Assembly: GCF_900188395.1 (NCBI RefSeq)
Contig: NZ_FZOB01000008.1
Span: 1 to 64,000 of the forward strand
Source: Desulfurobacterium atlanticum
Lineage (GTDB): Bacteria; Aquificota; Aquificia; Desulfurobacteriales; Desulfurobacteriaceae
Direction: 5' to 3'
Length of the DNA: 64,000 bases
Shown here: positions 1-64,000 of the stretch, piece by piece
How positions within the stretch are numbered: position 1 is the stretch's first letter
Layout: each line of letters begins with the position of its first letter
Translations under genes and position numbers: made by a program
The notes under the pieces: model-generated
Databases searched by the model: none
Told to the model about the DNA's origin: nothing
What the model saw: only the letters and a program-made list of their open reading frames with translations

Positions 1-15
1 CCTTCCTCTCGACTT

Positions 16-180
16 TGTCAAGGGCAAGCCGCTATTTTCTCCTGACTTCTCTCAGGAAAACGCGGCTCCGCTTTCCGCGAGGGGTAAATATAGGCAAGTT
101 TTACACCCTGTCAAGTGCCTTGAGCTTTTGCCCTCAAACCTGACGCGGGAAAATATAGAAACTTCAAACGGAAGTGTCAA
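16..180 (-). promoter_or_regulatory. Tandem sigma-70 promoters, probably for a stable RNA operon to the left
   Basis: Read on the minus strand, TTGACA (175-180) is followed after 17 bases by TATATT (152-157), and a second TTGACA (109-114) after 16 bases by TATATT (87-92). A third TTGACA lies at 16-21 with its -10 beyond the window edge. Both visible -10 boxes are followed by GC-rich discriminators (CCCGCG; CCCCTCGCGG), a mark of growth-controlled rRNA/tRNA promoters. Between the second and third -35 is a GC-rich fold: GCCGC 28-32 with GCGGC 62-66 around TCCTGA 40-45 with TCAGGA 52-57. That an rRNA or tRNA operon lies to the left is inference; its product is outside the window. Confidence 0.6.
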
Positions 181-1439
181 GAGTTTTGTTGATCTTTCTT
201 CCAAAGTTTTTCAAGAGAAACAATCTCTTTAAGGCGAGAAAGTCTTGTATAACAACGCTTTCTCTGCTTCTCATCGTTTGAGTTTTTCAAAACGTACTCA
301 CATACTTTTTTTGATGCAATAAGCTTGCCATCAGCCTCAAGAACATCTGAAACAATTTCAAGAAGTTCCATTTTTTCTTCTTCTGTAATTAAACCTTCTC
401 TTAAAATTCCCTTTGCAATCTGAAGAATCTCTCCAAACCGCTCCTGTTCCATATAAATAATCGCAAGCTCAAGAAAGGCATCCATTATAAGCCATGAACT
501 TTCTGCGTAATCTATAATTTCCCTTAAAATCTGCTCCGCCTGGTCATACTTTCCTTTTTCAATAAGGAGTTCTGAAAGCATCCGCATACTATCTTCTTTA
601 AGATAAGACTCAGAGTTTGCTATTGCTTTTCTAATATAAAACTCAGCAAGCTCGTCTTTTCCAAGAATATCATAAATGGAAGCCACATATTGGTAGAGGT
701 AAGGAGCATCCGGGAATTTTTCAAGGGACATCAAAAGAATATCAAGGGCTTCTTCTGCTTTTCCATTAGAAATAAGAATTTCAACAAGCTTTTGCTTATA
801 ATCCATATCATCTGGCGACTTCCCACAAACCTTACGCATCAATTCCTCAGCCCTATCAAAATCACCAATAAGCTGGAAAAACTTAGCGCTTTCATAAAGG
901 AAAGAAACAGTATCTATTTTTTTTAAGCCTTCCTCTATAACATTTTCAGCCATATCAAGATTACCTGCAGAGTAGTAATAAGTTCCAAGCTCTACATAGG
1001 GATACTCCGAAAATGGATCAATCATAAGCAGTGTTTTAAGAATCTTAAGGGCTTCTTTTTTTATTCCCTGCCTTTTATAAAGCTTATGAAGCTCAATATA
1101 AGGTTCAGGATCAAAAGGATTTAAATCAATCGCCTCTTCAAGAAGCTTCTTTGCTTCAATGTAATCCTTCTTCTCAATAAGGTATTGACTTTTAATAAGA
1201 TTCTGCCTTGACCTTATATCAGCTTCTATAAACCGTGCCTGCTCAAAATATTCTTCCGCCTTCTCGCTATTTCCTACCTTTTCATAAGCTTCTGCCAGCA
1301 ACAGTAGATAATCAACATTTTTCTTAAAGTAGTTTTTATGCTTTTCCAGCTGCGATATGGCTTTCAAATACTTTTTATTCTCTATAAGATTTTTGGCTTC
1401 CTTTAGGAGGGTGTCTATCTCTTTTTTGAATCCTTTCAA
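177..1439 (-). CDS. Tetratricopeptide-repeat (TPR) protein, function unknown
   Basis: About 420 residues made almost entirely of helix-turn-helix TPR-like units (recurrent A-E/Y-x-x-G and DPF/NPF turns such as DLNPFDPEPY and DPFSEYPY), so it is most likely a protein-protein scaffold. No signal peptide or membrane segment is visible, which suggests a cytoplasmic location. The reading frame is open up to 1505 (TTG), but that start has no ribosome site. The TTG at 1439 is preceded by AGGAGA seven bases upstream and is preferred; it also leaves a normal gap to the divergent chaperone gene at 1524. Its stop codon overlaps the -35 box of the leftward promoter array. No specific partner can be named from sequence. 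Confidence 0.75.
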   Translation of the reverse strand: MKGFKKEIDTLLKEAKNLIENKKYLKAISQLEKHKNYFKKNVDYLLLLAEAYEKVGNSEKAEEYFEQARFIEADIRSRQNLIKSQYLIEKKDYIEAKKLLEEAIDLNPFDPEPYIELHKLYKRQGIKKEALKILKTLLMIDPFSEYPYVELGTYYYSAGNLDMAENVIEEGLKKIDTVSFLYESAKFFQLIGDFDRAEELMRKVCGKSPDDMDYKQKLVEILISNGKAEEALDILLMSLEKFPDAPYLYQYVASIYDILGKDELAEFYIRKAIANSESYLKEDSMRMLSELLIEKGKYDQAEQILREIIDYAESSWLIMDAFLELAIIYMEQERFGEILQIAKGILREGLITEEEKMELLEIVSDVLEADGKLIASKKVCEYVLKNSNDEKQRKRCYTRLSRLKEIVSLEKLWKKDQQNS

Positions 1440-1523
1440 ATAAAATTCTCCTGAGGTTGAGATATCTTCTTTTTTAAAGTATAAATTTAATTTGAAAATT
1501 TTCAATAGGCTTGGAGGATTTTA

Positions 1524-2837
1524 ATGCTTGCAAATATAAGAAAGAATATGAAACTTTTCAGCATACCTTTATGGATAGTAACCGCTTCCTTCATACTGAC
1601 AATTTTCCTTGTATGGGGAAAAGGTTCTGTATCAGGACCAGGCGTTAATGATGTAGCAACTGTTAACGGTAAACCAATCTCGGCAACAGACTTTTACAAA
1701 ACAGTTGACAGATTAACATCTTCCGGAATGAATAAAAAACAGGCTGAATCGGAAGCACTGCGCAGATTGCTTTTGAGAACGCTTTTACTTGATGCCGCAG
1801 AAAAGGAAGGACTTAAAGTAAGCGACTGGGCGGTTGCACAGCGTATAGCAAGTTTCACTGTCTTTCAAGAAAATGGAACATTTTCAGAAAAGCTTTACAA
1901 AAAATGGTTAAAACAGAACCATCTAACACCAGAACTGTTTGAAAATGAAATAAGAAAAGATCTTTTAATAGAAAAACTACAAACGGTAGTTGAGAGAACT
2001 CCATACGTAACTGAAAAAGAACTTAAACTTTTTTACAAGACAGCATTTGGAAAGAGAAAATATGAATACAAAATATTCAAAATTGACGAAAAGAAAATTA
2101 AAGTAAACGAAAAAGAGATTGAGGAATTTTACAATAAAAACAAAGATATGTTTAAAGAGACAAATACAGTGGTTAAAGGTGTAGAAATACCAAAATCTGA
2201 AAAGAACGCAAAGGAGCTTGTCAAAGAAGCTTACAGACTGGCAAAAGAAGGAAAACTTTCATCCTTTAAAAAACTTCCGGTTAAAGAAATAGAAGATAAA
2301 AAGTTGCTCTCAGAAATTGAAAACAGCACACAAAACCCCGGATACATAGAGAAAGATAAGTTTTATATCGTATATTCAAAAGAATCTACATCAAGAACTG
2401 TTCCTTTAAAGGAAGTGAAAGAAAATATTATTGAAATGTTAAAAGGTGAAAAAGCTAAAGAGATAGCACTTAAAAAAGCTGAAAATGCAGCTAAAGCAGG
2501 AAAACTTGATAACCCTGTTAAAACTGACTATTTAAGCGGGAATGAACTTATCCAGCAAACAGGACTCATGGATCTAAATGGAGAAATAACAACAAAAATA
2601 GTTAAAGCAAAAACAGGAACTTTAATGGGACCTTTCAAAACTTTAACTGGTTATATGGTAATAAAACCTGTAACCGACATAAAAGTGGATAAGTATGAAA
2701 AGGATAAAATGGAAACGTTAAAAACATTCCTGCTAACAGAAAAGAAAAAAGCAGCTTTTCAAGCTTACGTTCAATTTTTACAGAACAAAGCTAAAATTCA
2801 GATAAATCCAAAATTCTTCCCGGAGAGTAAGCTGTGA
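1524..2837 (+). CDS. PpiD/SurA-like membrane-anchored periplasmic folding factor
   Basis: 437 residues. A short basic N-terminus is followed by one membrane helix (about residues 11-31), then a Lys/Glu-rich region resembling the SurA N-terminal chaperone domain (about 40-190: LRRLLLRTLLLDAA, ENGTFSEKLYKKWL, FENEIRKDLLIEKL). The layout is that of PpiD: a single-anchor protein facing the periplasm that binds newly exported polypeptides. The parvulin catalytic core is not obvious in the 190-330 region, so it may act as a chaperone without isomerase activity. A strong GGAGG lies seven bases before the ATG. The TGA stop overlaps the GTG start of yicC, implying translational coupling in a four-gene rightward unit with gmk. 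Confidence 0.75.
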   Translation: MLANIRKNMKLFSIPLWIVTASFILTIFLVWGKGSVSGPGVNDVATVNGKPISATDFYKTVDRLTSSGMNKKQAESEALRRLLLRTLLLDAAEKEGLKVSDWAVAQRIASFTVFQENGTFSEKLYKKWLKQNHLTPELFENEIRKDLLIEKLQTVVERTPYVTEKELKLFYKTAFGKRKYEYKIFKIDEKKIKVNEKEIEEFYNKNKDMFKETNTVVKGVEIPKSEKNAKELVKEAYRLAKEGKLSSFKKLPVKEIEDKKLLSEIENSTQNPGYIEKDKFYIVYSKESTSRTVPLKEVKENIIEMLKGEKAKEIALKKAENAAKAGKLDNPVKTDYLSGNELIQQTGLMDLNGEITTKIVKAKTGTLMGPFKTLTGYMVIKPVTDIKVDKYEKDKMETLKTFLLTEKKKAAFQAYVQFLQNKAKIQINPKFFPESKL

Positions 2838-3709
2838 AAAGTATGACAGGATACGGAAAAGGAGAAGCCACAAATAACTTGATTAATGTTACTGTTGAAA
2901 TCAAAACGATAAATAGTAAAGCTCTTGACGTAAGAATCAATCTTTCAAGAGCTATCAACAACCTTATGTCAACCTTTAACGAAATATTGAAAAAGTATAT
3001 AAAAAGGGGAAAGGTTGATGTTTTCATAAACTACAAACTAAGCCCCGACGTTGAAATCCCTGTATGCGTAAACTATTCAATGGCAAAAACTTACATTAAT
3101 GCAATAAACAAAATTTCAGGGCTTACAGGAAAAGAGATCTCCATTACAATGAGAGACCTTTTATCTATGCATGATATATTTATGAAGGAAGAGATAGACT
3201 TTTCTAAATTTGAACCTGTATTCATTGAAGCTTTTGAATCAGCCTTAAAAAAAGTTGATGAAGAACGTATAAAAGAGGGAGAAAAACTTAAGCAGGACAT
3301 TGAAAAAAGACTTGAAAAAATAGAGGCAACTGTAAGAAAAATAGAAAACCGATCAAAAGAAATCTCCAAAATTCTTTTTGAAAAACTGAAAGAGAAAGTC
3401 AGCAAACTACTTGAAGATTTTGATGATAAAGAAGAATTAACAAAAAGAGTAGAACTTGAAGTAGCCCTTCTTGCAGAAAAGCAGGATGTATCTGAAGAAA
3501 TCACCAGGCTCTACTCTCATATAAAAAGATTTAGAGAACTCCTAAATGAAGATTTCAGTGGTAAAACGATGGATTTCCTCTGTCAGGAAATGCACAGAGA
3601 AATTAATACTCTCGGTTCAAAACTCAAAGAGATAAACATAACAGAGCCTATTTTACAGATAAAAACAGAAATAGCAAGGATAAAAGAGCAGGTTCAAAAT
3701 GTGGAGTAA
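2834..3709 (+). CDS. yicC: YicC-family endoribonuclease
   Basis: 291 residues with the YicC hallmark at the N-terminus (KSMTGYGKGE), the middle helical region, and the C-terminal segment FLCQEMHREINTLGSKL that marks the family (DUF1732 region). E. coli YicC is reported to be a metal-dependent endoribonuclease acting on RNA; the cellular targets here are unknown. The start is GTG at 2834, overlapping the previous gene's stop, with GGAGAG upstream; an in-frame ATG at 2843 is the alternative. The gene ends three bases before gmk, matching the common bacterial order yicC-gmk. The small omega subunit gene (rpoZ), often next, is not present in this stretch. Confidence 0.9.
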   Translation: MKSMTGYGKGEATNNLINVTVEIKTINSKALDVRINLSRAINNLMSTFNEILKKYIKRGKVDVFINYKLSPDVEIPVCVNYSMAKTYINAINKISGLTGKEISITMRDLLSMHDIFMKEEIDFSKFEPVFIEAFESALKKVDEERIKEGEKLKQDIEKRLEKIEATVRKIENRSKEISKILFEKLKEKVSKLLEDFDDKEELTKRVELEVALLAEKQDVSEEITRLYSHIKRFRELLNEDFSGKTMDFLCQEMHREINTLGSKLKEINITEPILQIKTEIARIKEQVQNVE

Positions 3710-3712
3710 AGG

Positions 3713-4348
3713 ATGAAAGGTTTATTAATTGTAATCTCTGCACCTTCAGGCACAGGAAAGACAACCCTTGTAAATATGCTGATGAAAGAGATTCCAACCC
3801 TTGAATTTTCAATCTCATGCACCACCAGAAAACCAAGACCGGGAGAAGTAAACGGTAAAGATTACTACTTCCTTTCTTTAGAAGAGTTTGAAAAAAAGAT
3901 AGAGAACAATGAACTCCTTGAGTGGGCAGAGGTTTATGGCAACTTTTACGGCACTCCAAAAGACAAAGTTTTACAGGCTCTTAAAGAAGGAAAGGACATA
4001 CTCCTTGACATAGACACTCAAGGAGCCCTTCAGGTTAAGAAAAACTATCCGGACGCCGTGCTTATATTTATACTTCCTCCTTCTCTAAAAGAGCTTGAAA
4101 AGAGATTAAAAAAAAGAGGAACTGAAGACCCTGAAACGATAGAAAGAAGACTTTTGATAGCTCATAAAGAGATAAGCCTTGCAACAAAATATGATTACAT
4201 AATAGTAAACGACCAGATTGAAAGAGCTTTTGAAAATCTTAAATCTATCATTACAGCTGAAAGGTGGAAAACTCATCGGATCAAAGAACAATTTGATGAA
4301 ATTATTAATGATAAGGAGATGTTAGAACTTTTAAAAAGCGGGGCTTAA
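3713..4348 (+). CDS. gmk: Guanylate kinase
   Basis: 211 residues, normal length. It phosphorylates GMP (and dGMP) to GDP with ATP in the cytoplasm, linking purine synthesis to GTP and c-di-GMP pools. The P-loop SGTGKTTL is at about residues 12-19, followed by the GMP-binding segment SCTTRKPRPGEVNGKDYYF and the lid-region sequence RLKKRGTEDPETIERRL. It lies directly after yicC in the same operon. The TAA stop falls in the loop and right arm of the bidirectional terminator shared with the convergent tig gene. Confidence 0.96.
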   Translation: MKGLLIVISAPSGTGKTTLVNMLMKEIPTLEFSISCTTRKPRPGEVNGKDYYFLSLEEFEKKIENNELLEWAEVYGNFYGTPKDKVLQALKEGKDILLDIDTQGALQVKKNYPDAVLIFILPPSLKELEKRLKKRGTEDPETIERRLLIAHKEISLATKYDYIIVNDQIERAFENLKSIITAERWKTHRIKEQFDEIINDKEMLELLKSGA

Positions 4349-4361
4349 GCCCCGCTTTTTT
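4338..4361. terminator. Bidirectional intrinsic terminator between gmk and tig
   Basis: A perfect seven-base-pair stem, GCGGGGC (4338-4344) with GCCCCGC (4349-4355), closes a TTAA loop. It has an A-run on its left and a T-run on its right, so it can end transcription from both convergent genes. The gmk stop codon lies inside it and the tig stop codon is at its right border. Confidence 0.9.
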
Positions 4362-5670
4362 ATTGTTCTTCTTTATCTTCTTCCTTCTTCTCTTCTTTAA
4401 ATTCAACTTCTTCAATCTCAGCAAGTTCAATCAATCTATCAAGAGCTTTCTGTCTTAAAACATCCTGCTTTACCATAGGCATAAGGTTTCTCTCTTCAAG
4501 AGACTGTCTTGCAAGAACAGTATCTCCATTAAAAGCCATGTTTGCAAGCTTTTCAATTTCTTTCTCTATATCTTCATCCGTTACTTCAAGACCTTCAAGC
4601 TCAGCTACCTTCTCTAGAAGAAGTTTGACCTTTACTGTTTTTTCCGCAGTCGGACGCACCATTTCAGCTATCGTTTGAGGCGAAATTTGCTTTACATCAA
4701 CACCAAACTGAGCAAGCCTCATTATCTGATTTTCGGCCTGAGCCTTTATCTCCATACTTAAAAGGGATGAAGGCACAGGAATTCCCACTTTTTTAAGTAG
4801 CTCTTCAACTATCTTATCTTCCACTTCTTCCTGCTGTCTTTCAGCTTCTGCTTTTTCAAGGTCTTCTCTTATTTTTGACTTAAGCTCTTCTACTGTTTCA
4901 ACACCAAACTTCTTTGCAAACTCATCATTTAACTCTGGAAGTTTCTTCTCCTTAACCGCAAGAACCTTAAACTTCAAAGTAACATCCTTACCAGCAGCAT
5001 CTCCATATTTTTCATCTTCAGGAGCTTTAAAAGAAACTTCACCCTCTTCACCCTTTTTCTTACCAATAACCGCTGAGTCAACTTCTGACCACAGCTGATT
5101 TTCTCCAAGAACAGCTGTAACTTCTCCTTTCTTCTCTTCACCATCAATTATTGCAACATACTCAAGGTCAACAAGATCCCCTTTCTGGGCAGGTCTATCA
5201 ACCTCTTCAAACTTTGCTTCTCTGTTAAGTAAAGATTCAAGAACCTGCTCCACATCTTTATCTTCTATTTTCCTAACACTTTTTGTTACCTTTATCCCTT
5301 TATAATCCTCAGGTTTAAGATCTATTTCCGGCTTAACCTCAAAAATTACTACACACTCAAGTGTATTATTTCTATCATCATACTTTAAATCTTCAATGTA
5401 AGGCTCTGAAATCAAAACAAGATTTGCTTCTTTTATTCCTTTATCAAGCTCCTTTGGGACAATGGCTCTTACAAGATTCTCCTCAATCAAATCTTTATAC
5501 TGCTTTTTAATAATATTTACAGGAGCTTTTCCTGGTCTGAATCCCGGTATTTTTGCGTTTTTTCTTATCTCTTTACAGATATTCTCAACCTCTTTCTTAA
5601 CAACTTCAGGTTCAGCTACAATTTTCGCTTCGTAAACAACACCTTCTCTCTTACTTACTGTACAGGCCAT
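4360..5670 (-). CDS. tig: Trigger factor (ribosome-associated chaperone/prolyl isomerase)
   Basis: 436 residues, typical for the family. The ribosome-binding signature GFRPGKAP is at about residues 43-50 in the N-terminal domain. A middle FKBP-like isomerase domain (about 160-245: KGDLVDLEYVA, EVSFKAPEDEKYGD) and a long helical C-terminal chaperone domain follow. It docks near the ribosome exit tunnel and shields nascent chains. The tail is very acidic (EEVEFKEEKKEEDKEE). AAGGAGG is placed six bases before the ATG. It follows argG on the same strand with a 15-base gap. The usual neighbours clpP and clpX are absent here. Confidence 0.95.
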   Translation of the reverse strand: MACTVSKREGVVYEAKIVAEPEVVKKEVENICKEIRKNAKIPGFRPGKAPVNIIKKQYKDLIEENLVRAIVPKELDKGIKEANLVLISEPYIEDLKYDDRNNTLECVVIFEVKPEIDLKPEDYKGIKVTKSVRKIEDKDVEQVLESLLNREAKFEEVDRPAQKGDLVDLEYVAIIDGEEKKGEVTAVLGENQLWSEVDSAVIGKKKGEEGEVSFKAPEDEKYGDAAGKDVTLKFKVLAVKEKKLPELNDEFAKKFGVETVEELKSKIREDLEKAEAERQQEEVEDKIVEELLKKVGIPVPSSLLSMEIKAQAENQIMRLAQFGVDVKQISPQTIAEMVRPTAEKTVKVKLLLEKVAELEGLEVTDEDIEKEIEKLANMAFNGDTVLARQSLEERNLMPMVKQDVLRQKALDRLIELAEIEEVEFKEEKKEEDKEEQ

Positions 5671-5685
5671 CTATATCCTCCTTGA

Positions 5686-6882
5686 TTATTTTCTAACTCT
5701 TCCTGCTACCTTAAGTGGTAAACTCCACACTTTTGTGAACGCCGCTCCCGCTTTATGGTCAAATGAATCGTGCGGACTATAAGTTGCAAGGTCTTCAATA
5801 TACATAGATTTTTCAGCACTTCTACCAACAACATTTCCGCAACCTTTGTAAAGTTTAAATTTAACCTTACCTGTTATAAGTTTTGCTATGTTCTCGTTAA
5901 AAGCATCAAGAGACTCTCTCAATGTTGAAAACCAGAGACCGTTGTAAACAACTTCCGCATAAGGATGGCGAACATGGGTAATCTTGTAGTGGTAGGTAAA
6001 CCTGTCAAGAACCATACTTTCAAGCTCATCATACGCTTTTATCAAAAGAAGTCCGGCAGGGGACTCATAAACCTCTCTTGATTTAATGCCAACAAGCCTG
6101 TTTTCAATCATATCAATTCTTCCAAATCCGTGCTTCCCGGCTATCTCATTTAAATCCCATATAAGTTTCCAGAGATCTTTATAAACTTTACCATTTATAG
6201 CCACAGGTATCCCTTCCTTAAACTCTATCTCTACATATTCCGGTGTATCAGGAGCTTTCTCTGGAGAAACTGTAAGGACAAAAGCATCTTCTGGAGGTTC
6301 AGCATAAGGATCCTCAAGAGGACCAGACTCTATTGCAACACCCCACAAGTTTCTGTCATACGAGTAGGGTTTCTCCTTTGTTGCAACAACAGGAATACCG
6401 TACTTTTGAGCATACTCTATCTCCTCTTCTCTTGACTTAAACTCCCACTCTCTGACAGGAGCAAGAACTTCTATATCAGGGTCAAGTGCCCAAACAGATG
6501 CTTCAAACCTTACCTGGTCATTTCCCTTACCTGTTGAACCGTGAGCCACATAATCAGCACCTACCTTATGAGCAAGCTCAACAAGTTTCTTTGAAATCAA
6601 AGGTCTTGAAAGGGCCGACAGTAAAGGATATTTTCCCTCATAAAGAGCGCCTGCTCTCATAAGAGGCATGCAGTACTCCCTTGCAAACTCCTCTTTTATA
6701 TCATCTATAACAGCTTCAACAGCTCCGGCCATTTTAGCCTTTTCTTCTATTTCGGAAAGCTCTTCACCCTGACCAACATCAGCAGTATAAGTTATAACCT
6801 CAAAACCTCTATCAGTAAGCCATCTAACAATAACAGAGGTATCAAGTCCTCCCGAATACGCAAGAACCACTCTTTTACTCAC
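5686..6882 (-). CDS. argG: Argininosuccinate synthase
   Basis: 398 residues, normal length. It joins citrulline and aspartate using ATP, the penultimate step of arginine synthesis. The N-type ATP pyrophosphatase loop AYSGGLDTS is at residues 8-16. Downstream conserved stretches include HGSTGKGNDQVRFE (ATP/citrulline site) and GRIDMIENRLVGIKSREVYE. The frame is open to 6927, but GGAGG at 6887-6891 sits five bases before the GTG at 6882, and the family begins at exactly this point (KRVVLAYSGG), so GTG is the start. The upstream region contains the divergent tRNA promoter at 6934-6962. Confidence 0.96.
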   Translation of the reverse strand: MSKRVVLAYSGGLDTSVIVRWLTDRGFEVITYTADVGQGEELSEIEEKAKMAGAVEAVIDDIKEEFAREYCMPLMRAGALYEGKYPLLSALSRPLISKKLVELAHKVGADYVAHGSTGKGNDQVRFEASVWALDPDIEVLAPVREWEFKSREEEIEYAQKYGIPVVATKEKPYSYDRNLWGVAIESGPLEDPYAEPPEDAFVLTVSPEKAPDTPEYVEIEFKEGIPVAINGKVYKDLWKLIWDLNEIAGKHGFGRIDMIENRLVGIKSREVYESPAGLLLIKAYDELESMVLDRFTYHYKITHVRHPYAEVVYNGLWFSTLRESLDAFNENIAKLITGKVKFKLYKGCGNVVGRSAEKSMYIEDLATYSPHDSFDHKAGAAFTKVWSLPLKVAGRVRK

Positions 6883-6933
6883 AACTTCCTCCAGACAAAA
6901 GATTAATAGATGGTGAATTTTATACAAAATTGA

Positions 6934-6962
6934 TTGACATTTAAAGAGAGAGTGGCTATATT
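6934..6962 (+). promoter_or_regulatory. Sigma-70 promoter of tRNA(CAT)-tilS
   Basis: TTGACA (6934-6939), a 17-base spacer and TATATT (6957-6962), ending 18 bases before the tRNA. This is the best promoter on the plus strand in this region and has no competing terminator between the tRNA and tilS, so it probably drives both. Confidence 0.8.
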
Positions 6963-6980
6963 TGTAGCCATCAGAAATGT

Positions 6981-7057
6981 GGCGACGTGGCTCAGGTGGT
7001 TAGAGCGGGCGGCTCATACCCGCCAGGTCGGTGGTTCAACTCCACCCGTCGCCACCA
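6981..7057 (+). tRNA. tRNA with anticodon CAT: elongator Met or the lysidine-type Ile2
   Basis: 77 bases with a complete cloverleaf: acceptor GGCGACG paired with CGTCGCC, D stem GCTC/GAGC, anticodon stem GGCGG/CCGCC, loop CTCATAC (anticodon CAT), T stem GGTGG/CCACC, discriminator A and encoded CCA. G1-C72 pairing rules out the initiator, which is elsewhere (57469-57545). The acceptor stem and the loop base C38 look more like elongator tRNA-Met. The position directly before tilS, whose only substrate is tRNA-Ile2(CAU), argues for Ile2. The sequence alone does not settle which it is. Confidence 0.95.
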
Positions 7058-7084
7058 TATAAATAATCTTCTCATAAAAACTGT

Positions 7085-8422
7085 ATGGATTTAAAAAAAA
7101 GAGTTCTCCAAACTATTAAAAAGTTTTCTCTTATTTCTCCAGGCGATACAGTTCTATGTGCCGTGTCAGGAGGCCCTGATTCTGTTGCTCTCCTTTTTAT
7201 TCTTAATGAAATCTCAAAAGAGGAAATTCCAATCTCTCTGTACATCGCCCATTTCAATCACATGTTAAGAGAGGAGAGCGACGAAGAGGAAAATTTTGTA
7301 AAAGAGATAGGCAATTCTCTCAATATTCCAGTTTTTACAGAAAGAAAAAATTTAAAAGAGATTACAGGCGGCAAAAACATAGAAGCTATAGCAAGAAGAG
7401 AAAGGTATAAATTCCTTTACAAGATAGCACAGAAGATTGAAGCAAACAAAATAGCAACAGGCCATACAGCTTCAGACCTTGCAGAAACAGTAATTTTTAA
7501 TCTCACAAAAGGAAGCGGTATAAAAGGGTTACGTGGCTTTTTGCCGAAACGGGAGAAAATTATAAGGCCACTTTTTGAAACAACAAAAGAAGAAGTTGAA
7601 AATTATCTGAAAGAAAGGAAAATTCCATATAGAATAGACTTTTCCAACTTCTCAATGAAATTTTCCAGAAACCTTATAAGAATAAAGGTAATCCCGGAGC
7701 TAAAAAAGATAAATCCATCCCTGGAGAAAACCATCCTTAGAGAAACAGCCACACTAAGAGAAGCGGAAGATTTTATAAAAGAAGAGGTCAAAAAAATTCT
7801 AAGTAGAGCCAATATTCGTAGTGATAAAGCAGAAATTTCTCTTTCAATCATAAAAGCTGTGCATCCATTTATACTAAAAGAAACCATAAATGAAATGTTC
7901 TTCAAAATTTCGGGAGAATACCTTAACAGGACAAAGTTAAAAGCGATAGAACACCTGATAAAAAAAGATGAAAGTGGTGAAATTGACCTGAAGAAAGGAT
8001 TTAAAGGTAGAAAGGACCAGAACAGTTTTTCCATAGAAAAAGAACAATTTTCACCAGAAAACAAAGTGAAAATTAAAGTAACTAGCGAAACAGAGAAAAT
8101 AGAAACCCCTTCAGGAACTTTCATTTTTAATGCTAAAAATCCCCATTTTGAAATTCCAGAAGAAATAATAAAAAAGGGAGTTTTTATAAAAAATCGTGAA
8201 GGAGGAGAGTGGCTCCAATTTCCATACGGCAGAAAAAAATTGAAAAAATTTTTTATAGAAAAGAAAGTTCCTGTTAAATTAAGGGATTTTCTTCCTATTG
8301 TTGTTACAGCAGACAACGAAGTAATATGGATTCCAGAATTGTTTAAAAAAACATATATTAAGGAAAATCAAAACATCATAGGTGTGAGGTTTGAAAGTGG
8401 AATTAAAAATTTTGATAACTGA
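7085..8422 (+). CDS. tilS: tRNA(Ile)-lysidine synthetase
   Basis: 445 residues. It converts C34 of tRNA-Ile2 to lysidine with ATP and lysine, so that the anticodon reads AUA and is charged with isoleucine. The PP-loop SGGPDS is at residues 28-33, followed by the family stretches AHFNHMLREES, EAIARRERY and GHTASDLAET. The C-terminal part (about 330-445, with EGGEWLQFPYGRKKLKKFFIEKKVP) matches the TilS C-terminal tRNA-binding domain. The gene starts 27 bases after the tRNA 3' CCA, with no Shine-Dalgarno sequence in between. It overlaps hpt by about 26 bases. The order tilS-hpt-ftsH is a widely conserved bacterial cluster. Confidence 0.95.
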   Translation: MDLKKRVLQTIKKFSLISPGDTVLCAVSGGPDSVALLFILNEISKEEIPISLYIAHFNHMLREESDEEENFVKEIGNSLNIPVFTERKNLKEITGGKNIEAIARRERYKFLYKIAQKIEANKIATGHTASDLAETVIFNLTKGSGIKGLRGFLPKREKIIRPLFETTKEEVENYLKERKIPYRIDFSNFSMKFSRNLIRIKVIPELKKINPSLEKTILRETATLREAEDFIKEEVKKILSRANIRSDKAEISLSIIKAVHPFILKETINEMFFKISGEYLNRTKLKAIEHLIKKDESGEIDLKKGFKGRKDQNSFSIEKEQFSPENKVKIKVTSETEKIETPSGTFIFNAKNPHFEIPEEIIKKGVFIKNREGGEWLQFPYGRKKLKKFFIEKKVPVKLRDFLPIVVTADNEVIWIPELFKKTYIKENQNIIGVRFESGIKNFDN

Positions 8423-8897
8423 AGAGGAAATAAAAAAAAGGATAAAAACACTTGCAAAAGATATTTCTGAAGAGTTCAATGGAGAGAAAGTAACGGCTAT
8501 CTGCCTTTTAAAGGGAGCTTTTATTTTTACAGCAGACCTTGTAAGGGAGATGAAAACAGAAGTTGAAATAGAGTTTATGAGAATAAAAAGTTATGAAGGG
8601 ACAGAAAAGGGAGAAGACAAACTGATATACAATGTGGAAAGTGATATAGAAGGAAAAAATGTTCTAATCATTGATGACATTCTTGACACAGGCGGATGTC
8701 TTAAAACGGCAGTTTCTGTTATAAAAGAGAAAAAACCTGCTAAAATAAAAACCTGCGTTCTTCTTGAAAAGGAAAGAGATAAAGTTATAGATGCTGATTT
8801 TGTTGGATTTAAAATTCCAGATAAATTTGTAGTAGGCTACGGTCTTGATATGAATGAGCTTTACAGAGACTTACCGTATATAGCTGTCGTTGAATAA
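8397..8897 (+). CDS. hpt: Hypoxanthine (guanine) phosphoribosyltransferase
   Basis: About 166 residues. It salvages hypoxanthine or guanine with PRPP to IMP/GMP. The PRPP-binding motif VLIIDDILDTGG is near residues 89-100, and the family segments ICLLKGAFIFTADLV and GFKIPDKFVVGYGLDMNE are clear. Two starts are possible inside tilS: TTG at 8391 and GTG at 8397. GAGG at 8386-8389 is correctly spaced only for GTG, so 8397 is preferred. It lies in the conserved tilS-hpt-ftsH operon, 25 bases before ftsH. Confidence 0.93.
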   Translation: MELKILITEEEIKKRIKTLAKDISEEFNGEKVTAICLLKGAFIFTADLVREMKTEVEIEFMRIKSYEGTEKGEDKLIYNVESDIEGKNVLIIDDILDTGGCLKTAVSVIKEKKPAKIKTCVLLEKERDKVIDADFVGFKIPDKFVVGYGLDMNELYRDLPYIAVVE

Positions 8898-8922
8898 AAA
8901 CTTCAACTGGAAGGAGTAAAGA

Positions 8923-10812
8923 ATGAATCGGTTCCAAGACATATTAAAAAGTGTGGCTCTTTGGATAACTATAGCGTTACTCATGATAATTGCATTTAAC
9001 TTTTTCAGTTCTCCACAATTTACAAGAAAAACGATACCTTTCTCAACATTTCTGCAAGAAGTGGAAAAGGGAGAAATTAAAAAGGTTACCATTCAGGGAC
9101 AGGAAATTACAGGTCAAACAAAAGAGGGACAGGAGTTTAAAACCTACACTCCTTACTATCCAGACCTTGTTAAAAAGCTGACAGAGAAAAATGTAGAGAT
9201 AAATGTAAAACCTGAAGAAGGAAGTCCCTGGTATATCACAGTTCTTGTTTCGTGGCTCCCGATGATATTTCTCATAGTTATATGGATAAGCATGATGCGC
9301 CAGATGAACGCAGGCGGAAGCAAAGCTTTATCTTTTGCAAAAAGCAGAGCAAAAATCTTCATAGACAATAAACCTAAAGTAACATTTAAAGATGTTGCAG
9401 GTATAGATGAGATAAAGGAGGAAGTTGCTGAAATAGTTGAGTTCTTAAGAAATCCAAAAAAATACCAGCAACTTGGCGGTAAAATCCCTAAAGGAATACT
9501 GCTTGCTGGTGCTCCCGGAACAGGGAAAACTCTTCTTGCAAAGGCGATAGCAGGAGAAGCAAACGTTCCTTTCCTTTCCGTAAGCGGTTCAGAATTTGTT
9601 GAGATGTTCGTAGGTGTTGGAGCTTCAAGAGTAAGAGACCTCTTTGACCAGGCAAAAAAACACGCTCCCTGCATAGTGTTTATAGATGAGATTGATGCTG
9701 TGGGAAGGAAAAGAGGTGTTGGAGTAACAGGAGGACACGACGAAAGAGAGCAGACACTGAACCAGTTGCTTGTTGAAATGGACGGTTTTGAAAGTAACGA
9801 AGGGATTATAGTCATAGGTGCAACAAACAGACCTGATATTCTTGACCAGGCTTTATTAAGACCTGGAAGATTTGATAGACAGATATATGTTCCCCTGCCT
9901 GATGTAAAAGGAAGACTTGAAATTCTTAAAATTCACACCAAAGATAAACCTTTAGGTGATGATGTTGACCTTGAAGTTATAGCCCGTTCAACGCCCGGAT
10001 TTTCAGGAGCCGACCTTGCCAACATAGTAAACGAAGCTGCACTTATAGCCGCACGGAAAGGACACGGAAAAATAATGATGGAAGATTTTGAAGAAGCAAA
10101 GGATAAAGTTACAATGGGAATAGAAAGAAAAAGTCTGGCTTTAAGTGAAAGAGAGAAAATAACAACAGCTTACCATGAAGCAGGACATACACTTGTAGCA
10201 AAACTCCTTCCAAATGCAGACAAAGTTCACAAAGTAACAATAATTCCCCGAGGTAAAGCTCTTGGAATTACCCAACAACTTCCTGAAGAGGATAAATACA
10301 CATATACCAAAGACTACCTTCTTGACAAGCTTTGCGTTTTATTCGGCGGTAGAGTTGCAGAAGAAATAGCCCTTGGAACAATCTCCACAGGAGCTGGAAA
10401 CGATATAGAGAGAGCCACTGAAATTGCCAGAAAAATGGTTGCAGAGTGGGGAATGAGTGAGAAGATAGGACCGATAGCAGTTAAAATGAAAGAAGAATTT
10501 GGAGAACCTGTTGAAATCGTAAGTGAAGACACAAAACGGTTAATAGACAAAGAGGTTAAAAGAATAATAAATGAAACCTATCAGAAAGCCAAGGAGCTTA
10601 TAACCAGCAATTTTGAAAAACTTGAAAATCTTGCAAAAGCACTTCTTGAGAAAGAAACCCTTACAGGAGAAGAGATAGATCTTGCAATGGAAGGAAAACT
10701 AAACGATTCCGATAAACCACCTCAAAACCCTTCCCCACCAGAAAGTAAAAATAAAGAAAAGAACGATAAAAAGGATCTTCCACCTAACTTCAATCCTCAG
10801 TTCGATGCGTGA
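8923..10812 (+). CDS. ftsH: ATP-dependent zinc metalloprotease FtsH
   Basis: 629 residues, full length. It is an inner-membrane hexameric AAA+ protease that degrades membrane and unstable cytosolic proteins. Membrane helices at about 10-28 and 105-125 flank a small periplasmic domain. The AAA module has Walker A GAPGTGKTLLAKA (about 197-209), Walker B IVFIDEIDAVG and the second-region-of-homology arginines (RPGRFDR). The zinc site HEAGH is at about 418-422. The C-terminus is a charged, proline-rich tail. AAGGAG precedes the ATG. It is third in the tilS-hpt-ftsH-folE unit; folE starts 12 bases later. Confidence 0.97.
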   Translation: MNRFQDILKSVALWITIALLMIIAFNFFSSPQFTRKTIPFSTFLQEVEKGEIKKVTIQGQEITGQTKEGQEFKTYTPYYPDLVKKLTEKNVEINVKPEEGSPWYITVLVSWLPMIFLIVIWISMMRQMNAGGSKALSFAKSRAKIFIDNKPKVTFKDVAGIDEIKEEVAEIVEFLRNPKKYQQLGGKIPKGILLAGAPGTGKTLLAKAIAGEANVPFLSVSGSEFVEMFVGVGASRVRDLFDQAKKHAPCIVFIDEIDAVGRKRGVGVTGGHDEREQTLNQLLVEMDGFESNEGIIVIGATNRPDILDQALLRPGRFDRQIYVPLPDVKGRLEILKIHTKDKPLGDDVDLEVIARSTPGFSGADLANIVNEAALIAARKGHGKIMMEDFEEAKDKVTMGIERKSLALSEREKITTAYHEAGHTLVAKLLPNADKVHKVTIIPRGKALGITQQLPEEDKYTYTKDYLLDKLCVLFGGRVAEEIALGTISTGAGNDIERATEIARKMVAEWGMSEKIGPIAVKMKEEFGEPVEIVSEDTKRLIDKEVKRIINETYQKAKELITSNFEKLENLAKALLEKETLTGEEIDLAMEGKLNDSDKPPQNPSPPESKNKEKNDKKDLPPNFNPQFDA

Positions 10813-10824
10813 AGGAGAAAGCAG

Positions 10825-11385
10825 ATGATAGATACAGAAAGAATAGAAAAAGCTGTTAGAGAAATCCTTCTAGCCATAGGAGAAGATCCAGACAGGGAAG
10901 GGCTTAAAGATACTCCAAAACGTGTTGCAAAAATGTATAAAGAAGTCCTTGCAGGATATGATGACTCCCCGGAAAACCACTCTGTCCTGTTTACAGAAAG
11001 ATACGATGAAATGATTATAGTTAAAGATATTCCTTTCTTCTCCATGTGCGAACACCACATGCTTCCCTTTTTTGGAAAGATACATATAGCTTACATCCCG
11101 GGTGAAGATAGAGTCACAGGGCTTTCCAAACTTGCAAGAATAGCAGATGTTTACGCCAAAAGACTTCAGCTGCAGGAAAGAATGACTGAACAGATAGCTT
11201 CTGCAATAATGGAAAAATTTAACGCGAAAGGGGTTATGGTTGTGGTGGAAGCCCAGCACCTTTGCATGATAATGAGAGGAGTTAAGAAACCTGGCTCATT
11301 TACCATAACAAGTGCAATAAAAGGTATGCTTAGAAAAGAACCTACAAGAACGGAAGCACTTTTCCTTATAAAGGGTGGGAAATGA
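10825..11385 (+). CDS. folE: GTP cyclohydrolase I (type IA)
   Basis: 186 residues. It converts GTP to 7,8-dihydroneopterin triphosphate, the entry step to folate (and often queuosine precursors). The zinc and active-site segment is CEHHMLPF, with Cys75 and His78, and the third zinc ligand lies in [10 protein letters not shown]. The motifs SLQ-like [13 protein letters not shown] and the C-terminal [10 protein letters not shown] fit the family. GAAGGAGAAAG precedes the ATG. The stop overlaps the start of the TPR lipoprotein gene by four bases (ATGA), so it is co-translated with it. Confidence 0.96.
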
Positions 11386-12182
11386 AAAAACTTTTAGCTT
11401 TATCATTTACAGTTCTGATTTTAAACTCCTGCGCAACTGCACCTCAAGAGAAAAAACAGATTCAACCACCTCCTATTCAGGAAACAAAAACGTTTACAAG
11501 AAAAGAGAAAGCTGACGGATTTTACAAAATAGGGGTTTCATATCTCCAGCTTGGAGACATTCCACTGGCGTTAAATTATCTCTTCAAAGCAAAGGATCTT
11601 AATCCGAAAGACCCCAAAATCTATAATATGATAGGCTACACCTTCTATGTAAGAGGAGATGTAAAACGGGCAAAGAAGTATATAAACAAAGCTCTAAACT
11701 TAGACCCTAAATTTTCCGAAGCGTATATGAATCTTGCAACTATTGCAGAAGAGGAAGGAAATTTAAAAGAGGCCAAAAAATATTACCTGAAAGCACTTGA
11801 AAACCCACTTTTTCTTAACCCGGAAGTTGCCTATTACAAACTTGCCCTTATAGAAGAGAAAGAGGGAAACTTAACACTTGCAAAAAGGCATTTAACACTT
11901 GCAATAAGGAACAACTTAGACTTTGCTCCTGCGTATGTTGAACTTGGCAAACTGCTTGAAAAAGAGGAAAAACAGGAAGAAGCAAAGGAACTTTACTATC
12001 AAATAATAAAAAGGTTTCCCAAGCTTCAAGAAGCCTACTACCGCCTTGCTTTAATATATTTAAATGAGAAAAATTTACCTCTTGCAGAAAAATTTATTAA
12101 GAAATGTTATAAAATTAATCCTGATTCCAGATGGGGTATAAAAGCGCAAGAGGTGATGGTTAAATATGGCTTTGAAAAATAA
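11382..12182 (+). CDS. TPR lipoprotein, PilF/PilW-like
   Basis: 266 residues beginning with a lipoprotein signal peptide: basic start, hydrophobic stretch and lipobox LNSC with Cys18, so the mature protein should be lipid-anchored in the envelope. The rest is about five to six TPR units (for example [25 protein letters not shown], seen in shorter pieces throughout). The arrangement resembles PilF/PilW pilotins that help assemble type IV pilus secretins, but no pilus genes are in the window, so that role is only a possibility. It is overlapped at both ends by its neighbours (4 bases with folE, 17 bases with the next gene), suggesting tight co-expression. Confidence 0.8.
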
Positions 12183-13014
12183 GTTCCTTATCTTAATATC
12201 TGTTTTTCTCGGGCTTTTTCTTGCATTTATAGCTGCCGGAATTCTCTTTCTGTATAAACCGGACTTTTTTCTCTCATTAATTTTCGGAAAGAAGCCAATA
12301 GAGATTACAGAAAAAAAAGAAACTCAAAAACTGACAAAAAAGGAGCTTTTCCAGATAGAAGAAATTGTCACAAACAACCTGTCTATGATTAAAGAAGGAA
12401 TAACAATCCATCCTGCCATAATTTTCAAAATAGCTGAAACTGAAAACTCAACTGACGCTTACGTGCTTACACTTTCAGAACTTGAGTGGCCATTTGTAAA
12501 AACTATAGTAAGAGGCGGAATAACTCTTGACAGAGTGAAAAAAGTTTACAAATGTTCCGATATCTTTATACTGGATTTTGATACAAAAGGAATGGTCGTT
12601 CCACCTGTCAAAAGTGGACCTTTTATAGACAAAGGAGTTATAGTTCCGGGATTTGAAGGACAAAAACCGATAGTGTCTCCATTTTACGGTGATTGTCAGG
12701 AAATTTCAGGATTTGTGTTTAACCAGTTTGGTGATTTTTCGGGAGTTTGTAAAAGTCAAGATTTTATCCCTGCATCCTGGATAAACAATCTTAATCTATC
12801 AACGTGCTCAATAATTTACGGTAAACCTGCCCAGACAGAAAATTCAACAACAAACGATACTGAAAATACGACCGAAAATGAAACAGAAAACAGAACACTT
12901 GAATCAGAAAACATAACCAACAATACCAAACCAGATAACCAGACTTTAGAATTCAACCAGACATACATCGGGGAAAATAGCACTGGCAATTTCACAACCA
13001 ATCAAACCGAATAA
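12166..13014 (+). CDS. Single-anchor envelope protein with an Asn-X-Thr-rich tail, unknown function
   Basis: 282 residues, family not recognised. One membrane helix (about residues 7-30) is followed by a soluble, presumably periplasmic, domain of about 180 residues with four cysteines (near KCSDIF, GDCQE, GVCKS, STCSI) that could form disulfides. From about residue 221 to the end (12826-13011) the composition changes sharply: 62 residues dominated by Asn, Thr and Glu, with 12 Asn-X-Thr triplets out of 13 asparagines (NST, NDT, NTT, NET, NRT, NIT, NNT, NQT twice, NST, NFT, NQT). This looks like a dense N-glycosylation target or a disordered hydrophilic tail. It overlaps the TPR lipoprotein by 17 bases and is 38 bases from the TPR/GAF gene. 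Confidence 0.8.
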   Translation: MALKNKFLILISVFLGLFLAFIAAGILFLYKPDFFLSLIFGKKPIEITEKKETQKLTKKELFQIEEIVTNNLSMIKEGITIHPAIIFKIAETENSTDAYVLTLSELEWPFVKTIVRGGITLDRVKKVYKCSDIFILDFDTKGMVVPPVKSGPFIDKGVIVPGFEGQKPIVSPFYGDCQEISGFVFNQFGDFSGVCKSQDFIPASWINNLNLSTCSIIYGKPAQTENSTTNDTENTTENETENRTLESENITNNTKPDNQTLEFNQTYIGENSTGNFTTNQTE

Positions 13015-13052
13015 GGTATAATAAATTTCAAAACAGATTTAGAGAAGAAAAG

Positions 13053-13943
13053 ATGCCATTCTTTAAAAAGAAAAATGCCATTGAGAACTTTAAGAAACTC
13101 CTTTCAAAGAAAAACTATTCAGACGCATTTAAAATAGCCATTACTATTCTGGAAAAGGACCCGGATAACCCATTCGTCCTTGATGAAGCAATAAATATCC
13201 TAAAACAGCTCCACAGAAAAGACTCTCTTGAAAATTTCATACTCTCTATAGCGGAGAAAAAATTTAAAGATGGTTATTACGATAAAGCCATAGCCATTTT
13301 AAAAAAGGGATTAAAAGAGGTTCCTTCCAGCTATTCTTTGATTAAACTACTATCTTCTATCTATGAAAAGAAAGACCTATACTACGAAGCTCTCAACTGC
13401 GTATATCAGGGATGGAAAAAAGCTAAAGAACCGGAAAAGAGCAAACTGAAGAAGTTAATGATAGAAAAACTCACAAAACTCCTTGAAACTGCAGAAGAAT
13501 TAAAAAAACACGATACAGAAAAACTTTTAATCTATTTCTCAAATCTTGCCAGAAAACTTTTAAACGTTGACAGGTGCACCATCTACATCGCAGACCCGGA
13601 AAAGAAAATTCTATGGACCAAAATAGCCCACGGAATAGACAAAATAATCATCCCGATAGATAAAGGATTTGCAGGCTATGTGTACCGGACAGGAGAAAGT
13701 ATAATCAGTAATGACCCATACAACGACAGACGGTTTTTTAAAGATGTGGACACCATCACAGGATATAAAACCAGAAATATTGTAACCGTTCCCATAATTA
13801 TAAACGGAAGAAAAATAGGAGTGTTTCAGGCTCTGAACAAAATAGGAGAAAAATTCAACGAGGATGACCTATCCATTCTTACAATCTTAGCCCTACACAG
13901 TGCTCCCTACCTGATAGAAAGTATAAAAGAAAGTAAAAATTAA
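13053..13943 (+). CDS. TPR/GAF-domain protein
   Basis: 296 residues. The N-terminal half (about 8-140) is helical TPR-like repeats (KLLSKKNYSDAFKIA, YYDKAIAILKKGLKE, LYYEALNCVYQG). The C-terminal half (about 150-290) is a GAF domain with the typical core DRCTIYIADPEKKILW, GFAGYVYRTGE, IVTVPIIINGRKIGVFQALNK. GAF domains bind small ligands such as cyclic nucleotides or sense redox or light. No output domain is fused, so it probably signals through its TPR surface to a partner. No membrane segment is seen. It is the last gene of the run that starts at tilS; the next feature is the tRNA-Arg(ACG) promoter. Confidence 0.8.
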   Translation: MPFFKKKNAIENFKKLLSKKNYSDAFKIAITILEKDPDNPFVLDEAINILKQLHRKDSLENFILSIAEKKFKDGYYDKAIAILKKGLKEVPSSYSLIKLLSSIYEKKDLYYEALNCVYQGWKKAKEPEKSKLKKLMIEKLTKLLETAEELKKHDTEKLLIYFSNLARKLLNVDRCTIYIADPEKKILWTKIAHGIDKIIIPIDKGFAGYVYRTGESIISNDPYNDRRFFKDVDTITGYKTRNIVTVPIIINGRKIGVFQALNKIGEKFNEDDLSILTILALHSAPYLIESIKESKN

Positions 13944-13976
13944 AAAATAGAAATCGGATAACTTTTTAACAGGAAG

Positions 13977-14004
13977 TTGCAAATATATCCATTTTGAATA
14001 TATT
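13977..14004 (+). promoter_or_regulatory. Promoter of tRNA-Arg(ACG)-tadA
   Basis: TTGCAA (13977-13982), a 16-base spacer and TATATT (13999-14004), 14 bases before the tRNA. The -10 is identical to those of the other tRNA genes in the window. Confidence 0.65.
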
Positions 14005-14018
14005 TTAGCACCGTAAAT

Positions 14019-14095
14019 GCGCCCGTAGCTCAACTGGATAGAGCGTGGGACTACGGATCCCAAGGTTGCAGGTTCGACTCCTGCCGGGCGCGCCA
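14019..14095 (+). tRNA. tRNA-Arg (anticodon ACG)
   Basis: 77 bases: acceptor GCGCCCG with CGGGCGC, D stem GCTC/GAGC, anticodon stem TGGGA/TCCCA, loop CTACGGA (anticodon ACG), T stem GCAGG/CCTGC, discriminator G and encoded CCA. A34 of this tRNA is the standard bacterial substrate of TadA, which makes inosine so that one tRNA reads CGU, CGC and CGA. The tadA gene starts 20 bases after the CCA. Confidence 0.97.
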
Positions 14096-14115
14096 CACTT
14101 TAATGGAAAAATCAG

Positions 14116-14574
14116 ATGGAAAATCACCTTTTCTTCCTTAAAGAAGCCGTAAAAGAGGCAAAAAAAGCATTAAAATTTGGAGAAGTTCCAATCGGAGCTG
14201 TTATAGTAAAAAACAACAGGATAATTGGAAGGGGATTTAATAAAAAGGAGTTTCTCCAATCTCCCACAGCTCACGCGGAAATCATTGCAATTGAAGATGC
14301 AGCAAAAAGACTAAACTCCTGGAGACTTACAGGAACAATCCTTTATTCAACTGTTGAACCGTGCATTATGTGTTGCGGTGCAATTATTCAGGCAAGGATA
14401 GAGAAGGTTGTTTATTCAACACCTGACCCGAAATTTGGAGGAGTTGAAAGCCTTTTTTCTATATTCTCAAATGGAAACCTCAACCATAAAGTAAAGGTTG
14501 AAAAATATCCTCTTGAAGAACCAGAAAAGCTTCTGAAAGAGTTTTTCCGGAATCTTAGAAAAAAACAGGTATAA
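14116..14574 (+). CDS. tadA: tRNA-specific adenosine deaminase
   Basis: 152 residues. It deaminates A34 to inosine in tRNA-Arg(ACG). The zinc and catalytic motif HAE is at residues 53-55 (proton-relay Glu55) and PCIMC at 82-86 (Cys83 and Cys86 bind zinc). KFGGVESLF and the C-terminal LLKEFFRNLRKK agree with TadA rather than a free-nucleoside deaminase. The start ATG at 14116 has no Shine-Dalgarno sequence; an upstream ATG at 14103 is out of frame. With no terminator after the tRNA, the two are probably one transcript, and tRNA 3' maturation would leave a very short leader on the tadA mRNA. Confidence 0.95.
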   Translation: MENHLFFLKEAVKEAKKALKFGEVPIGAVIVKNNRIIGRGFNKKEFLQSPTAHAEIIAIEDAAKRLNSWRLTGTILYSTVEPCIMCCGAIIQARIEKVVYSTPDPKFGGVESLFSIFSNGNLNHKVKVEKYPLEEPEKLLKEFFRNLRKKQV

Positions 14575-14601
14575 TTTCCAAAACCGCTTTAGGGAGGCAT
14601 T

Positions 14602-15780
14602 GTGAAACCTTTAAAAGAAAGACTTATGACCCCAGGACCAACTCCAGTTCCTGAAAGAGTGCTTCAGGCTATGGCATCACACACAATGTATCACAGGTCA
14701 CCTAAATTTAAAGAAATTTTTGCAGAAACTATAGAAAGACTTAAAAGACTGTTCAAAACAGAAAGGGATACACTTATACTAACATCTTCCGGAACAGGTG
14801 CAATGGAAGCTGCTGTTTCCAATCTCTTTTCTCCTGGCGATAGTGCAGTTGTCATAGTTGGCGGAAAGTTCGGTCAGAGATGGAAAGAGCTGTGCGAAAC
14901 CTTTGGAGTTAATCCTGTAGTTATAGAACTTGAATGGGGAAAGTCGGTAAATCCTGAAGATGTTAAAAAGAAAATTGAGGAAAACAGAAATATAAAGGGT
15001 GTTCTGGTTCAGATATGTGAAACATCAACAGGAGCTTTCAACGATGTTAAAGCTCTCGGAGAGATAACTGCCAGATATGATAATGTAATTCTTGTAGCTG
15101 ATGGAATTACAGCCTTTGGTGTTTATGATATACCTGTTGATGACTGGAACATAGATGTTGCCATTACAGGCTCACAAAAAGCTCTGATGACACCACCGGG
15201 ACTTGCTGTAATAAGCTTAAGTGAAAAGGCAAAATCAAGACTAAGCAGGAAAAAATGGGCATACTACTTTGACCTATCCAAAGAGATAAAGAATCAGGCT
15301 AAAGGGCAGACAGCATACACTCCGGCAGTAAACCTTATTGTAGGTCTTAATGAAGCACTTAAAATGATAGAAGAGGAAGGACTTGAAAATGTAGCTAAAA
15401 GACACGAAATACTTGCAAAATCAGCCCGCGCCGGTATAAAGGCTCTTGAACTTGAACTGCTCCCTGAACATCCTGCAAACGGCGTAACAGCAGTAAAACT
15501 TCCTGAACACATTGATGGACAAAAGTTTGTCTCATGGATAAGAGACAGACTCGGAATAGTTATTGCAGGAGGTCAGGAACACCTTAAAGGAAAAATTTTC
15601 AGATTGTCCCACATGGGATACATAGACATTTTTGACCTTTTAACTCAACTTGAAGCTGTTGAGTTTGCCCTGACAAGAATGGAGATGTATCCAGCTTACG
15701 GAAAAGCTGTTGCAGCAGCAATGGAAACCTATATAGAACTTGTTCATCAATCCCCAATCAAATATAGAGGAGAGAGGTAA
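14602..15780 (+). CDS. Class V PLP aminotransferase (serine/alanine-glyoxylate type)
   Basis: 392 residues. It is homologous to alanine-glyoxylate, serine-glyoxylate and serine-pyruvate aminotransferases. It opens with the family mark MTPGPTPVPERV and has the phosphate-binding turn SSGTGAMEA (about 62-70), Asp of VADGIT (about 165-170) and the PLP lysine in TGSQKAL (Lys193). In autotrophic thermophiles this family often supplies glycine from glyoxylate or interconverts serine and hydroxypyruvate; which donor is used cannot be told. GGGAGG precedes a GTG start. The stop codon sits in the loop of a terminator shared with the convergent DUF39 gene. Confidence 0.88.
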   Translation: MKPLKERLMTPGPTPVPERVLQAMASHTMYHRSPKFKEIFAETIERLKRLFKTERDTLILTSSGTGAMEAAVSNLFSPGDSAVVIVGGKFGQRWKELCETFGVNPVVIELEWGKSVNPEDVKKKIEENRNIKGVLVQICETSTGAFNDVKALGEITARYDNVILVADGITAFGVYDIPVDDWNIDVAITGSQKALMTPPGLAVISLSEKAKSRLSRKKWAYYFDLSKEIKNQAKGQTAYTPAVNLIVGLNEALKMIEEEGLENVAKRHEILAKSARAGIKALELELLPEHPANGVTAVKLPEHIDGQKFVSWIRDRLGIVIAGGQEHLKGKIFRLSHMGYIDIFDLLTQLEAVEFALTRMEMYPAYGKAVAAAMETYIELVHQSPIKYRGER

Positions 15781-15789
15781 TCTCTCCTC
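15767..15789. terminator. Terminator hairpin between the aminotransferase and the DUF39 gene
   Basis: A nine-base-pair stem, GAGGAGAGA (15767-15775) with TCTCTCCTC (15781-15789), closes the loop GGTAA, which carries the aminotransferase stop codon. The flanking T/A-runs are weak, so termination may be partial; the location between convergent genes supports the call. Confidence 0.65.
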
Positions 15790-17001
15790 CTATTTCCTAT
15801 CATCATACTCTATCTTCACTTCCGGCTCTGGCGCTGGAAGAGTTTGAGCAGGTTTTGAAATTTCAAATTTCCCTTCTTCAATCCACTCCTTAAGAATCTG
15901 TGCTATCTCCCTTGCTTTGTAGTAGGAGGAAAGTGGTGATGCTGGAATTTTCTTACCCTCCACCTCTATAAATCCTTTTCTTAAATCAGCATAACTTACA
16001 TACGCCAAAGGTTCTACCGACTCTCCACTTGGATAATCGTGAGAATAATCAAACACAGGAGCAAAAATTTCAGAATCCTTAACAGAGGTATAAAAAGCTA
16101 TTCGTTCATTAAGTACAGGAATCGGAATACCAATTCCTACAAACAGCGAAACACCGTAACCAACTATTGAAGCAGCTCTTATAAACTCTGTACTCATCCC
16201 TTTCATATCACCGACAGTCATAATCGTTCCGCTACCTGCAAGGGGAATACCTCGCTCATTTCTTTTAACGTTCGGTGCGTGCTGAGTTCCATGAAAAGCT
16301 ATATATCCCACACCGCCGCCAAGGAAAATTCGCGTTCCGATTCCTATAGTTTCAAAAAACGGATCATTTAAAAGGGGGCTTAACTGTCCAGCACTTGAAT
16401 AGGTTGCGTTTGAAAGATTTGGTTTTAAAACACCCATATACGTGTAAATCGTTCGTGAGGATTTATTAACTGCAACATTATAGTTCTGATAACAGTTTCT
16501 CGGATTAAGCAGAATCGCATCCCTTACGGTATTTATGTTAATAATCTTTTTTATCTCTCTTCGCGGATAACAGTCTGTTCCGTAACCGTAAGCTTCAAGT
16601 TCTATGTCTTCCCCTGCAATAAGCTCTTCTATCACATGAGCTCCGCCATATTCAAACTTTCCCGGATAAACCTCGTTTCTTGGGTCATTTTCAGGAAGAG
16701 CCGTAGCACCTATATAAAGGTCAACAGCAGCAAGTCCTCCATAGGCAGGCACACCATTTAAATATATCTCCTCCATCTTCATTTTTGGCTTTGTATGACC
16801 AACATTTAAAAAAGCACCAGAAGAACACATAGCACCAAAAGTCCCTGTTGTTACAACATCCACCTCTTCAGCTGCCTTCACAACCCCCTTTTCTTCAACT
16901 ATTTCTATCATCTCTTCAGCGGTAACAACAACCACTTCACCTTTTCTTATCTTTTCGTTAATCTCTTCATAGGTTTTATTTACTTTAAACTCTTCTTTCA
17001 T
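15790..17001 (-). CDS. DUF39/HcyBio family protein, probable aspartate-semialdehyde sulfurtransferase
   Basis: 403 residues. It matches the homocysteine biosynthesis (HcyBio, DUF39) family, which in methanogens and some anaerobic bacteria builds homocysteine directly from aspartate semialdehyde and sulfide. Conserved cysteines are visible at 59 (GAMCSSGAF), 144 (YGTDCYPRR) and 170 (NPRNCYQNYN). Other family stretches are GVPAYGGLAAVDLY and GGGVGYIAFHGTQH. There is no C-terminal CBS pair and no adjacent ferredoxin/NIL partner, unlike the methanogen locus. The open frame extends to 17052, but ATG at 17001 with GAGAGG upstream is the natural start and avoids rimO. It is the last gene of the dapA-led operon. 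Confidence 0.85.
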   Translation of the reverse strand: MKEEFKVNKTYEEINEKIRKGEVVVVTAEEMIEIVEEKGVVKAAEEVDVVTTGTFGAMCSSGAFLNVGHTKPKMKMEEIYLNGVPAYGGLAAVDLYIGATALPENDPRNEVYPGKFEYGGAHVIEELIAGEDIELEAYGYGTDCYPRREIKKIININTVRDAILLNPRNCYQNYNVAVNKSSRTIYTYMGVLKPNLSNATYSSAGQLSPLLNDPFFETIGIGTRIFLGGGVGYIAFHGTQHAPNVKRNERGIPLAGSGTIMTVGDMKGMSTEFIRAASIVGYGVSLFVGIGIPIPVLNERIAFYTSVKDSEIFAPVFDYSHDYPSGESVEPLAYVSYADLRKGFIEVEGKKIPASPLSSYYKAREIAQILKEWIEEGKFEISKPAQTLPAPEPEVKIEYDDRK

Positions 17002-17014
17002 ACGCCAAACCTCT

Positions 17015-18313
17015 CTAAACAGGTTCTGCAAGCAGATCAACATTGCTTGCAAGACCTACTATTTTTCCTCTAACAAATTCTCCTGGCTTAAAATTCCCTT
17101 TAAGATAGACAATTCCATCTATCTCATAAGCACTTCTATAGCTTCTCGCTTCAACATATCCTTTCATATCCTGAGAAATAGCATCAACAAGAAGAGTAAA
17201 CTCTTTTCCTACAAGTTTCTGACTGTTCTCCTCAAAAATAGCATACTGAACATCTTCAATAAAGTTAAGCCTTGAATCTTTAACATCCTCAGGTAAATCA
17301 CCTAAGTTGTAAGCAGAAGTTCCTTCTTCTCTGGAATACTTAAAAAAACCTGCCCAATCAAGTTTCTTTCGCTTTAAAAAAGAAATTAGCTGTTCAAAGT
17401 CCTTCTCGGTCTCTGTGGGAAATCCAACTATAAAAGAACTTCTTATAGCAACATCAGGAATCTTTTCTCTTAGTTTATCAATCAACTCATCAATATAAGA
17501 GTATGAATATTTTCTTCCCATTGACATTAAAACCTTATCAGAAACATGCTGAAAAGGAACATCTATATAGTTAACAATTTTCTCACTTTCAGCAATTAAA
17601 CCTATTAAATCTTTTGAAACATGAGTTGGATAGGTGTACATCAATCTTATCCATTCTATACCTTTTACTTTCTCCAGCCTTTTTAAAAGTCTTACAAGGG
17701 CATCTTTTTCTCCCCTGTCAAATCCATACGCTGTTGTATCCTGAGCCACGACATAAAGCTCTTTTATCCCCTTTTTAGCAAGAAGTTTTGCTTCTTCAAC
17801 AATTTCATCAGCAGGACGACTTCTTAAAGGCCCCCTTATTATAGGAATTGCACAGTAGGAACAGTTGTTTGAACACCCTTCTGAAATTTTCAGATAAGCA
17901 AAATGGGGAAGAGTAAGAATCTCTCTGTAAAGAAACGGTTTATCAGGCTGAAAGCGCTTATTAAGAATCTTTTCTACACTCTTTTCAAGCTCATCAACAC
18001 CTATAAAAACATCAACTTCAGGAAGCTCTTTTTTAAGTTCTTCTCTATAACGCTGATAAAGACATCCTGCAACAACAACCTTCTTTTCAGGATTACGTTT
18101 CTTTTCCTCTACAGCGGTTAATATTTCATCAATAGATTCCTCTTTTGCAGACCTTATAAAACCACAGGTGTTCACAATAACTATATCCGCATCTTCAACC
18201 CTATCCACAAAAATCACGTCTCCTGTGGCTTTTAAAAAACCAACCATAAGCTCAGTATCAACGTGATTTTTAGGACAACCAAGACTTATAACGGCAATCT
18301 TCTTTTTTTCCAT
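17015..18313 (-). CDS. rimO: Ribosomal protein S12 methylthiotransferase
   Basis: 432 residues. It is a radical SAM enzyme with two iron-sulfur clusters that adds a methylthio group to the conserved aspartate of ribosomal protein S12. N-terminal UPF0004 domain: SLGCPKNHVDTE with Cys13, then VNTCGF and VAGCLYQ for the second cluster. Radical SAM site: CSNNCSYCAIP. A C-terminal TRAM domain (about 365-430) binds RNA or S12. The NHVDTE sequence and overall motif set fit RimO rather than the tRNA enzyme MiaB. It starts four bases after hisA ends. Confidence 0.93.
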   Translation of the reverse strand: MEKKKIAVISLGCPKNHVDTELMVGFLKATGDVIFVDRVEDADIVIVNTCGFIRSAKEESIDEILTAVEEKKRNPEKKVVVAGCLYQRYREELKKELPEVDVFIGVDELEKSVEKILNKRFQPDKPFLYREILTLPHFAYLKISEGCSNNCSYCAIPIIRGPLRSRPADEIVEEAKLLAKKGIKELYVVAQDTTAYGFDRGEKDALVRLLKRLEKVKGIEWIRLMYTYPTHVSKDLIGLIAESEKIVNYIDVPFQHVSDKVLMSMGRKYSYSYIDELIDKLREKIPDVAIRSSFIVGFPTETEKDFEQLISFLKRKKLDWAGFFKYSREEGTSAYNLGDLPEDVKDSRLNFIEDVQYAIFEENSQKLVGKEFTLLVDAISQDMKGYVEARSYRSAYEIDGIVYLKGNFKPGEFVRGKIVGLASNVDLLAEPV

Positions 18314-18316
18314 AAA

Positions 18317-19045
18317 TCACCCTTTTTTCTCAAGCCTTTTTACAACACTTTCAAAATCTATAGTGCCCTCATACACGGCCTTTCCTGTAATAGCCCCCAC
18401 GACATTAGGAATTTCTGCAAGTCTAAAAACGTCTTCTTCTCTCGCAATTCCACCAGAAGCTATAACCGGTTTTTTTACACTCCCTGCAAACCGCTCAACC
18501 TCTTCAAAGTTCGGTCCTTCCAGAGTACCATCTCTTGAAATATCTGTATAGACAAAACCCCATATAGGCTCATCCTCATACTTTTTAGCAAACTCAACTG
18601 CTTTTAACTCTGTCTTTTCAACCCATCCACGAGTAGTCATATAACCATCTTTAGCATCCACTCCAAGCACCATACCATCAGGAAAAACATCTATCATCTC
18701 TTCAAAAAGCTCAGGATTTTCAACAGCAACCGTCCCAACAATTATACGGTCAACACCTGCATCCTTTAAAGCTTTCACAGCTTCTACCGTTCTCACTCCT
18801 CCACCAAACTGAACAGGAATAGAAAGTCTTTTAACTATCTCCTCCACTATTTTTATATTTTTAGGAACTCCTTCAAAAGCCCCATCAAGGTCAACAACAT
18901 GAAGCCTTGTTGCCCCTTTATTCTGCCACAAAAGAGCAGCTTCAACAGGATTATCAAAATACTCCTTTACAGCATCAGCCCTTCCTTTATAAAGCCTAAC
19001 GCACTTCCCATCTTTTATATCAACTGCAGGTATAAGCTCAAACAT
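18317..19045 (-). CDS. hisA: ProFAR isomerase (histidine biosynthesis)
   Basis: 242 residues, a beta/alpha barrel. It isomerises N'-5'-phosphoribosyl-formimino-AICAR ribonucleotide in the fourth step of histidine synthesis. Catalytic aspartates are Asp9 (PAVDIKDG) and Asp130 (LGVDAKDG). Phosphate-binding glycine turns are QFGGGVR and ASGGIAREED. It sits alone among dap and rimO genes, away from hisZ (22863) and hisG (40527), so histidine genes are scattered. GGAGG precedes the ATG. Confidence 0.95.
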   Translation of the reverse strand: MFELIPAVDIKDGKCVRLYKGRADAVKEYFDNPVEAALLWQNKGATRLHVVDLDGAFEGVPKNIKIVEEIVKRLSIPVQFGGGVRTVEAVKALKDAGVDRIIVGTVAVENPELFEEMIDVFPDGMVLGVDAKDGYMTTRGWVEKTELKAVEFAKKYEDEPIWGFVYTDISRDGTLEGPNFEEVERFAGSVKKPVIASGGIAREEDVFRLAEIPNVVGAITGKAVYEGTIDFESVVKRLEKKG

Positions 19046-19054
19046 TGAATCCTC

Positions 19055-19837
19055 CTAAATACCTAAAACATCAAACATACTGTAAAATCCACAAGGCTTT
19101 CCATAAATCCACTTTGCCGCTACAACAGCTCCTCTTGCAAAAGTTTCTCTGCTTGTAGCCCTGTGTGTTAACTCTATCCTTTCACCAAAAGTTGCAAAAT
19201 AAACGGTATGGTCACCTACAACATCGCCCATCCGTGCAGCAAGCACACCTATCTCTTCAGAACTTCTTTCACCAACAAAACCTTTCCTCCCAAAAACAAA
19301 AACATCTTCAGGATTTCTATCAAGGGTTTTTGCCACTATTTCAGCAAGTCTCATAGCAGTCCCGGAGGGAGCATCCTTTTTGAATCTGTGATGAATTTCA
19401 AAAATTTCAACATCGTAATCTTTATCCTTCAAAGCTTTCGTCACTTCTTCAACTATCCTGAAAAGAATGTTTACCCCAAGACTCATATTCGGAGAAAAAA
19501 GCAGGGGAATTTTCTTCCCTGCAGCTTTAAGCTTTTCCATCTCCTCACTTGAAAAACCGGTAGTCCCTGTAACAACGGCAACCCCTTCAGCAACAGCATC
19601 TTCCACAAGGGTTAAAGTAGCACAGGGAACAGTAAAATCTATAACAACATCAGGTTTATCTTTAATCTCTTTCAAAGAACCAACAAACTTTAAATTTTCA
19701 TCAAACGGTTCTCCCAATAAGTCGGACTCCGGATTTTCAATAACTCCTACAAGCTCCATATCTTCATTCTCTTTCACAAGAGAGGCAATGAGCCTACCCA
19801 TTCTCCCATTTGCACCGTTAACAGCTATCTTTATCAT
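19055..19837 (-). CDS. dapB: 4-hydroxy-tetrahydrodipicolinate reductase
   Basis: 260 residues. It reduces 4-hydroxy-tetrahydrodipicolinate with NAD(P)H, the second step of the diaminopimelate/lysine branch. The Rossmann motif GANGRMG is at residues 8-14. The catalytic and substrate segment is EIHHRFKKDAPSGTA. TGTTGFS and FSPNMSLGVN are standard family blocks. The start overlaps the end of the globin-PsiE gene by four bases, so these two are translationally coupled, with dapA just beyond. Confidence 0.95.
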   Translation of the reverse strand: MIKIAVNGANGRMGRLIASLVKENEDMELVGVIENPESDLLGEPFDENLKFVGSLKEIKDKPDVVIDFTVPCATLTLVEDAVAEGVAVVTGTTGFSSEEMEKLKAAGKKIPLLFSPNMSLGVNILFRIVEEVTKALKDKDYDVEIFEIHHRFKKDAPSGTAMRLAEIVAKTLDRNPEDVFVFGRKGFVGERSSEEIGVLAARMGDVVGDHTVYFATFGERIELTHRATSRETFARGAVVAAKWIYGKPCGFYSMFDVLGI

Positions 19838-20772
19838 AACTCTCCCCTTTTATACTCATACCATTTAACTATTCCATATACTATACCAAGTATGAAAATA
19901 AGCGCTCCTATTCCAAGCTTAAAATCTATTGGTTTATCGTGCTGGAGAGAAAGAACAAGCGCTTCCCTGATGGTAGCAGCAAGGGCAACACTTACAAAAG
20001 CACTTACAGCAAGTTCTCCACCCATCATAAACTTTATCTCACTGTTAAGAAGCTCAAGAACCGTCCAGAGAATCAAAAGGTCGCCAAGAGCAGCTATCAA
20101 TCCATGAGTTAAATCTCCGCTAAACAGATGCATCACATCCTGAACAAACAGCCCAACCACAACCATACCTACAACCATCAATCCCAAAATTATCGCCACA
20201 TCCATAACAAAAGCAAACTTTTTGGAAAATCTAATAACAAACTTCTCTGCAGGATCTGCATCTATAAACGTTCTCATCTCATGGTCTATATAAAAAGAAA
20301 GCATTACACTTAAATGAAGGTCAAGAAGCTTTGAGAACGAGCGGATGTGTTCCTCCACACCACTACAATCTTTACCCATCTTCTCACTTACAACAGACAC
20401 TATCCTTTTTGTGCAAAATCTCCTTACAAAGTTCATCATAGCAACTATAAGATTCGGGGGGATTCCTGCCTCTGCATGCACCCTTGCTATTTTAAGGATA
20501 TAAGTAAGATACTCAGAATCATACTTTCCTGTAAAAAGCATTTCATACCAGTGGATAACTTCTCTTCTTACTCTTCGATTATACTCCTCTTCACTTATAA
20601 ACTTTGTAGCCTCCTCACACCTCATAAGCTGATTTAAAAAAGCATCCGCAAACTCTTCTTTATATTCAAGAAGATATTTTCCAATCTCTTTAAGGTTGTT
20701 AAAATCTTTTTCTCTTAACTCAAGCTGATAAAGAAGTTTTTCTATATCAGAATAGCTCACATACACACCCAT
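19834..20772 (-). CDS. Globin-coupled (protoglobin-like) sensor fused to a PsiE-type four-helix membrane domain
   Basis: 312 residues. Residues 1 to about 165 resemble a globin-coupled sensor/protoglobin: HWYEMLFTGKYDSEYLTYI followed by ARVHAEAGIPPNLIVAMMNFV, where His99 is the expected heme-binding proximal histidine. Residues about 185-305 contain four membrane helices (near 187-209, 224-244, 254-276, 285-304) with the intervening ELLNSEIKF and ATIREALVL typical of the phosphate-starvation-inducible PsiE family. The likely role is sensing O2, NO or CO at the membrane; the output is unknown. It is one base from dapA and overlaps dapB by four bases, an odd place for a gas sensor. Domain calls are by eye. 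Confidence 0.8.
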   Translation of the reverse strand: MGVYVSYSDIEKLLYQLELREKDFNNLKEIGKYLLEYKEEFADAFLNQLMRCEEATKFISEEEYNRRVRREVIHWYEMLFTGKYDSEYLTYILKIARVHAEAGIPPNLIVAMMNFVRRFCTKRIVSVVSEKMGKDCSGVEEHIRSFSKLLDLHLSVMLSFYIDHEMRTFIDADPAEKFVIRFSKKFAFVMDVAIILGLMVVGMVVVGLFVQDVMHLFSGDLTHGLIAALGDLLILWTVLELLNSEIKFMMGGELAVSAFVSVALAATIREALVLSLQHDKPIDFKLGIGALIFILGIVYGIVKWYEYKRGEL

Positions 20773-20773
20773 C

Positions 20774-21646
20774 TTATATCACCTCCATCTTCTCAAGAAT
20801 CTGCTTTATTTTCGCTTCCTTATCAGCGGAGGTCGGACAAAGGGGTAATCTAAACTCCTTCTCCATCCTTCCCATAAAGGAAAGAGCCGTTTTAACAGGA
20901 ATTGGATTTGTATCTATGAACATAATTTTGTGAAGAGGATAAAGAGAAAGATGAAGGTTTTTAGCTGTTTCAACATCACCTTCAATAAACGCCTTATACA
21001 TCTTAACCATCCTGTCAGGAACTATGTTGGCAGTCACAGAAATTACCCCTTTAGCACCTACAGAAAGTAGAGGATAGAAAGTTAAATCATCTCCGGACAA
21101 TACTTCAATCTTATCACCGCAAAGGTTAACTATTTCTGAAGCAACATTTGTACTTCCTGTAGCCTCTTTAATTGCAACAACATTTTCTATTTCAGAAAGT
21201 CTTGCAACAGTTTCAGGAAGCATATTAACACCTGTTCTTCCTGGAACATTGTAGAGAACAATAGGAATAGAAACAGCATCCGCTATTGTTTTAAAATGAA
21301 GAAAAAGCCCCTCCTGATTAGGCTTGTTGTAGTAAGGAGTTATAAGAAGAGCTCCATCCGCTCCAGCCTTCTCTGCGTATTTTGTAAGTTCTATAGCTTC
21401 CTTCGTTGAATTTGAGCCGGTTCCGGCAATAACTTTTACCTTTCCTTTTGCCAGCTCAACAGCAAAAGCTATAACCTCTTCATGCTCTTGATAAGAAAGA
21501 GTTGCTGACTCACCAGTAGTTCCACAGGGAACGATTCCGTCAACTCCATTTTCTATCAGAAAGTGGATATGCTTTTTCAACGCTTCCCAATCAATATTTC
21601 CATTTTTAAAAGGTGTAGGTATGGCAACATAGATTCCTTCAAACAT
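20774..21646 (-). CDS. dapA: 4-hydroxy-tetrahydrodipicolinate synthase
   Basis: 290 residues. It condenses aspartate semialdehyde with pyruvate, the first committed step to diaminopimelate and lysine. Schiff-base Lys160 is in VVAIKEATG, catalytic Tyr132 in VLYNVPGRTG, and the entry motif GTTGE at 42-46. GGAGG lies five bases before ATG 21646; a GTG directly upstream (21649) is the weaker alternative. It heads a leftward run dapA, globin-PsiE, dapB, hisA, rimO, DUF39 with gaps of at most 14 bases. The divergent thrC begins 146 bases away. Confidence 0.96.
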   Translation of the reverse strand: MFEGIYVAIPTPFKNGNIDWEALKKHIHFLIENGVDGIVPCGTTGESATLSYQEHEEVIAFAVELAKGKVKVIAGTGSNSTKEAIELTKYAEKAGADGALLITPYYNKPNQEGLFLHFKTIADAVSIPIVLYNVPGRTGVNMLPETVARLSEIENVVAIKEATGSTNVASEIVNLCGDKIEVLSGDDLTFYPLLSVGAKGVISVTANIVPDRMVKMYKAFIEGDVETAKNLHLSLYPLHKIMFIDTNPIPVKTALSFMGRMEKEFRLPLCPTSADKEAKIKQILEKMEVI

Positions 21647-21792
21647 CACTTCCTCCAGAAGTAATTTAAAATAAAATTAAACCGAACAAGTTATTTGTGA
21701 TTTTAGCAAATATGAAGTTTTTATATAATTTTGAATAAAGATAAAATAGGTCGTTACTTTTTAAATCAAGTTTACCGGAGGTTACAAATAGT

Positions 21793-22854
21793 ATGAAATT
21801 ATGGAAAGGAGTGATAGAAGAGTTCAGAGAGTTTCTACCTGTATCAGACAAAACGCCAGTAATAACGTTAAAAGAGGGAAATACTCCTCTCATAGAGGCT
21901 GATAACCTTGCAAAAGCCATTAATCCAGATATTAAGATATTTCTCAAATATGAAGGACTGAACCCAACAGGCTCATTCAAAGACCGCGGAATGACAATGG
22001 CCGTATCAAAAGCGGTGGAAGAAGGAGCAAAAGCTGTTATATGTGCATCTACAGGCAATACATCCGCAGCAGCAGCAGCATACGCAGCAAAAGCAGGAAT
22101 AAAAGCTGTGGTTCTCATACCTGAAGGGAAAATAGCACTTGGAAAACTCTCCCAGGCGGTAATGTATGGAGCTGAAGTTATTCAGATAAAAGGCAACTTT
22201 GACGAAGCACTTGATATAGTCAGAGAAATAGGGAAAAAATATCCCATAACAATAGTAAACTCCATAAATCCTTACAGGCTTCAGGGACAAAAAACCGCGG
22301 CATTTGAAGTGTGTGAGCAGCTCGGGAAAGCTCCAGATTTCCACTTTATTCCCGTTGGAAATGCCGGAAACATAACAGCTTACTGGATGGGATACAAAGA
22401 GTACTTTGAAGCTGGAAAAATAAACTCTAAACCTAAAATGTGCGGATGGCAGGCAGCAGGAGCCGCTCCAATTGTCCTGGGACATCCTGTTGAAAACCCG
22501 GAAACAATAGCCACAGCGATAAGGATAGGAAACCCTGCAAGCTGGGAAGGTGCTGTTAATGCAGCTAAAGAATCCGGCGGTTTAATAGATATGGTTACAG
22601 ATGAAGAAATTCTTGAAGCGTATAAACTTGTAGCAAGAACGGAAGGAATTTTCTGTGAACCTGCATCAGCGGCGTCCATTGCAGGAGTAATAAAGGCAAA
22701 CAGAGAAAAACAACTTTTCAATAAAGGAGACATTATCGTTTGCACTTTAACGGGCCATGGACTTAAAGACCCTGACACCGCAATTTCTATGGGAGTAAAA
22801 CCTGTAACCCTTCCAGCAGAAGAAAAAGCAATAGTAAAACATCTCGGATTTTAA
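21793..22854 (+). CDS. thrC: Threonine synthase
   Basis: 353 residues, the short bacterial form. It converts O-phosphohomoserine to threonine with PLP. Lys63 in [11 protein letters not shown] binds PLP; the phosphate-binding glycine loop appears as [30 protein letters not shown] is diagnostic for the family. GGAGG lies 11 bases before the ATG. A TATAAT (21724-21729) lies 63 bases upstream but its -35 is poor. thrC begins the rightward run thrC-hisZ-purA, with eight bases to hisZ. Confidence 0.95.
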
Positions 22855-22862
22855 AAGGATAG

Positions 22863-24143
22863 ATGATGAAAGAAACAGAAATTCCGCAGGGTTTTAAAAC
22901 CCATCTTCCAAAAGAGGCTCTGGAGATAGGATACATACTTTCAAAGTTTGAAGATGTTATGCAGCAGTGGGGGTATCTGCCTGTTATTCCCCCAACAATG
23001 GAATACCTAAACACATTCAAAAAGATAGACGAAGAGTTTGAAGAGTTATCTTTTAAAGTAGTGGATAAACTCACAGGAAGACTTATAGCTGTAAGACCAG
23101 ACTTTACACCTCAAATATCAAGAATTGTGGCTTCCTCTTTCAAGAATGAACAACCTCCTTTCAGATTCTACTACAGCGGAAACGTTTTCAGAGATTCAAA
23201 AGGAAACAGAGAGTTTCCGCAGATAGGATTTGAGCTAATAGGGGTTAGTGATATTGAGGCGGATGCTGAAGTTGTAAGTATTATAGTAAATATCCTTAAA
23301 GAGCTTGGCCTTAAATCGTTTCAAATAGATATAGGACAAATTGAATTTATAGACGGTGCTTTAGAAGAGCTTAAAATCCCTGAAAATAAAAAACTGGAGT
23401 TCATTCATCTCCTATCCACAAAAGACTTTTCAGGAATAGAACTTTTCTGTGAAAAAAACCAAATAACCGGAGAAAGAAAAAAGAAGATAGAGATACTCCT
23501 TGACCTTTACGGAAAAGAACAGATTCTTGAGAAAGCGGTAGAAACATTTAAAAATGAAACATCTCAAAGTGCAATAAATACTTTAAAAGAGATGTTTGAA
23601 ATCTTAAAAACTTACGGCTTTGAAAAAAATATTTTTTTTGACCTTTCAGAAAGAAAAGGGATGAACTACCACAGCGGTATAACTTTTGAGATATTTCATC
23701 CACTAATAGGAATATCCATTGGAGGTGGTGGCCGTTACGACCACTTAATAAATTCTTTTGGGAGGAATCTTCCAGCAACAGGAACCTCTATAAGAATTGA
23801 CCATATATATGAGCTTTTAAAAAGAAAAGATAGTTTAAACGTTAAACTTCCATGCGACATCTATCTCATAGACACAAAAAAGGAACTGAAAAAAGCCTAT
23901 GAGGTAGCCAAAGAACTCAGGAAAAGAGGATTTAAAGTTGCAAGAGATATTGTTAAAAGACCGGTTGAAGAATCAATAGAAGTAGCTTTCAATAAAGGAT
24001 TTAAATTTGCTATCGTCCTGAACCCAAAGGAGCATAAAAGTAAGTTTATAGTATGCGGTAAAAATTTCAGGAAAATCGCAGATGAAGGAAAAACAACTGA
24101 AGAAACTGTAAATACGATAATTGAAATACTGGAGGAGTGTTAA
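22863..24143 (+). CDS. hisZ: ATP phosphoribosyltransferase regulatory subunit
   Basis: 426 residues. It is a class II aminoacyl-tRNA-synthetase-like protein related to HisRS but lacking charging activity; it joins short HisG to form the histidine-feedback-sensitive first enzyme of the pathway. Motif 2 region: VRPDFTPQISRIVA and FRFYYSGNVFRDSKGN; later GGGGRYDHLINSFG, as in HisZ. The C-terminal 320-426 segment resembles an anticodon-binding-like fold. A short HisG of 216 residues at 40527 confirms the need for HisZ. Two adjacent ATGs (22863, 22866) are possible starts. The TAA stop overlaps the purA ATG. Confidence 0.9.
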   Translation: MMKETEIPQGFKTHLPKEALEIGYILSKFEDVMQQWGYLPVIPPTMEYLNTFKKIDEEFEELSFKVVDKLTGRLIAVRPDFTPQISRIVASSFKNEQPPFRFYYSGNVFRDSKGNREFPQIGFELIGVSDIEADAEVVSIIVNILKELGLKSFQIDIGQIEFIDGALEELKIPENKKLEFIHLLSTKDFSGIELFCEKNQITGERKKKIEILLDLYGKEQILEKAVETFKNETSQSAINTLKEMFEILKTYGFEKNIFFDLSERKGMNYHSGITFEIFHPLIGISIGGGGRYDHLINSFGRNLPATGTSIRIDHIYELLKRKDSLNVKLPCDIYLIDTKKELKKAYEVAKELRKRGFKVARDIVKRPVEESIEVAFNKGFKFAIVLNPKEHKSKFIVCGKNFRKIADEGKTTEETVNTIIEILEEC

Positions 24144-25432
24144 TGGCAACCCTTGCAATCGTTGGAACCCAGTGGGGCGATGAAGGAAAAGGAAAAATTG
24201 TTGATATTTTATCTGAAAAAGCCGACGTAATAGTAAGATTTCAGGGAGGAAACAACGCAGGACATACAGTAGTTATAAACGGCACAAAATATGTCCTTCA
24301 CCTTCTCCCCTCTGGAATACTTCATGAAGGTAAAACCTGCATCCTTGGAAACGGAATGGTAATAGACCTTGAAGCCCTCGTAAATGAGATTGAATTCATA
24401 AAAAGAGTTGGAAAAAGTGTTGACGGCAGAATCAAACTCTCTGAGAGAGCACACATAATTCTTCCTTACCACAAGCAGCTTGACGCAGCATCGGAAAAAA
24501 GAAAAGGAAACGGCTCTATAGGAACAACCTTAAAAGGAATAGGACCAGCATACAGAGACAAAGCAGGAAGAGTAGGTATCAGGATAGCAGACCTTAAAAA
24601 TCCTGAAACATTTAAGCGCAGGCTTGTAGAAAACATAAAAGAGAAAAGCATAATACTTAAATACGTTTACGGATTTGAACCTGACCTTAACGCAGACAAA
24701 ATCTACTCTGCCACCATGAGAATCTTTGAAAAGCTTGAACCATTTGTATGCGATACAATTTCCTATCTGAACAAAGCAATAGATGAAGATAAAAATGTTC
24801 TATTTGAAGGTGCACAGGCTACTCTTCTTGATATTGACGCCGGAACCTACCCTTACGTAACATCCTCAAACTCTTCAGCCCTTGGTATAGCATCAGGCAG
24901 CGGAATAAGTCCTAAAAAAGTGAAAAAAATAACCGGAATAGCAAAAGCTTATACAACAAGGGTTGGTGGCGGACCGTTTCCAACAGAGCTGTGTTGTCAG
25001 CTTGGAGAACTTTTAAGGGCAAGAGGGCACGAATACGGAGCAACAACAGGAAGACCAAGAAGATGCGGCTGGCTCGACCTTGTAGCTGTAAAATACTCTG
25101 CAATGGTTAATGACCTTGACACTCTCGTAATAACAAAACTTGATGTTCTTGACGCCTTTGAAGAGATAAAAGTGTGCACAGGCTATAAAATTGATGGAAA
25201 GCTGATAAACACATTCCCTTCAACTGTGGAGGAGCTTTCCAGAGTTGAACCTGTATATGAAACACTTCCTGGCTGGAAAGCTAAAACAACAGACATAAAA
25301 GAGTTTGATAAACTACCAGAAAATGCCCAGAAATTTATCAAATTTATAGAAGAATTTTTAAACATTCCTGTTTCCCTTGTTTCTACAGGACCTCAGCGAG
25401 ATGAAATAATCTGCAGAAAAACCCTCTGGTAA
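24143..25432 (+). CDS. purA: Adenylosuccinate synthetase
   Basis: 429 residues. It joins IMP and aspartate with GTP to give adenylosuccinate, the first step from IMP to AMP. The GTP loop GDEGKGK is at residues 12-18, with GNNAGHT and the IMP-binding GTTLKGIGPAYRDK nearby. The frame is open six bases upstream (GTG 24137), but GGAGGAG at 24131 points to ATG 24143, which matches the family N-terminus (ATLAIVGTQWGDEG). It is translationally coupled to hisZ by a TAATG overlap. Confidence 0.97.
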   Translation: MATLAIVGTQWGDEGKGKIVDILSEKADVIVRFQGGNNAGHTVVINGTKYVLHLLPSGILHEGKTCILGNGMVIDLEALVNEIEFIKRVGKSVDGRIKLSERAHIILPYHKQLDAASEKRKGNGSIGTTLKGIGPAYRDKAGRVGIRIADLKNPETFKRRLVENIKEKSIILKYVYGFEPDLNADKIYSATMRIFEKLEPFVCDTISYLNKAIDEDKNVLFEGAQATLLDIDAGTYPYVTSSNSSALGIASGSGISPKKVKKITGIAKAYTTRVGGGPFPTELCCQLGELLRARGHEYGATTGRPRRCGWLDLVAVKYSAMVNDLDTLVITKLDVLDAFEEIKVCTGYKIDGKLINTFPSTVEELSRVEPVYETLPGWKAKTTDIKEFDKLPENAQKFIKFIEEFLNIPVSLVSTGPQRDEIICRKTLW

Positions 25433-25436
25433 AAAC

Positions 25437-25465
25437 TTGCTGGAAACTTTATAAAATATTATATT
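25437..25465 (+). promoter_or_regulatory. Promoter of tRNA-Arg(CCT)
   Basis: TTGCTG (25437-25442), 17 bases, TATATT (25460-25465), 22 bases before the tRNA. The -10 again equals that of the other stable RNA promoters; the -35 is weaker. Confidence 0.55.
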
Positions 25466-25487
25466 AACAATCAACGCTTAAAACGGT

Positions 25488-25564
25488 GCGCCCGTAGCTC
25501 AGTAGGATAGAGCGCGAGATTCCTAATCTCGAGGTCGCAGGTTCGATCCCTGCCGGGCGCACCA
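25488..25564 (+). tRNA. tRNA-Arg (anticodon CCT)
   Basis: 77 bases: acceptor GCGCCCG with CGGGCGC, D stem GCTC/GAGC, anticodon stem CGAGA/TCTCG, loop TTCCTAA (anticodon CCT, reads AGG), T stem GCAGG/CCTGC, discriminator A and encoded CCA. The acceptor and T stems are identical to those of tRNA-Arg(ACG) at 14019. No terminator separates it from the HD-GYP gene 38 bases downstream. Confidence 0.97.
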
Positions 25565-25602
25565 TTTTTCTGGACGTACCGTTCTTATTCATAGGGGGAA
25601 TA

Positions 25603-26928
25603 ATGTTTGAAATAACCGATTCCACTGTTGACATCTCCAAATTCCTCATAGCCATCTCTTCAATGAGCAGCCTCTCTGACCCTTCAATAAACAACCACAA
25701 CTATAGGGTTGCATACATCGCTTTTCTTATAGGAAAAAGAATAAGTTATTCAAACGAATTTTTATACAACCTGATAGTATCAGGGCTTCTTCACGATATC
25801 GGCCTTCTTCTTGTTCACACAAAAGAAGACCTTGCTTTAATAAAAGAACCAGATGCTGAAGAAAATAAAATTGTTCACATCCACAGCGAAATCGGATATG
25901 AACTTTTGAAAAATTTCCCCTTTTTCTCAAAGATAGCAAAAACAATAAAATATCACCACTATCCATACAAGGATATAGTAAAAATCAGATTTCCTATAAG
26001 CTCTTCCATCATCTACATTGCCGACAGAATAGACATTTTCATTACAAACAACTTAAGAGAAGAGAATAAATTTTCTCAAATCTCTAAACTTATCCCGAAA
26101 CTTAAACAATTTCTTTTAAAACAAAGAGGCACTTCCTTCAGTCCACGAACAGTTGATGTAGCAGTTGAAGAGATTATCAACAAAGAGTGTTTCTGGTTTG
26201 AAATTTTAAATGATCTCTACATAAAGGAAACCCTTGAAGACATTCTTAAAAACTTTGACAGAAAAATACCTGCCGAAGCGTTTTTTGACCTTGCCCAGAT
26301 AATGGCTTACCTGATTGACTTTAAAAGTCCTTTCACCGCCACCCACTCTTCAGGAGTTGCTCATATTGCAGCTTCCCTTGCAAGCCTTTTTAAATTTACA
26401 GCTCCCGACCTGAAAAAGATGAAAATTGCAGGACTTCTTCACGATATAGGAAAGGTAGCCATTCCCATTGATATACTTGAAAAACCGGGAAGATTAACTC
26501 AAGAAGAAGTAAACATAATGAAATCTCATGTTTTTTACAGTTATAAAATAATTTCAAAATTAAACCTTGATCCCAATATAGTCCAATGGGCGGCTTTTCA
26601 CCATGAAACACTAAACGGTAAAGGGTATCCTTTCCATTTAAGAGCAAAAGACCTTTCCCTTGGCTCAAGAATAATGGCTGTAGCTGACATATTTACAGCT
26701 TTGATGGAAGATAGACCTTACAAAAAGGGAATGCCTGAGGATAAAGCTTTATCAATAATTAAAGAGCTCGCCGATAAAAACATTCTTGACAAAAGGGTTG
26801 TAAATATTCTCCAACAAAACATTAAAAGCATTAATATGCAAAGGGCAGAAGCTCAGAAAAAGGCAGCTGAAACCTACAAAAAAATAAGGGAAATCCCCGC
26901 AAAATTTAAAAAACAAAATCTGTTCTGA
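25603..26928 (+). CDS. Tandem HD / HD-GYP domain protein (probable c-di-GMP phosphodiesterase)
   Basis: 441 residues with two HD modules. The first (about 30-200) has LLHDIG (His64, Asp65) and HHYPYK. The second (about 240-420) has LLHDIGKVAIP (His280, Asp281) and HHETLNGKGYP (HHE at 333-335 with the GYP signature), then RIMAVADIFTALMEDRPYK. The intact HHE and GYP motifs suggest an active c-di-GMP hydrolase; the first HD domain may be regulatory. No membrane segment or receiver domain is seen. AGGGGGAA precedes the ATG. It probably shares the tRNA-Arg(CCT) transcript. Together with the GGDEF protein at 59480 it gives both arms of c-di-GMP turnover. Confidence 0.87.
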   Translation: MFEITDSTVDISKFLIAISSMSSLSDPSINNHNYRVAYIAFLIGKRISYSNEFLYNLIVSGLLHDIGLLLVHTKEDLALIKEPDAEENKIVHIHSEIGYELLKNFPFFSKIAKTIKYHHYPYKDIVKIRFPISSSIIYIADRIDIFITNNLREENKFSQISKLIPKLKQFLLKQRGTSFSPRTVDVAVEEIINKECFWFEILNDLYIKETLEDILKNFDRKIPAEAFFDLAQIMAYLIDFKSPFTATHSSGVAHIAASLASLFKFTAPDLKKMKIAGLLHDIGKVAIPIDILEKPGRLTQEEVNIMKSHVFYSYKIISKLNLDPNIVQWAAFHHETLNGKGYPFHLRAKDLSLGSRIMAVADIFTALMEDRPYKKGMPEDKALSIIKELADKNILDKRVVNILQQNIKSINMQRAEAQKKAAETYKKIREIPAKFKKQNLF

Positions 26929-26940
26929 AAACCTATCACG

Positions 26941-26969
26941 TTCTTACTCTATTCAACTTTTGGTATAAT
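26941..26969 (+). promoter_or_regulatory. Probable promoter of the glutamate synthase operon
   Basis: TTCTTA (26941-26946), 17 bases, TATAAT (26964-26969), 52 bases before the start of the first glutamate synthase gene. The -10 is perfect and the -35 moderate. Confidence 0.45.
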
Positions 26970-27021
26970 TTCTTCCACCTTTTAGCTTCTATCTCTCTTA
27001 CTGTGATTTTGGAGGTTAATT

Positions 27022-28539
27022 ATGCTTTTTAAAAAACCCCAGGTGGCTTTTTATCCTTTTACGGTTATAAGAAACCCTGACAGATGCGTTAAATGTAAAT
27101 CCTGCGTTGATCAGTGCTCTTTTGAAGCCACTTACTATGATGAAGATTACGATAAGATTATGAACAGAAACGAAAACTGTGTTAACTGTAAAAGATGTGA
27201 AGCATTCTGTCCTACAGACGCAATCAAAGTTATTCCAAACCCTTCAACCTTCCATACAGACGCAAACTGGACACCTGAAGCTATAAGAGATATCCACACT
27301 CAGATGCTCACAGGAGCAATAATCCTCACATCCACCGGGAACGATAAGCCATACAAAAATTACTTTGACCATCTCCTCCTTGACGCATGTCAGGTAACAA
27401 ATCCATCAATTGACCCATTAAGAGAACCCATGGAACTTAAAACATTCCTCGGAAGAAAACCTGATAGGCTTGAAATAGATGAAGATGGAGTTTCCACCAA
27501 AACAACCATAGGAAAACAACTTGAACTTGATATTCCTGTTCTTTTCTCTGCAATGTCCTACGGCTCAATAAACCTTAACCTTCACAAAGCTATGGCAATG
27601 GCAGCTAAAGAAAACGGCACATACTGGAACACAGGAGAAGGTGGACTTCATAAAAGCCTTAAAAAGTTTAAAGACTGCACAATCGTTCAGGTGGCATCAG
27701 GACGTTTCGGAGTTGATATTGAATATCTTGAAACATCAGCAGCAATAGAGATAAAAATCGGGCAGGGAGCAAAACCGGGAATCGGCGGACACCTTCCGGG
27801 AGAAAAAGTAAATGAAGGTATAGCAGAAACAAGAATGATTCCTGTAGGTTCAGATGCTATTTCACCTGCTCCACATCACGACATCTATTCAATTGAAGAT
27901 TTAAGACAGTTAATATATGCATTAAAAGAAGCTACAAACTATGAAAAGCCCGTATCTGTAAAGATTGCCGCTGTTCACAACGTCGCAGCGATAGCTTCAG
28001 GTATAGCCCACGCCGGTGCTGACATCATAGCAATAGATGGATTTAGAGGCGGAACAGGAGCAACTCCAAAATCTCTAAGAGACTATGTTGGTATTCCCAT
28101 TGAACTTGCAATAGCTGCTGTTGATGAAAGGCTCAGACAGGAAGGCTTGAGAAACAACGTTTCTCTTATAGCAGCAGGAGGATTTAGAAATCCTGTTGAT
28201 GTTCTAAAAGCGATAGCTCTTGGAGCTGATGCTGTATATATCGGAACAGTAGCCCTACTTGCTGCAGGATGCACTCAGTGCCAGCAGTGCCATACAGGTA
28301 GATGTGCCTGGGGTATAACCACAAACGATCCAAAACTTGCAAAAAGGTTAAATCCTGAAATAGTGGCAGAAAATCTTTCAAACATTCTAAGAGCATGGAA
28401 ACATGATATAAAAGAGATGCTCGGTGCAATGGGAATAAATGCTATTGAAAGTATAAAAGGCAACAGATTGAGACTAAGAAGTATCGGTCTCACAGAACAG
28501 GAAAATAAAATCCTTGGCGTTCTACCTGCCGGAATGTAA
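27022..28539 (+). CDS. Glutamate synthase, ferredoxin plus FMN-binding synthase subunit (split GltB core)
   Basis: 505 residues. Two N-terminal [4Fe-4S] motifs (Cys22/25/28/32 and Cys53/56/59/63) are fused to the FMN barrel of glutamate synthase (about 90-490), where 2-oxoglutarate and ammonia are combined. The barrel shows the substrate/FMN blocks SAMSYGSINL, GEGGLHKSL and GGTGATPKSLRDY, and the cluster cysteines C417TQC420QQC423 with Cys428 before AWGI, equivalent to the 3Fe-4S motif of GltB. The amidotransferase and GXGXG parts are encoded separately at 30294 and 31434, the architecture known from archaea and some thermophilic bacteria. First gene of a five-gene operon; next gene begins 10 bases later. 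Confidence 0.92.
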   Translation: MLFKKPQVAFYPFTVIRNPDRCVKCKSCVDQCSFEATYYDEDYDKIMNRNENCVNCKRCEAFCPTDAIKVIPNPSTFHTDANWTPEAIRDIHTQMLTGAIILTSTGNDKPYKNYFDHLLLDACQVTNPSIDPLREPMELKTFLGRKPDRLEIDEDGVSTKTTIGKQLELDIPVLFSAMSYGSINLNLHKAMAMAAKENGTYWNTGEGGLHKSLKKFKDCTIVQVASGRFGVDIEYLETSAAIEIKIGQGAKPGIGGHLPGEKVNEGIAETRMIPVGSDAISPAPHHDIYSIEDLRQLIYALKEATNYEKPVSVKIAAVHNVAAIASGIAHAGADIIAIDGFRGGTGATPKSLRDYVGIPIELAIAAVDERLRQEGLRNNVSLIAAGGFRNPVDVLKAIALGADAVYIGTVALLAAGCTQCQQCHTGRCAWGITTNDPKLAKRLNPEIVAENLSNILRAWKHDIKEMLGAMGINAIESIKGNRLRLRSIGLTEQENKILGVLPAGM

Positions 28540-28549
28540 GGAGTGAAAA

Positions 28550-28996
28550 ATGGGCAAAAGAAACGTTTACAAAATTTATCCAATAGAAGAGAACTGTATG
28601 TCCTGTAGATATTGTGAAGTAGCATGCACAATGGTGCACAGCCAATCACAGGACCCTGTAAAGGCTTACAAACTTGAAAATCTCATCCCAAGACCGAAAG
28701 TGGAAATTGAAGGAGCGGTTTCTCTGTCTGTAACATGCAGACACTGTAAACATCCATTCTGTGTTGATGCCTGCGTTTCAGGAGCTCTTTATCAGGATGA
28801 AAACGGAACAGTTCATCTTAACGAAAGCAAATGTGTAGGATGCTGGAGCTGTGTCCTTATGTGTCCTTTCGGATGCGTCCATCCGAACCTTAACAAAAGA
28901 TACACTTTCAAGTGTGACTTGTGCGAAGGAAGAGACTTTCCCGCATGTGTTGAAGCCTGTCCAAACAGAGCCCTCGTTTACGATAAGGAGAGGTAA
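28550..28996 (+). CDS. Polyferredoxin electron carrier of the split glutamate synthase
   Basis: 148 residues with four cysteine groups for [4Fe-4S] clusters, HycB/DMSO-reductase-B style: CMSCRYCEVAC, CRHCKHPFCVDAC, CVGCWSCVLMC and CDLCEGRDFPACVEAC. It has no signal peptide, so it is cytoplasmic. Its place between the synthase core and the flavoprotein suggests that it relays electrons from the FAD/NAD(P)H subunit to the FMN domain. The C-terminal segment ACPNRALVYDKE is typical of this subunit type. A two-base gap separates it from the flavoprotein gene. Confidence 0.88.
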   Translation: MGKRNVYKIYPIEENCMSCRYCEVACTMVHSQSQDPVKAYKLENLIPRPKVEIEGAVSLSVTCRHCKHPFCVDACVSGALYQDENGTVHLNESKCVGCWSCVLMCPFGCVHPNLNKRYTFKCDLCEGRDFPACVEACPNRALVYDKER

Positions 28997-28998
28997 AA

Positions 28999-30294
28999 AT
29001 GAAATATGTGATTGTTGGAAACAGTGCAGCAGCAGTCGGCTGTATAAACGGAATAAGAAAAAAGGATAAAGAAAGCGAAATTGTGGTTATCACCTATGAA
29101 ACGGAAGGTTGCTACTCAAAACCTCTTATTGCCGACATTCTTATAGACCTTCCCCTTGAAAAACTTATGTATAAAGAAAAATCTTTTTACGAAAAGAACA
29201 ACGTTAAACTAATGCTCGGCACAAGAGCAGAAAAAATAAATCCTGAGAAAAAAGAGATTATTCTTGATTCAGGAGTAGTTGAAAATTACGACAAACTCCT
29301 CATATCAACAGGTGCTATACCTTTTGTCCCACCTATTGAAGGAAGTGACAAAAAAGGAGTTTTTACATTTACAGAACTTGGAAAAGCAAAGGCTGCAAAA
29401 GAGTACATTAAAAACAACGGCGTTGAAAACGTCGTTATAATAGGTTCAGGTTTTATAGGCCTTGAAGTTGCCTACTTTCTAAGGAAAAAGGGATTAAACG
29501 TTTCTGTAGTAGAACTTCTTGATAAGGTTTTAGGGAAAGCCCTTGACAATAGAGGCTCTCAAATAGTTGAAACAATTATGAGAGATAAAGGAATCAACTT
29601 CTTCTTCAAAAACACCGTAGAAGAGATAATAGGTGAAGAAAGAGTGGAAGCTGTGAGATTACAATCTGGAACAGTTCTTAAAGCTGAAGCTGTTATCATA
29701 GCAATAGGTGTAAGACCAAACACTCAACTTGCTGAAACAGCAGGCATAAAAGTTGATGGCGGGATAGATACAAACCTTCTCATGGAAACATCCTGCCCTG
29801 ACATATACGCTGCAGGTGACTGTGTGGTAAACATAGATATAATTGACGGGAAAAAGAAAAATCTTCCGCTTTTTCCACTGGCGTATGAACAGGGATTTGT
29901 TGCAGGCCTTAACATGACAGGTGAAAAAACAGAATACCTTGGAGGATTACCACTAAACTCTCTGAAATTTCTTGAAGAAACACCGGTTCTTAACGCTGGT
30001 ATTGTTGAAGCTCCCGATTCAACTTACGAAGTTATTATAAATGACCAGTTTGAAAGAAGAGGTTACTATAGAAAAGCGATAATAAAAGATGACAGGCTGG
30101 TTGGATTTGTAGCAGTTGGAGAGATAGACAGAGTTGGAATATTGACAGGAATTATAAGACAGAAACTTGATGTCTCATCTTTCAAACATAAACTTGCAGA
30201 TATTGACTTTGGGCTTGTTCATCTTCCTAAAAGCTGGAGAGAAAAGAGAATCCAGCAGGATAAAACAGGATACAAAAGCTGGAGGCCTGAATAA
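28999..30294 (+). CDS. FAD/NAD(P)H-dependent oxidoreductase of the glutamate synthase operon
   Basis: 431 residues of the pyridine-nucleotide-disulfide oxidoreductase class. FAD-binding Rossmann segment YVIVGNSAAAVGCI at the N-terminus, second NAD(P) Rossmann segment VVIIGSGFIGLEVAYFL at about 145, and the FAD-closing stretch CPDIYAAGDC at about 265-275. There is no redox-active CxxC pair, so it looks like the NADH oxidase/rubredoxin reductase branch and could feed NAD(P)H electrons to the ferredoxin subunit. Its last base is the first base of the next gene, showing strong coupling. Confidence 0.88.
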   Translation: MKYVIVGNSAAAVGCINGIRKKDKESEIVVITYETEGCYSKPLIADILIDLPLEKLMYKEKSFYEKNNVKLMLGTRAEKINPEKKEIILDSGVVENYDKLLISTGAIPFVPPIEGSDKKGVFTFTELGKAKAAKEYIKNNGVENVVIIGSGFIGLEVAYFLRKKGLNVSVVELLDKVLGKALDNRGSQIVETIMRDKGINFFFKNTVEEIIGEERVEAVRLQSGTVLKAEAVIIAIGVRPNTQLAETAGIKVDGGIDTNLLMETSCPDIYAAGDCVVNIDIIDGKKKNLPLFPLAYEQGFVAGLNMTGEKTEYLGGLPLNSLKFLEETPVLNAGIVEAPDSTYEVIINDQFERRGYYRKAIIKDDRLVGFVAVGEIDRVGILTGIIRQKLDVSSFKHKLADIDFGLVHLPKSWREKRIQQDKTGYKSWRPE

Positions 30295-31412
30295 TGAAAA
30301 GTTACTCCGAAATGTCTGGCTGCGGCCTTGCAGGATTTATTAATAGAGACGGGAAAAGAGTTTCAGGAAAAGATATTTTTAACTCAATTACATCCATGAA
30401 AGAGCGCGGCAACGGAATGGGAGCAGGATATGCCGCCTACGGCATCTACCCGGAAATGGCAGAATACTACGCCTTTCATGTAATGATAGACGATATGGAT
30501 AAGGTTACAGAAATAACAGGTGTTCTTAATAGATTTTTCCACATAATCAAAAGTGAGCTAATCCCTACAAAAAGTGTGCCTTCCCTTTATAAAAAAACAA
30601 CACCTCCTCTTTTTTACAGATATTTCGTTGCTCCGAAAAATGACGTAAAACTGCCCCTTGAAACGGAAGAAGATATGGTTGTAAGGGCAGTTATGACAAT
30701 AAACGAAAAGATAGACGGAGCTTATGTAATATCAAGCGGTAAAAACATGGGAGCATTTAAAGGAGTCGGTGAACCTGACGAAATCGGAGAGTTCTTTGAA
30801 ATAGACCAGTATGAAGGCTACATCTGGATAGCCCACACCAGATTCCCGACAAACACTCCCGGCTGGTGGGGCGGGGCACATCCATTCACACTTCTTGATT
30901 GGTCAATAGTCCACAACGGAGAGATAACATCTTACGGAACAAATAAACGTTATGTTGAAATGTACGGATATAAATGCACCCTTTTAACAGACACAGAAGT
31001 TGCTGCATACATATTTGACCTTCTTTTCAGAAAACACAAACTGCCCATTAAAGCAACCCTGCTTGCGATAGCAGCTCCTTTCTGGAAAGATATAGAGTAT
31101 TTAAAAGAAAATAAACTTGATAGAGTAAGCGAACTTGCAATGAAAATAAGAGAGGTTTATTCATCAGCAATGTTAAACGGACCGTTTGCAATGCTGTTTG
31201 CATACAAGGATGGTCTTATAGGATTTAACGACAGAATAAAACTTCGTCCGTTTGTTGCAGCTGTAAATAAAGACACCGTTTATATGGCAAGTGAAGAATC
31301 TGCAATCAGAGTGATATGCAACAATCCAGAAAAAGTATGGATGCCAAAAGCAGGAGAACCTGTAATAGCCCTCATGAATTACTGTAAAAACGGCTCATGC
31401 CATCCTGCATAA
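30294..31412 (+). CDS. Glutamate synthase, glutamine amidotransferase (class II) subunit
   Basis: 372 residues, equivalent to the N-terminal Ntn-hydrolase domain of GltB that releases ammonia from glutamine. The catalytic nucleophile should be Cys10 in SGCGLAGFI, leaving only a nine-residue leader that must be removed; fused GltB proteins usually have a longer propeptide. Further family blocks: MKERGNGMGAGYAAYG, WIAHTRFPTN, GGAHPFTLLDWSIVHNGEI and YMASEESAIR. A second ATG at codon 7 would leave only two residues plus Met before the Cys. It is followed after 21 bases by the GXGXG subunit. Confidence 0.9.
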   Translation: MKSYSEMSGCGLAGFINRDGKRVSGKDIFNSITSMKERGNGMGAGYAAYGIYPEMAEYYAFHVMIDDMDKVTEITGVLNRFFHIIKSELIPTKSVPSLYKKTTPPLFYRYFVAPKNDVKLPLETEEDMVVRAVMTINEKIDGAYVISSGKNMGAFKGVGEPDEIGEFFEIDQYEGYIWIAHTRFPTNTPGWWGGAHPFTLLDWSIVHNGEITSYGTNKRYVEMYGYKCTLLTDTEVAAYIFDLLFRKHKLPIKATLLAIAAPFWKDIEYLKENKLDRVSELAMKIREVYSSAMLNGPFAMLFAYKDGLIGFNDRIKLRPFVAAVNKDTVYMASEESAIRVICNNPEKVWMPKAGEPVIALMNYCKNGSCHPA

Positions 31413-31433
31413 TCTCTAAAAAAGAGGTAAAAA

Positions 31434-32228
31434 ATGGAAGTAAAACAGCTTAATGAAACAACTTATGAAATAACCTGTGGGACGACCCATTATAAAATTG
31501 TCAATGAAAAGGTAAAGGAGCTTGTTAAAAAAGGTGCTGATAAAATCATCTTAAGAGAAGTTTACGGACAAAGATACATAGGCACAGGTATAAAAGAACC
31601 TGTAAAAATAGAAATACATGGAATTGCAGGAAATGATCTTGGAATATTCCTATACAATCCAAAAATAGAGGTATTTGGAAACGCTCAGGACTGTGTCGGC
31701 AACACAATGATGAAAGGTGAAATCATAGTAAGAGGACATGCTGGAGATGTCTGCGGTTATGGAATGAGAGGTGGTAAAGTTTATATTGAAGGCGATGTTG
31801 GATACAGAGTAGGTATCCATATGAAAGGGTATAAAGAGTTTGTCCCTACATTCATTATAGGCGGAAAAGCTGGAAACTTTTTCGGTGAGTATATGGCAGG
31901 TGGAAGGTTGATACTTCTTGGACTTAACAGAAAGAACGGAGAAGAGATAGTCGGAGATTATTGCGCAACAGGAATGCACGGCGGAGTGATGTATATAAGA
32001 GGCGAAGTCCCAGAAAGATACCTTGGAAAAGAAGTTAAAATATTTGAAATAGATGAAGAGGATAGAAAAATCCTTGAAGCGGAACTTAAAGGGTTCGCAT
32101 CTGCATTTGGAATGAGTGTTGAAGAAATTATGTCTGAACCATTTATAAAAATTGTTCCTGTAAGTGCCAGACCTTACGGAAGACTTTACGCCCACAGATG
32201 GGGAATTGCAAGTGGAGTTATAAAATAA
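31434..32228 (+). CDS. Glutamate synthase, GXGXG-repeat (GltB C-terminal) subunit
   Basis: 264 residues forming a right-handed beta helix, seen as repeated Gly motifs: GNDLGIFL, GNAQDCVGNTM, GHAGDVCGYGMRGG, GDVGYRVGIHMKG, GGKAGNFFGEYMAGG, GDYCATGMHGG. In fused GltB this domain is structural and lines the ammonia channel between amidotransferase and synthase. The start has GAGG nearby. It is the last gene of the operon; a hairpin just downstream ends the convergent mscS gene and perhaps this one. Confidence 0.92.
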   Translation: MEVKQLNETTYEITCGTTHYKIVNEKVKELVKKGADKIILREVYGQRYIGTGIKEPVKIEIHGIAGNDLGIFLYNPKIEVFGNAQDCVGNTMMKGEIIVRGHAGDVCGYGMRGGKVYIEGDVGYRVGIHMKGYKEFVPTFIIGGKAGNFFGEYMAGGRLILLGLNRKNGEEIVGDYCATGMHGGVMYIRGEVPERYLGKEVKIFEIDEEDRKILEAELKGFASAFGMSVEEIMSEPFIKIVPVSARPYGRLYAHRWGIASGVIK

Positions 32229-32230
32229 AA

Positions 32231-32248
32231 TCCCCCTTTAACGGGGGA
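32231..32248 (-). terminator. Intrinsic terminator of mscS
   Basis: Stem TCCCCC (32231-32236) with GGGGGA (32243-32248). Read on the minus strand it is followed by TTTTATTTTA, a good U-tract for mscS. On the plus strand the U-tract is poor, so it is a weaker terminator for the glutamate synthase operon. Confidence 0.8.
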
Positions 32249-32255
32249 CTTACCT

Positions 32256-33071
32256 TTACTCTTTGTTTATCTTAACATCAGCATGAACATCCATCTGAGG
32301 GTATGGAATAGAAATGCCGTTCTTATCAAACTCTTCTTTTATCTTTTCAAGCAGATCACTTCTTACAGACCAGTAATCCTCCTTTTTTACCCACGGCCTT
32401 ATAAATAGATTTATACTGCTGTCGGCAAGTTCTGCAACACCAACAGATGGAGCAGGTTCAGAAAGTATCCTTTCATCCGAGCTAATTATCTCCATTAACA
32501 CATCTTTAGCCTTTTTAATATCATCTTCATAACCGATACCTATTGTTAGATCCACCCTCCTTATAGGCTCAAGAGAATAGTTTTTAATGTTTCCACCTAT
32601 AATAGATGAATTGGGGACAAATATCACAACATTATCCGGTGTTTTAAGCTTGGTATTAAGGATTCCCAAAACTTCAACTGTTCCAGATGTTCCTGCAACT
32701 TCCACAAAGTCTCCCTTTTTAAACGGCTTAAGAAGAATAAGTAAAATTCCAGCACCGATGTTTGAAATGTTACTCTGAACTGCAAAACCAACAGCAAGAC
32801 CAAAAGCTCCGATAATTGCCGCAAAAGATGTGGTGTTAATCCCTAAAGTCCCAAGAGCAGCAATAATCACAAGAACAAGAAGAACGATATAAGCTGTAGT
32901 CTCAAGAAACTTTACAAGCGTTTCATCAACCTTTGCCCTTTCAAGAGCCCTTCCAAGGAAAAGACTAATTCTTTTAGATATCCACTTACCAACTACAAAC
33001 ACAACCAACGCGGAAACTATCTTTACAATCCATGGAATTGCAAGTCCTATGAGTATACCCAGTACATCCAT
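32256..33071 (-). CDS. Small-conductance mechanosensitive channel, MscS family
   Basis: 271 residues, the minimal MscS size. Three N-terminal membrane helices (about 5-27, 50-72, 80-105), the third being the pore helix with Gly/Ala-rich FAAIIGAFGLAVGFAVQSNISNIGAG. A beta domain follows (GDFVEVAGTSGTVEVLGILNTKL, VPNSSIIGGNIKNYS) and an alpha/beta C-terminal vestibule. It opens on membrane tension to release solutes after hypo-osmotic shock. The frame extends to 33101, but GGGAGG just upstream of ATG 33071 sets the start. It stands alone, with its own terminator at 32231-32248. Confidence 0.93.
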   Translation of the reverse strand: MDVLGILIGLAIPWIVKIVSALVVFVVGKWISKRISLFLGRALERAKVDETLVKFLETTAYIVLLVLVIIAALGTLGINTTSFAAIIGAFGLAVGFAVQSNISNIGAGILLILLKPFKKGDFVEVAGTSGTVEVLGILNTKLKTPDNVVIFVPNSSIIGGNIKNYSLEPIRRVDLTIGIGYEDDIKKAKDVLMEIISSDERILSEPAPSVGVAELADSSINLFIRPWVKKEDYWSVRSDLLEKIKEEFDKNGISIPYPQMDVHADVKINKE

Positions 33072-33242
33072 ACTTCCTCCCTCTTTAAAATTTATTATCA
33101 ACTACAAAGGGATTTTATCATAAAATTTCTTAAATTCAGAATTTTAGAATACAAAACGATATCCATTCAAATTTACAAAAGTAAAAATTTACTATAATTT
33201 ACTTAGAGAAATTAAATTTCCAGCAAAGTAAAGGGGAAAAAG

Positions 33243-34568
33243 GTGAGAAAACTTACCATAAGCAGAACCCTAATAAAGATAATCTTCGGCTTCCTTCTTA
33301 TATTTTCAGTATCTCTCCCTGCAATAGCTCAACCCAGCAACGTGGAAAATAAAACAGAAAATCCACCAACAATAGAATCAATCATAGGAAAGCTTGAAAC
33401 TAAACTTAAAGAAAATGCTCCCTTCTCTGAAATAGAAAACCTAACAAAAGAAACCTTTAGTCTAAAGAGAAAGTCCTCTATCTTTTATATTCCAGAAATC
33501 AATTTCCTGCTGAATAGACAAGTAGAAAAAATACCTGAATCTCAAACTGCAACCTTCAGAAAAAGAATTCTACAAATGGATACTATTATAAGCGGACTTA
33601 CAACTATCCTTACTATCTTTGGGGCTTTTTCCCTGATATATTTTGCTGATAAAGTTTTCTCTTCAGAAATAAAGCGAAATACCGCCATTCTTATAGGAGC
33701 ATGCTTAATATTCACAGGACTGCTTTTTCAAGGTTATCTATTCTACGCGGTTTTTGGCATACTTGCAGGAATCGGATTTATATCAAGGAACAAAATTCCT
33801 TTCTCCATTTTAATGCTAATTATTCTTTCTCTTCATTTAGTAAGCCAAACAGTAAACAAAGCCTTTTTTGAAGCAGCCAATCTACCGAAAAATCAGCTAA
33901 TAGATAAACTTAAAAGAGACAATTACTCTCCCTATTTTCTGATATCAAACTCCTCTCTTTCTAAAATTGAAAAAGAGATAGCCACAATGGCAAACAAGCA
34001 AGCTCTACTTTATGAAATAAACATAGACACGTGGAAGAAATTACTTGAAAACAGACTCTCACCTGAGGAAAAAGCAATAATTCTTAACAATATCGGTTGT
34101 ATCCTTTATAAACACGGCAATCTGAAAGAAGCAATTAAATATTTTGAGGAAGCACGTAAAGTGTATCCTACACCGAAAACGTACTACAACCTGTTTTTAA
34201 CATATTCCTCTTTATTTGAACCAGATAAGGCAGACTTTTATTCAAAAAAATTGAAAAATTACAGTTATTTCTTCCAAAAAGAAATACCTCTTGTAGCTAA
34301 CATCGGAGATGTTTATAAGATTATCCTCAAAGTAAATATACCTTTCACGTCTATAGTTATAATAATAGCAACATTTCTTATATCCAGTATAACTGCAGGA
34401 AAATTTATCAAAAAGCTTTCTTTTATAAGCATCAACCCATTTTATAATAACTATCTCCCTGGATACTCCTTATATTATAATAACAATTACGGTGGAATTA
34501 TTTTATTTATTATAAGCATATTTATACTGGAATTGCTTGTGAGGAGCTTATGTTTAATGAACCTGTGA
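33243..34568 (+). CDS. Membrane protein with a TPR-like segment, unknown function
   Basis: 441 residues. An N-terminal signal-like helix (about 8-28, ending SLPAIAQ) is followed by a short extracytoplasmic region, then several membrane helices (about 118-137, 148-165, 170-200). A soluble TPR-like segment (about 275-335: ILNNIGCILYKHGNLKEAIKYFEEA) comes next, and two more helices (about 365-385 and 415-435). No family is recognised. The start is GTG at 33243 behind AAAGGGGAAA. A TATAAT at 33193-33198 with TTTACA at 33172-33177 may be the promoter (spacing 15, short). Its end overlaps the next gene by 19 bases, so the two are expected to work together. Confidence 0.7.
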   Translation: MRKLTISRTLIKIIFGFLLIFSVSLPAIAQPSNVENKTENPPTIESIIGKLETKLKENAPFSEIENLTKETFSLKRKSSIFYIPEINFLLNRQVEKIPESQTATFRKRILQMDTIISGLTTILTIFGAFSLIYFADKVFSSEIKRNTAILIGACLIFTGLLFQGYLFYAVFGILAGIGFISRNKIPFSILMLIILSLHLVSQTVNKAFFEAANLPKNQLIDKLKRDNYSPYFLISNSSLSKIEKEIATMANKQALLYEINIDTWKKLLENRLSPEEKAIILNNIGCILYKHGNLKEAIKYFEEARKVYPTPKTYYNLFLTYSSLFEPDKADFYSKKLKNYSYFFQKEIPLVANIGDVYKIILKVNIPFTSIVIIIATFLISSITAGKFIKKLSFISINPFYNNYLPGYSLYYNNNYGGIILFIISIFILELLVRSLCLMNL

Positions 34569-35374
34569 AGGGGAAAATAACCGACTTCGAACAGTTTTTA
34601 AACCTCTTAAAATTTTTAGGAGACGATGTTCTTTTCAAATTAAAATGTGATGACGAAAGTATAGTTTTCTGCTCAAAACAAGGAAAATTTATACTTATAA
34701 GTGAAGGACAACCTTTATCAGAAATGGAATTTAAAAAGAAATTAACAAATTGGATATTATCTGGAAATAGAAACATAAGTTTTACAATAATACCTGCACT
34801 TGAAGATTGTCCTGAAGGAACACTTATAGATAAAGATAAAATTATAGAAATCATAGAGGCAGCTAAATATCTAAGACAGATACCGGAAGTTTTAAATATT
34901 AAAATTTTGAATCCTGATAACGTTCCAGAAAAATTGAAAGCATTTGCCAATCAAAAAATACCCAAAAATTTGTTAGTAAATAGCTCTTCAATATCACTCA
35001 TAGACCTCTGTCTTCTTGAGCAAAACGGAGCAATAACAATAGAAAAACCGGGAATATCCAGCAAAATATCCCCTTTAATAGGAGCAATAGCTGTGTTAAT
35101 AATTATCATTTCTGGACTATTTTCTCTTCTTCCGTATGAAAGAAAAATGGTAACCCTAACAATAATGGAAAATCTAACAAATACACTAACTGCTAAACGA
35201 ATAATAAACCGTAAAATTCCAGAAAAGTTAAACGTAAAAGATGCATATTTAAACTACATATATTACAAAAATGGCAAACTGATAAGCCCTGGAATGGACA
35301 GAAAACCTGGAACAAAAGATGACATAATCTATAATTTACCAGAGCCAGATTCTCCGCTTTTTGCTATGCCTTAA
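34550..35374 (+). CDS. Membrane-anchored protein with a GspG-like C-terminal loop, unknown function
   Basis: 274 residues. The N-terminal 170 residues are soluble and unrecognised; the opening (KITDFEQFLNLL, then SKQGKFILISEGQPL) is faintly like PATAN/DUF4388 domains. One membrane helix lies at about 182-202, followed by about 70 extracytoplasmic residues. The end, GKLISPGMDRKPGTKDDI, resembles the calcium-binding loop near the C-terminus of type II secretion pseudopilin GspG (SxGxDGxxGTxDDI). The order soluble domain, membrane helix, pseudopilin-like tail is not that of a normal pseudopilin, which begins with the helix. It overlaps the upstream membrane protein by 19 bases and aroK follows 14 bases later. 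Confidence 0.7.
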   Translation: MFNEPVKGKITDFEQFLNLLKFLGDDVLFKLKCDDESIVFCSKQGKFILISEGQPLSEMEFKKKLTNWILSGNRNISFTIIPALEDCPEGTLIDKDKIIEIIEAAKYLRQIPEVLNIKILNPDNVPEKLKAFANQKIPKNLLVNSSSISLIDLCLLEQNGAITIEKPGISSKISPLIGAIAVLIIIISGLFSLLPYERKMVTLTIMENLTNTLTAKRIINRKIPEKLNVKDAYLNYIYYKNGKLISPGMDRKPGTKDDIIYNLPEPDSPLFAMP

Positions 35375-35388
35375 AGGAATTAAATGAA

Positions 35389-35901
35389 ATGAGAATAGCT
35401 TTAATAGGATTTATGGGTTGCGGAAAAACAACCATTGGAAAACTCCTTGCAGAAAGGCTTAATTATAAATTTATTGATACTGATTCAGAAATTGAAAAGA
35501 AAACAGGTTTAACAATCCCTGAAATATTTAAAAAACACGGAGAAAAGTTCTTCAGAGAAAAAGAAAGAGAAGTATTAATTGATATACTTAAAGAAGATAA
35601 CATAGTAATCGCCACAGGTGGCGGACTTCCTGCATATAAAGACAACATGGAAGTTTTAAACGAAAATGCATTAACTATCTATCTTGATACAGACTTTGAA
35701 ACTTTATGGAATAGGATAAGCAAAGATAAAAACAGACCTCTTGTAAAAAAGGGAAAAGAATCTATACAGGAACTATACAATTTAAGAAAACCTTTTTATA
35801 AACTATCCAAGATTATAGTTGCCCAAAAAGAAAATGAATCTCCTGAAAAACTGGCTGAAACAATACTTGAAAAAATTAAAAAAACTCAACGAAAGATTTA
35901 A
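35389..35901 (+). CDS. aroK: Shikimate kinase
   Basis: 170 residues. It phosphorylates shikimate at O3 in the aromatic amino acid pathway. P-loop GFMGCGKTTIGK at about residues 7-18, shikimate-binding DTDSEIE (about 31-37), FREKE, and the GGGLP turn (about 80). The start ATG at 35389 follows AAAGGAATTAA; a nearby ATG at 35384 gives only a two-codon frame. The 3' end overlaps the convergent bioD by 26 bases. Confidence 0.95.
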   Translation: MRIALIGFMGCGKTTIGKLLAERLNYKFIDTDSEIEKKTGLTIPEIFKKHGEKFFREKEREVLIDILKEDNIVIATGGGLPAYKDNMEVLNENALTIYLDTDFETLWNRISKDKNRPLVKKGKESIQELYNLRKPFYKLSKIIVAQKENESPEKLAETILEKIKKTQRKI

Positions 35902-36505
35902 AATCCTCTGCGGTCTTAAACTTAAAAACAGGAACATTCAGCAACTCTTTTAAGGTATCAAAATTTGAAATCCTGCTCACATCCTTTCTTTCATTTTCCT
36001 TTCCAAAGTTGTTAAGGAAAACTCCCTTTAAATTTAAATTGTTATATTTGCACACTTCAACTGTTAAAAGAGTATGATTGATCACGCCAAGCTTATTTAA
36101 AGCAACAATAGCTACCTCATCAGCTATTTCTCTTGCAAAGTCAAGAAAAGTATAACTACCGGAAATAGGCACCATTATTCCGCCTGCACCTTCCACAATA
36201 AGCAGCTCCGTTTCACTCTCATACTCTCTTATTTTTTCTTTCAAAAGCCCAATATCTATCTTTCTATTTTCTAAAATCTCTGCCACAGAAGGAGCCACCG
36301 GAGTTTTAAACGAGTAAACAGGCGGTATCTCTTTTCCACACACTTCTGAAATTTTCGTAGCATCTTCACACACAGGGTCGCAACCTGTCTCAACAGGTTT
36401 AAACCCCAAAACATCTTTACCACTTTCTTTAAGTACCTTTAAAAGATTAACGGTAAAAAATGTCTTCCCAACTCCCGTATCTGTACCTGTTACAAAAAGA
36501 ATCAC
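35876..36505 (-). CDS. bioD: Dethiobiotin synthetase
   Basis: 209 residues. It closes the ureido ring of biotin, making dethiobiotin from 7,8-diaminopelargonate, CO2 and ATP. P-loop GTDTGVGKTFFT at residues 7-18; the second conserved blocks are GFKPVETGC and EGAGGIMVPI. No other biotin gene is in the window. It is the last gene behind the flagellar fliD-fliS-fliT run, overlapping the fliT-like gene by four bases. Its 3' end overlaps aroK by 26 bases, so the two mRNAs are complementary there. Confidence 0.94.
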   Translation of the reverse strand: MILFVTGTDTGVGKTFFTVNLLKVLKESGKDVLGFKPVETGCDPVCEDATKISEVCGKEIPPVYSFKTPVAPSVAEILENRKIDIGLLKEKIREYESETELLIVEGAGGIMVPISGSYTFLDFAREIADEVAIVALNKLGVINHTLLTVEVCKYNNLNLKGVFLNNFGKENERKDVSRISNFDTLKELLNVPVFKFKTAEDFKSFVEFF

Positions 36506-36756
36506 TTTAAAAACCTCTTTGCATGTTGCTTTTTATTGAGGATTTCCACTATCTCAAGCTCTTTATTTTTTGCCTTTTCAAGGAAACAATTTAGAGTATA
36601 AGATACCTTCTTTGCCTCTTCAAGAGATAACGATGAAAAGTCATAATTTAAAAGGTCATTGGAAAGCTCTGTTGCTTTTTTAAAATCCTCCATTTCAACA
36701 GCAATCGCCATTTCAGAAAGAATCTCTTTTAAATCTTTGATTCTATCTCCTCCCAC
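36502..36756 (-). CDS. Small helical protein, probable FliT-like flagellar chaperone
   Basis: 84 residues, all helical and rich in Lys/Glu (MAIAVEMEDFKKATEL, LEEAKKVSYTLNCFLEKAKN). Size, helical character and position directly after fliS fit the FliT chaperone for the filament cap FliD, but sequence similarity alone is too weak to be sure. The GTG at 36756 overlaps fliS by 28 bases and has no ribosome site; ATG at codon 16 is an alternative start. bioD follows with a four-base overlap. Confidence 0.55.
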   Translation of the reverse strand: MGGDRIKDLKEILSEMAIAVEMEDFKKATELSNDLLNYDFSSLSLEEAKKVSYTLNCFLEKAKNKELEIVEILNKKQHAKRFLK

Positions 36757-37085
36757 GCACTTTTAAGATTTGCAACAATTTCTATCAAATCGTCAAGAAG
36801 TTTTACATCGTTTGAAGCGTTCACTTTAACAAGAGAATCCTCTATAAATTCGTAAAGAGCCCTTAAATTTTCAGCTATCTCCCCACCCTTCTCCATATCA
36901 AGAGAAGCGTTTAAAACTCTTATAATATCATGTGCCCTAAGAATACTCTCCACTTTTGTTTTAAGGTCATTTTCTTCAATTGCCAGCTTGGCATCTTCCA
37001 TACATAAAATTGCCTTCTCATATAACATTATAACCTTCCGAGCCGGAGATGCTGTTTCAACATCCATTTTAAGATACGGATTCAT
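36729..37085 (-). CDS. fliS: Flagellar secretion chaperone FliS
   Basis: 118 residues, a four-helix bundle that binds the C-terminus of flagellin and keeps it from polymerising before export. Family features: N-terminal NPYLKMDVETASPARKVIMLYEKA and the helix with RAHDIIRVLNASLDMEKGGEIAENLRALYEFI. It is 14 bases after fliD in the same leftward operon. Confidence 0.94.
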   Translation of the reverse strand: MNPYLKMDVETASPARKVIMLYEKAILCMEDAKLAIEENDLKTKVESILRAHDIIRVLNASLDMEKGGEIAENLRALYEFIEDSLVKVNASNDVKLLDDLIEIVANLKSAWEEIESKI

Positions 37086-37099
37086 GGTAACCTCTTAAA

Positions 37100-38452
37100 C
37101 TATTTATTTTGGGTAGATGTGTTTAAAGATGTAAATGTTTGAGCCAATCTTGCCTGAACATCCTGCATTTTAGCCATAAAAAGCTGTGTTTGTATTAACT
37201 GCTTCTTCAAGCTTTCCATCTCTCTTTTTATCATCTCATTTGTAAAGTCTATCTGCTTCTCTATATAATCAATCTGTCTATTATATGCATTTTGCTCAGA
37301 TGTAATTGGCCCTGTTGGCCCTGTTAAATAATCAAGGTAGTCCTGCAAATTATTTTTCAAATCAACAGTAACTGCTTCTTTTATAGCATCAAAATTGTCA
37401 TTTAAAGCCTTATCTAAATTCTCACTGTTAAGCGAAATATGGCCTGTATTATCATCTACATCAAAAATTCCGAACTTGGATAAAGGAGCAAGTTTGGAAA
37501 AAATAGTTGACCTAATAGTGCTTAATGTAGTATCACCTGCTAAAACTCCACCTTTACCTGTATTTTGAGATATAAAATCAACTATCTTATTGTACGCATC
37601 CACTATTGAAGAAAGAGCACTTTTAATTTTTGAATAATCATTAGAAACTGAAACATTTACAGGAGTTGTGGTTAAATCTTTAGCTGTAATACTAAGTCCT
37701 GGAACAACATCATTAAATACCCCATTAGGGCTTGTTAATTGAGCACCATAAATTTCTATAATTGCATCCTGTGCTGTTTGAACATGACTTGATGTATAAT
37801 TATCTCCAAGCTGGAGAACATCTAAAAGATCTCCACCGCCTATCTCGGTAATAGAAATTGTGTTATCAGCTCCAGTGCTGTTCCCAGAAAGCAGAAGCCT
37901 GTAGTTTGTTCCATCAAAAAAAACCGTTGCCTTTACATCTTCCTGCTGAGAATTTATAGCATCTGCTATCTCCTGTAATGTAGAAGGCGTATCTGTTCCT
38001 AAATCTGTATCATAGTCTATAGTGGCTACAACACTTCCACCATAAGAAATCTGAAGTGTTCCACCAGTAGTAGCAACTGCTGTATCTAAGGAAGAAACTC
38101 CACTCTGGGAAAGCCATATATCATTTTCTGGAAGCTGAACTACAGATACATCAAAAGAGGTTCCACTATCCACCAATGTCTCATCAGAAATTGAAGCTGA
38201 AATTTTAGAATCATCAGATACTGCAACCGATTTAGTATCAAAAATTGTATCATCAAAAAGAGGCTCTACTGCAGACTTAAATCCACTTAGCAAAGAATTA
38301 AACTTTCCCAATGCTGAAACTTTAGCCTGTAGAGTTTGCTCTCTAACCTGATACTGTTGTATCTTAATACTTTTAACTGCATACATCTGATCAAGAATCT
38401 GCTGGTAATCAAAGTTACCCGCCAAATTACTTAAATATAACTCTCCTGCCAT
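37100..38452 (-). CDS. fliD: Flagellar hook-associated protein 2 (filament cap)
   Basis: 450 residues. It forms the distal cap that guides flagellin assembly. N-terminal conserved block: LAGNFDYQQILDQMYAVKSIKIQQ with coiled coil to about residue 70. The middle is Asp/Thr/Ser-rich and variable. The C-terminal coiled coil (about 390-440) includes YIEKQIDFTNEMIKREMESLKKQ and ends near MQDVQARLAQTFTSLN, as in FliD. It follows flaG by 19 bases. Confidence 0.94.
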   Translation of the reverse strand: MAGELYLSNLAGNFDYQQILDQMYAVKSIKIQQYQVREQTLQAKVSALGKFNSLLSGFKSAVEPLFDDTIFDTKSVAVSDDSKISASISDETLVDSGTSFDVSVVQLPENDIWLSQSGVSSLDTAVATTGGTLQISYGGSVVATIDYDTDLGTDTPSTLQEIADAINSQQEDVKATVFFDGTNYRLLLSGNSTGADNTISITEIGGGDLLDVLQLGDNYTSSHVQTAQDAIIEIYGAQLTSPNGVFNDVVPGLSITAKDLTTTPVNVSVSNDYSKIKSALSSIVDAYNKIVDFISQNTGKGGVLAGDTTLSTIRSTIFSKLAPLSKFGIFDVDDNTGHISLNSENLDKALNDNFDAIKEAVTVDLKNNLQDYLDYLTGPTGPITSEQNAYNRQIDYIEKQIDFTNEMIKREMESLKKQLIQTQLFMAKMQDVQARLAQTFTSLNTSTQNK

Positions 38453-38471
38453 TTTGGTCTCCTAAATAGCT

Positions 38472-38840
38472 TTACACTTTCTCTCTTAAAAGCAATCCTG
38501 TTATCTCATCAATATACTTTGCAATTTTAAGCATATATTCAGGCGGTATCTGTCTTATAACTTTATTTGTGGTTTTATCTATAACTTTAACAACTGGAAT
38601 TTCTTCATTATCCCCAACTTTTTCAACCTCTATCTTAAGCTGGGTATTTAAAAGAGATATTTTCTTCTGTAAATCCTCAAGAATCTTCTCAATATCTTTA
38701 GGAGATATTTTTTTAAGCTGCTGGTTTTCATTAGACGCGGATGAAGATTTCTGCATCTGCAGATTTGCCTGCTGATTAATTTTCTGAGATTCGGTCATCT
38801 TTACAGAAACTTGAAGATTGGCAACATTCTTTATTTCCAT
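38472..38840 (-). CDS. flaG: FlaG family flagellar protein
   Basis: About 122 residues. The N-terminal part is Gln/Ser/Asn-rich and disordered. The C-terminal FlaG domain (about 50-120) has LNTQLKIEVEKVGDNEEIPVVKVIDKTT and VIRQIPPEYMLKIAKYIDEITGLLL, as in FlaG proteins that modulate filament length. The frame is open to 38855, but GGGGAAG seven bases before ATG 38840 makes MEIKNVANLQ the likelier start; ATG 38852 has no ribosome site. It lies between the flagellin hairpins and fliD. Confidence 0.87.
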   Translation of the reverse strand: MEIKNVANLQVSVKMTESQKINQQANLQMQKSSSASNENQQLKKISPKDIEKILEDLQKKISLLNTQLKIEVEKVGDNEEIPVVKVIDKTTNKVIRQIPPEYMLKIAKYIDEITGLLLREKV

Positions 38841-38887
38841 CTTCTTCCCCATCAATCAAGTTCATATAACTAAATTAAAGCTTTCCT

Positions 38888-38939
38888 GCCCCTTTTACAA
38901 CTGCCGAAGCAGCTCTAAAAGGGGCGGGACAACCCGCCC
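38888..38939 (-). terminator. Two overlapping, mutually exclusive hairpins between flagellin and flaG
   Basis: Hairpin A: GGGCGGG (38922-38928) pairs with CCCGCCC (38933-38939). On the minus strand it comes just after the flagellin stop and is followed by CTTTTA, a weak U-tract. Hairpin B: GCCCCTTTTA (38888-38897) pairs with TAAAAGGGGC (38916-38925), with an inner CTGC/GCAG stem capped by a tetraloop. They share 38922-38925, so both cannot be complete at once. A looks like the flagellin terminator, B like a structure that could relieve it or stabilise the mRNA 3' end. Confidence 0.7.
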
Positions 38940-38945
38940 GAATAA

Positions 38946-40451
38946 TTATCTTAGAAGCTGAAGAACCATCTGTGGAAGCTGATTCGCCTGAGCAAGCATA
39001 GCCATACCAGACTGCATAAGAGTCTGCTGTTTTGTAAAGTTTGCCATCTCTTTAGCAAAGTCAACGTTTCTGATACGTGATTCAGCTTCAGATGTTTGTG
39101 TAGCTGCAAAGTCGTTGTTATCAATAATAGCCTGAAGATTTATTTGAATAGAACCAAGATCTGATCTTAAAGAATCCACTTTCTTTATTGCTCCATTTAA
39201 TATCTTTAATGCATCCTCTGCAGAAGTATTATTAGTAACATCAATCGCCTGTAAAGAGGTAATATTGAAAGTTCCTGTTGTTATACCTAAGTCAGCATCA
39301 ATACCACCCGTAGCACTTATAGTTATAGCTTCTGGTGACTCAAGAGTTATAGTTCCTATAGAATGTATATAACCTGTAGTATTTGTATCATCAACTACGG
39401 TTGACGTAGCTGCCCCAAACTTGGCAAGATCTATTGACGTATTTCCAGATGTAGCTCCAGGTGAAACGGAAAAATCTAAGTTAAAGGTTCCTCCATTTTG
39501 AGTATAAAGAACAAGTTTTGTCCCTGTTGAATCTGCTTTTGCGAAAACTCCTGTATTATTAGATACTCCATTAATTAGACTTATCATAGCATTCAAATCA
39601 TACCCTTGGCCACTTGCCAAATTTATAGTTGCATTGCCTTCTGGCCCACTAATAGTAATTGTGGCAGAATCATCACTTCCTATAGAAATTGTTCCAAATT
39701 CAACAGTACCTGTAATCTCATTTTTAGCAGTTGCAGTCACTCCTTTTACATTTTCATTAATATTCTGAGCTATCTTAGCAGCATCTAAATCATCTCCATC
39801 AGCAAAACCTTGAACTACAGATGTTCCATTGATTATTAAATCTTCACCAGAATTAAATTGAGTAGGATCTGAACCTGTATAAGTTCCAGTATTAGCAGAA
39901 GTAATTAAAGGATTACCATTGTTTGATTTAACCAAAGCTGCACCTAAATCTTGAGGAAGAGCACTAGCTATAGAAATGGAAAGAGTCTGCCCAGCTCTTG
40001 GACCAAAATGAATAACTTTGTCTTGAAATGTCCCATCCAAAAGTTTTATACCGTTAAACTCAGCAGTAGATGCTATTTTTAAAATAGCATCTCTCAATTT
40101 TTCTATATCTGTTTGTAATGCCGCTCTTGCATTCGGATCATTGGTATCATTTGCAGCCTGTTCAGCTTTTGTGTACATAGCTGTCAATTTATCATAGATT
40201 TGTGAAAGGGAACTTTCAGCTATCTGAGCTGCAGAAATACCATCCTGGGCATTTCTTGAACCTTGATTTAAAGCTTTAGCAACAAGTCTCAACTGGTCAG
40301 CGATAAAAAGACCAGCAGCATCGTCTTTAGCAGAGTTAATTCTGTAACCTGTAGAAAGTCTCTCTAAAGATGTGTTCAAGTTACGCTCTGTTTTAAGAAG
40401 GTTAACATGTGTAAACTCTGCCTGAAAGTTGTAGTTAATCCTGAGGGACAT
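38946..40451 (-). CDS. fliC: Flagellin
   Basis: 501 residues. N-terminal D0/D1 (about 1-170) with LNTSLERLSTGYRINSAKDDAAG and QLRLVAKALNQGSRNAQDGISAAQIAES. C-terminal D1/D0 (about 405-501) with RIRNVDFAKEMANFTKQQTLMQSGMAMLAQANQ and the terminal leucine/arginine. The middle 230 residues are a variable, Thr/Ser/Gly/Asn-rich surface domain that makes the protein larger than minimal flagellins. Expression is directed by the sigma-28 promoter at 40491-40517 and GGAGG before the ATG. It is the only flagellin gene in the window and leads into flaG-fliD-fliS. Confidence 0.97.
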   Translation of the reverse strand: MSLRINYNFQAEFTHVNLLKTERNLNTSLERLSTGYRINSAKDDAAGLFIADQLRLVAKALNQGSRNAQDGISAAQIAESSLSQIYDKLTAMYTKAEQAANDTNDPNARAALQTDIEKLRDAILKIASTAEFNGIKLLDGTFQDKVIHFGPRAGQTLSISIASALPQDLGAALVKSNNGNPLITSANTGTYTGSDPTQFNSGEDLIINGTSVVQGFADGDDLDAAKIAQNINENVKGVTATAKNEITGTVEFGTISIGSDDSATITISGPEGNATINLASGQGYDLNAMISLINGVSNNTGVFAKADSTGTKLVLYTQNGGTFNLDFSVSPGATSGNTSIDLAKFGAATSTVVDDTNTTGYIHSIGTITLESPEAITISATGGIDADLGITTGTFNITSLQAIDVTNNTSAEDALKILNGAIKKVDSLRSDLGSIQINLQAIIDNNDFAATQTSEAESRIRNVDFAKEMANFTKQQTLMQSGMAMLAQANQLPQMVLQLLR

Positions 40452-40490
40452 CGTCCACCTCCTTACTTAGGTTTTAGTTTCTATTTTCCA

Positions 40491-40517
40491 TTATCGGAGA
40501 GGTGGGAATTTTTTTTA
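40491..40517 (-). promoter_or_regulatory. Sigma-28 (FliA) promoter of flagellin
   Basis: On the minus strand TAAAAAAA (40510-40517), exactly 11 bases, TCCGATAA (40491-40498), against the sigma-28 consensus TAAAGTTT-N11-GCCGATAA. The box lies 40 bases before the flagellin start and just after hisG. It implies that flagellin is a late, FliA-dependent gene; fliA itself is not in the window. Confidence 0.85.
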
Positions 40518-40526
40518 TACCTAAGT

Positions 40527-41177
40527 TTAAATTTGTTCAAACACAACTATTTTTCTTAAAGATTCAATAAAACTTTTTAACATCTCATACTTCGTCTTCA
40601 AACTCGCCCGATTTACTATCAACCTTGCAGTTGAAACAAGTATAGTATCAACCTCTTTAAGACCGTTAGCTCTCAAAGTTGATCCTGTTTGAACAAGGTC
40701 AACTATTCTGTCTGTCAATCCAAGTAACGGTGCTATCTCCACAGAACCGTAAAGCTCTATTATCTCAGGGTGAACTCCCCTGCTTCTAAAATATTTATCG
40801 GTAATTTTTGGATATTTTGTAGCCACTTTTATGAAAGAGAGCTTTTCTATATCGTAAGGTTCTGAAATCCTTTCAGGCTCTGCAACACAAAGACGGCAGA
40901 ATCCAAACTTTAAGTCAAGCGGTTCATACACATCAAGCCCTTTCTCTTCAATAACATCCTTACCTGCTATCCCTACATCCGCCGCTCCATAATACACATA
41001 GGTGGGAACATCCATAGGCTTAACAAGAATAAACTTATACTTCCCATTTTCAAAAATAAGCTTTCTCGTTTTTTCAAGTGTCTGCCTTGCATCTATTCCA
41101 ACTTCATAAAGCAGGTTAACTGCATCTTCAAGCAATCTGCCTTTTGGAAGAGCAAAAGTTATCTTATCTCTGTCCAT
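40527..41177 (-). CDS. hisG: ATP phosphoribosyltransferase, short catalytic form
   Basis: 216 residues. It condenses ATP with PRPP, the first step of histidine synthesis. Blocks: FALPKGRLLEDAV at the start, ADVGIAGKDV, the PRPP loop region LVQTGSTLRANGL and the end LIVNRASLKTKYEML. It lacks the C-terminal regulatory domain of long HisG, so it needs HisZ, encoded at 22863. It lies directly upstream of the flagellin promoter. Its own 5' region borders the MITE-like element (left end about 55 bases upstream). Confidence 0.95.
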   Translation of the reverse strand: MDRDKITFALPKGRLLEDAVNLLYEVGIDARQTLEKTRKLIFENGKYKFILVKPMDVPTYVYYGAADVGIAGKDVIEEKGLDVYEPLDLKFGFCRLCVAEPERISEPYDIEKLSFIKVATKYPKITDKYFRSRGVHPEIIELYGSVEIAPLLGLTDRIVDLVQTGSTLRANGLKEVDTILVSTARLIVNRASLKTKYEMLKSFIESLRKIVVFEQI

Positions 41178-41223
41178 CTAAAAGCCTCACTGAAAACTTT
41201 AATTTCCTTTCATTTTAACACAC

Positions 41224-41388
41224 TAAACACCTGAGGGTGTTTGAAAATTCTCATTTATCTCTAAAAAATATTGAGATTCTTCGGCTGCAAAGCAGCCTCA
41301 GAATGACGATGAAAGTCATCCTGAGGGCAAAGTCCGAAGGATCTCTTAAAGTTCATAGCCATTTTTCAAACACTCTCATTAAACACCT
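41224..41388. mobile_element. MITE-like inverted-repeat element with flanking 9-bp direct repeat
   Basis: The ends read GAGGGTGTTTGAAAA (from 41233) and, in reverse complement, GAGAGTGTTTGAAAA (to 41377), one mismatch in 15. Inside, a second inverted pair is formed by GAGATTCTTCGG...CTCAGAATGAC and GTCATCCTGAG...CCGAAGGATCTC, so the whole 145-bp unit can fold into a long hairpin. The direct repeat TAAACACCT occurs at 41224-41232 and 41380-41388, directly outside the left end and two bases outside the right, as expected of a target-site duplication. There is no reading frame, so movement would need a transposase from elsewhere. It sits between divergent hisG and purD. Confidence 0.75.
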
Positions 41389-41445
41389 TAATTTTCCATA
41401 AAAAAATCTATATAATTTGCCCAAAAGCCATTTTAAGGAGAAACT

Positions 41446-42723
41446 ATGAAGGTTCTTATAATAGGTTCAGGTGGAAGAGAACATGCACTTGCGTGGAAAG
41501 TCTCAAAAAGCCCTAAAGTAAGTAAAGTGCTTGCCATACCGGGAAACCCGGGAATTGGAAGGCTTGGAGAGTGCATTAACATCCCCATCACAGATATCAA
41601 AAAAATAGCGGATTTTGCAGAATCTGAAAATATAGACCTAACAATAGTAGGACCTGAAGCTCCACTTGTAGCCGGAATTGTTGATGAATTTGAGAAAAGA
41701 GGACTTAAAATTTTTGGACCATCAAAAGAAGCTGCAAGACTTGAAGGAAGTAAAGTTTTCTCAAAGGAGATGATGAAAGAATTTGGAGTGCCAACTGCCG
41801 ATTTTAAGGTATTTGATAATCCAGATGAAGCAAAAGAATATATAAAAGAAAAAGGCGCTCCAATCGTTGTAAAGGCAGACGGTCTGGCTGCCGGGAAAGG
41901 TGTAACAGTAGCCCAAACCGTTGAAGAAGCTATTGAAGCGATAGATAGGATAATGGTTAATAAGATATTTGGAGAAGCAGGGAACAGGGTAGTAGTAGAA
42001 GAGTGTCTTAAGGGAGAAGAAGCATCTTACCTTGTAATAAGTGACGGCGAAAGATATATACCTCTTGCACCGGCTCAGGATCACAAAGCGGTATTTGACA
42101 AAGATAAAGGACCAAATACCGGCGGAATGGGTGCATACTCTCCAGCTCCAGTTTTATCACCTGAAATTGAAAAAGAGGTTCAAAAAAAGGTTATAGAACC
42201 GATGATAAAAGGGATGAAAGAAAGGGGAACCCCATTTAAAGGAATACTTTACGCCGGGATAATGATAACAGATGACGGAATAAAAACACTTGAATTTAAT
42301 GTAAGGTTTGGCGACCCGGAAGCTCAGGTAATCCTTAGAAGGCTCAAAAACGATTTTGTTGATATCTGCTTTGACACCATAAACGGAACTCTTCCTGAAA
42401 ACTTAAACTGGGACGAGAGAACAGCAATTTGCGTTGTGCTTGCATCAAAAGGATATCCTGGGAAGTATGAAAAAGGAAAAGAGATAACCGGTATAGATGA
42501 AGCAGAAAAAATTGATGATGTTGTGGTATTTCACGCAGGCACAGCAATAAAAGATGGAAAACTTGTAACAAACGGCGGAAGAGTTTTAAACGTAACAGCA
42601 ATGGGAAAAGACGTAAAAGAGGCTATCAAAAACGTTTATAACGCAGTAGATAAAATCCATTTTGACGGAATGCATTTCAGGAAAGATATCGGAGCAAAAG
42701 CTTTAAAAAGAATTAAAGAATAA
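41446..42723 (+). CDS. purD: Phosphoribosylamine-glycine ligase (GARS)
   Basis: 425 residues, an ATP-grasp enzyme joining phosphoribosylamine and glycine in purine synthesis. N-terminal GSGGREHALAW, the ATP-grasp lysine region PIVVKADGLAAGKGV, substrate loop KDKGPNTGGMGAYSPAP and metal-binding ETLEFNVRFGDPE-like TLEFNVRFGDPEAQ are all present. AAGGAG precedes the ATG. A TATAAT at 41411-41416 lies 23 bases past the right repeat of the MITE-like element, so the element has set the upstream part of this promoter. Ends at a perfect-palindrome terminator. Confidence 0.96.
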   Translation: MKVLIIGSGGREHALAWKVSKSPKVSKVLAIPGNPGIGRLGECINIPITDIKKIADFAESENIDLTIVGPEAPLVAGIVDEFEKRGLKIFGPSKEAARLEGSKVFSKEMMKEFGVPTADFKVFDNPDEAKEYIKEKGAPIVVKADGLAAGKGVTVAQTVEEAIEAIDRIMVNKIFGEAGNRVVVEECLKGEEASYLVISDGERYIPLAPAQDHKAVFDKDKGPNTGGMGAYSPAPVLSPEIEKEVQKKVIEPMIKGMKERGTPFKGILYAGIMITDDGIKTLEFNVRFGDPEAQVILRRLKNDFVDICFDTINGTLPENLNWDERTAICVVLASKGYPGKYEKGKEITGIDEAEKIDDVVVFHAGTAIKDGKLVTNGGRVLNVTAMGKDVKEAIKNVYNAVDKIHFDGMHFRKDIGAKALKRIKE

Positions 42724-42733
42724 TTTACAACTT

Positions 42734-42760
42734 AACCTGCCTGATATCAGGCAGGTTTTT
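42734..42760. terminator. Bidirectional terminator between purD and the CaCA exchanger
   Basis: A perfect 24-base palindrome (42734-42757) whose arms are AACCTGCCTGAT, followed on the plus strand by a T-run and preceded by A-rich sequence for the other direction. It lies between convergent stops. Confidence 0.88.
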
Positions 42761-42763
42761 AAT

Positions 42764-43759
42764 CTACCTTGTTCCTATATAAATAAACGTGAAAAGATAC
42801 ACTGCAACTATAGCAAGGGATTCATAATCAAAACGCCCCAGAGCTTTTCTCTCAGAACGGTATATAAGCTCTATCATTATAATGGCAGCCATTATTATAG
42901 AAGCCGTTGCAAGAACTCCCTGATCAGGACTTACATGGACAAAAATAGAACCTTTGGTAAAAAACAGGTCATCCACCGTAAGAGTAAATATGTTAAAAAT
43001 ATTGCTGCCTAAAATATTTGAAACAGCCATTTCAACCATATCCATCTTTACAGCAAGCATAGAAACGGCTATCTCTGGCAAAGATGTCGTTATACCAAGC
43101 AGAATTCCACCTATAAAGCTTTCTCCTATCCCTGTCTCTATAGCTATAAGCTTCCCAAGATAAGGAAGTAACATTGCGGCAAAAATTATTACAGTACTAT
43201 GAATAATATACTGAATAACCGCTTCTTTCTTTGAAATTGCCTCTTCCTTTATCTCATAAACGGTCTTTTCTATCATCTTTTTCATTCTTCTTTTCTCGTA
43301 GGAAGAAGTAACAGAGATAGCAATCATATATACAACCAAAATAAGCACTGAAAATATACTGAACCAGCCTAAAGTAAGCTCTTTTTTAAGCCACAAAGGC
43401 ATCATAGCAATTCCTATAAGAATAATTCCAAAAGCCGCAGAAAGAGATAAACCGTGATGGACCTTTTTTGTCATCGGAGTATCTTCAAGAAGAAAGTCAA
43501 CAAACGCAAACACCATAAAATTGAACATACAGCTTCCAAAGATGTTACTTACAGCAATATCAGGACTTTTAGCTATTGTAACAGAACTTATACCTGTAAT
43601 AAGTTCAGGAAGAGATGTAATTGAAGCAACGAAAATAACACCGAAAAGACTCCTCCCAAGATTAAACTTATCAGCTAAAATATCTCCGTAAATTAATAGA
43701 TTTCTTCCTGAATAAAACACAAGAACAACAAGGGCAAAAAATGCTATGTAGAGAACCAT
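42764..43759 (-). CDS. Sodium/calcium exchanger (CaCA) family antiporter
   Basis: 331 residues, about ten membrane helices. The two diagnostic alpha repeats are visible: SITSLPELITGISS in the first half and LGITTSLPEIAVSMLAVK in the second, each with the Pro-Glu ion-binding pair. A charged cytosolic loop (about 165-195) divides the halves. It probably exchanges Ca2+ or another divalent cation for Na+ or H+. The frame is open to 43816; ATG 43759 with AGAGGTG upstream is the better start. It overlaps the P-type ATPase gene by 16 bases, so two cation exporters are co-expressed. Confidence 0.88.
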   Translation of the reverse strand: MVLYIAFFALVVLVFYSGRNLLIYGDILADKFNLGRSLFGVIFVASITSLPELITGISSVTIAKSPDIAVSNIFGSCMFNFMVFAFVDFLLEDTPMTKKVHHGLSLSAAFGIILIGIAMMPLWLKKELTLGWFSIFSVLILVVYMIAISVTSSYEKRRMKKMIEKTVYEIKEEAISKKEAVIQYIIHSTVIIFAAMLLPYLGKLIAIETGIGESFIGGILLGITTSLPEIAVSMLAVKMDMVEMAVSNILGSNIFNIFTLTVDDLFFTKGSIFVHVSPDQGVLATASIIMAAIIMIELIYRSERKALGRFDYESLAIVAVYLFTFIYIGTR

Positions 43760-46242
43760 TTTTTCACCTCTATCATTAAGAAGAATGCAATACCACTGGC
43801 AAGTATGTAGCCCCAATCGGTAAGAGCAAGGGGAACAGTGTTAAGCACTCCCGAAAGCAGATATACGGCAGCAAGCTGCAGAGCAAAACCTGCAAATATA
43901 GCAAGGAACATATACGGATTTACTTTAAAAGTTTCTATAACATTTGCAAAGAACGGCTTCTCTTTGATGGACTGAATTCCGTTAAACCATTGAATAACAG
44001 CAAGAGATGTAAAAGCTGCAGTGTTTGCTCTTTCATAAGAACCGTGACCTAAAAGATATACAAACACAGCAACAACAAGAACACCCATTAAAACCGCCGC
44101 AAACGCAGTATCTTTAAGCTGTTTTTTATCAAAAAAAGCCTCTTCAGGCTTTTTAGGTTTTTCATTCATAGGATCCTTATCACTTTTCCCAAATGCAAAC
44201 GTTTTATCCTGAACACCCTCAGTTACAAGGTTTATCCATAGAATCTGAACAGGCTGAAGTGGAAGTGGAAGATTAAGGAAAAATCCTGAAGTAACAACAA
44301 AAATCTCTCCAAAACTACAGGAAACAAGATAGTAAATAGCTTTTCTTATGTTTTTGGCAATTTCTCTTCCTGTTTTAATAGCTTCAACTATTACAGATAA
44401 ATTGTTGTCTGTAATAACCATTTTTGCTACTTCCCTTGCAGCCTGACTACCTCCACCCATGGCAATTCCTAAATCAGCAGCTTTTAAAGCCGGCACATCA
44501 TTGACACCGTCACCTGTAACAGCAACAATCTCTTTTGCACTTTGAAGGACCCTTACAATTCTGTATTTATTCTCAGGCGTTGCCCTTGCAATAACAGCAG
44601 TGTTTTTTAATGCTTCAAGAAGCTCCCCATCACTCATTTTGTCTATATCCGTTCCCTTTAATACCCTTTCACCTTCTTTCAGAATATCAACAGAACGTGC
44701 TATAGCAGCTGCAGTGGCAGGATTATCTCCTGTAACCATCAACACCCTTATTCCTGCCTTTCTTGCAGTATTTACAGCTTCCTTAACCCCTTCTTTCGGA
44801 GGGTCTATAAAACCTACAAGTCCCACAATCTTAATTGTCAGATTATCTATGGAAAATTTATCATCAGAAACATCAGCAACACCAAAAGCAAGAACCCTTA
44901 ATCCTTGAGAGGCAAGTTCATCATGAAGTTTTGAAAGCTTTTCAACCGCTTCATCTTTCAAAGAAAGCTCAACAAGTGACTCAAACGCTCCTTTTACAAG
45001 TACCTGTTTCTTTCCATCAATTTCTACACCCACCGCCATAAGCCTTCTCTTTGTATCAAAAGGATACTCCCACAGCTTAACAGCTTTCTGCCTTAAAAGT
45101 CTCCAGTTAATCCCCTCTTCCTCAAGCCACTTAAGTAGTGCAATCTCAAGAGGATCTCCTCTGTCAATATCAGCATCGTTGCACAACGCTGCAACGTTAT
45201 AAAGCTCCTCTTTATCAATGGCAAAAGTGGAATAAACTTTCAGCTTTCCCTCTGTTATAGTCCCCGTTTTATCTGAAACTATATAGGTGGAACTTCCAAG
45301 GGTTTCAACGGCTGGAAGATACTTTACAAGAACTTTCTTTTTTGAAAGATAAACAGCACCTATCACAAGAACAAAAGTAACAACAAGTGGAAGCCCTTCA
45401 GGAACAGCAGAAACAAGCTCAGCAATAATAAGCATAATAACATCATAGATGTCTCTTTTCTCAAGAACAGCAACAACAAGAATAACAGCAAGAATAAGAA
45501 ACAGGACAAGCATCCATCTTTTTGAAAAACTCTCAAGAGCACGGGTTAAAGGGGATTCTGGAGATGACTCTTTTGCTCTTTCTGCTATCTTCCCTATCTC
45601 TGTATTTTTTCCTGTAGCAAAAACAACACCTAAAGCTTTACCTCTTACAACAACAGTTCCTTTAAAAACAACATTCTCCCTTTTATAAATCGGAGTATCT
45701 TCTTTATGAATAACATCAGCATTCTTTTCAACAGGAACAGACTCTCCGGTTAGTATCGCCTCATCAACAAGAAGGCCTGTTGATTTTACAAGCCTTATAT
45801 CTGCAGGAACAACATCCCCTTCACCAAGAATCACTACATCCCCGGGAACAACTTCTGAAACAGGAATTTCAACCTCTTTTCCATCTCTTAAAACAACGGT
45901 TCTCTCTTCCGCTAATTTTTGTAGCGCTTCCATTGAAGATATAGCCTTTAACTCCTGCCAGAAGCCAAGAATACCGTTAAAAAGAATAATAAAAACGATA
46001 ATCAGGGAGTCTTTAGCATGCCCCATAAAAGCTGTTAATACAGCAGCACCTATAAGTATAAAAACAAGCGGGTTGTTAAACTGTCTTAGAAATATCTGCC
46101 ACTTTTTTATCTCCTCTTTTTTAAGGGCATTATATCCGTAAACTTTCAAGCGCTCCTTAACTTCACTGGTTGCCAAACCTTTTAAAGAAGTTCTTAATTT
46201 TTTAAGGGTTTCATCAACAGAAAGGGAATGAAAAAAGGACAT
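43744..46242 (-). CDS. P-type cation-transporting ATPase (P2/Ca2+-ATPase-like)
   Basis: 832 residues. N-terminal cation ATPase domain; TGES 165-168 in the actuator; PEGLP 281-285 in membrane helix 4, the ion-site sequence of Ca2+/Na+,K+-type pumps; phosphorylation site DKTGT with Asp324; later TGDNPAT and GDGVNDVPALK in the P domain. Membrane helix 6 reads NLVTEGVQDKTFAFG, unlike the DGLPA form of sarcoplasmic Ca2+ pumps, so the transported ion is uncertain (Ca2+, Mn2+ or other). The frame extends to 46284; ATG 46242 has GGAGG and is chosen. It follows mqnE and overlaps the CaCA gene. Confidence 0.9.
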   Translation of the reverse strand: MSFFHSLSVDETLKKLRTSLKGLATSEVKERLKVYGYNALKKEEIKKWQIFLRQFNNPLVFILIGAAVLTAFMGHAKDSLIIVFIILFNGILGFWQELKAISSMEALQKLAEERTVVLRDGKEVEIPVSEVVPGDVVILGEGDVVPADIRLVKSTGLLVDEAILTGESVPVEKNADVIHKEDTPIYKRENVVFKGTVVVRGKALGVVFATGKNTEIGKIAERAKESSPESPLTRALESFSKRWMLVLFLILAVILVVAVLEKRDIYDVIMLIIAELVSAVPEGLPLVVTFVLVIGAVYLSKKKVLVKYLPAVETLGSSTYIVSDKTGTITEGKLKVYSTFAIDKEELYNVAALCNDADIDRGDPLEIALLKWLEEEGINWRLLRQKAVKLWEYPFDTKRRLMAVGVEIDGKKQVLVKGAFESLVELSLKDEAVEKLSKLHDELASQGLRVLAFGVADVSDDKFSIDNLTIKIVGLVGFIDPPKEGVKEAVNTARKAGIRVLMVTGDNPATAAAIARSVDILKEGERVLKGTDIDKMSDGELLEALKNTAVIARATPENKYRIVRVLQSAKEIVAVTGDGVNDVPALKAADLGIAMGGGSQAAREVAKMVITDNNLSVIVEAIKTGREIAKNIRKAIYYLVSCSFGEIFVVTSGFFLNLPLPLQPVQILWINLVTEGVQDKTFAFGKSDKDPMNEKPKKPEEAFFDKKQLKDTAFAAVLMGVLVVAVFVYLLGHGSYERANTAAFTSLAVIQWFNGIQSIKEKPFFANVIETFKVNPYMFLAIFAGFALQLAAVYLLSGVLNTVPLALTDWGYILASGIAFFLMIEVKKWFST

Positions 46243-46273
46243 AAAACCTCCTGACAGGAAAGATAAGCTTTTG

Positions 46274-47377
46274 TTAATATACATTAATTATATTATACAG
46301 AGCATCTCTTTCAACAGGTGTTTTGCCAGCTTCTCTTATAAGTCTAATAAGTCTCTCTTTAGGCATATATTTTCCTGCTTTAGCTCCTGCCGCTTGTGTT
46401 ATCTCCTCTTCAACAACAGTTCCATCAAGGTCATCAACACCGTAAAACAGCGAAAGCTGTGCAACCTTCTCACCTAACATTATCCAGTAAGCTTTAATGT
46501 GGTCAAAATTATCAAGGAGAAGCCGTGAAACGGCAAGTGTTTTTATCTCATCAACGGCAGTAGTATAATCAGCCCCCTCTATCCTTGTATTTATCGGATG
46601 AAATGCAAGGGGAATAAACGCCTGAAAACCGCCCGTCTCATCCTGAGCTTCACGAAGCATAAGAAGATGTTCCACCCTATCTCTGTAAGATTCAACATGC
46701 CCAAAAAGCATCGTCGCATTGGTTTTTATGCCAAGCCTGTGAGCAGTTTTATGAATATCAAGATACTCTTTCGCTGAAATCTTTTCAGGACAAAGCTTAC
46801 TTCTCACTTCAGGATTAAAAATCTCTCCACCGCCACCTGGCATTGAAGAAAGCCCGACCTCTTTAAACTCCTTTAAAGTATCCTCTACACTTTTACCACC
46901 TCTTTCTGCTATATACTTTATCTCTTCTGCAGTGAAAGCTTTTATCTGAATAAAAGGATACCTCTCCTTTATCCTTTTTACCATTTCAAGATAGTATTCA
47001 TACCCCCAATCAGGATGCAAACCGCCGACTATGTGAACCTCTGTAACTCCATCAAGATTTAAGGAATCAAGCTTTTCAAGAATTTTCTCTATCGTTAATT
47101 CATACGCACCTTCATCCCCTTTGTCTTTTCTAAAAGCACAAAATTTACACGTTCCGATACATATATTTGTAGGCGTAATATGGACATTTACATTAAAATA
47201 GACCCTATCCTGATTTTTCTTTTCATTAACATAGGATGCAAGATACCCTATAGAGAGCAAATCATTGCTTTCAAAAAGCTTTAAACCATCATCAAAATCA
47301 AGCCGCTCTCCCGAAAAAATCTTTTCTGCCACAGAAATCAACTTCTTATCTTTAATAAAATTGATTACCTTATCCAT
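46274..47377 (-). CDS. mqnE: Aminofutalosine synthase MqnE-type radical SAM enzyme, copy 2
   Basis: 367 residues. The radical SAM cluster motif is Cys73-xxx-Cys77-xx-Cys80 (CIGTCKFC). Family blocks: FRKDKGDEGAYELTIE, VHIVGGLHPDWGYEYYLEM, GGGGEIFNPEVR, GHVESYRDRVEHLLMLR and ETGGFQAFIPLAFHP. MqnE joins chorismate-derived enolpyruvyl-benzoate to adenosine via SAM, the first radical step of the futalosine menaquinone pathway. The sequence fits MqnE rather than the cyclase MqnC. It is preceded directly by a paralogue with which it shares one base (47377). This copy keeps the FIPLAFHP block typical of MqnE. Confidence 0.85.
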   Translation of the reverse strand: MDKVINFIKDKKLISVAEKIFSGERLDFDDGLKLFESNDLLSIGYLASYVNEKKNQDRVYFNVNVHITPTNICIGTCKFCAFRKDKGDEGAYELTIEKILEKLDSLNLDGVTEVHIVGGLHPDWGYEYYLEMVKRIKERYPFIQIKAFTAEEIKYIAERGGKSVEDTLKEFKEVGLSSMPGGGGEIFNPEVRSKLCPEKISAKEYLDIHKTAHRLGIKTNATMLFGHVESYRDRVEHLLMLREAQDETGGFQAFIPLAFHPINTRIEGADYTTAVDEIKTLAVSRLLLDNFDHIKAYWIMLGEKVAQLSLFYGVDDLDGTVVEEEITQAAGAKAGKYMPKERLIRLIREAGKTPVERDALYNIINVY

Positions 47378-48498
47378 TACTCTTCTCCATAGTAAACATT
47401 AACAACGTTATAAACAGAGTCTCTCTCCACGGGAATTTTACCGGCTTCCTTTATAAGCTTAATAAGACGGCTTTTAGGCATATAACTTCCGGTATCCGCA
47501 CCTGCACAGCGGGTTATCTCTTCTTCAACAACAGTTCCGTCAAGGTCATCAACACCAAAGAAAAGAGAAGTTTGAGCAAGTTTTTCGCCAAGCATTATCC
47601 AGAAAGCCCTTATATGAGGAAAATTATCAAGTAAAAGCCTTGACACAGATAGCATTTTTAAGTCATCAAACCCTGTAGTTTTCTTCCCGCCAAGAGCCGT
47701 ATTCTCAGGATGGTAAGCAAAAGAGAGAAAAGCCTGAAAGCCACCTGTCTCATCCTGAGCTTCTCTAAGCATGAGAAGATGCTCCACCCTGTCCCTGTAA
47801 GATTCAACATGCCCGTAAAGGATGGAAGCGTTGCTCCTTAAACCGAACCTGTGGGCAGTTTTATGAATATCAAGATATCTTTGAGCTGTAAGTTTTTCAG
47901 GACACAAAGAGTTCCTGATTTTACTGTTAAAGATTTCTGCCCCACCGGCAGGGATTGAACCAAGTCCCGCCCTTACAAGGTCAAACAGAACCTCTTCCAC
48001 ATCTTTCTTACCTATTCTGGAAAGATAGTCTATCTCCTCTGCAGTAAAAGCCTGAATGTTAATATCTGGATAGGCTCTGTGAAGTTCCCTAATCATCTCA
48101 AGATAGTAGTCATAACTCCAGTCAGGATGAAGTCCGCCAACAAGGTGAATCTCTGTTATCCCTTTATCAACATACTCACCGGCTTTTTTCAAAATCTCTT
48201 CTATCGTTAGCTCATAAGCCCCTTCATCACCTTTATCTTTTCTGAAAGCACAAAATTTACAGTTTCCTATACAGATGTTAGTCGGATTTATGTGTCTATT
48301 AACAACAAAATAAACAAGTTTTCCATTCTTTTTCTCATTAACGTAAGAAGCAAGTCTGCCGAGTGTAAGAATATCTGTGGTCTCAAAAAGTTTTAAACCA
48401 TCCTCAAAATCAAGCCGTTCACCAGATTCTATCTTTTCATAAATCTTAAGCAGATCTCTATCCTCTGCAAACCTTTCAATATCTTCTCTCAAGCTCAT
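47377..48498 (-). CDS. Aminofutalosine synthase MqnE-type radical SAM enzyme, copy 1
   Basis: 373 residues, clearly paralogous to the downstream gene along its whole length. Cluster motif Cys76-xxx-Cys80-xx-Cys83 (CIGNCKFC), then FRKDKGDEGAYELTIE, LVGGLHPDWSYDYYLEM, AGGAEIFNSKIR and GHVESYRDRVEHLLMLR. Differences from copy 2 fall near the substrate side: IPAGGAEIF for MPGGGGEIF and FLSFAYHP for FIPLAFHP. It could be a second MqnE, a diverged enzyme of the same pathway, or a new activity. It overlaps the DtxR-type gene by 23 bases and starts a tight run with copy 2 and the cation pumps. Confidence 0.85.
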   Translation of the reverse strand: MSLREDIERFAEDRDLLKIYEKIESGERLDFEDGLKLFETTDILTLGRLASYVNEKKNGKLVYFVVNRHINPTNICIGNCKFCAFRKDKGDEGAYELTIEEILKKAGEYVDKGITEIHLVGGLHPDWSYDYYLEMIRELHRAYPDINIQAFTAEEIDYLSRIGKKDVEEVLFDLVRAGLGSIPAGGAEIFNSKIRNSLCPEKLTAQRYLDIHKTAHRFGLRSNASILYGHVESYRDRVEHLLMLREAQDETGGFQAFLSFAYHPENTALGGKKTTGFDDLKMLSVSRLLLDNFPHIRAFWIMLGEKLAQTSLFFGVDDLDGTVVEEEITRCAGADTGSYMPKSRLIKLIKEAGKIPVERDSVYNVVNVYYGEE

Positions 48499-48889
48499 CT
48501 ATCAATCCTTTCTCTTTTAAAAATTGTGTTAATCTCCCTATACGTTCTACCGTATTACCACTTAAATGGTGCTCAAGTAAACAACCTTCCGTTTCTGCAA
48601 GATTATCAGGAAGCTTAAGAATCTCTCTCATAAACTCTTCAAGAATCCTGTGCTTCTCCAGCAACCGCTCAGCATACAACCTTCCTTTAGAAGTGATTTT
48701 TACAGTTCCGTAAGGCTCATAATCAACAAATCCTCTCTCAGAAAGCCTTTTCAACACATCAGAAACAGTTGGCATTCTGACGCCCCTTTCAGAGGCTATA
48801 TCCTTAACCCTTGCAACACCTTTTTCTATCTCAAGTAGATATATCGTTTCAAGATAATCTTCAAGACGGGGAGGTAGTTTCTCTTCCAT
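48476..48889 (-). CDS. DtxR/MntR-family metal-dependent transcriptional regulator
   Basis: 137 residues. Winged-helix DNA-binding domain: RLEDYLETIYLLE, then VRMPTVSDVLKRLSERGFVDY and ITSKGRLYAERLLEKHRILEEF. The dimerisation/metal part follows (LAETEGCLLEHHLSGNTVERI, with Cys and His that can bind Fe or Mn). The SH3-like third domain is absent, as in MntR. It is divergent from speD. An imperfect palindrome TTnAATnnATTnAA at 48906-48919, about 17 bases before the start codon, is a possible autoregulatory operator. Its gene overlaps the first mqnE copy by 23 bases. Confidence 0.88.
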   Translation of the reverse strand: MEEKLPPRLEDYLETIYLLEIEKGVARVKDIASERGVRMPTVSDVLKRLSERGFVDYEPYGTVKITSKGRLYAERLLEKHRILEEFMREILKLPDNLAETEGCLLEHHLSGNTVERIGRLTQFLKEKGLIDELERRY

Positions 48890-48905
48890 AGTTAAATCCT
48901 GTCAG

Positions 48906-48919
48906 TTTAATTGATTTAA
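48906..48919. promoter_or_regulatory. Possible DtxR/MntR operator
   Basis: An imperfect inverted repeat, TTTAATTGATTTAA, between the regulator gene and the divergent speD promoter. AT-rich palindromes occur by chance in this genome, so this rests mainly on position. Confidence 0.25.
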
Positions 48920-49014
48920 TTTTAACACAGCCAGAAGTTGAGCAAATTAAAGCAATACCGCTGCCAACAAATCCCATTTTCTTAACCAAACTTTTAAAAT
49001 TTCCCCTTTTAAAA

Positions 49015-49042
49015 TTGCACCTGTGGCTATTTAGCATATAAT
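49015..49042 (+). promoter_or_regulatory. Sigma-70 promoter of speD
   Basis: TTGCAC (49015-49020), 16 bases, TATAAT (49037-49042). The predicted leader of about 70 bases contains the palindrome GGTTGCAACC (49047-49056) and an extra AGGAGG at 49068-49073 upstream of the true ribosome site. Confidence 0.7.
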
Positions 49043-49118
49043 TGTAGGTTGCAACCCTAAAACTTTCAGGAGGCAAACCAGCCTTGATTGGGAAAATCGT
49101 TCTAAAGGAGGAGTGGAA

Positions 49119-49520
49119 ATGGCCAAGACTCTCGGCGTCCACATTGTAGCGGACATGTACGGATGTGATCCAGAAATCTTAAAATCAGCCGACAGAATGG
49201 CTGAAATTTTTGAGGGTGCTGTAAAAGAAGCAAACCTCAACAAACTATCTTCTCACTTTCATCAGTTTTACCCCCACGGTGCTACAGGGGTAATAGTAAT
49301 ATCAGAATCCCACCTGTCATTCCACACCTGGCCAGAACACGGCTATGTGGCGATAGATGTTTACACTTGCGGTGACCATTCTCTTGCGTTTAAAGCTTTT
49401 GACTACATTATGGAAAAACTAAACCCTGAAAGAGTGGAGAAAGAGGTCCACTTTAGAGGGGTGATTGATGAAAGTGAGGAGGTAGAATTTGCTTCCTCAA
49501 ACTATTCAGTAGAAGCTTAA
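49119..49520 (+). CDS. speD: S-adenosylmethionine decarboxylase proenzyme
   Basis: 133 residues, the short bacterial/archaeal class. It makes decarboxylated SAM, the aminopropyl donor for spermidine and the longer polyamines common in thermophiles. The self-cleavage site is Glu63-Ser64 in SESHLSFHTWPE, giving a pyruvoyl group on Ser64; His69 and Cys84 (VYTCGDH) complete the active site. GTG at 49113 is in frame, but AAAGGAGG at 49105-49112 is correctly spaced only for ATG 49119, which matches the family N-terminus. It stands alone with its own promoter and terminator. Confidence 0.95.
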   Translation: MAKTLGVHIVADMYGCDPEILKSADRMAEIFEGAVKEANLNKLSSHFHQFYPHGATGVIVISESHLSFHTWPEHGYVAIDVYTCGDHSLAFKAFDYIMEKLNPERVEKEVHFRGVIDESEEVEFASSNYSVEA

Positions 49521-49528
49521 ATTGGGAA

Positions 49529-49550
49529 GGGGCTTGAAAGCCCCTCCTTT
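49529..49550. terminator. Bidirectional terminator between speD and dksA
   Basis: Stem GGGGCT (49529-49534) with AGCCCC (49539-49544), loop TGAA, followed on the plus strand by TCCTTTATT. It separates two convergent genes. Confidence 0.75.
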
Positions 49551-49932
49551 ATTCTGCTTCAAATTTCCTTTCAAGCTTCTCCTGTTTCAACTTACAGTTT
49601 ATACAAAGCTCGGCTACAGGTCTTAATCGCAATCTTTCATAAGAGATACACTTTCCACACTCCTCACATATTCCGTAAGTTCCTTCTTCTATCTTCCTTA
49701 AAGCTTTTTCTATCTTCTTAAGATATTTTGCCTCTCTGTCTCTGATTCTCATCTCAAAAGTTCTCAAAATCTCTTCTGTTGACATATCAACAAGGTCTCC
49801 AACCTCTCTTTCACTGCTTGCTTCTTCCAATATTCCTCGTTTAATATCTTCTATAAGCTCTTTCCTGCGCTCTTCAAGAATCGCTTTCAGCTCTTTTAGC
49901 TGTTCTGGAGTCAAACATTTATTCCCTTTCAT
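49549..49932 (-). CDS. dksA: DksA/TraR-type zinc-finger transcription regulator
   Basis: 127 residues. An N-terminal coiled coil (about 10-75: QLKELKAILEERRKELIEDI, then EEILRTFEMRIRDREAKYLKKIEKAL) is followed by the four-Cys zinc finger CEECGKCI...CINCK. DksA proteins enter the RNA polymerase secondary channel and, with ppGpp, tune rRNA and amino-acid promoters; the GC-rich discriminators at 1-180 are the kind of target they act on. The frame is open to 49992; GGAGG eight bases before ATG 49932 identifies the start. mraY lies upstream on the same strand. Confidence 0.92.
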   Translation of the reverse strand: MKGNKCLTPEQLKELKAILEERRKELIEDIKRGILEEASSEREVGDLVDMSTEEILRTFEMRIRDREAKYLKKIEKALRKIEEGTYGICEECGKCISYERLRLRPVAELCINCKLKQEKLERKFEAE

Positions 49933-49993
49933 CGGAGTATCCTCCATCCATTTTGGTGGTAATGTAAAAACAATTATCAATAATGTCAACAAT

Positions 49994-51070
49994 TCAGCGA
50001 ATTTTTAAGAAACTTAAAGAAACAAGAGCAAGGAGGATAGATATTATCCAGAATCTTACAGTAATTTTCGGTTCTTCCCAGCCCTTTTTCTCAAAATGGT
50101 GGTGGATAGGTGCCATCAGGAAAACTCTTCTTCCCTCACCAAATCTCCTTTTTGTGTACTTGAAATAAAGTCTCTGAATGATAACCGAGATTGTCTCCAT
50201 AACAAAAACTCCGCCGGCAATCGCAAGAACAAACTCCTGCTTAACAATCACCGCAACTGTTCCAAGAATAGCTCCAAGTGCAAGAGAACCAACGTCACCC
50301 ATAAAAACTTCAGCTGGATAGGTATTAAACCACAAAAATACAAGAGAAGCACCGATAACCGCTCCACAAACTATAGAAAGCTCACCGGCTCCGGAAATAT
50401 AGGGAAGGTGAAGGTAGCTTGAAAACCTTGCATGACCTGCAACGTACGCGTAAACAAGAAAAACAAGAGAAGTTGTTATAACAGGACCTATTGCAAGACC
50501 GTCAAGACCATCTGTAAGATTCACAGCATTTGACGCTCCCACTATCACAAATATGACCCACAGAATAAACAAAATTCCAAGATTTAAATGAAGATGTTTA
50601 AAAACCGGAAAGTAAAGAACTGTTGAAAAACCTGAAGCATAGAGAATTACGGCAATTGTAAAAGAAACTATAATCTGACATATCAGCTTTTTCTTCTCTG
50701 AAAGCCCTTCAGGATTTTTCAATTTCGCCTTTATATAGTCATCAACAAAGCCTATAAGACCAAACCCAACAGCTGAAAAAAGAACAAGCCAGACAAAAAG
50801 ATTATCCAGCCTGTTCCACAAAATCACAGCGAGAGTAAACGCAGAAAGAATTAGCACTCCACCCATTGTGGGAACACGCTTCTTTTTGTGAGTTTCTGGC
50901 ATAAACTCTTTAATTGTTTGCTCAAACTGCATACCATCAAGAAACTTTTTAAGCCTGGGATATATGAAAAAGCCGGCAACAATAGCTGTCATTGTGGCAT
51001 ACAAAAGCCTGAACGTTATGTATTTAAAGAGGTTAATGCCTAAAACAGCATAAAACAGCCAGTAAAACAT
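49994..51070 (-). CDS. mraY: Phospho-N-acetylmuramoyl-pentapeptide transferase
   Basis: 358 residues, about ten membrane helices. It transfers phospho-MurNAc-pentapeptide to undecaprenyl phosphate, giving lipid I. Family marks: KKKRVPTMGGVLIL, GFVDDYIK (Mg-binding aspartates), NAVNLTDGLDGLA, NTYPAEVFMGDVGSLALG and the C-terminal APIHHHFEKKGW. It is away from any mur cluster, next to dksA, which is unusual for this gene. Confidence 0.97.
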   Translation of the reverse strand: MFYWLFYAVLGINLFKYITFRLLYATMTAIVAGFFIYPRLKKFLDGMQFEQTIKEFMPETHKKKRVPTMGGVLILSAFTLAVILWNRLDNLFVWLVLFSAVGFGLIGFVDDYIKAKLKNPEGLSEKKKLICQIIVSFTIAVILYASGFSTVLYFPVFKHLHLNLGILFILWVIFVIVGASNAVNLTDGLDGLAIGPVITTSLVFLVYAYVAGHARFSSYLHLPYISGAGELSIVCGAVIGASLVFLWFNTYPAEVFMGDVGSLALGAILGTVAVIVKQEFVLAIAGGVFVMETISVIIQRLYFKYTKRRFGEGRRVFLMAPIHHHFEKKGWEEPKITVRFWIISILLALVSLSFLKIR

Positions 51071-51230
51071 TAAACACCCCTGAACTTACAAAACTTTGAA
51101 GAGTAATTCTATACTTTTTAAAACATTTTCAAACAAGAAAACCTTTAAAAAGGAAGAGAAGTGATTGGTGGAAAATCCCAGTAAACTCCGATAAATTTAA
51201 TTAGGGAAAAACCAATTTTTGAGGGAAATT

Positions 51231-51632
51231 ATGCCGATAAAAGAGATAATGGTTAGAAATGTTGTAACAGCCTTTCCAGACGAAACTTTAGAGTCTGTTG
51301 TGAAAAAACTTTACTCAAAAAATGTAGGATGTGTCGTGATAGTTGAAGATGATAAACCTATAGGAATAATCACAGACAGGGACGTTGCTATACGAGGCTT
51401 CAAAAAAGCACCTGAAACACCTGTAAAGGAGATAATGACCCCTAAAGTCATAACCATCTCAGAAGATGATGGAATATTTGAGCTTACAAAAAAGTTTCGC
51501 AATCACGGAATAAGAAGAATACCTGTGGTTGACACAACCGGTAAATTGAAAGGTATAATTTCCATTGACGACATTTTTGAGCTTCTTGTTACAGAATTTG
51601 CCAATCTCGTAGGTGCTATAAGGAGCATTTAA
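51231..51632 (+). CDS. CBS-domain pair protein
   Basis: 133 residues, two CBS motifs (about 1-60 and 65-130): KEIMVRNVVTAFPDETLESVV...GIITDRDVAIRG and KEIMTPKVITISEDDGIFELT...GIISIDDIFELL, given here in pieces. Such Bateman modules bind adenine nucleotides and regulate a partner; no effector domain is fused. The frame extends to TTG 51219, but GAGGGA places the start at ATG 51231. It is followed after four bases by scpA, so co-expressed with it; a functional link is unknown. Confidence 0.85.
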   Translation: MPIKEIMVRNVVTAFPDETLESVVKKLYSKNVGCVVIVEDDKPIGIITDRDVAIRGFKKAPETPVKEIMTPKVITISEDDGIFELTKKFRNHGIRRIPVVDTTGKLKGIISIDDIFELLVTEFANLVGAIRSI

Positions 51633-51636
51633 AAAC

Positions 51637-52392
51637 ATGTATAGAGTTGATATTGAGGTTTTTGAAGGGCCCCTTGACCTTTTAATCTATCTCATAAGGA
51701 AAAAAGATGTAAGTATCTACGATATTCCGATTTCAGAGATTACAGAAGAGTTTTTAAACTACATAGAAACGATGAAAGAACTTAATATTCCTCTTGCCTC
51801 TGAATTTATAGTGATGGCGGCAACACTTGCAAAAATTAAATCTGAAATGCTTATTCCCAGAGATGACGATTACGACCCGAGAAAAGCGATAGTGCAGGCG
51901 ATAGAAGAGTATCTTAAAATAAAAAAAGGCGTTAAAAAACTTGAAGAACTTGAAAATATTCAGGCGGAGAAGTTTTCAAACAATCCTGCAGACATAGTTT
52001 TCCAGTTTCAGGATAAAATTAAAATAGACAACACTGTGGAAGACCTTAAAAATGCTCTCATATCACTTCTTGAAAGAAAAGAGGAAAAACCGCCGATAGG
52101 TATCTCCCTTAACAGTGAAAAGTTTAAAGTATCAGTAAAAATTGAATACTTGAGAAAAGTTTTAAACAAAAAAGATGTGATTCTTTTTTCTGAACTTTCA
52201 GAGAAAGCATCATGCAAGCTTGAAGTTATAGTCTATTTCCTTGCAATCCTTGAACTTTGTAAAATGGGAGAGGCAGCAGTCTGTCAGCAGGGAGAGGAAA
52301 TAGTTGTATCAAAAGTCTGTAAGCTTTTCACCAATAATCTCCTGCTTACTCTTGAGAGTGAGAACCCTGTAAAGGTAGGAAACCCTATCTAA
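51637..52392 (+). CDS. scpA: Segregation and condensation protein A
   Basis: 251 residues. It is the kleisin of the SMC-ScpA-ScpB condensin. The N-terminal signature FEGPLDLLIYLIRKKDVSIYDIPI binds the SMC neck, followed by MAATLAKIKSEMLIPRD; the C-terminal winged helix (about 170-245) binds the SMC head. The last 84 bases overlap the convergent recombinase-like gene. scpB and smc are not in the window. Confidence 0.93.
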   Translation: MYRVDIEVFEGPLDLLIYLIRKKDVSIYDIPISEITEEFLNYIETMKELNIPLASEFIVMAATLAKIKSEMLIPRDDDYDPRKAIVQAIEEYLKIKKGVKKLEELENIQAEKFSNNPADIVFQFQDKIKIDNTVEDLKNALISLLERKEEKPPIGISLNSEKFKVSVKIEYLRKVLNKKDVILFSELSEKASCKLEVIVYFLAILELCKMGEAAVCQQGEEIVVSKVCKLFTNNLLLTLESENPVKVGNPI

Positions 52393-53094
52393 AGGAACCT
52401 GTGAAAATTCAACAACAATATCAACAGGAAGCCCTTTCTTCAAAAGTCTATAAGCGTAATTTTCCCTGAAATCGTTAACAGAAAACTCCTTTCCAACAAT
52501 TCTAAAAAACACAACCTTTAAACTATCAGGTTTTACCTTGAACCTAACAACTCCGTTCTCATCCTCCATCTCTTTAATGATTTTTAAAAGCCTGTCATCA
52601 ACTATAAGCCTTTTTATACCGTTTTCATCTATTGCAGGCACTCTTCCAAAGAAACTGAGACGAAAGGTGGAGATTTTTACAATCTCCGAAGGTTTTAAGC
52701 CGAGAAAAAGAATCAGATAAAGGGCAAACTTCAAATCTTTTTTCCTTCTTTTCTCTACCATTTCAAGAATTTCTGAAAATTTTTCATCGGAAATCTCTTT
52801 AAATTCCCTGAAATCATCAACAAAAATCTCATCAAACCCTATTTTTACCCTCTTTTTAAAAACAAAAGAAAGATACCTTGAAATGGCTGAAACTGCAGTG
52901 TATAAGCTCTTTCTTGTTTTATATGTGGAAGAAAGAAAAGAGACAAGCTTTTCTTCATCAAACTTCTTCTCAGTAAAGCCGTAAAACTTTAAAAAAAGAT
53001 AAAACTTTTCAACCGCTCTTATGTATGTGGAAACAGAGCTTTTAGAATAACCATTATCCTGCAAATATTTCCTGAATTCCTCAATCTTATTCAC
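52309..53094 (-). CDS. Xer-like tyrosine recombinase with lost catalytic residues
   Basis: 261 residues. The N-terminal SAM-like core-binding domain (about 1-85: FRKYLQDNGYSKSSVSTYIRAVEKFYLFLK) is typical of Xer recombinases. In the catalytic domain the arginine of TGLRxSE is Lys (GLKPSEI), the HxLRH motif reads NDFRE, so only its Arg remains, and LGH reads FSQ; a Tyr near the end (YLYRVL) may match the nucleophile. Loss of the first Arg and both His should abolish strand cleavage, so it may be a DNA-binding or structural protein. It overlaps scpA by 84 bases antisense. Confidence 0.8.
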   Translation of the reverse strand: MNKIEEFRKYLQDNGYSKSSVSTYIRAVEKFYLFLKFYGFTEKKFDEEKLVSFLSSTYKTRKSLYTAVSAISRYLSFVFKKRVKIGFDEIFVDDFREFKEISDEKFSEILEMVEKRRKKDLKFALYLILFLGLKPSEIVKISTFRLSFFGRVPAIDENGIKRLIVDDRLLKIIKEMEDENGVVRFKVKPDSLKVVFFRIVGKEFSVNDFRENYAYRLLKKGLPVDIVVEFSQVPLDRVSYLYRVLTLKSKQEIIGEKLTDF

Positions 53095-53216
53095 ATATTC
53101 GCTCCTTTTAAAAACTCTGAAACAGAAGAATTATACCCAAACGTTAAGAAAATGTAATTGAAGGTTAAGAATATCGCAAATAAGATTTAGGAAAAGAGCG
53201 GTGTAAAAGGAATGAG

Positions 53217-53933
53217 ATGGAATTTTTCAACGTTTCAATACACGATGTTACAAAAAGTTCTCTTTCAAAGGTTAAGCGGATAAAGGAACTTTTAATGGAA
53301 GAAGGAATAGAAAAAATAACCTATCTGCTAATTCCCAACTATCACAGGGGGGAAACCATTACAGAGATAAAAGAGGAGATACAGGAATTGGTTTCTAACG
53401 GAGAGCCTGTCCTTCACGGATATACCCACAAAGGGAAGGAGTATTTCAAGCTCTCTCCGATGAAACTTTTCACATCAAATGAAGGAGAATTTATCTCTTT
53501 TTCAGAAGAGGAGTTAAAAAAAAGGTTGAGGAAAGGAAAAAAGATACTGGAGGAGATTGGAATCAGACCTAAAGGATTCATCCCTCCTGCATGGCTTATA
53601 AAGAAAAGCACCATAAAAACATTAAAAGAGGAAGGATTTGAATTTGCAACAAACAGATACTTCGTCTTCAACCTTAAAAATGAGCAGAAACAGTTTTCAC
53701 CTGTTGTAACGTTCAGCTGCAGAGAGCCGATTCAGTGGCTATCAAAAGAACTGTTTCTACTTCAGACAGACCTTTACGCAAGATTCTTAAAAGCTGTAAG
53801 AATCGCCATCCATCCCTGTGATATTGATAATACAGAAAAGGTTAATCTGATAAAAAAGGCTATCAACGACCTTAAAGCAGTCGGTCAGGAAAAATTTTTA
53901 AACGAAATAGCAAAGGGGGGACAAAATGATTAA
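53217..53933 (+). CDS. Polysaccharide deacetylase-like protein (DUF2334 type)
   Basis: 238 residues. Conserved NodB/DUF2334 features by eye: VSIHDVTKSS with the metal-binding His-Asp pair near the N-terminus, EPVLHGYTHKG (HxxxH), GFIPPAWLIKK, and IAIHPCDID near the end. No signal peptide is seen, so it would act in the cytoplasm on a lipid-linked or soluble sugar. It overlaps the next gene by eight bases and starts a three-gene sugar operon, suggesting that it removes an acetyl group from a substrate of the two glycosyltransferases. Confidence 0.82.
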   Translation: MEFFNVSIHDVTKSSLSKVKRIKELLMEEGIEKITYLLIPNYHRGETITEIKEEIQELVSNGEPVLHGYTHKGKEYFKLSPMKLFTSNEGEFISFSEEELKKRLRKGKKILEEIGIRPKGFIPPAWLIKKSTIKTLKEEGFEFATNRYFVFNLKNEQKQFSPVVTFSCREPIQWLSKELFLLQTDLYARFLKAVRIAIHPCDIDNTEKVNLIKKAINDLKAVGQEKFLNEIAKGGQND

Positions 53934-56268
53934 AGTGGATATGCATCTTCACTCAACAGCATCAAATAGACCTGCAGGATTTTTATCAAAAAAACTCGGT
54001 ATATGCGAAAGTTACTCCCAGCCGATAAAGCTTTACGAAAAACTTATGGAAAGCGGTATGACCCTTTTTACACTTACAGACCACGATTCAATTGACGGGT
54101 GCCTTGAAATAGCCCACCTGCCCAACGTTTTTATAAGCGAAGAGATAACTGCATATTTCCCTGAAGATAGATGTAAAATCCATGTACTTGCTTACGATAT
54201 AAATGAAGAAATCCACCGTGAAATTCAGAAGCTAAAAGAAAACGTTTACGACCTTGTTGACTATCTCAATCAACAAAATGTTGCATTTGCACTTGCCCAT
54301 CCCTTCTACGATATGGTTGGGAAGCTCTCCAAAGAGCACGTTGAAAAATTTTTACTCCTATTTGACACATGGGAAATCTATAACGGAACAAGGTCAAGAC
54401 TCTCAGCTGTGCTAACTGCAAAAGTCGCTCTAAAATTTAAATGGGATGACATTCTTAAACTCGCAGACAAACACGGCTTTCTGAAAAGAAAAAGGAAAAG
54501 AATCTCCTTCATCGGCGGTTCAGATGACCACAGCGGGCTTGATGCAGGTAAAACTTTTACCTTTGTTAAAGCCGGAGAAACCGTTGAAGATTTAAAATTA
54601 GCAATAGCTGAATGCAGAACCCTGCCGTCAGGGATACACGGCTCACCAAAAAGATTAACCCACACAGTTATGAACATAGCTTTTCAGGGAGCAAACCAGA
54701 AGTATAACCTTGGAGAATTCAAACATATATTCTGCAATCTTTTCAATATTGAAAATGGTAATGAGAAAAAGTTCTCCATATCAAAATTTATCAAAAACGG
54801 AAAAAGTGAACAGTTTATAAAAAAGATAATGGGAAACACTTACGAAGACGCAAAAGACAATGTTCATGCCAGAATCTACTCATTTGTTAACTCATTAATC
54901 CCCTATGCTCTCGGTAGAATAACAAAGGAAGAAAGTATCACTTTCTCAACACTAACATCCTCTCTTGGATTAAGCGTATTATCCCTTCTACCTATGGCAA
55001 CTTATGCTGCTACCTACTGGCAGAGAGCCCTTGAAAAGAACAAATCAAAAGAACTTTACTTTGCCCTGACAGGACAGCAACACATTGAAGGAAAAATGGC
55101 GTGTTTCACCGATACTTTCTTTGAAATAAACGGTGTAGCAAGAACCTACCAGAAAATCATAGATGTAGCAAAAGAGGAGAAACTTAACCTTAAAGTTATC
55201 GTTACAGATGCAAGAGGAGAATCGGATGAGTATCTTAAAGTTTTCAGGCCGATAGCATCGTTCCCTCTTCCAGAGTATGAAGAGATTCCTATAAACATCC
55301 CGAACTTTCTTGAAATACTTGACTATGTAGAGAAAGAAAACTTTGATGTTATCTATGCAGCAACACCTGGAGTACTCGGGATAGTTGCATTTCTTGTGGC
55401 AAAAATCTTGAACCTACCCTTTGTAACAACATTTCACACAGACATTCCAGAGTATGTTTACAAATACACCGAAGACCACATAGCAAAAGATATAACATGG
55501 AAACTTTTATCTGCTTTTTACAACAGTTCAACAAAAGTTCTTTCTCCATCACAATGCTACAAAAATGTGCTGGTAGAAAATGGTGTTAAAGAAGAACTTG
55601 TTGAGGTGTTTCAAAGAGGTGTTGACCTTCAAAAGTTTAACCCAAAATACAGAAAACCGGATTTCTTTAAAAAGTTTGACCCATCATATAAAGGTGAAAA
55701 GGTGGTTCTCTATGTGGGCAGAGTATCAAAGGAGAAAGAGATAGATGTTTTCATTGAAGTTGCAAGAAGAATGAAAGATAAAAAAGATGTGAAATTCATT
55801 ATTGTGGGAGATGGCCCTTACAGAAAAGAAGCGGAAAGAAAGGCAGAAAATGTAATCTTCACAGGATACCTTGAAAAAGAGGCACTTTCCACAGCTTATG
55901 CTTCTGCGGATATTTTCCTGTTCCCAAGCACAACAGAAACCTTTGGAAACGTCATCCTTGAAGCTTACGCAAGCGGCCTGCCTGTCCTTGTCTCAGACAA
56001 AGGAGCATCAAAGGAAAACGTTATTCATAAAGTTACCGGATTTGTAGTTGAAAACAACAGCGTAGAAAAATACATAAACTTCATAAAAACACTTCTTGAT
56101 GACGAGATGTTTTATAAAAAGATGAGAGCAAATGCACTTTATTACATTAAGGATAAAGAGTACAAAAAGCTTCTACTTGAAGTCATAAAAACCATGTCTC
56201 TTGGAAAGATTAAAAGAAAAGAGGAAGAGATTGAATTTCTTGAAGGAGTAATCTATGAAACTGTTTGA
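53926..56268 (+). CDS. PHP-domain phosphoesterase fused to a GT4-type glycosyltransferase
   Basis: 780 residues. The PHP domain (about 1-255) has DMHLHST (His7, His9), TDHDS (Asp52, His53), AHPFYD and GGSDDHSG, a complete set of metal ligands. A linker of about 130 residues contains hydrophobic segments. A GT-B glycosyltransferase (about 388-760) follows: TDTFFEINGVARTYQK, VVTTFHTDIPEYV, VLYVGRVSKEKEID, IVGDGPYRKEAE and STTETFGNVILEAYASGLPV with the two Glu of the EX7E motif. The fusion suggests hydrolysis of a phosphate ester coupled to sugar transfer, for example in glycolipid synthesis. It overlaps both neighbours (8 and 14 bases). Confidence 0.88.
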   Translation: MIKVDMHLHSTASNRPAGFLSKKLGICESYSQPIKLYEKLMESGMTLFTLTDHDSIDGCLEIAHLPNVFISEEITAYFPEDRCKIHVLAYDINEEIHREIQKLKENVYDLVDYLNQQNVAFALAHPFYDMVGKLSKEHVEKFLLLFDTWEIYNGTRSRLSAVLTAKVALKFKWDDILKLADKHGFLKRKRKRISFIGGSDDHSGLDAGKTFTFVKAGETVEDLKLAIAECRTLPSGIHGSPKRLTHTVMNIAFQGANQKYNLGEFKHIFCNLFNIENGNEKKFSISKFIKNGKSEQFIKKIMGNTYEDAKDNVHARIYSFVNSLIPYALGRITKEESITFSTLTSSLGLSVLSLLPMATYAATYWQRALEKNKSKELYFALTGQQHIEGKMACFTDTFFEINGVARTYQKIIDVAKEEKLNLKVIVTDARGESDEYLKVFRPIASFPLPEYEEIPINIPNFLEILDYVEKENFDVIYAATPGVLGIVAFLVAKILNLPFVTTFHTDIPEYVYKYTEDHIAKDITWKLLSAFYNSSTKVLSPSQCYKNVLVENGVKEELVEVFQRGVDLQKFNPKYRKPDFFKKFDPSYKGEKVVLYVGRVSKEKEIDVFIEVARRMKDKKDVKFIIVGDGPYRKEAERKAENVIFTGYLEKEALSTAYASADIFLFPSTTETFGNVILEAYASGLPVLVSDKGASKENVIHKVTGFVVENNSVEKYINFIKTLLDDEMFYKKMRANALYYIKDKEYKKLLLEVIKTMSLGKIKRKEEEIEFLEGVIYETV

Positions 56269-57394
56269 TATAACCCACTTTTACGCCTGCGAAAGCGGAG
56301 GAGTTAAAACATACCTTGATAAAAAACACCAGTATCTGTTAGAAAACTCAGACACAGAACATGTGATGCTGCTTCCGTCAGACAAAGACAAAGTGGAAAA
56401 CGGCAAAAAATACTTCATAAAATCTCCACTTATCCCTTTCTGGAAACCTTACAGATTACTGATAGAGAAACGTAAAATCTTACACATCATAGAAGCGGAA
56501 CAACCTGATATTGTTGAAGTAGGTTCACCCTACCTTCTGCCAAAGTGGATATGTAAACACAGTAAAAAACACGGCTATAAAACGGTTGGTTTTTTCCATG
56601 CCAATGTTGAAGAAAGCATAAAATCCATCCTAAAAAGTAACAGCAAGCAGATAAGCCACCTTATAAGAAGATACATTAGAAGGGAATATAAAGATTTTGA
56701 TATCGTAATAGCCCCTTCACAATATATGAAAAGTTATCTTAAAGGAATAGGCATAGAAAACACATACACCGTTTATCTTGGAACAGATACAGAAAACTTT
56801 TCCCCTGATAGAAAAGACCCAGACTTTAGAAAAAAATACAACATTCCCGAAAACAAAACACTTTTAATCTACACAGGAAGGCTCTCTTCAGACAAAAACA
56901 TCTTTGAGCTTGTACAGATTTTCAAGAAACTTGATTCCATGTTTCCAGAAAAGTACCATCTTATAATCGCAGGAAGCGGACCAGACGAAGAAAAGTTAAA
57001 AGAGGAACTGCAGGAAAACACAACTTTCTTAGGATACATAAAGGACAGAAACAAGCTATCCACCATCTACAGCAGCTGTGACATTTTCATCACACCTTCA
57101 AAAGCTGAAACTTTTGGGCTTGCAATTATAGAAGCTCAGGCAGCAGGTCTGCCTGTTGTTGCATTTAACACTGCATCTTTACCAGAAGTGGCCGTCAATC
57201 CAAATCTTCTTGCAGAAGATGTAACGGAATTTATAAGAAACATAATCCACGCAGAAAAACTGCTCAAAACACCTTACAGATACTTTATTTCTAACACTAT
57301 CAAAGAAAAATTTTCCTGGAATAAGACATTCCAGAACCTGCTGGAGGTATATAACAACGTTTTAAGAAACAGCAAAAAACCTGCTTTTATATAA
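56255..57394 (+). CDS. GT4-family glycosyltransferase
   Basis: 379 residues, two Rossmann halves. N-terminal acceptor half with the Gly-rich ESGGVKTYL loop; C-terminal donor half with LIYTGRLSSDKNIFELV, LIIAGSGPDEEKLKEEL, FLGYI and SKAETFGLAIIEAQAAGLPVV (EX7E). It probably uses a UDP- or GDP-sugar and a membrane-linked acceptor. It is translationally coupled to the PHP-glycosyltransferase gene by a 14-base overlap and is the last gene of the operon, 30 bases before the tRNA-fMet promoter. Confidence 0.88.
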   Translation: MKLFDITHFYACESGGVKTYLDKKHQYLLENSDTEHVMLLPSDKDKVENGKKYFIKSPLIPFWKPYRLLIEKRKILHIIEAEQPDIVEVGSPYLLPKWICKHSKKHGYKTVGFFHANVEESIKSILKSNSKQISHLIRRYIRREYKDFDIVIAPSQYMKSYLKGIGIENTYTVYLGTDTENFSPDRKDPDFRKKYNIPENKTLLIYTGRLSSDKNIFELVQIFKKLDSMFPEKYHLIIAGSGPDEEKLKEELQENTTFLGYIKDRNKLSTIYSSCDIFITPSKAETFGLAIIEAQAAGLPVVAFNTASLPEVAVNPNLLAEDVTEFIRNIIHAEKLLKTPYRYFISNTIKEKFSWNKTFQNLLEVYNNVLRNSKKPAFI

Positions 57395-57424
57395 AAATAT
57401 CTATAGATAAGAACCTCTACCCCG

Positions 57425-57452
57425 TTGACACAGAAAAACAGAAGCCTATATT
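57425..57452 (+). promoter_or_regulatory. Promoter of initiator tRNA
   Basis: TTGACA (57425-57430), 16 bases, TATATT (57447-57452), 16 bases before the tRNA. It repeats the pattern of the window's other stable RNA promoters. Confidence 0.8.
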
Positions 57453-57468
57453 ATTGGTTACCAATTGA

Positions 57469-57545
<77 letters not shown>

Positions 57546-57547
57546 AT

Positions 57548-58249
57548 TTAAACTTTAGGTATAGCTTCAAGCAACTCTTTTGTATAACCCTTCTTGGGAC
57601 TTGTGAAAATCTCTTCAAGTGTTCCTTCTTCAACTACTTCTCCATCTTTCATAACCATTATTCTGTCACACACATACTTTGTAGTAAGCAGGTCATGAGT
57701 TATAAAAAGCATGGATAATCCATAAGTTTCTTTCAGCTCTCTCAAAGCTTTTAAAACCCACATCTTAAGAGTAACATCAAGCATTGAAATCGGTTCATCA
57801 GCTATTATAAGGTCAGGCTCATTTAAAAGAGACCTGATAATAATTACCCGTTGTCTCTGACCACCTGAAAGTTGAGAAGGTTTCTTTTTACCGATAATTT
57901 CATAATCAAGGTTAAACTTTTTAAACAGATTTCTTATCCTTTCTTCATCTGGCACTATGTCAAGAAGCTGTTTTCTTATAGATAGGTATGGATGAAGAGA
58001 AGCAAGGGGATCCTGAAACATACAGGATATTCTATTACCTTTAAAGTCTATCTTCCCTTCATAAGGAATAAGACCAAGAACTGCCCTCCCAATAGTGGTC
58101 TTTCCAGAGCCACTCTGTCCAACTATTCCAAGAACTTCACCTTTTTTTAACGAAAAACTTACGTTCTTTACAGCTTTAACTTCCTCTGAAGAGAAAATCC
58201 CATCATTTTTAAAGGTAACCGAAAGATTTTTTACTTCAAGCAGCGCCAA
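57548..58249 (-). CDS. ABC transporter ATP-binding protein, oligopeptide/nickel (Dpp/Opp F-like) type
   Basis: 233 residues. Walker A GQSGSGKTT (about 44-52), Q-loop FQDPLASLHPYLS, signature LSGGQRQR, Walker B LIIADEPISMLD and H-loop FITHDL. The FQDPxxSLHP sequence and the C-terminal SPKKGYTKELLEAIP are typical of the second ATPase of dipeptide/nickel importers. No permease, binding protein or partner ATPase is in the window, so it is an orphan here. The frame opens at 58267, but GGAGGTG fits a TTG start at 58249, at which the family usually begins (LLEVKNLSV). Confidence 0.87.
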   Translation of the reverse strand: MALLEVKNLSVTFKNDGIFSSEEVKAVKNVSFSLKKGEVLGIVGQSGSGKTTIGRAVLGLIPYEGKIDFKGNRISCMFQDPLASLHPYLSIRKQLLDIVPDEERIRNLFKKFNLDYEIIGKKKPSQLSGGQRQRVIIIRSLLNEPDLIIADEPISMLDVTLKMWVLKALRELKETYGLSMLFITHDLLTTKYVCDRIMVMKDGEVVEEGTLEEIFTSPKKGYTKELLEAIPKV

Positions 58250-58349
58250 TTTTTCACACCTCCACATATATTTAGATTTTTAAGTTTACCTTAAATTTGA
58301 TAAAAATGTTATCTCATAGTAAAACCGCATTTCCTTTCAAGAGGTAAAA

Positions 58350-59420
58350 ATGTTTGAACAGGTAAAAAGGATTGTTATAAAAGTTGGAAGCCAGCTTTTA
58401 GCAGGAGAGGATGGATTAAACAGAAATTTTATAGATAAAATAGCAAATGAGCTATCCACAATAAAACAGCAGGGGAAAGAAGTTGTTCTTGTTAGCTCTG
58501 GAGCTGTTCTTGGAGGAATAAAACTTTTAAACTTTAAAAGAAAGCCAAAATCTATTCAGGAGAAGCAAGCACTTTCAGCCATAGGACAACCATACCTTAT
58601 GGCAGAATATACAAAAGCTTTTGCAAAGCACGGAGAGAAAATAGCACAAATTCTCCTTACAGCTGAAGACTTAAGGTCAAAAGATAGATTTATCCACGCT
58701 AAAGACACTTTTAATTCTCTCTTTAAGTTGAAAGTAATTCCAATTGTAAACGAAAACGACACAGTTTCAGTTGAGGAGATAAAAATCGGAGACAACGATA
58801 ACCTGGCAGCACACGTATCTGTCGTTGTAGAAGCAGACCTTTTAATAATGTTAACAACCACTAACGGAATATTTGATAAAGACCCAAACCTGTTTAGTGA
58901 TGCAAAAAAGATAGATGTTGTTGACGACATAAATCAACTTCAACTTACATGCAACTTTAACGGAAAATCCTCCTTTGGGACAGGAGGTATGTGGACCAAG
59001 ATAGAAGCAGCATTTAAAGCAGCAAGAAAAGGTATTCCTGTAATAATTGCAAACGGAAAGGAAGAAAACATAACCACCAAAATACTAAGCGGAGAGAAAA
59101 AAGGCACCCTTATTCTTCCTAAAAAGAAGCTTAAAGCAAAAAGTTACAGAATACTATACCTTGAAGAACCAAAAGGGAAACTCTTTATAGACAAAGGAGC
59201 GGAAAAAGCTGTTCTTGAAAAGGGAAAAAGCCTTCTACCCAAAGGCATAAAGAAAGTGGAAGGGGTATTTCATAAAGGAGACGTTGTATCTGTATTCTCA
59301 GAGGATGGAAAACTTCTATTCAAAGGCATAGTAAAATGCAACAGTACAGAACTCTCAGAGTTTAACAAAGAATGTATCCACCGAGACGATATGGTTTTTA
59401 TTGATAGAATTGAGGATTAA
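58350..59420 (+). CDS. proB: Glutamate 5-kinase
   Basis: 356 residues, full length. It phosphorylates glutamate, the first step of proline synthesis. Amino-acid kinase domain: KVGSQLLAG, VSSGAVLGG, QALSAIGQP, VNENDTVS, GDNDNLAAHV, GTGGMWTKIEAA and VIIANG. A C-terminal PUA domain (about 270-355) includes GKLFIDKGAEKAVLEKGKSLLPKGI. Length and blocks match bacterial GK enzymes feedback-inhibited by proline. AAGAGG precedes the ATG. proA is not adjacent. Confidence 0.95.
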   Translation: MFEQVKRIVIKVGSQLLAGEDGLNRNFIDKIANELSTIKQQGKEVVLVSSGAVLGGIKLLNFKRKPKSIQEKQALSAIGQPYLMAEYTKAFAKHGEKIAQILLTAEDLRSKDRFIHAKDTFNSLFKLKVIPIVNENDTVSVEEIKIGDNDNLAAHVSVVVEADLLIMLTTTNGIFDKDPNLFSDAKKIDVVDDINQLQLTCNFNGKSSFGTGGMWTKIEAAFKAARKGIPVIIANGKEENITTKILSGEKKGTLILPKKKLKAKSYRILYLEEPKGKLFIDKGAEKAVLEKGKSLLPKGIKKVEGVFHKGDVVSVFSEDGKLLFKGIVKCNSTELSEFNKECIHRDDMVFIDRIED

Positions 59421-59455
59421 AAGGATAACTGATATAATTCACCTTCAGCCGATAA
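59410..59455 (+). promoter_or_regulatory. Promoter region of the GGDEF gene, sigma-70 with an adjacent sigma-28-like -10
   Basis: TTGAGG (59410-59415), 17 bases, TATAAT (59433-59438) lies partly inside the end of proB. Ten bases further is GCCGATAA (59448-59455), the exact sigma-28 -10 consensus, 24 bases before the ATG. At the 11-base distance no TAAA-type -35 is present, so the sigma-28 reading is weak. Confidence 0.5.
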
Positions 59456-59479
59456 TACAAACAAAATTACAAGGAAGCA

Positions 59480-60700
59480 ATGGAAAAAAAGACATTACCT
59501 ATAACATATAACGAAATAGGGGAAACTCTTGAAAAATTTATTTTCCCCATTGGTGGTTCCTTTAAAATCTTTGACAACAATATGGAAGAGAGGTACTCTA
59601 CCACCACCAATCCTTCTCCGGTATGCAACATAATAACAAAGAAAGTGCCTCAAGTGTGTCAAGAATTTATAAAAGAGATGTTTCAGGAAGCAAAAAAAAG
59701 TAAAGAACCTTTTACAGAAAAATGCCCAATAGGAAAACTCGTTTTTGTTATACCTCTTCGCATAGAAGAAACTTTCATAGGAGCCGCAATAGGCTCAATA
59801 GGTTTTGCAAGTTTTTCAAGAAGAAGAAGAAGAACACTAATTGAAATAGCAAAAAAGGCTAATATAGCAGAAGATAAAATTTTGAAAATTGCTGAAAATG
59901 AATTCCTAAACAGAAAATATGCAATATCAGAGCATCATAAAGATGTTTTTTTTAGAGAAATCAAGGGAAAAGATGGGCTGATAAACATTCTGAACCGTTT
60001 TATGAAAACTCTTGAAATAAAAATAGCCCTTAAGAAAATTAAACCTGAATGTAGATACACCTATGATATTGCAAACGCAATAGAATATATTGTGGCAGGT
60101 AATTTTTCACAAAAAGAAAACATCGAAGGAACAACAGAAGAAAAACTTATACTTCAGCTGATTGAACTTGCGAAAGAAACCTGCAGGGAACTGCTTGAAA
60201 TTGCAATGTCAGAATCTATAAGATGGAAAGCTTATCATGATAACCTCACAGGTCTTTATAACAGATACGTTCTTGATGAAGAAATAAAAAAAATCAAAGA
60301 GTTAAAAATAGCACCTGTAGCTTTTATCCTGGTTGATATGGACAATCTTAAAAAGATTAATGATAAGTACGGTCATGAAATGGGAGACAAAGCAATATAC
60401 GCAGTAGGACAGGCTTTAAAATCTGCTGTAAGAAGAAATGATGTGGTAACAAGAATCGGAGGAGATGAGTTTGTAATACTTCTCCCTGGAATTTCTGAAA
60501 GAGAAGCCAAAGAGATAATATCTCGTATAGAACAGAACGTAAAGAACGCAAGAAAGGATTTTCAGCTACCATTTGATCTTACAGTTTCTATCGGATATGA
60601 AATTATAGAGCACCCTGAAGAGGCTGATGAAGCGATAATAAAAGCCGACAAAAAAATGTACTCCTGTAAAAAATGTAAAAAAGAGGAGCAAAAGGATTAG
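59480..60700 (+). CDS. Diguanylate cyclase with an N-terminal PocR-like sensor domain
   Basis: 406 residues. The first 125 residues look like a PocR sensory domain: three spaced cysteines (NPSPVCNII, VPQVCQEFI, EKCPIGKLVFVIPLRIE) and GAAIGSIGF. A helical linker (about 130-245) follows. The C-terminal GGDEF domain (about 250-400) has the active-site GGDEF at 327-331 and an inhibitory RxxD at 318-321 in the normal place, so an active, product-inhibited c-di-GMP synthase is expected. No membrane segment. PocR domains are thought to bind small hydrocarbons or diols. It converges with the CorC-like gene with a four-base overlap. Confidence 0.87.
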   Translation: MEKKTLPITYNEIGETLEKFIFPIGGSFKIFDNNMEERYSTTTNPSPVCNIITKKVPQVCQEFIKEMFQEAKKSKEPFTEKCPIGKLVFVIPLRIEETFIGAAIGSIGFASFSRRRRRTLIEIAKKANIAEDKILKIAENEFLNRKYAISEHHKDVFFREIKGKDGLINILNRFMKTLEIKIALKKIKPECRYTYDIANAIEYIVAGNFSQKENIEGTTEEKLILQLIELAKETCRELLEIAMSESIRWKAYHDNLTGLYNRYVLDEEIKKIKELKIAPVAFILVDMDNLKKINDKYGHEMGDKAIYAVGQALKSAVRRNDVVTRIGGDEFVILLPGISEREAKEIISRIEQNVKNARKDFQLPFDLTVSIGYEIIEHPEEADEAIIKADKKMYSCKKCKKEEQKD

Positions 60701-61947
60701 TGTTCTTTAATTCTCACTTTTTTTATACGCTTTTTTTCAACATCTTCAATCTTAAGTTCAACATTATGGTATTTAATTACCTCTCCCTTTTTCGGAAATC
60801 TTCCAAGAGTTTTTAAAATAAAACCTGCTACCGTCACATAATCACCATCTACAGGAAGAGAAGTCTTTAAAAACCTGTTTACCTCCGCTATTTCTATATT
60901 ACCATCCACAATTAAAGAACCGTCAGAAAGTTTTTTTACCTTTGATTCAAAACTTCCAAATTCATCATCAATCTTTCCAACAATTTCTTCAAGTATATCT
61001 TCAATTGTCACAATCCCGAGAGTGGAACCAAATTCATCAACAACAGCAGCCATCTGTGTTTTTGCTTTTTTAAACTCTTTCATAGCATCAAGCAGATTCA
61101 TATACTCAGGAAGTATTAAAATAGGCCTCATAAATCTTTTAACCGAAGCATATTTATCGTCAACATCAAGAAGATCGGTAATAAGAATATAACCTACAAT
61201 ATCATCAAACCTCTCTTTATAAACAGGAAGCTTGGAAAAGCCAGTTTTATTAAACAGTCTTAAAGCTTCCTTAACTCTTGAATTTAAATTTACAGCAACA
61301 ACATTAACAAGAGGAACATAAATATCTCCAAGGGTTTTCTCCTTTAAACGTAAAACATTTTTAAGAATTTTTCTCTCTGTTTTCTCAAAAGCGGAACGAG
61401 AAGCACTTTCCACAAGAAGCTCAAGCTCCTCCTTTGTCACAAACGGATTTTTAGTTGATCTATCTCCAACAAGGTCGGTTAAGAGCTTAGCAACAAAAGT
61501 AACCAGCATTCCAAGAGGTCTAAAAATCCTGTGAAAAAAATAGAGAGGATACACTATTTTAAATGCTATTTTATCTGAATACTTTTGAAATAAACTTTTT
61601 GGTATAAGTTCTCCAAAAGTTATAGTTAAAGGAGTAAGAGAAATAACAGTAAAAAGTTCAGGATATTCTCTAACAAATGGATAAATATCTGCATAATATG
61701 ACACTATATAGGTTGTAAATAAAGTAGCAGCCGTAACCGTTGCTACATTCGTTCCAATTAACGTCGTTGCAAGTATCTTTTCAGGTTCTTTTAAAAGTTC
61801 ATTTAATAGAACAGCTGCTCTATCACCTTTTTTCAATCTCTTTTTAAGTTCAACTCTGCTAACAGAAATAATCGCTATCTCACTTCCTGAAAAAAACGCC
61901 TCAAAAGCGATACAACAAAAAATAGCCAGAATATAAAAAATACTCAC
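60697..61947 (-). CDS. CorC/HlyC-type membrane protein (DUF21-CBS-CorC_HlyC), second of a pair
   Basis: 416 residues. N-terminal DUF21 membrane domain with four helices (about 1-25, 60-80, 90-115, 130-150) and the opening AFFSGSEIAIISVSR. Then two CBS motifs (about 205-325: VPLVNVVAVNLNSRVKEALRLF, VVDEFGSTLGIVTIEDILEEIVG) and a C-terminal CorC/HlyC domain (about 340-410, NRFLKTSLPVDGDYVTVAGFIL). The family (CNNM/CorC) is linked to Mg2+ efflux in several organisms; the ion here is untested. It overlaps its paralogue by four bases. Confidence 0.9.
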   Translation of the reverse strand: MSIFYILAIFCCIAFEAFFSGSEIAIISVSRVELKKRLKKGDRAAVLLNELLKEPEKILATTLIGTNVATVTAATLFTTYIVSYYADIYPFVREYPELFTVISLTPLTITFGELIPKSLFQKYSDKIAFKIVYPLYFFHRIFRPLGMLVTFVAKLLTDLVGDRSTKNPFVTKEELELLVESASRSAFEKTERKILKNVLRLKEKTLGDIYVPLVNVVAVNLNSRVKEALRLFNKTGFSKLPVYKERFDDIVGYILITDLLDVDDKYASVKRFMRPILILPEYMNLLDAMKEFKKAKTQMAAVVDEFGSTLGIVTIEDILEEIVGKIDDEFGSFESKVKKLSDGSLIVDGNIEIAEVNRFLKTSLPVDGDYVTVAGFILKTLGRFPKKGEVIKYHNVELKIEDVEKKRIKKVRIKEH

Positions 61948-63218
61948 GTTTTCTCCACAATAAGAGATTTAATTCTATTCCCTTCCATCTTCTCCACTTT
62001 TATCTTCAAACCACACCAATTTATCTCATCACCTTCAACAGGAATTCTGTCAAGAATTCTCATAACAAGACCACCTACCGTATCAACATCCTTTTCCTCT
62101 TCAGTTATTTCATCAATACCAAAAAAATCCTTAAAATCTTCTATACTCACACTTGGATCAACCCTGTATCTGTTAGTCCCTATCTTCTCAAAATCCCTAT
62201 CGCCAATATCTTTTTCATCAGGAATTTCCCCTATTAAAGAAGAGAGAATATCATCAAGGGTAACTATTCCAACCGTATTACCATACTCATCAACAACCAC
62301 AGCAAAGTGTCTTTTACTTTTTTGCATCTCCTCAAGAAGAACATCTATCTCTTTAAATTCCGGGACAAAAAACGGCTCATCAATAAATTCTGAAACAGGC
62401 TTCTCAAAATCCTCCTCTTTCAACTGAAGAGGAATTATTCTTCTTGTAAAGAGAATACCCTTAATATCATCAAGGCTTTTACCGTAAACAGGTATTCTTG
62501 AAAACCGTTTCTCTTTTATTTTTTCAATAGCTTCCTTAACTTTCATATTTGCAGGAAAAGCAAAAACCTCATGCTTTGGAACCATTATCTCCTTAACATC
62601 GCTATCATCAAGGTCAAGTGTTCTGTCTATAAGCTCCTTCTCCTCTTTGGCAATAATACCTTCCTTTGCCCCTTCTTCCACCAAAATCATAAACTCTTCA
62701 TCAGAAACTACACTCTGTTCACTAAAAAGCTCAATACCAAAGGGCTTAAGAAGGAGCGAAACAAAACCAAGAAGCACTATCCTTACAGGGGAAAGAAGCA
62801 GAGAGATAAATTTTATAAACCTTACAATAAAAAACGCATACTTCTCATTATATTTAACAGCAAATGTCTTAGGAGTCACCTCTCCAAAAATAAGAAGGGT
62901 AATAACCGAGAAGGGAACCGCATAAGCAACCCCTTTTTCTCCAAAAAGGTCTATAAAAAGAAGGGCTGCCGTAGAGGAAATGGCAATATTTACCATCTCA
63001 TTACCTATAAGTATGGTAGCTATAAGTTCAGCAGGATCTTTCAAGAAGTTATATATATCCTTGGCAATCTTATCCCCTGAAAGAGCAAGCCTTTCCACCC
63101 GCAATTTATTAAGGGAGAAAAAGGCAGTTTCAGAAGCGGAAAACAGGGCAGAAAGCCCTATAAGAAACAGAAGAATAAGAATTTCTACAAAAACTGCACT
63201 ACTACTGCCAGGGTCCAT
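61944..63218 (-). CDS. CorC/HlyC-type membrane protein (DUF21-CBS-CorC_HlyC), first of a pair
   Basis: 424 residues, same architecture as the downstream gene. DUF21 helices at about 8-30, 60-80, 90-112 and 130-160, with LFSASETAFFSLNKLR. CBS pair: MVPKHEVFAFPANMKVKEAIEKI and VVDEYGNTVGIVTLDDILSSLIG. C-terminal domain: VDTVGGLVMRILDRIPVEGDEI. The two copies differ well beyond a recent duplication, so they may work as a heteromer or on different ions. It starts three bases after the end of yidC in the same leftward run. Confidence 0.9.
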   Translation of the reverse strand: MDPGSSSAVFVEILILLFLIGLSALFSASETAFFSLNKLRVERLALSGDKIAKDIYNFLKDPAELIATILIGNEMVNIAISSTAALLFIDLFGEKGVAYAVPFSVITLLIFGEVTPKTFAVKYNEKYAFFIVRFIKFISLLLSPVRIVLLGFVSLLLKPFGIELFSEQSVVSDEEFMILVEEGAKEGIIAKEEKELIDRTLDLDDSDVKEIMVPKHEVFAFPANMKVKEAIEKIKEKRFSRIPVYGKSLDDIKGILFTRRIIPLQLKEEDFEKPVSEFIDEPFFVPEFKEIDVLLEEMQKSKRHFAVVVDEYGNTVGIVTLDDILSSLIGEIPDEKDIGDRDFEKIGTNRYRVDPSVSIEDFKDFFGIDEITEEEKDVDTVGGLVMRILDRIPVEGDEINWCGLKIKVEKMEGNRIKSLIVEKT

Positions 63219-63221
63219 CCT

Positions 63222-64000
63222 TTAATTTTCCTTATGGTGAATCATCTTATTTATTATAAAGTTCTGAATGGCTGTAATAAGATTATTTGTAAACCAGTAT
63301 AAAACAAGACCGGCAGGAAAGTTTGCAAACATAAAAGTAAACACAATAGCCATAATATAGAAAATCTTTTGCTGTTCAGGGTTAGCCGTTGGTGTCATCT
63401 TTTGCTGAAGAATCATTGAAAGTCCCATAAGAATAGGAAGCATATAGGTTGGGTCAGGGGTAGAAAGATCTTTAATCCATAAAAAACCTGCACCTTTAAG
63501 CTCAACTGCATTCAGGAATATCTCATAAAGTCCAAAAAACACAGGAATCTGAAGAAGCATAGGAAGGCAACCACCCATAGGATTTACACCGGTTTCCTTA
63601 TAAAGCTTCATCATCTCTTCATTAAGCTTTTTAGGGTCCTCAGAATACTTCTTCTTAATCTCTTCCATTTTAGGTGCAAGCACCTGCATCTTTTTCATAG
63701 ACTCATAACTTTTATGAGTAAGCGGATGCATTAAAAGCTTTATGATAAGAGTAAGAACAATTATTACAAGACCGTAATTAGGAATAAAACGATGTAAAAA
63801 CAGGAAAAATTTAAGAAGAGGTTTTGCAAGAAAACCGAACATTCCAAAATCTATGGCTTTATCCATTCCAAGTTTTTCAAGCTGTGAAAGCTCTTTCGGA
63901 CCCAAAAATGCTTTATAGGAAGCTATCCTGTTTTTTACAATAGATGAACCATTTAAAGATGTTATATCAACTGAAAAGCTGTTATCCTTCACTGCCATTA
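63222..64000 (-). CDS. yidC: Membrane protein insertase YidC/Oxa1, C-terminal part, truncated by the window edge
   Basis: About 258 residues visible; the reading frame runs off the right edge, so the N-terminal helix and most of the periplasmic domain are missing. ATG 63998 is an internal Met, not a convincing start. The visible part has the end of the periplasmic domain, then the insertase helices: PNYGLVIIVLTLIIKLLMHPLTHKSYESMKKMQ (quoted here as one family block in the cytoplasmic-loop region, Arg/Lys rich), NPMGGCLPMLLQIPVFFGLY and FPAGLVLYWFTNNLIT. It inserts membrane proteins with or without SecYEG. A rpmH-rnpA-yidC order would be expected to the right, beyond the window. Confidence 0.95.
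   Translation of the reverse strand, partial: MAVKDNSFSVDITSLNGSSIVKNRIASYKAFLGPKELSQLEKLGMDKAIDFGMFGFLAKPLLKFFLFLHRFIPNYGLVIIVLTLIIKLLMHPLTHKSYESMKKMQVLAPKMEEIKKKYSEDPKKLNEEMMKLYKETGVNPMGGCLPMLLQIPVFFGLYEIFLNAVELKGAGFLWIKDLSTPDPTYMLPILMGLSMILQQKMTPTANPEQQKIFYIMAIVFTFMFANFPAGLVLYWFTNNLITAIQNFIINKMIHHKEN

Follow-up and report, generated by a model that had tools for sequence, protein, structure and literature searches.

The window, that is, the whole stretch of 64,000 nucleotides of Desulfurobacterium atlanticum DNA analysed here, carries a tRNA gene with the CAT anticodon directly in front of tilS, both on the plus strand. The tRNA gene (6981..7057, identified by ARAGORN) encodes its CCA end and is assigned below to elongator tRNA-Met by its determinants, a tree and a cross-validated classifier. 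It is preceded by a sigma-70-type promoter, TTGACA-17-TATATT (6934..6962, plus strand, 11 of 12 matches), with 18 nt between TATATT and the tRNA start. The tilS gene (7085..8422) encodes a tRNA(Ile)-lysidine synthetase of 445 aa. The open reading frame matches Pfam families PF01171 (ATP_bind_3, PP-loop) and PF11734 (TilS_C), both above the cut-off, and contains SGGPDS, corresponding to the SGGxDS motif of the PP-loop domain; thus it is a member of the TilS family, and the TilS_C domain assigns it to type I. The 27-nt gap between the two genes (7058..7084) contains no promoter, no terminator-like site on the plus strand and no Shine-Dalgarno-like motif. Hence the arrangement described in the first-pass annotation is reproduced by ARAGORN, the reading frames, Pfam and the motif checks. 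Further downstream on the same strand are hpt (8391..8897; a Pribosyltran match), encoding a hypoxanthine phosphoribosyltransferase-like protein, overlapping the end of tilS and conserved 3' of it, and ftsH (8923..10812), encoding an AAA protease, whose homologues are found 3' of tilS in many phyla. Another CAT tRNA of the window, the initiator tRNA-Met (57469..57545, plus strand), lies outside the tilS unit and was used for class comparison.

TilS was searched for in the same genome and in 30 relatives, and the loci of family f1 were counted where the tilS match was long enough to show the gene start. In all 22 readable loci of families f1–f3 (18, one and three, respectively) tRNA-Met is situated directly ahead of tilS on the same strand. 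The tRNA sequence is nearly invariant within f1; in locus L059 just 6 nt separate the tRNA from the TilS match. The promoter is present in each of the 18 f1 loci, 13–18 nt before the tRNA, as TTGACA (once TTGAAA) separated by 16–17 nt from TATATT. Since both the adjacency and the promoter are kept in all 18 f1 loci read, they are more than a chance arrangement. The leader between the tRNA end and the tilS start is 16–28 nt long in f1 and as short as 5–6 nt in f3. A Shine-Dalgarno-like motif precedes only two of the 22 tilS starts, compared with 24 of the 33 genes in the window (Fisher P = 4.5e-6, kinship of the loci being ignored). The pair is absent from all seven genomes of the Aquificaceae-like family f4, where TilS is short. 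In three f4 loci (L215, L251, L253) we observed Ile2-type tRNAs with the acceptor GGGTGCG, which has neither C4:G69 nor C5:G68; it is possible, judging by these sequences, that the enzyme type and the tRNA determinants changed together in this family.

Three CAT tRNAs, no two of the same class, are present in the genome (1.74 Mb in 23 contigs, 99.7% complete). That at 57469 is the initiator, with a C1:A72 mismatch and the GGG/CCC anticodon stem. The one on contig C11, the last in a Lys-Glu-Ala-CAT cluster, has the acceptor GGGCCTG/CAGGCCC with C4:G69 and C5:G68, as well as C29:G41 and A38, and resembles tRNA-Ile(GAT) of the relatives (GGGCC...). The pairs C4:G69 and C5:G68 are identity elements of E. 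coli tRNA-Ile2 for TilS (PMC12514573). In the tilS-linked tRNA of the window, these positions are G4:C69 and A5:U68 within the acceptor GGCGACG/CGTCGCC; it has C38, A73, the CAU anticodon and a paired 1:72, and features neither the initiator GGG/CCC stem nor an Ile2 acceptor, as is proper for an elongator tRNA-Met. Moreover, this class is the only one remaining in a genome of such completeness after the initiator and Ile2 have been assigned, and no other elongator Met gene was found in the genome tRNA list.

The same division is seen in other genomes. All 26 Ile2-type CAT tRNAs that we compared, from the relatives and from other phyla, start with GGG and have A38; as the class was defined by the acceptor, A38 is an independent Ile2 feature. 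The CAT tRNAs linked to tilS start with GGC, GCC or similar. In a tree built with the wobble base masked, the tRNA of the window falls among the elongator Met tRNAs, and the C11 tRNA groups with Ile2 and Ile1. A profile classifier with natural-log scores was trained on 26 Ile2, 26 Met and 16 initiator tRNAs. Most Met labels were set by exclusion, within 20 genomes in which a separate Ile2-type tRNA is present or which are close to a genome of this kind. With one genome left out at a time, it was right in 68 cases out of 68, and E. coli ileX was called Ile2. When the family was excluded from training altogether, the window tRNA scored −43.3 as Met and −64.6 as Ile2, and the C11 tRNA −32.5 as Ile2 and −55.5 as Met. 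A first whole-sequence profile was abandoned: it assigned 29 of the 152 linked tRNAs to Ile2, having been trained on just seven Met tRNAs, mostly from f4 and E. coli, too narrow a set; once the Met labels were widened by exclusion, all but one of these calls vanished.

Hence, on its sequence, the tRNA ahead of tilS is an elongator tRNA-Met and not tRNA-Ile2, the substrate of TilS. The first-pass annotation had preferred Ile2, and with it a substrate encoded alongside its modifying enzyme. This is refuted on the annotation's own terms, because the Ile2 determinants reside in the C11 tRNA and the Met ones in the tRNA of the window. What spoke for it, the CAU anticodon and the neighbourhood of tilS, is outweighed by the acceptor, by C38 in place of the invariant A38, by the Ile2-type gene on C11, and by the tree and the classifier, so that we consider a substrate–enzyme pair here extremely improbable. 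C32, earlier taken as an Ile2 sign, occurs in all classes and is not diagnostic. In turn, the reading of GGCGACG and C38 as elongator-Met features agrees with the tree and the classifier, and the alternative proposed at that time, that tilS is linked to the very tRNA its product must avoid, proved right and widespread among the relatives and in other phyla.

We also considered TmcAL as the reason for C38, as this enzyme reads positions 32 and 38 of tRNA-Met (PMC12514573). This explanation was rejected, since Pfam PF05636 has no match in the whole genome; C34 of the elongator tRNA-Met is thus probably not acetylated by TmcAL here.

To see the pair outside the phylum, we scanned the genome_contigs collection for a CAT tRNA followed by the TilS PP-loop codon motif, which yielded at least 120 stretches. 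Among the 80 matches listed, 67 hold TilS by HMM; the other 13, with no convincing TilS (at most 60 bits), were left out of the counts. By record title, the listed linked loci come from Acidobacteria, Aminicenantes, Omnitrophota, Poribacteria, Chloroflexi, Calditrichota, Fibrobacter, Caldisericota, Atribacteria, Gastranaerophilales and others. Among the 67, a same-strand ftsH occurs in at least 43 and hpt in at least 29; both are lower bounds, as the queries were taken from the window and certain contigs stop short. The order fMet, Met, tilS, with both Met-type tRNAs ahead of tilS, occurs in genomes of four phyla (L261, L262, L264, L238), namely in Caldisericota, Calditrichota, Lithacetigena and one Chloroflexi genome. 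The distance between the tRNA and tilS varies, and in other phyla it is much longer.

Because such a scan selects for linkage, samples covering six phyla were also drawn with TilS (family TIGR02432) as the sole criterion. Each comprised about 30 genomes and is labelled by the record title of its centre genome. The gene was regarded as linked if a CAT tRNA occurred on the same strand at most 350 nt before the PP-loop codon. In five further phyla, 61 of 146 tilS genes are linked: 19 of 30 in the Acidobacteriota sample (centre G031), 14 of 28 in Omnitrophota (G032), 12 of 30 in Chloroflexota (G033), 4 of 29 in Gastranaerophilales (G038), and 12 of 29 in one further phylum (sample centred on G040). 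None of 30 is linked in the Pseudomonadota sample, centred on an alphaproteobacterium (G045). No tRNA of another isotype was seen ahead of tilS in the five phyla with linkage; over all eight groups taken together, other isotypes occur just twice, as one tRNA-Ala arranged in tandem with Met (L060) and one antisense tRNA-Ser (L065). The classifier, applied to 133 linked tRNAs outside the training set, some of which share a genome, called 125 Met, seven initiator and one Ile2. A few of the linked tRNAs in Chloroflexota are initiators. The single Ile2 call, by a narrow margin, is L323 (G080:C18, Chloroflexota), whose linked CAT tRNA has the acceptor GGCCGCA; by its sequence it may be Ile2, the one possible exception.

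These counts bear on a further explanation, that the position of the tRNA is accidental or marks a site of integration. While tRNA genes are common integration sites, the genes around this one are argG, tilS, hpt and ftsH, with no integrase among the adjoining reading frames. Over 176 loci, chance predicts 0.015 linked elongator Met tRNAs, and about 0.5 linked tRNAs whatever their kind. Against this near-zero expectation stand 22 loci out of 22 in three families and the recurrence in other phyla. Chance placement or an insertion hot spot is refuted by this conservation, and we give it next to no credence.

Most likely, the locus represents an old co-transcribed unit, tRNA-Met–tilS–hpt–ftsH; co-transcription is suggested by the position of the promoter, the 27-nt gap and the lack of a terminator. 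The four genes would be transcribed together from the single strong promoter ahead of the tRNA. RNase P and 3'-end processing would then excise the tRNA, leaving a tilS mRNA with a leader of 5–28 nt, as judged from the loci of the phylum, and the output of TilS would be low, at a rate set by the tRNA promoter. The tRNA-Met would read AUG, occupy MetRS and compete with unmodified Ile2, and TilS would convert the CAU tRNA that is left into a reader of AUA. Finally, and this is the least certain step, the unit might have been kept since it ties the supply of the AUG reader to that of TilS, so that the two sides of the AUG/AUA split would go up and down in step. The recurrence of the pair over many phyla suggests that the link between these two sides is old. 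As a whole, comprising the tRNA–mRNA unit with one promoter, the tilS leader with no Shine-Dalgarno motif and the coupling of AUG and AUA doses, this description is in our opinion about as likely to be right as wrong. A stronger claim, that this is an ancient operon retained by the need for matching doses of the AUG-reading tRNA and of the enzyme making the AUA reader, the fidelity partner being the near-cognate tRNA rather than the substrate, is tentative, and we consider it rather unlikely.

Several observations bear on dose coupling. AUA is the most frequent isoleucine codon in 16 genes of the window (322 of 597). However, tilS linkage shows no consistent trend with AUA usage in other phyla; hence AUA usage was discarded as the driver of linkage, and a simple demand account is weakened. 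The pair is not required, as it is absent in f4 (0/7) and in the Pseudomonadota sample (0/30), and a role specific for elongator Met is blurred by the few initiators and the one possible Ile2 among the linked tRNAs.

An alternative is that the gene order is merely inherited, with the identity of the tRNA having no meaning. In this case tRNA-Met–tilS–hpt–ftsH would persist since tilS lacks a separate promoter, and splitting the pair would cost the expression of an essential gene. The patchy retention over phyla, often together with hpt and ftsH at the 3' side, is consistent with this explanation, as are the loss in f4 and Pseudomonadota with no evident harm, the variable gaps and the fMet–Met–tilS triples. 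On the other hand, the divergent argG upstream was not found in four f1 loci, yet the tRNA and the promoter remain there, and in five phyla no other isotype replaces Met ahead of tilS, although any tRNA promoter would serve. Selected dose coupling and plain inheritance are close; we regard inheritance as a serious possibility, if somewhat short of an even chance.

Another possibility is a regulatory leader, with TilS or MetRS binding the unprocessed tRNA-Met and repressing or stabilising tilS. The tRNA is joined directly to a tilS start devoid of a Shine-Dalgarno motif, and tRNA-like leaders regulating synthetase genes are known (PMC9976931, thrS). However, for the TilS enzymes assayed tRNA-Met is a poor substrate or none (more than 300-fold discrimination in E. 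coli; PMC12514573), and a fixed leader does not sit well with the far longer gaps of other phyla. Hence such regulation seems improbable.

In many phyla, TilS is tied to elongator tRNA-Met and hardly ever to the tRNA that it modifies, which suggests that the tRNA-Met : TilS ratio may be a quantity worth controlling. How AUG is separated from AUA with CAU tRNAs is a classic decoding question. No description of the tRNA-Met–tilS pair was found in the literature searched, which covered mostly titles and abstracts and few subscription journals. Gene-neighbourhood surveys often omit tRNA genes, and the pair may have been overlooked for this reason. Operons of tRNA and protein genes are already known, and the pairing of tRNA-Met with tilS is, as far as can be told, new.

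Like type I TilS of E. coli and of Geobacillus (PMC12514573), the TilS protein of the window has an N-terminal PP-loop domain and TilS_C, and the E. coli identity pairs are present in the Ile2 of this genome. Unlike the tilS gene considered here, that of E. coli is preceded by yaeR and has no adjoining tRNA gene. In Bacillus subtilis, we assume the order tilS–hprT–ftsH, with trnSL-Met1 upstream, ahead of spoIIE. This would be the same row of tilS, hpt and ftsH, possibly with a Met tRNA some genes upstream, but spoIIE and other genes lie between that tRNA and tilS. The bacterial tRNA–mRNA operon thrU-tyrU-glyT-thrT-tufB of E. coli has the same organisation, tRNA first and a gene of a translation protein behind it, under one promoter. 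It differs in that the protein of the tilS unit modifies a near-cognate of the tRNA, and in that tRNA-Met–tilS recurs over many phyla.

A further parallel is in the window itself, where tRNA-Arg(ACG) precedes tadA (14019-14574). Of the two wobble substrate–enzyme pairs initially proposed for this stretch, this one is real and conserved in the family, and the tilS one is not a substrate pair. The tRNA-Arg(ACG)–tadA pair is present in the 19 genomes of f1 (L387–L405, L416), though in G015 solely at a further tadA match that is partial, and none was seen in f3 or f4. Elsewhere in the family, most genera (L391, L393–L405) have tRNA-Ser(CGA) just behind tadA; it is missing there in the genus of the window and absent from the tRNA list of this genome. 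In both pairs, a tRNA is followed at a short distance by a wobble-modifying enzyme, and the arrangement is conserved in the family. The difference is that tRNA-Arg(ACG) is the true substrate of its enzyme.

Follow-up and report, generated by a model that had tools for sequence, protein, structure and literature searches.

A sequon-dense disordered tail in Desulfurobacterium atlanticum, a probable multi-site acceptor for a PglB-type oligosaccharyltransferase

The P0001 locus and its predicted product

The window analysed here (the whole stretch of 64,000 nucleotides from Desulfurobacterium atlanticum, a heat-loving member of the Desulfurobacteriaceae) carries the gene for a protein that we call P0001. 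The features of the locus, in order, are as follows.

10825-11385, + strand: GTP cyclohydrolase I, a conserved upstream neighbour of P0001 in 22/22 genomes
11382-12182, + strand: lipoprotein with TPR, similar to PilW/Tgl at scores under the curated cut-offs, adjoining P0001 in 22/22 genomes
12166-13014, + strand: P0001, a predicted membrane-anchored protein of 282 aa, with homologues in 22/22 Desulfurobacteriaceae genomes and in 0/39 other genomes searched
12169-12255, + strand: N-terminal membrane helix, residues 2-30 (hydrophobic stretch; helix in the AlphaFold2 model)
12337-12822, + strand: folded core, residues 58-219, a trypsin/HtrA-like beta-barrel by fold-level similarity only
12826-13011, + strand: disordered C-terminal tail with 12 N-X-T (sequence count; pLDDT about 40)

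Neither Pfam nor NCBIfam contains a known domain that matches P0001, and its 21 relatives give single weak matches only. The family has ten invariant positions, four of which are cysteines (130, 177, 195 and 214). P0001 possesses one N-terminal hydrophobic helix, preceded by a lysine and followed by the four invariant cysteines, an arrangement compatible with a C-terminus on the outer side of the membrane; the cysteines themselves would fit an oxidising periplasm. In an AlphaFold2 model built from 22 sequences the core has a confidence mostly above 90, and from residue 226 onward the chain is predicted to be disordered and therefore accessible.

When the core was searched with Foldseek, the protease domains of HtrA, DegS and DegP ranked first (E 2e-4), with a TM-score on the target of up to 0.58 for the comparison with HtrA/DegS. 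As in these S1C proteases, a trypsin-like barrel is predicted in P0001 to sit behind a single N-terminal anchor. In contrast to them, P0001 has four invariant cysteines but no PDZ domain, no GNSGGP-type nucleophile motif in its core and no profile similarity to the HtrAs of Desulfurobacteriaceae (hhalign probability 0.24%). Those HtrAs have GNSGGPL where P0001 has CQEISGFVFN and most relatives have C-x-D-N-G-F-V-F-N, the stretches having been paired by eye. Because the profile comparison is negative and the motif is missing, an active HtrA was ruled out and we use "degenerate trypsin fold" at the level of fold only: the core looks like a trypsin-fold domain that is, by appearance, catalytically dead. 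A Foldseek comparison with viral proteins yielded matches that were weak and in many cases to polyproteins with chymotrypsin-like proteases, which are consistent with a trypsin-like fold and add no information.

The tail (residues 221-282, PAQTENSTTNDTENTTENETENRTLESENITNNTKPDNQTLEFNQTYIGENSTGNFTTNQTE) contains among its 62 residues 13 asparagines, 16 threonines and three serines. Twelve of the asparagines (226, 230, 234, 238, 242, 249, 252, 258, 264, 271, 275 and 279) stand in N-X-T and none in N-X-S, a recount identical to that of the first-pass annotation, which had judged the density to be far above chance. Composition shuffles of the tail (n=200,000) bear this out, with a mean N-X-T of 3.19 (sd 1.40), a maximum of 10 and not one reaching 12. 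The residues at −2 of the twelve sequons are, in order, T,T,T,T,T,S,I,P,E,G,T,T, so that the earlier count of a single acidic −2 residue also holds. The codons are mixed for both asparagine (AAT 7, AAC 6) and threonine (ACA 7, ACC 5, ACT 3, ACG 1); the tail is therefore not a simple DNA repeat, and a DNA microsatellite was ruled out as its origin. Within a first sample of the host genome (448 predicted proteins) the second-best protein had 5 N-X-T per 60 residues, and in a larger proteome sample the only proteins after P0001 to reach 6 per 60 were its own relatives.

An STT3/PglB-type gene in the host genome

Most of what is known of N-glycosylation in bacteria comes from Campylobacterota and some Desulfovibrio. 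Our search of papers available without subscription found no relevant report of N-glycosylation for Desulfurobacterium or its family, nor any of an oligosaccharyltransferase for Desulfurobacterium. The first-pass annotation had taken the tail to imply such an enzyme, and a profile search of the host genome (G000; 1.74 Mb, 99.7% complete) indeed found one STT3/PglB-type oligosaccharyltransferase of 695 aa, encoded outside the 64-kb window at G000:C1:163982-166069. This protein passes PF02516 (47.5 bits, cut-off 24.5) and has four PDB matches—the PglB entries 3rce, 5ogl and 6gxc, plus 3aag, a general glycosylation pathway protein—with a best E of 7e-18. Since its 99 bits fall below the cut-off of 1300 for the NCBIfam PglB equivalog NF050801, it is a PglB homologue that this narrow model does not class as an orthologue; the NCBIfam archaeal STT3 model gives 26 bits, also below cut-off. 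The catalytic and metal-binding residues of C. lari PglB (D56, R147, D154, D156 and E319, plus the WWD motif; PMC7226087) all have equivalents, namely D53, R174, D181, D183, E307 and WWD at 455-457. By family and residues the protein is a candidate for transferring a glycan to the asparagine of N-X-S/T. The equivalent of Arg331, which contacts the −2 acid, is missing, and pairwise alignment places Thr319 there.

The further suggestion that a relaxed, archaeal-like enzyme would be needed was not supported. The PDB matches are to PglB and the NCBIfam score is 99 bits for PglB vs 26 for the archaeal model, which ruled out an archaeal-type oligosaccharyltransferase. Nor is one required, because PglBs indifferent to an acid at −2 have been published from bacteria, the relaxed Desulfovibrio enzymes accepting minimal N-X-T sites without Asp/Glu at −2 (PMC4894442).

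The host STT3 gene closes a glycan cluster of ~26 kb in which every gene lies on one strand and which encodes an initiating sugar transferase (Bac_transf), family 2, 4 and 9 glycosyltransferases, a ManC-type protein, UDP-galactopyranose mutase, a Wzx-type flippase and the products of rmlB, rmlC and rmlA. This cluster could also make a surface polysaccharide, and its link to N-glycans is therefore by position only. Scattered through it (G000:C1:134000-161000, L049-L051) are small adjacent gene pairs, many of whose members start with MKVRLTDEE or similar and contain IFGSR; by eye they look like MNT/HEPN-type nucleotidyltransferase toxin-antitoxin pairs. In the congener G001 the neighbours of the STT3 gene encode two family 2 glycosyltransferases, a sulfotransferase and a flippase. 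The sulfotransferase gene (4015-4872 within G001:C1:815001-830000, L169) lies between the glycosyltransferase genes and those for the flippase and STT3, a position hinting at a sulfated glycan in this sister species. Overall, STT3 is present in 14/22 Desulfurobacteriaceae genomes and in 52/136 genomes of Aquificota, the phylum that includes this family.

N-X-T in the relatives of P0001 and in exported proteins

Extended P0001 tails occur in six genomes (the host and five relatives) belonging to two genera, and all six genomes have STT3. Pooled, these tails hold 39 N-X-T vs 12.1 expected (20,000 shuffles, maximum 24), while N-X-S, at 3 vs 5.8 expected, is not raised. Each tail taken singly shows the N-X-T excess at P 0.03 or below (P 0.045 for that of G003 when its boundary is slightly shifted). 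Within a genus the tails are 29-52% identical and the cores 54-87%. In the comparison of relatives that the first-pass annotation had proposed, the five related tails keep the N-X-T register and their remaining sequence drifts. In the eight genomes lacking STT3 (one of which, G013, is 62% complete) the P0001 orthologue stops shortly after the last cysteine, with no extended tail, and even the cores differ, with a mean of 0.88 sequons vs 2.36 in orthologues from STT3-positive genomes (one-sided P 0.007, kinship ignored). Some STT3-positive genomes (g2, g3, g4 and g7) have no extended tail, and G005 has no N-X-T excess in exported proteins within its sampled portion, so STT3 does not imply a tail; and since the long tails are limited to two genera, the association of tail and enzyme represents few independent events. 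In another genome a TPR-containing putative lipoprotein (G007:C2:94283-95119, L097), distinct from P0001, carries at its C-terminus a short sequon tail, SENETENNTENGTG, as if sequon tails arose repeatedly in Desulfurobacteriaceae.

For a broader view we sampled about 860 kb of the host genome and 40-320 kb from each of ten relatives, calling ORFs crudely and sorting the proteins into classes by an equally rough Kyte-Doolittle topology criterion. In STT3-positive genomes, N-X-T in exported proteins stands at 1.48x expectation (CI 1.18-1.79; 1.42 without P0001), N-X-S in the same proteins at 0.85x and N-X-T in cytoplasmic proteins at 0.93x. In STT3-negative genomes exported N-X-T is at 1.07x, slightly above cytoplasmic (P 0.036), and the direct comparison of exported proteins between the two groups of genomes gives P 0.05. 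Windows with at least four sequons per 60 residues occur in eight proteins, all exported and all from STT3-positive genomes, as against 0/1,518 non-exported proteins (P 3e-8) and 0/112 exported proteins of STT3-negative genomes (P 0.054); at three or more per 60 residues the two exported groups differ with P 0.009. The excess is carried by about eleven proteins, comprising lipoproteins, minor-pilin-like proteins and P0001.

Among the host genes, a one-strand run encoding minor-pilin-like proteins (G000:C1:53109-57029, L045) has 8, 5, 3 and 4 N-X-T, and two of these proteins have prepilin N-terminal motifs; this richness in sequons makes parts of the type IV pilus likely additional acceptors. 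A flagellin encoded in the window (38949-40451, − strand) has 8 N-X-T vs 4.2 expected. Bacterial flagellin normally bypasses the periplasm, and for this reason its sequons were left out of the evidence.

These data bear on a reading that sees in the tail just a Thr/Asn/Glu spacer of low complexity that grew from T-E-N-x repeats, its N-X-T register being a by-product and nothing being glycosylated. The P0001 tail does have a period-4 T-E-N-x rhythm with seven Asn pairs 4 apart, T-X-N is likewise raised (n=8), and the tails are disordered and changing fast; since T-X-N is an imperfect control for such tandem tails, a composition-based expectation was chosen over it. However, repeat growth sits poorly with the mixed codons, with five other tails that keep the register without sharing the repeat unit, with the lack of any rise in N-X-S and with the confinement of sequon-dense stretches to exported proteins of STT3-positive genomes, and we regard it as unlikely. 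Less probable still, and in our judgement improbable, is a mucin-like spacer modified mainly on Thr/Ser by O-glycosylation with the asparagines incidental, which the 16 threonines and 3 serines would allow but which leaves unexplained the strict N-X-T register, the missing N-X-S and the absence of such tails in genomes lacking STT3.

As to the acceptor rule, exported sequons in STT3-positive genomes have an acid at −2 in 10.7% of cases vs 12.5% for other asparagines, and hence no preference. In the exported proteins of G000, G001, G005, G007 and G011, with the P0001 family left out, Asp/Glu occupies −1 in 22.4% of N-X-T vs 13.7% for other asparagines (P 0.001, five positions tested), which makes a −1 acid a possible lineage-specific acceptor preference.

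Probable role of the tail and relation to known systems

We infer that P0001 is probably an inner-membrane-anchored periplasmic protein whose disordered tail is a multi-site acceptor for the PglB-type oligosaccharyltransferase. It would consist of the N-terminal helix, a disulfide-bearing trypsin-fold domain and the acceptor tail. After export of P0001, STT3 would transfer a lipid-linked glycan, of which the adjacent cluster is the probable source, onto several of the twelve N-X-T asparagines, giving a hydrophilic glycan brush that would act as a spacer or shield for the anchored domain. A sequon-dense tail and a matching STT3 in one genome make it probable that the tail forms a brush densely coated with sugar. 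The sites are probably not all occupied, because many are only 4 residues apart and twelve sites at a spacing of ~4-5 residues may obstruct each other; glycosylation itself, the structure of the glycan, the number of occupied sites and the function as a brush belong, with the orientation, to the conjectural part of this scheme. Both the presence of STT3 and conservation of the register had been set beforehand as tests capable of refuting the proposal, and neither did so: the multi-site N-glycoprotein of the first-pass annotation thus stands as a proposal, and its archaeal-like enzyme falls away as unneeded.

The system belongs to a known kind, of which it is a further case, and what sets it apart is an array of sequons within the disordered tail of a bacterial protein. 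With the Campylobacter PglB system it shares an enzyme of the single-subunit STT3 type carrying equivalent catalytic residues, putative periplasmic acceptors and possible lipid-linked glycan genes nearby. It differs in the low sequence similarity of the enzyme (PDB E 7e-18), in Thr319 opposite Arg331, in acceptors with no preference for a −2 acid and with N-X-T rather than N-X-S, and in the absence of a recognised pgl-type locus in the host genome. PglB homologues have been noted in Aquificae (Hydrogenivirga; PMC4894442). The relaxed Desulfovibrio PglBs described in the same paper come from another phylum, and the D. gigas enzyme retains the Arg331 equivalent whereas the host STT3 does not; no sequon-array acceptor like the P0001 tail is described for them.

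A parallel outside the bacteria is the S-layer glycoprotein of Sulfolobus acidocaldarius, likewise a thermophile surface protein dense in N-glycan sites (predicted ones in P0001), in which one site per 30-40 residues was called remarkable and every observed site was occupied (PMC2948927). There an archaeal AglB acts on a folded domain, whereas here a PglB-type enzyme would act on a disordered tail with about one sequon per 5 residues; were its sites to carry glycans, the tail would by far surpass that S-layer in density.

More tentatively, some Aquificota may combine a PglB-type enzyme having its own rule (Thr at +2, indifference to an acid at −2 and perhaps an acid at −1, [DE]-N-x-T) with disordered C-terminal tails that have evolved into dense arrays of N-glycan acceptor sites on several proteins of the envelope. 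We think this reading possible although on balance doubtful. If true, these tails would be a bacterial counterpart of sequon-rich stalks. Because close relatives have gained or lost STT3, the acceptor rule can be put to the test, and oligosaccharyltransferases that are thermostable and free of a −2 rule would be of interest to glycoengineers. Taken together, the co-occurrence of the enzyme, possible donor genes and acceptors in a thermophilic phylum represents the genomic traces of a working system.

Follow-up and report, generated by a model that had tools for sequence, protein, structure and literature searches.

Neighbouring genes for tRNA-Arg(ACG) and its editing enzyme TadA in Desulfurobacterium atlanticum: a probable remnant of an ancient bacterial tRNA cluster

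Why should the gene of a tRNA stand directly before the gene of the enzyme that edits its anticodon? TadA converts A34 of tRNA-Arg(ACG) to inosine, and Ser tRNAs are not TadA substrates. In the heat-loving bacterium Desulfurobacterium atlanticum the two genes are neighbours, and the layout could either tie the amount of enzyme to the output of its substrate or be what is left of an older gene order. The locus was analysed in a window of 64,000 nt (NZ_FZOB01000008.1, positions 1 to 64,000), taken from a source genome available as a 1.74 Mb draft in 23 contigs. Its features are collected in Table 1.

Table 1. Features around tRNA-Arg(ACG) and tadA, in window coordinates.
Feature	Position	Strand	Remarks
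Promoter-like TTGCAA-N16-TATATT	13977..14004	+	ends 14 nt 5' of tRNA-Arg(ACG)
tRNA-Arg(ACG), encoded CCA, single copy	14019..14095	+	ARAGORN
20-nt spacer / tadA leader	14096..14115	+	without terminator or promoter match
tadA, tRNA adenosine-34 deaminase, 152 aa	14116..14574	+	ORF and profile match
Class V aminotransferase-like gene	14602..15780	+	27 nt 3' of tadA

The product of the tadA reading frame is TadA by several lines of sequence comparison. The translation matches the NF008113 profile over nearly its full length (E 1.3e-41, 142.2 bits against a curated cut-off of 150), its best solved relative is 1wwr, a TadA entry (E 2e-46), and it carries the zinc-site motifs HAEII (HAE) and EPCIMC (PCxxC). 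The TadA proteins of Desulfurobacterium, Thermovibrio and other relatives in the Desulfurobacteriaceae with the same arrangement are 65-72% identical to it.

The original prediction had tRNA-Arg(ACG) directly before tadA on the same strand, 20 bases from CCA to ATG with no terminator, and took it to be the one tRNA on which TadA turns A34 into inosine. The coordinates in Table 1 agree with this, and no terminator-like site was found between the two genes in the window. Among the anticodons read in the source genome, tRNA-Arg(ACG) alone has A34 (a weak match at C10:2634-2707 was left out), and the tRNA-Arg(ACG) pattern has a single match there. The accompanying statement that tadA has no Shine-Dalgarno site was too strong: a weak Shine-Dalgarno-like GGAA lies at 14105-14108, 7 nt 5' of the tadA ATG, and has an AGGAA counterpart in the congeners L006 and L007. 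The leader region also holds an out-of-frame mini-ORF of 12 codons (14103-14141), which begins 7 nt past the CCA and runs into the start of tadA; L005 has a similar mini-ORF, whose TGA shares bases with the ATG of tadA.

The arrangement is a property of the family. In 21 of 22 Desulfurobacteriaceae genomes the gene preceding tadA is that of tRNA-Arg(ACG), and the locus of the remaining one (L023) ends at a contig edge. A survey of related genomes had been proposed as a test of the prediction, and its outcome, along with the pairs found in other phyla, excludes a peculiarity of the source genome. Of the family loci, 20 have enough flank to be judged, and in every one TTGNNA-N16-TAWATT precedes the tRNA, L013 being counted by the motif in its sequence, where the automatic best match is another site. 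The motif sits at -41 to -43 relative to the 5' end of the tRNA and ends 13-15 nt before it; its position is constant while the surrounding sequence differs between loci. Judged alone, the window's own copy (TTGCAA-16-TATATT) scores no better than shuffled sequence. The spacer between tRNA and tadA measures 17-35 nt in most family loci. Five relatives (L005, L006, L007, L009 and L020) have longer spacers, of 52 to 242 nt when the start of the protein match is taken as the end point, a measure that overstates some by up to about 20 nt; a second count gives six relatives with longer spacers, of about 35 to 242 nt. The 242-nt spacer (L020:1253-1494) contains the hairpin-like repeats GCCCTGCTTTTTAAAGCAGGG and CCCCCGACTTTAGTCGGGGG, as if an element had been inserted.

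The downstream side is less stable. tRNA-Ser(CGA) follows tadA in 17 of the 22 family loci and is gone from five, while tRNA-Arg(ACG) is kept in every genome that can be judged. ARAGORN reports no tRNA directly 3' of tadA in the window; in the window's genus, the aminotransferase gene occupies the slot that tRNA-Ser(CGA) holds in other genera of the family. The 23 contigs of the source draft yielded no tRNA-Ser(CGA), which would leave UCG to tRNA-Ser(UGA). GGTATAATTTC is conserved at or near the tadA stop in each of the four genomes of the genus (the window, at 14568-14579, and L005-L007). It possibly serves the aminotransferase gene as the -10 box of a separate promoter, although inspection by eye showed no good -35 box to partner it; the aminotransferase-like gene is also possibly where the tRNA-Arg-tadA transcript ends.

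The fixed position of the promoter (20/20), the mostly 17-35 nt spacer and the lack of a terminator strongly imply that tRNA-Arg(ACG) and tadA share one primary transcript. The single transcript foreseen by the original prediction is thus well supported at the level of gene layout. The layout expected of a mixed tRNA-mRNA operon is present: a common strand, a short spacer, no terminator and a promoter before the tRNA. Such operons exist, as in thrU-tyrU-glyT-thrT-tufB of E. coli, where, as in the window, a protein gene is transcribed behind tRNAs and freed by processing. The two differ in that EF-Tu serves all tRNAs, whereas the enzyme in the window modifies just the one tRNA whose gene precedes its own. 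Units of this kind are not rare in the source genome itself, since 5 of 34 of its tRNAs, drawn from a subset of loci, lie within 60 nt before an ORF. The four others are Thr(GGT), Gly(CCC), Met and Arg(CCU) tRNAs, each with a same-strand ORF 22-38 nt 3' (G000:C3:63679-63752, C3:160669-160741, and window positions 6981-7057 and 25488-25564).

Pairing extends well beyond the family. A scan with a degenerate tRNA-Arg(ACG) pattern followed by TadA motifs, and hence conditioned on pairing, matched at least 119 stretches; ARAGORN and tblastn bore out 118 of the matches listed. They fall in at least 23 named phyla, of which those with a single locus may include binning errors. Two further MAGs with the order Arg-tadA-Ser(CGA), L046 (named Aquificota) and L092, were found. 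A further sample of TadA loci was drawn without the pairing condition and scored for tRNA-Arg(ACG) within 600 nt upstream. Outside the family, 44 of its 178 genomes are paired: Bacillota 13/27, Omnitrophota 10/22, Myxococcota 9/27, Pseudomonadota 7/28, Acidobacteriota 4/26 and Cyanobacteria 1/29. In these unconditioned loci the tRNA lies upstream of tadA on the same strand in 66 of 66 cases. Many lineages hold tadA without the pairing.

The pair is commonly part of a longer gene order, which in its fullest form reads Ser(UGA)-Ser(GCU)-Arg(ACG)-tadA-Ser(CGA)-Ser(GGA)-SRP RNA-dnaX-ybaB-recR. The tRNA part, up to Ser(GGA), occurs in Myxococcota, Bacillota, Poribacteria and others, often with Arg(CCU) added between tRNA-Arg(ACG) and tadA in Bacillota, and with Ala(CGC) added in Poribacteria. 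SRP RNA comes next in 14 of the 18 cluster loci examined, followed by dnaX, ybaB and recR where the flank extends. Myxococcus is a tractable bacterium among those that retain the cluster. Of this order the window has tRNA-Arg(ACG) directly 5' of tadA and lacks the Ser tRNA directly 3' of it.

One section of the cluster is familiar from Bacillus, in which the block tadA-scr-dnaX-yaaK-recR is known, tadA being called yaaJ (PMC10454642), and in B. licheniformis scr lies between tadA and dnaX (PMC3871023). The Bacillus block shows the same tadA-SRP RNA-dnaX-recR backbone that bears the tRNA cluster in many phyla, and neither paper mentions a tRNA-Arg(ACG) upstream of tadA (PMC10454642, PMC3871023). 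The window, by comparison, retains the tRNA-Arg end and is without the SRP RNA-dnaX end. We found no earlier account of the tRNA part of the cluster, or of tRNA-Arg beside tadA, among the open-access papers searched.

Because one order recurs in distant phyla, the cluster appears to descend from a common ancestor and to have been lost repeatedly, and the tRNA-Arg-tadA pair is best read as a remnant of this eroding cluster. Some transfer or regain of the pairing may have occurred as well: the pairing label changes 26 times on the TadA tree, a weakly supported figure, as gains and losses reconstructed from TadA are uncertain for a short protein with many unsupported deep branches. Within Aquificota the descent of the cluster can only be inferred, since the other families lack the pairing (0/19).

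Taken together, the locus is probably a single tRNA-Arg(ACG)-tadA transcription unit left over from the ancient cluster, in which enzyme and substrate are passively co-expressed. A sigma-70-type promoter just 5' of the tRNA would drive the unit. RNase P and 3' processing would then free the tRNA and leave a tadA mRNA headed by about 20 nt of leader, as expected from known tRNA maturation. Erosion of the cluster would have left Arg-tadA-Ser(CGA) in most of the family and Arg-tadA in the genus of the window. Passive co-expression would suffice, and the data do not need a dedicated feedback.

The original prediction went further and suggested that the layout could tie the amount of enzyme to tRNA output. 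In its strongest form, this would mean that the pair is kept by selection because TadA output must track that of tRNA-Arg(ACG), possibly with feedback, in which TadA would bind the tRNA in the primary transcript and so alter processing and its own synthesis. Several observations point this way: tRNA-Arg(ACG) is the sole substrate and is single-copy, the pairing persists throughout the judgeable family genomes even where tRNA-Ser is lost, Pseudomonadota keep Arg without Ser in 6 of 7 cases, and the substrate always comes first. Coupling, however, would predict that the substrate tRNA outlasts its neighbours. Among genomes outside the family, 31 retain both neighbours, 13 only tRNA-Arg and 40 only the downstream tRNA-Ser; these counts are uncorrected for relatedness, and a tree-aware paired test offers too few supported independent pairs. 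As they stand, the counts reveal no preferential survival of the substrate: the Ser tRNAs, none of them edited by TadA, are retained more often. Moreover, tRNA-Arg(CCU) usually intervenes in Bacillota, and many lineages have lost the pairing but not tadA. Since the pair belongs to a multi-phylum cluster of Ser and Arg tRNAs, SRP RNA and dnaX, and short tRNA-ORF distances recur in the source genome, the proposed tie between enzyme and tRNA output is not supported. Selected coupling is not favoured as the reason for the conservation, and we consider it unlikely; feedback from substrate to enzyme is conceivable but unsupported.

The best candidate for a genuine link between tRNA processing and TadA synthesis is found at the other end of the gene, in relatives of the window. 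In seven family genomes (L008, L010, L011, L015, L021, L023 and L024) tadA reads into the same-strand tRNA-Ser(CGA) gene, with its stop codon 25 nt into the tRNA in six of them and 57 nt in one. In the 25-nt type the TadA C-terminus, ERCRSLA, is written by the tRNA gene. Overlap of this kind was seen in 20 of 93 loci with a downstream tRNA among the matches listed from the conditioned scan; in the window the tadA stop does not lie inside a tRNA gene. With the stop inside the tRNA, RNase P cleavage should remove it, and maturation of tRNA-Ser(CGA) should thus leave a nonstop tadA mRNA. A nonstop-mRNA effect of tRNA-ORF overlap has been proposed for selB/selC (Mukai 2021, PMC8124441). That system and the present one both link a tRNA gene with the gene for a protein devoted to this tRNA. 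The family relatives resemble selB/selC in that the ORF shares its 3' end with a tRNA gene and processing would yield a nonstop mRNA, whereas the window has no overlap. The relatives also differ from selB/selC, as their overlapping tRNA is Ser(CGA), a non-substrate, and the substrate tRNA is located upstream with no overlap. One could imagine an ancient operon in which tRNA maturation sets TadA synthesis from both ends of the message: 3' processing of tRNA-Arg, the enzyme's own substrate, would release the 5' end, and RNase P at tRNA-Ser, whose gene includes the tadA stop in many lineages, would make the message nonstop. TadA output would then drop with rising tRNA output, and TadA bound to unprocessed tRNA-Arg might be the sensor. 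We regard such a scheme as improbable.

One may also ask whether tadA might be transcribed from a promoter of its own, inside or after the tRNA gene, which would render the shared transcript unimportant. Internal promoters are common, and the longer spacers of some family relatives could house one. In the window, however, neither the tRNA nor the spacer contains a promoter match, and the site at 13977-14004 is the sole promoter-like sequence before tadA; the 20-nt spacer of the window and the 17-35 nt ones of most relatives leave no room, and the one promoter conserved in position across the family precedes the tRNA. A promoter in the spacer is accordingly rejected, and an own tadA promoter as such seems very unlikely. 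Chance adjacency in a compact genome, for which the frequency of tRNA-ORF neighbours in the source genome (5/34) might speak, is dismissed by the survey counts, as simple arithmetic would place a given single-copy tRNA on one strand and no more than 600 nt upstream in about one of 10,000 genomes of 3 Mb, against 44 of 178 outside the family and 21 of 22 within it.

A unit left by an ancient cluster thus accounts for this locus best. The sole substrate and the enzyme that edits its anticodon are neighbours in a constant order across many phyla, within a cluster that includes Ser tRNAs, SRP RNA and dnaX-recR. The kept, split and overlapping arrangements of this cluster are natural experiments on whether a tRNA modification enzyme is under the control of tRNA processing.
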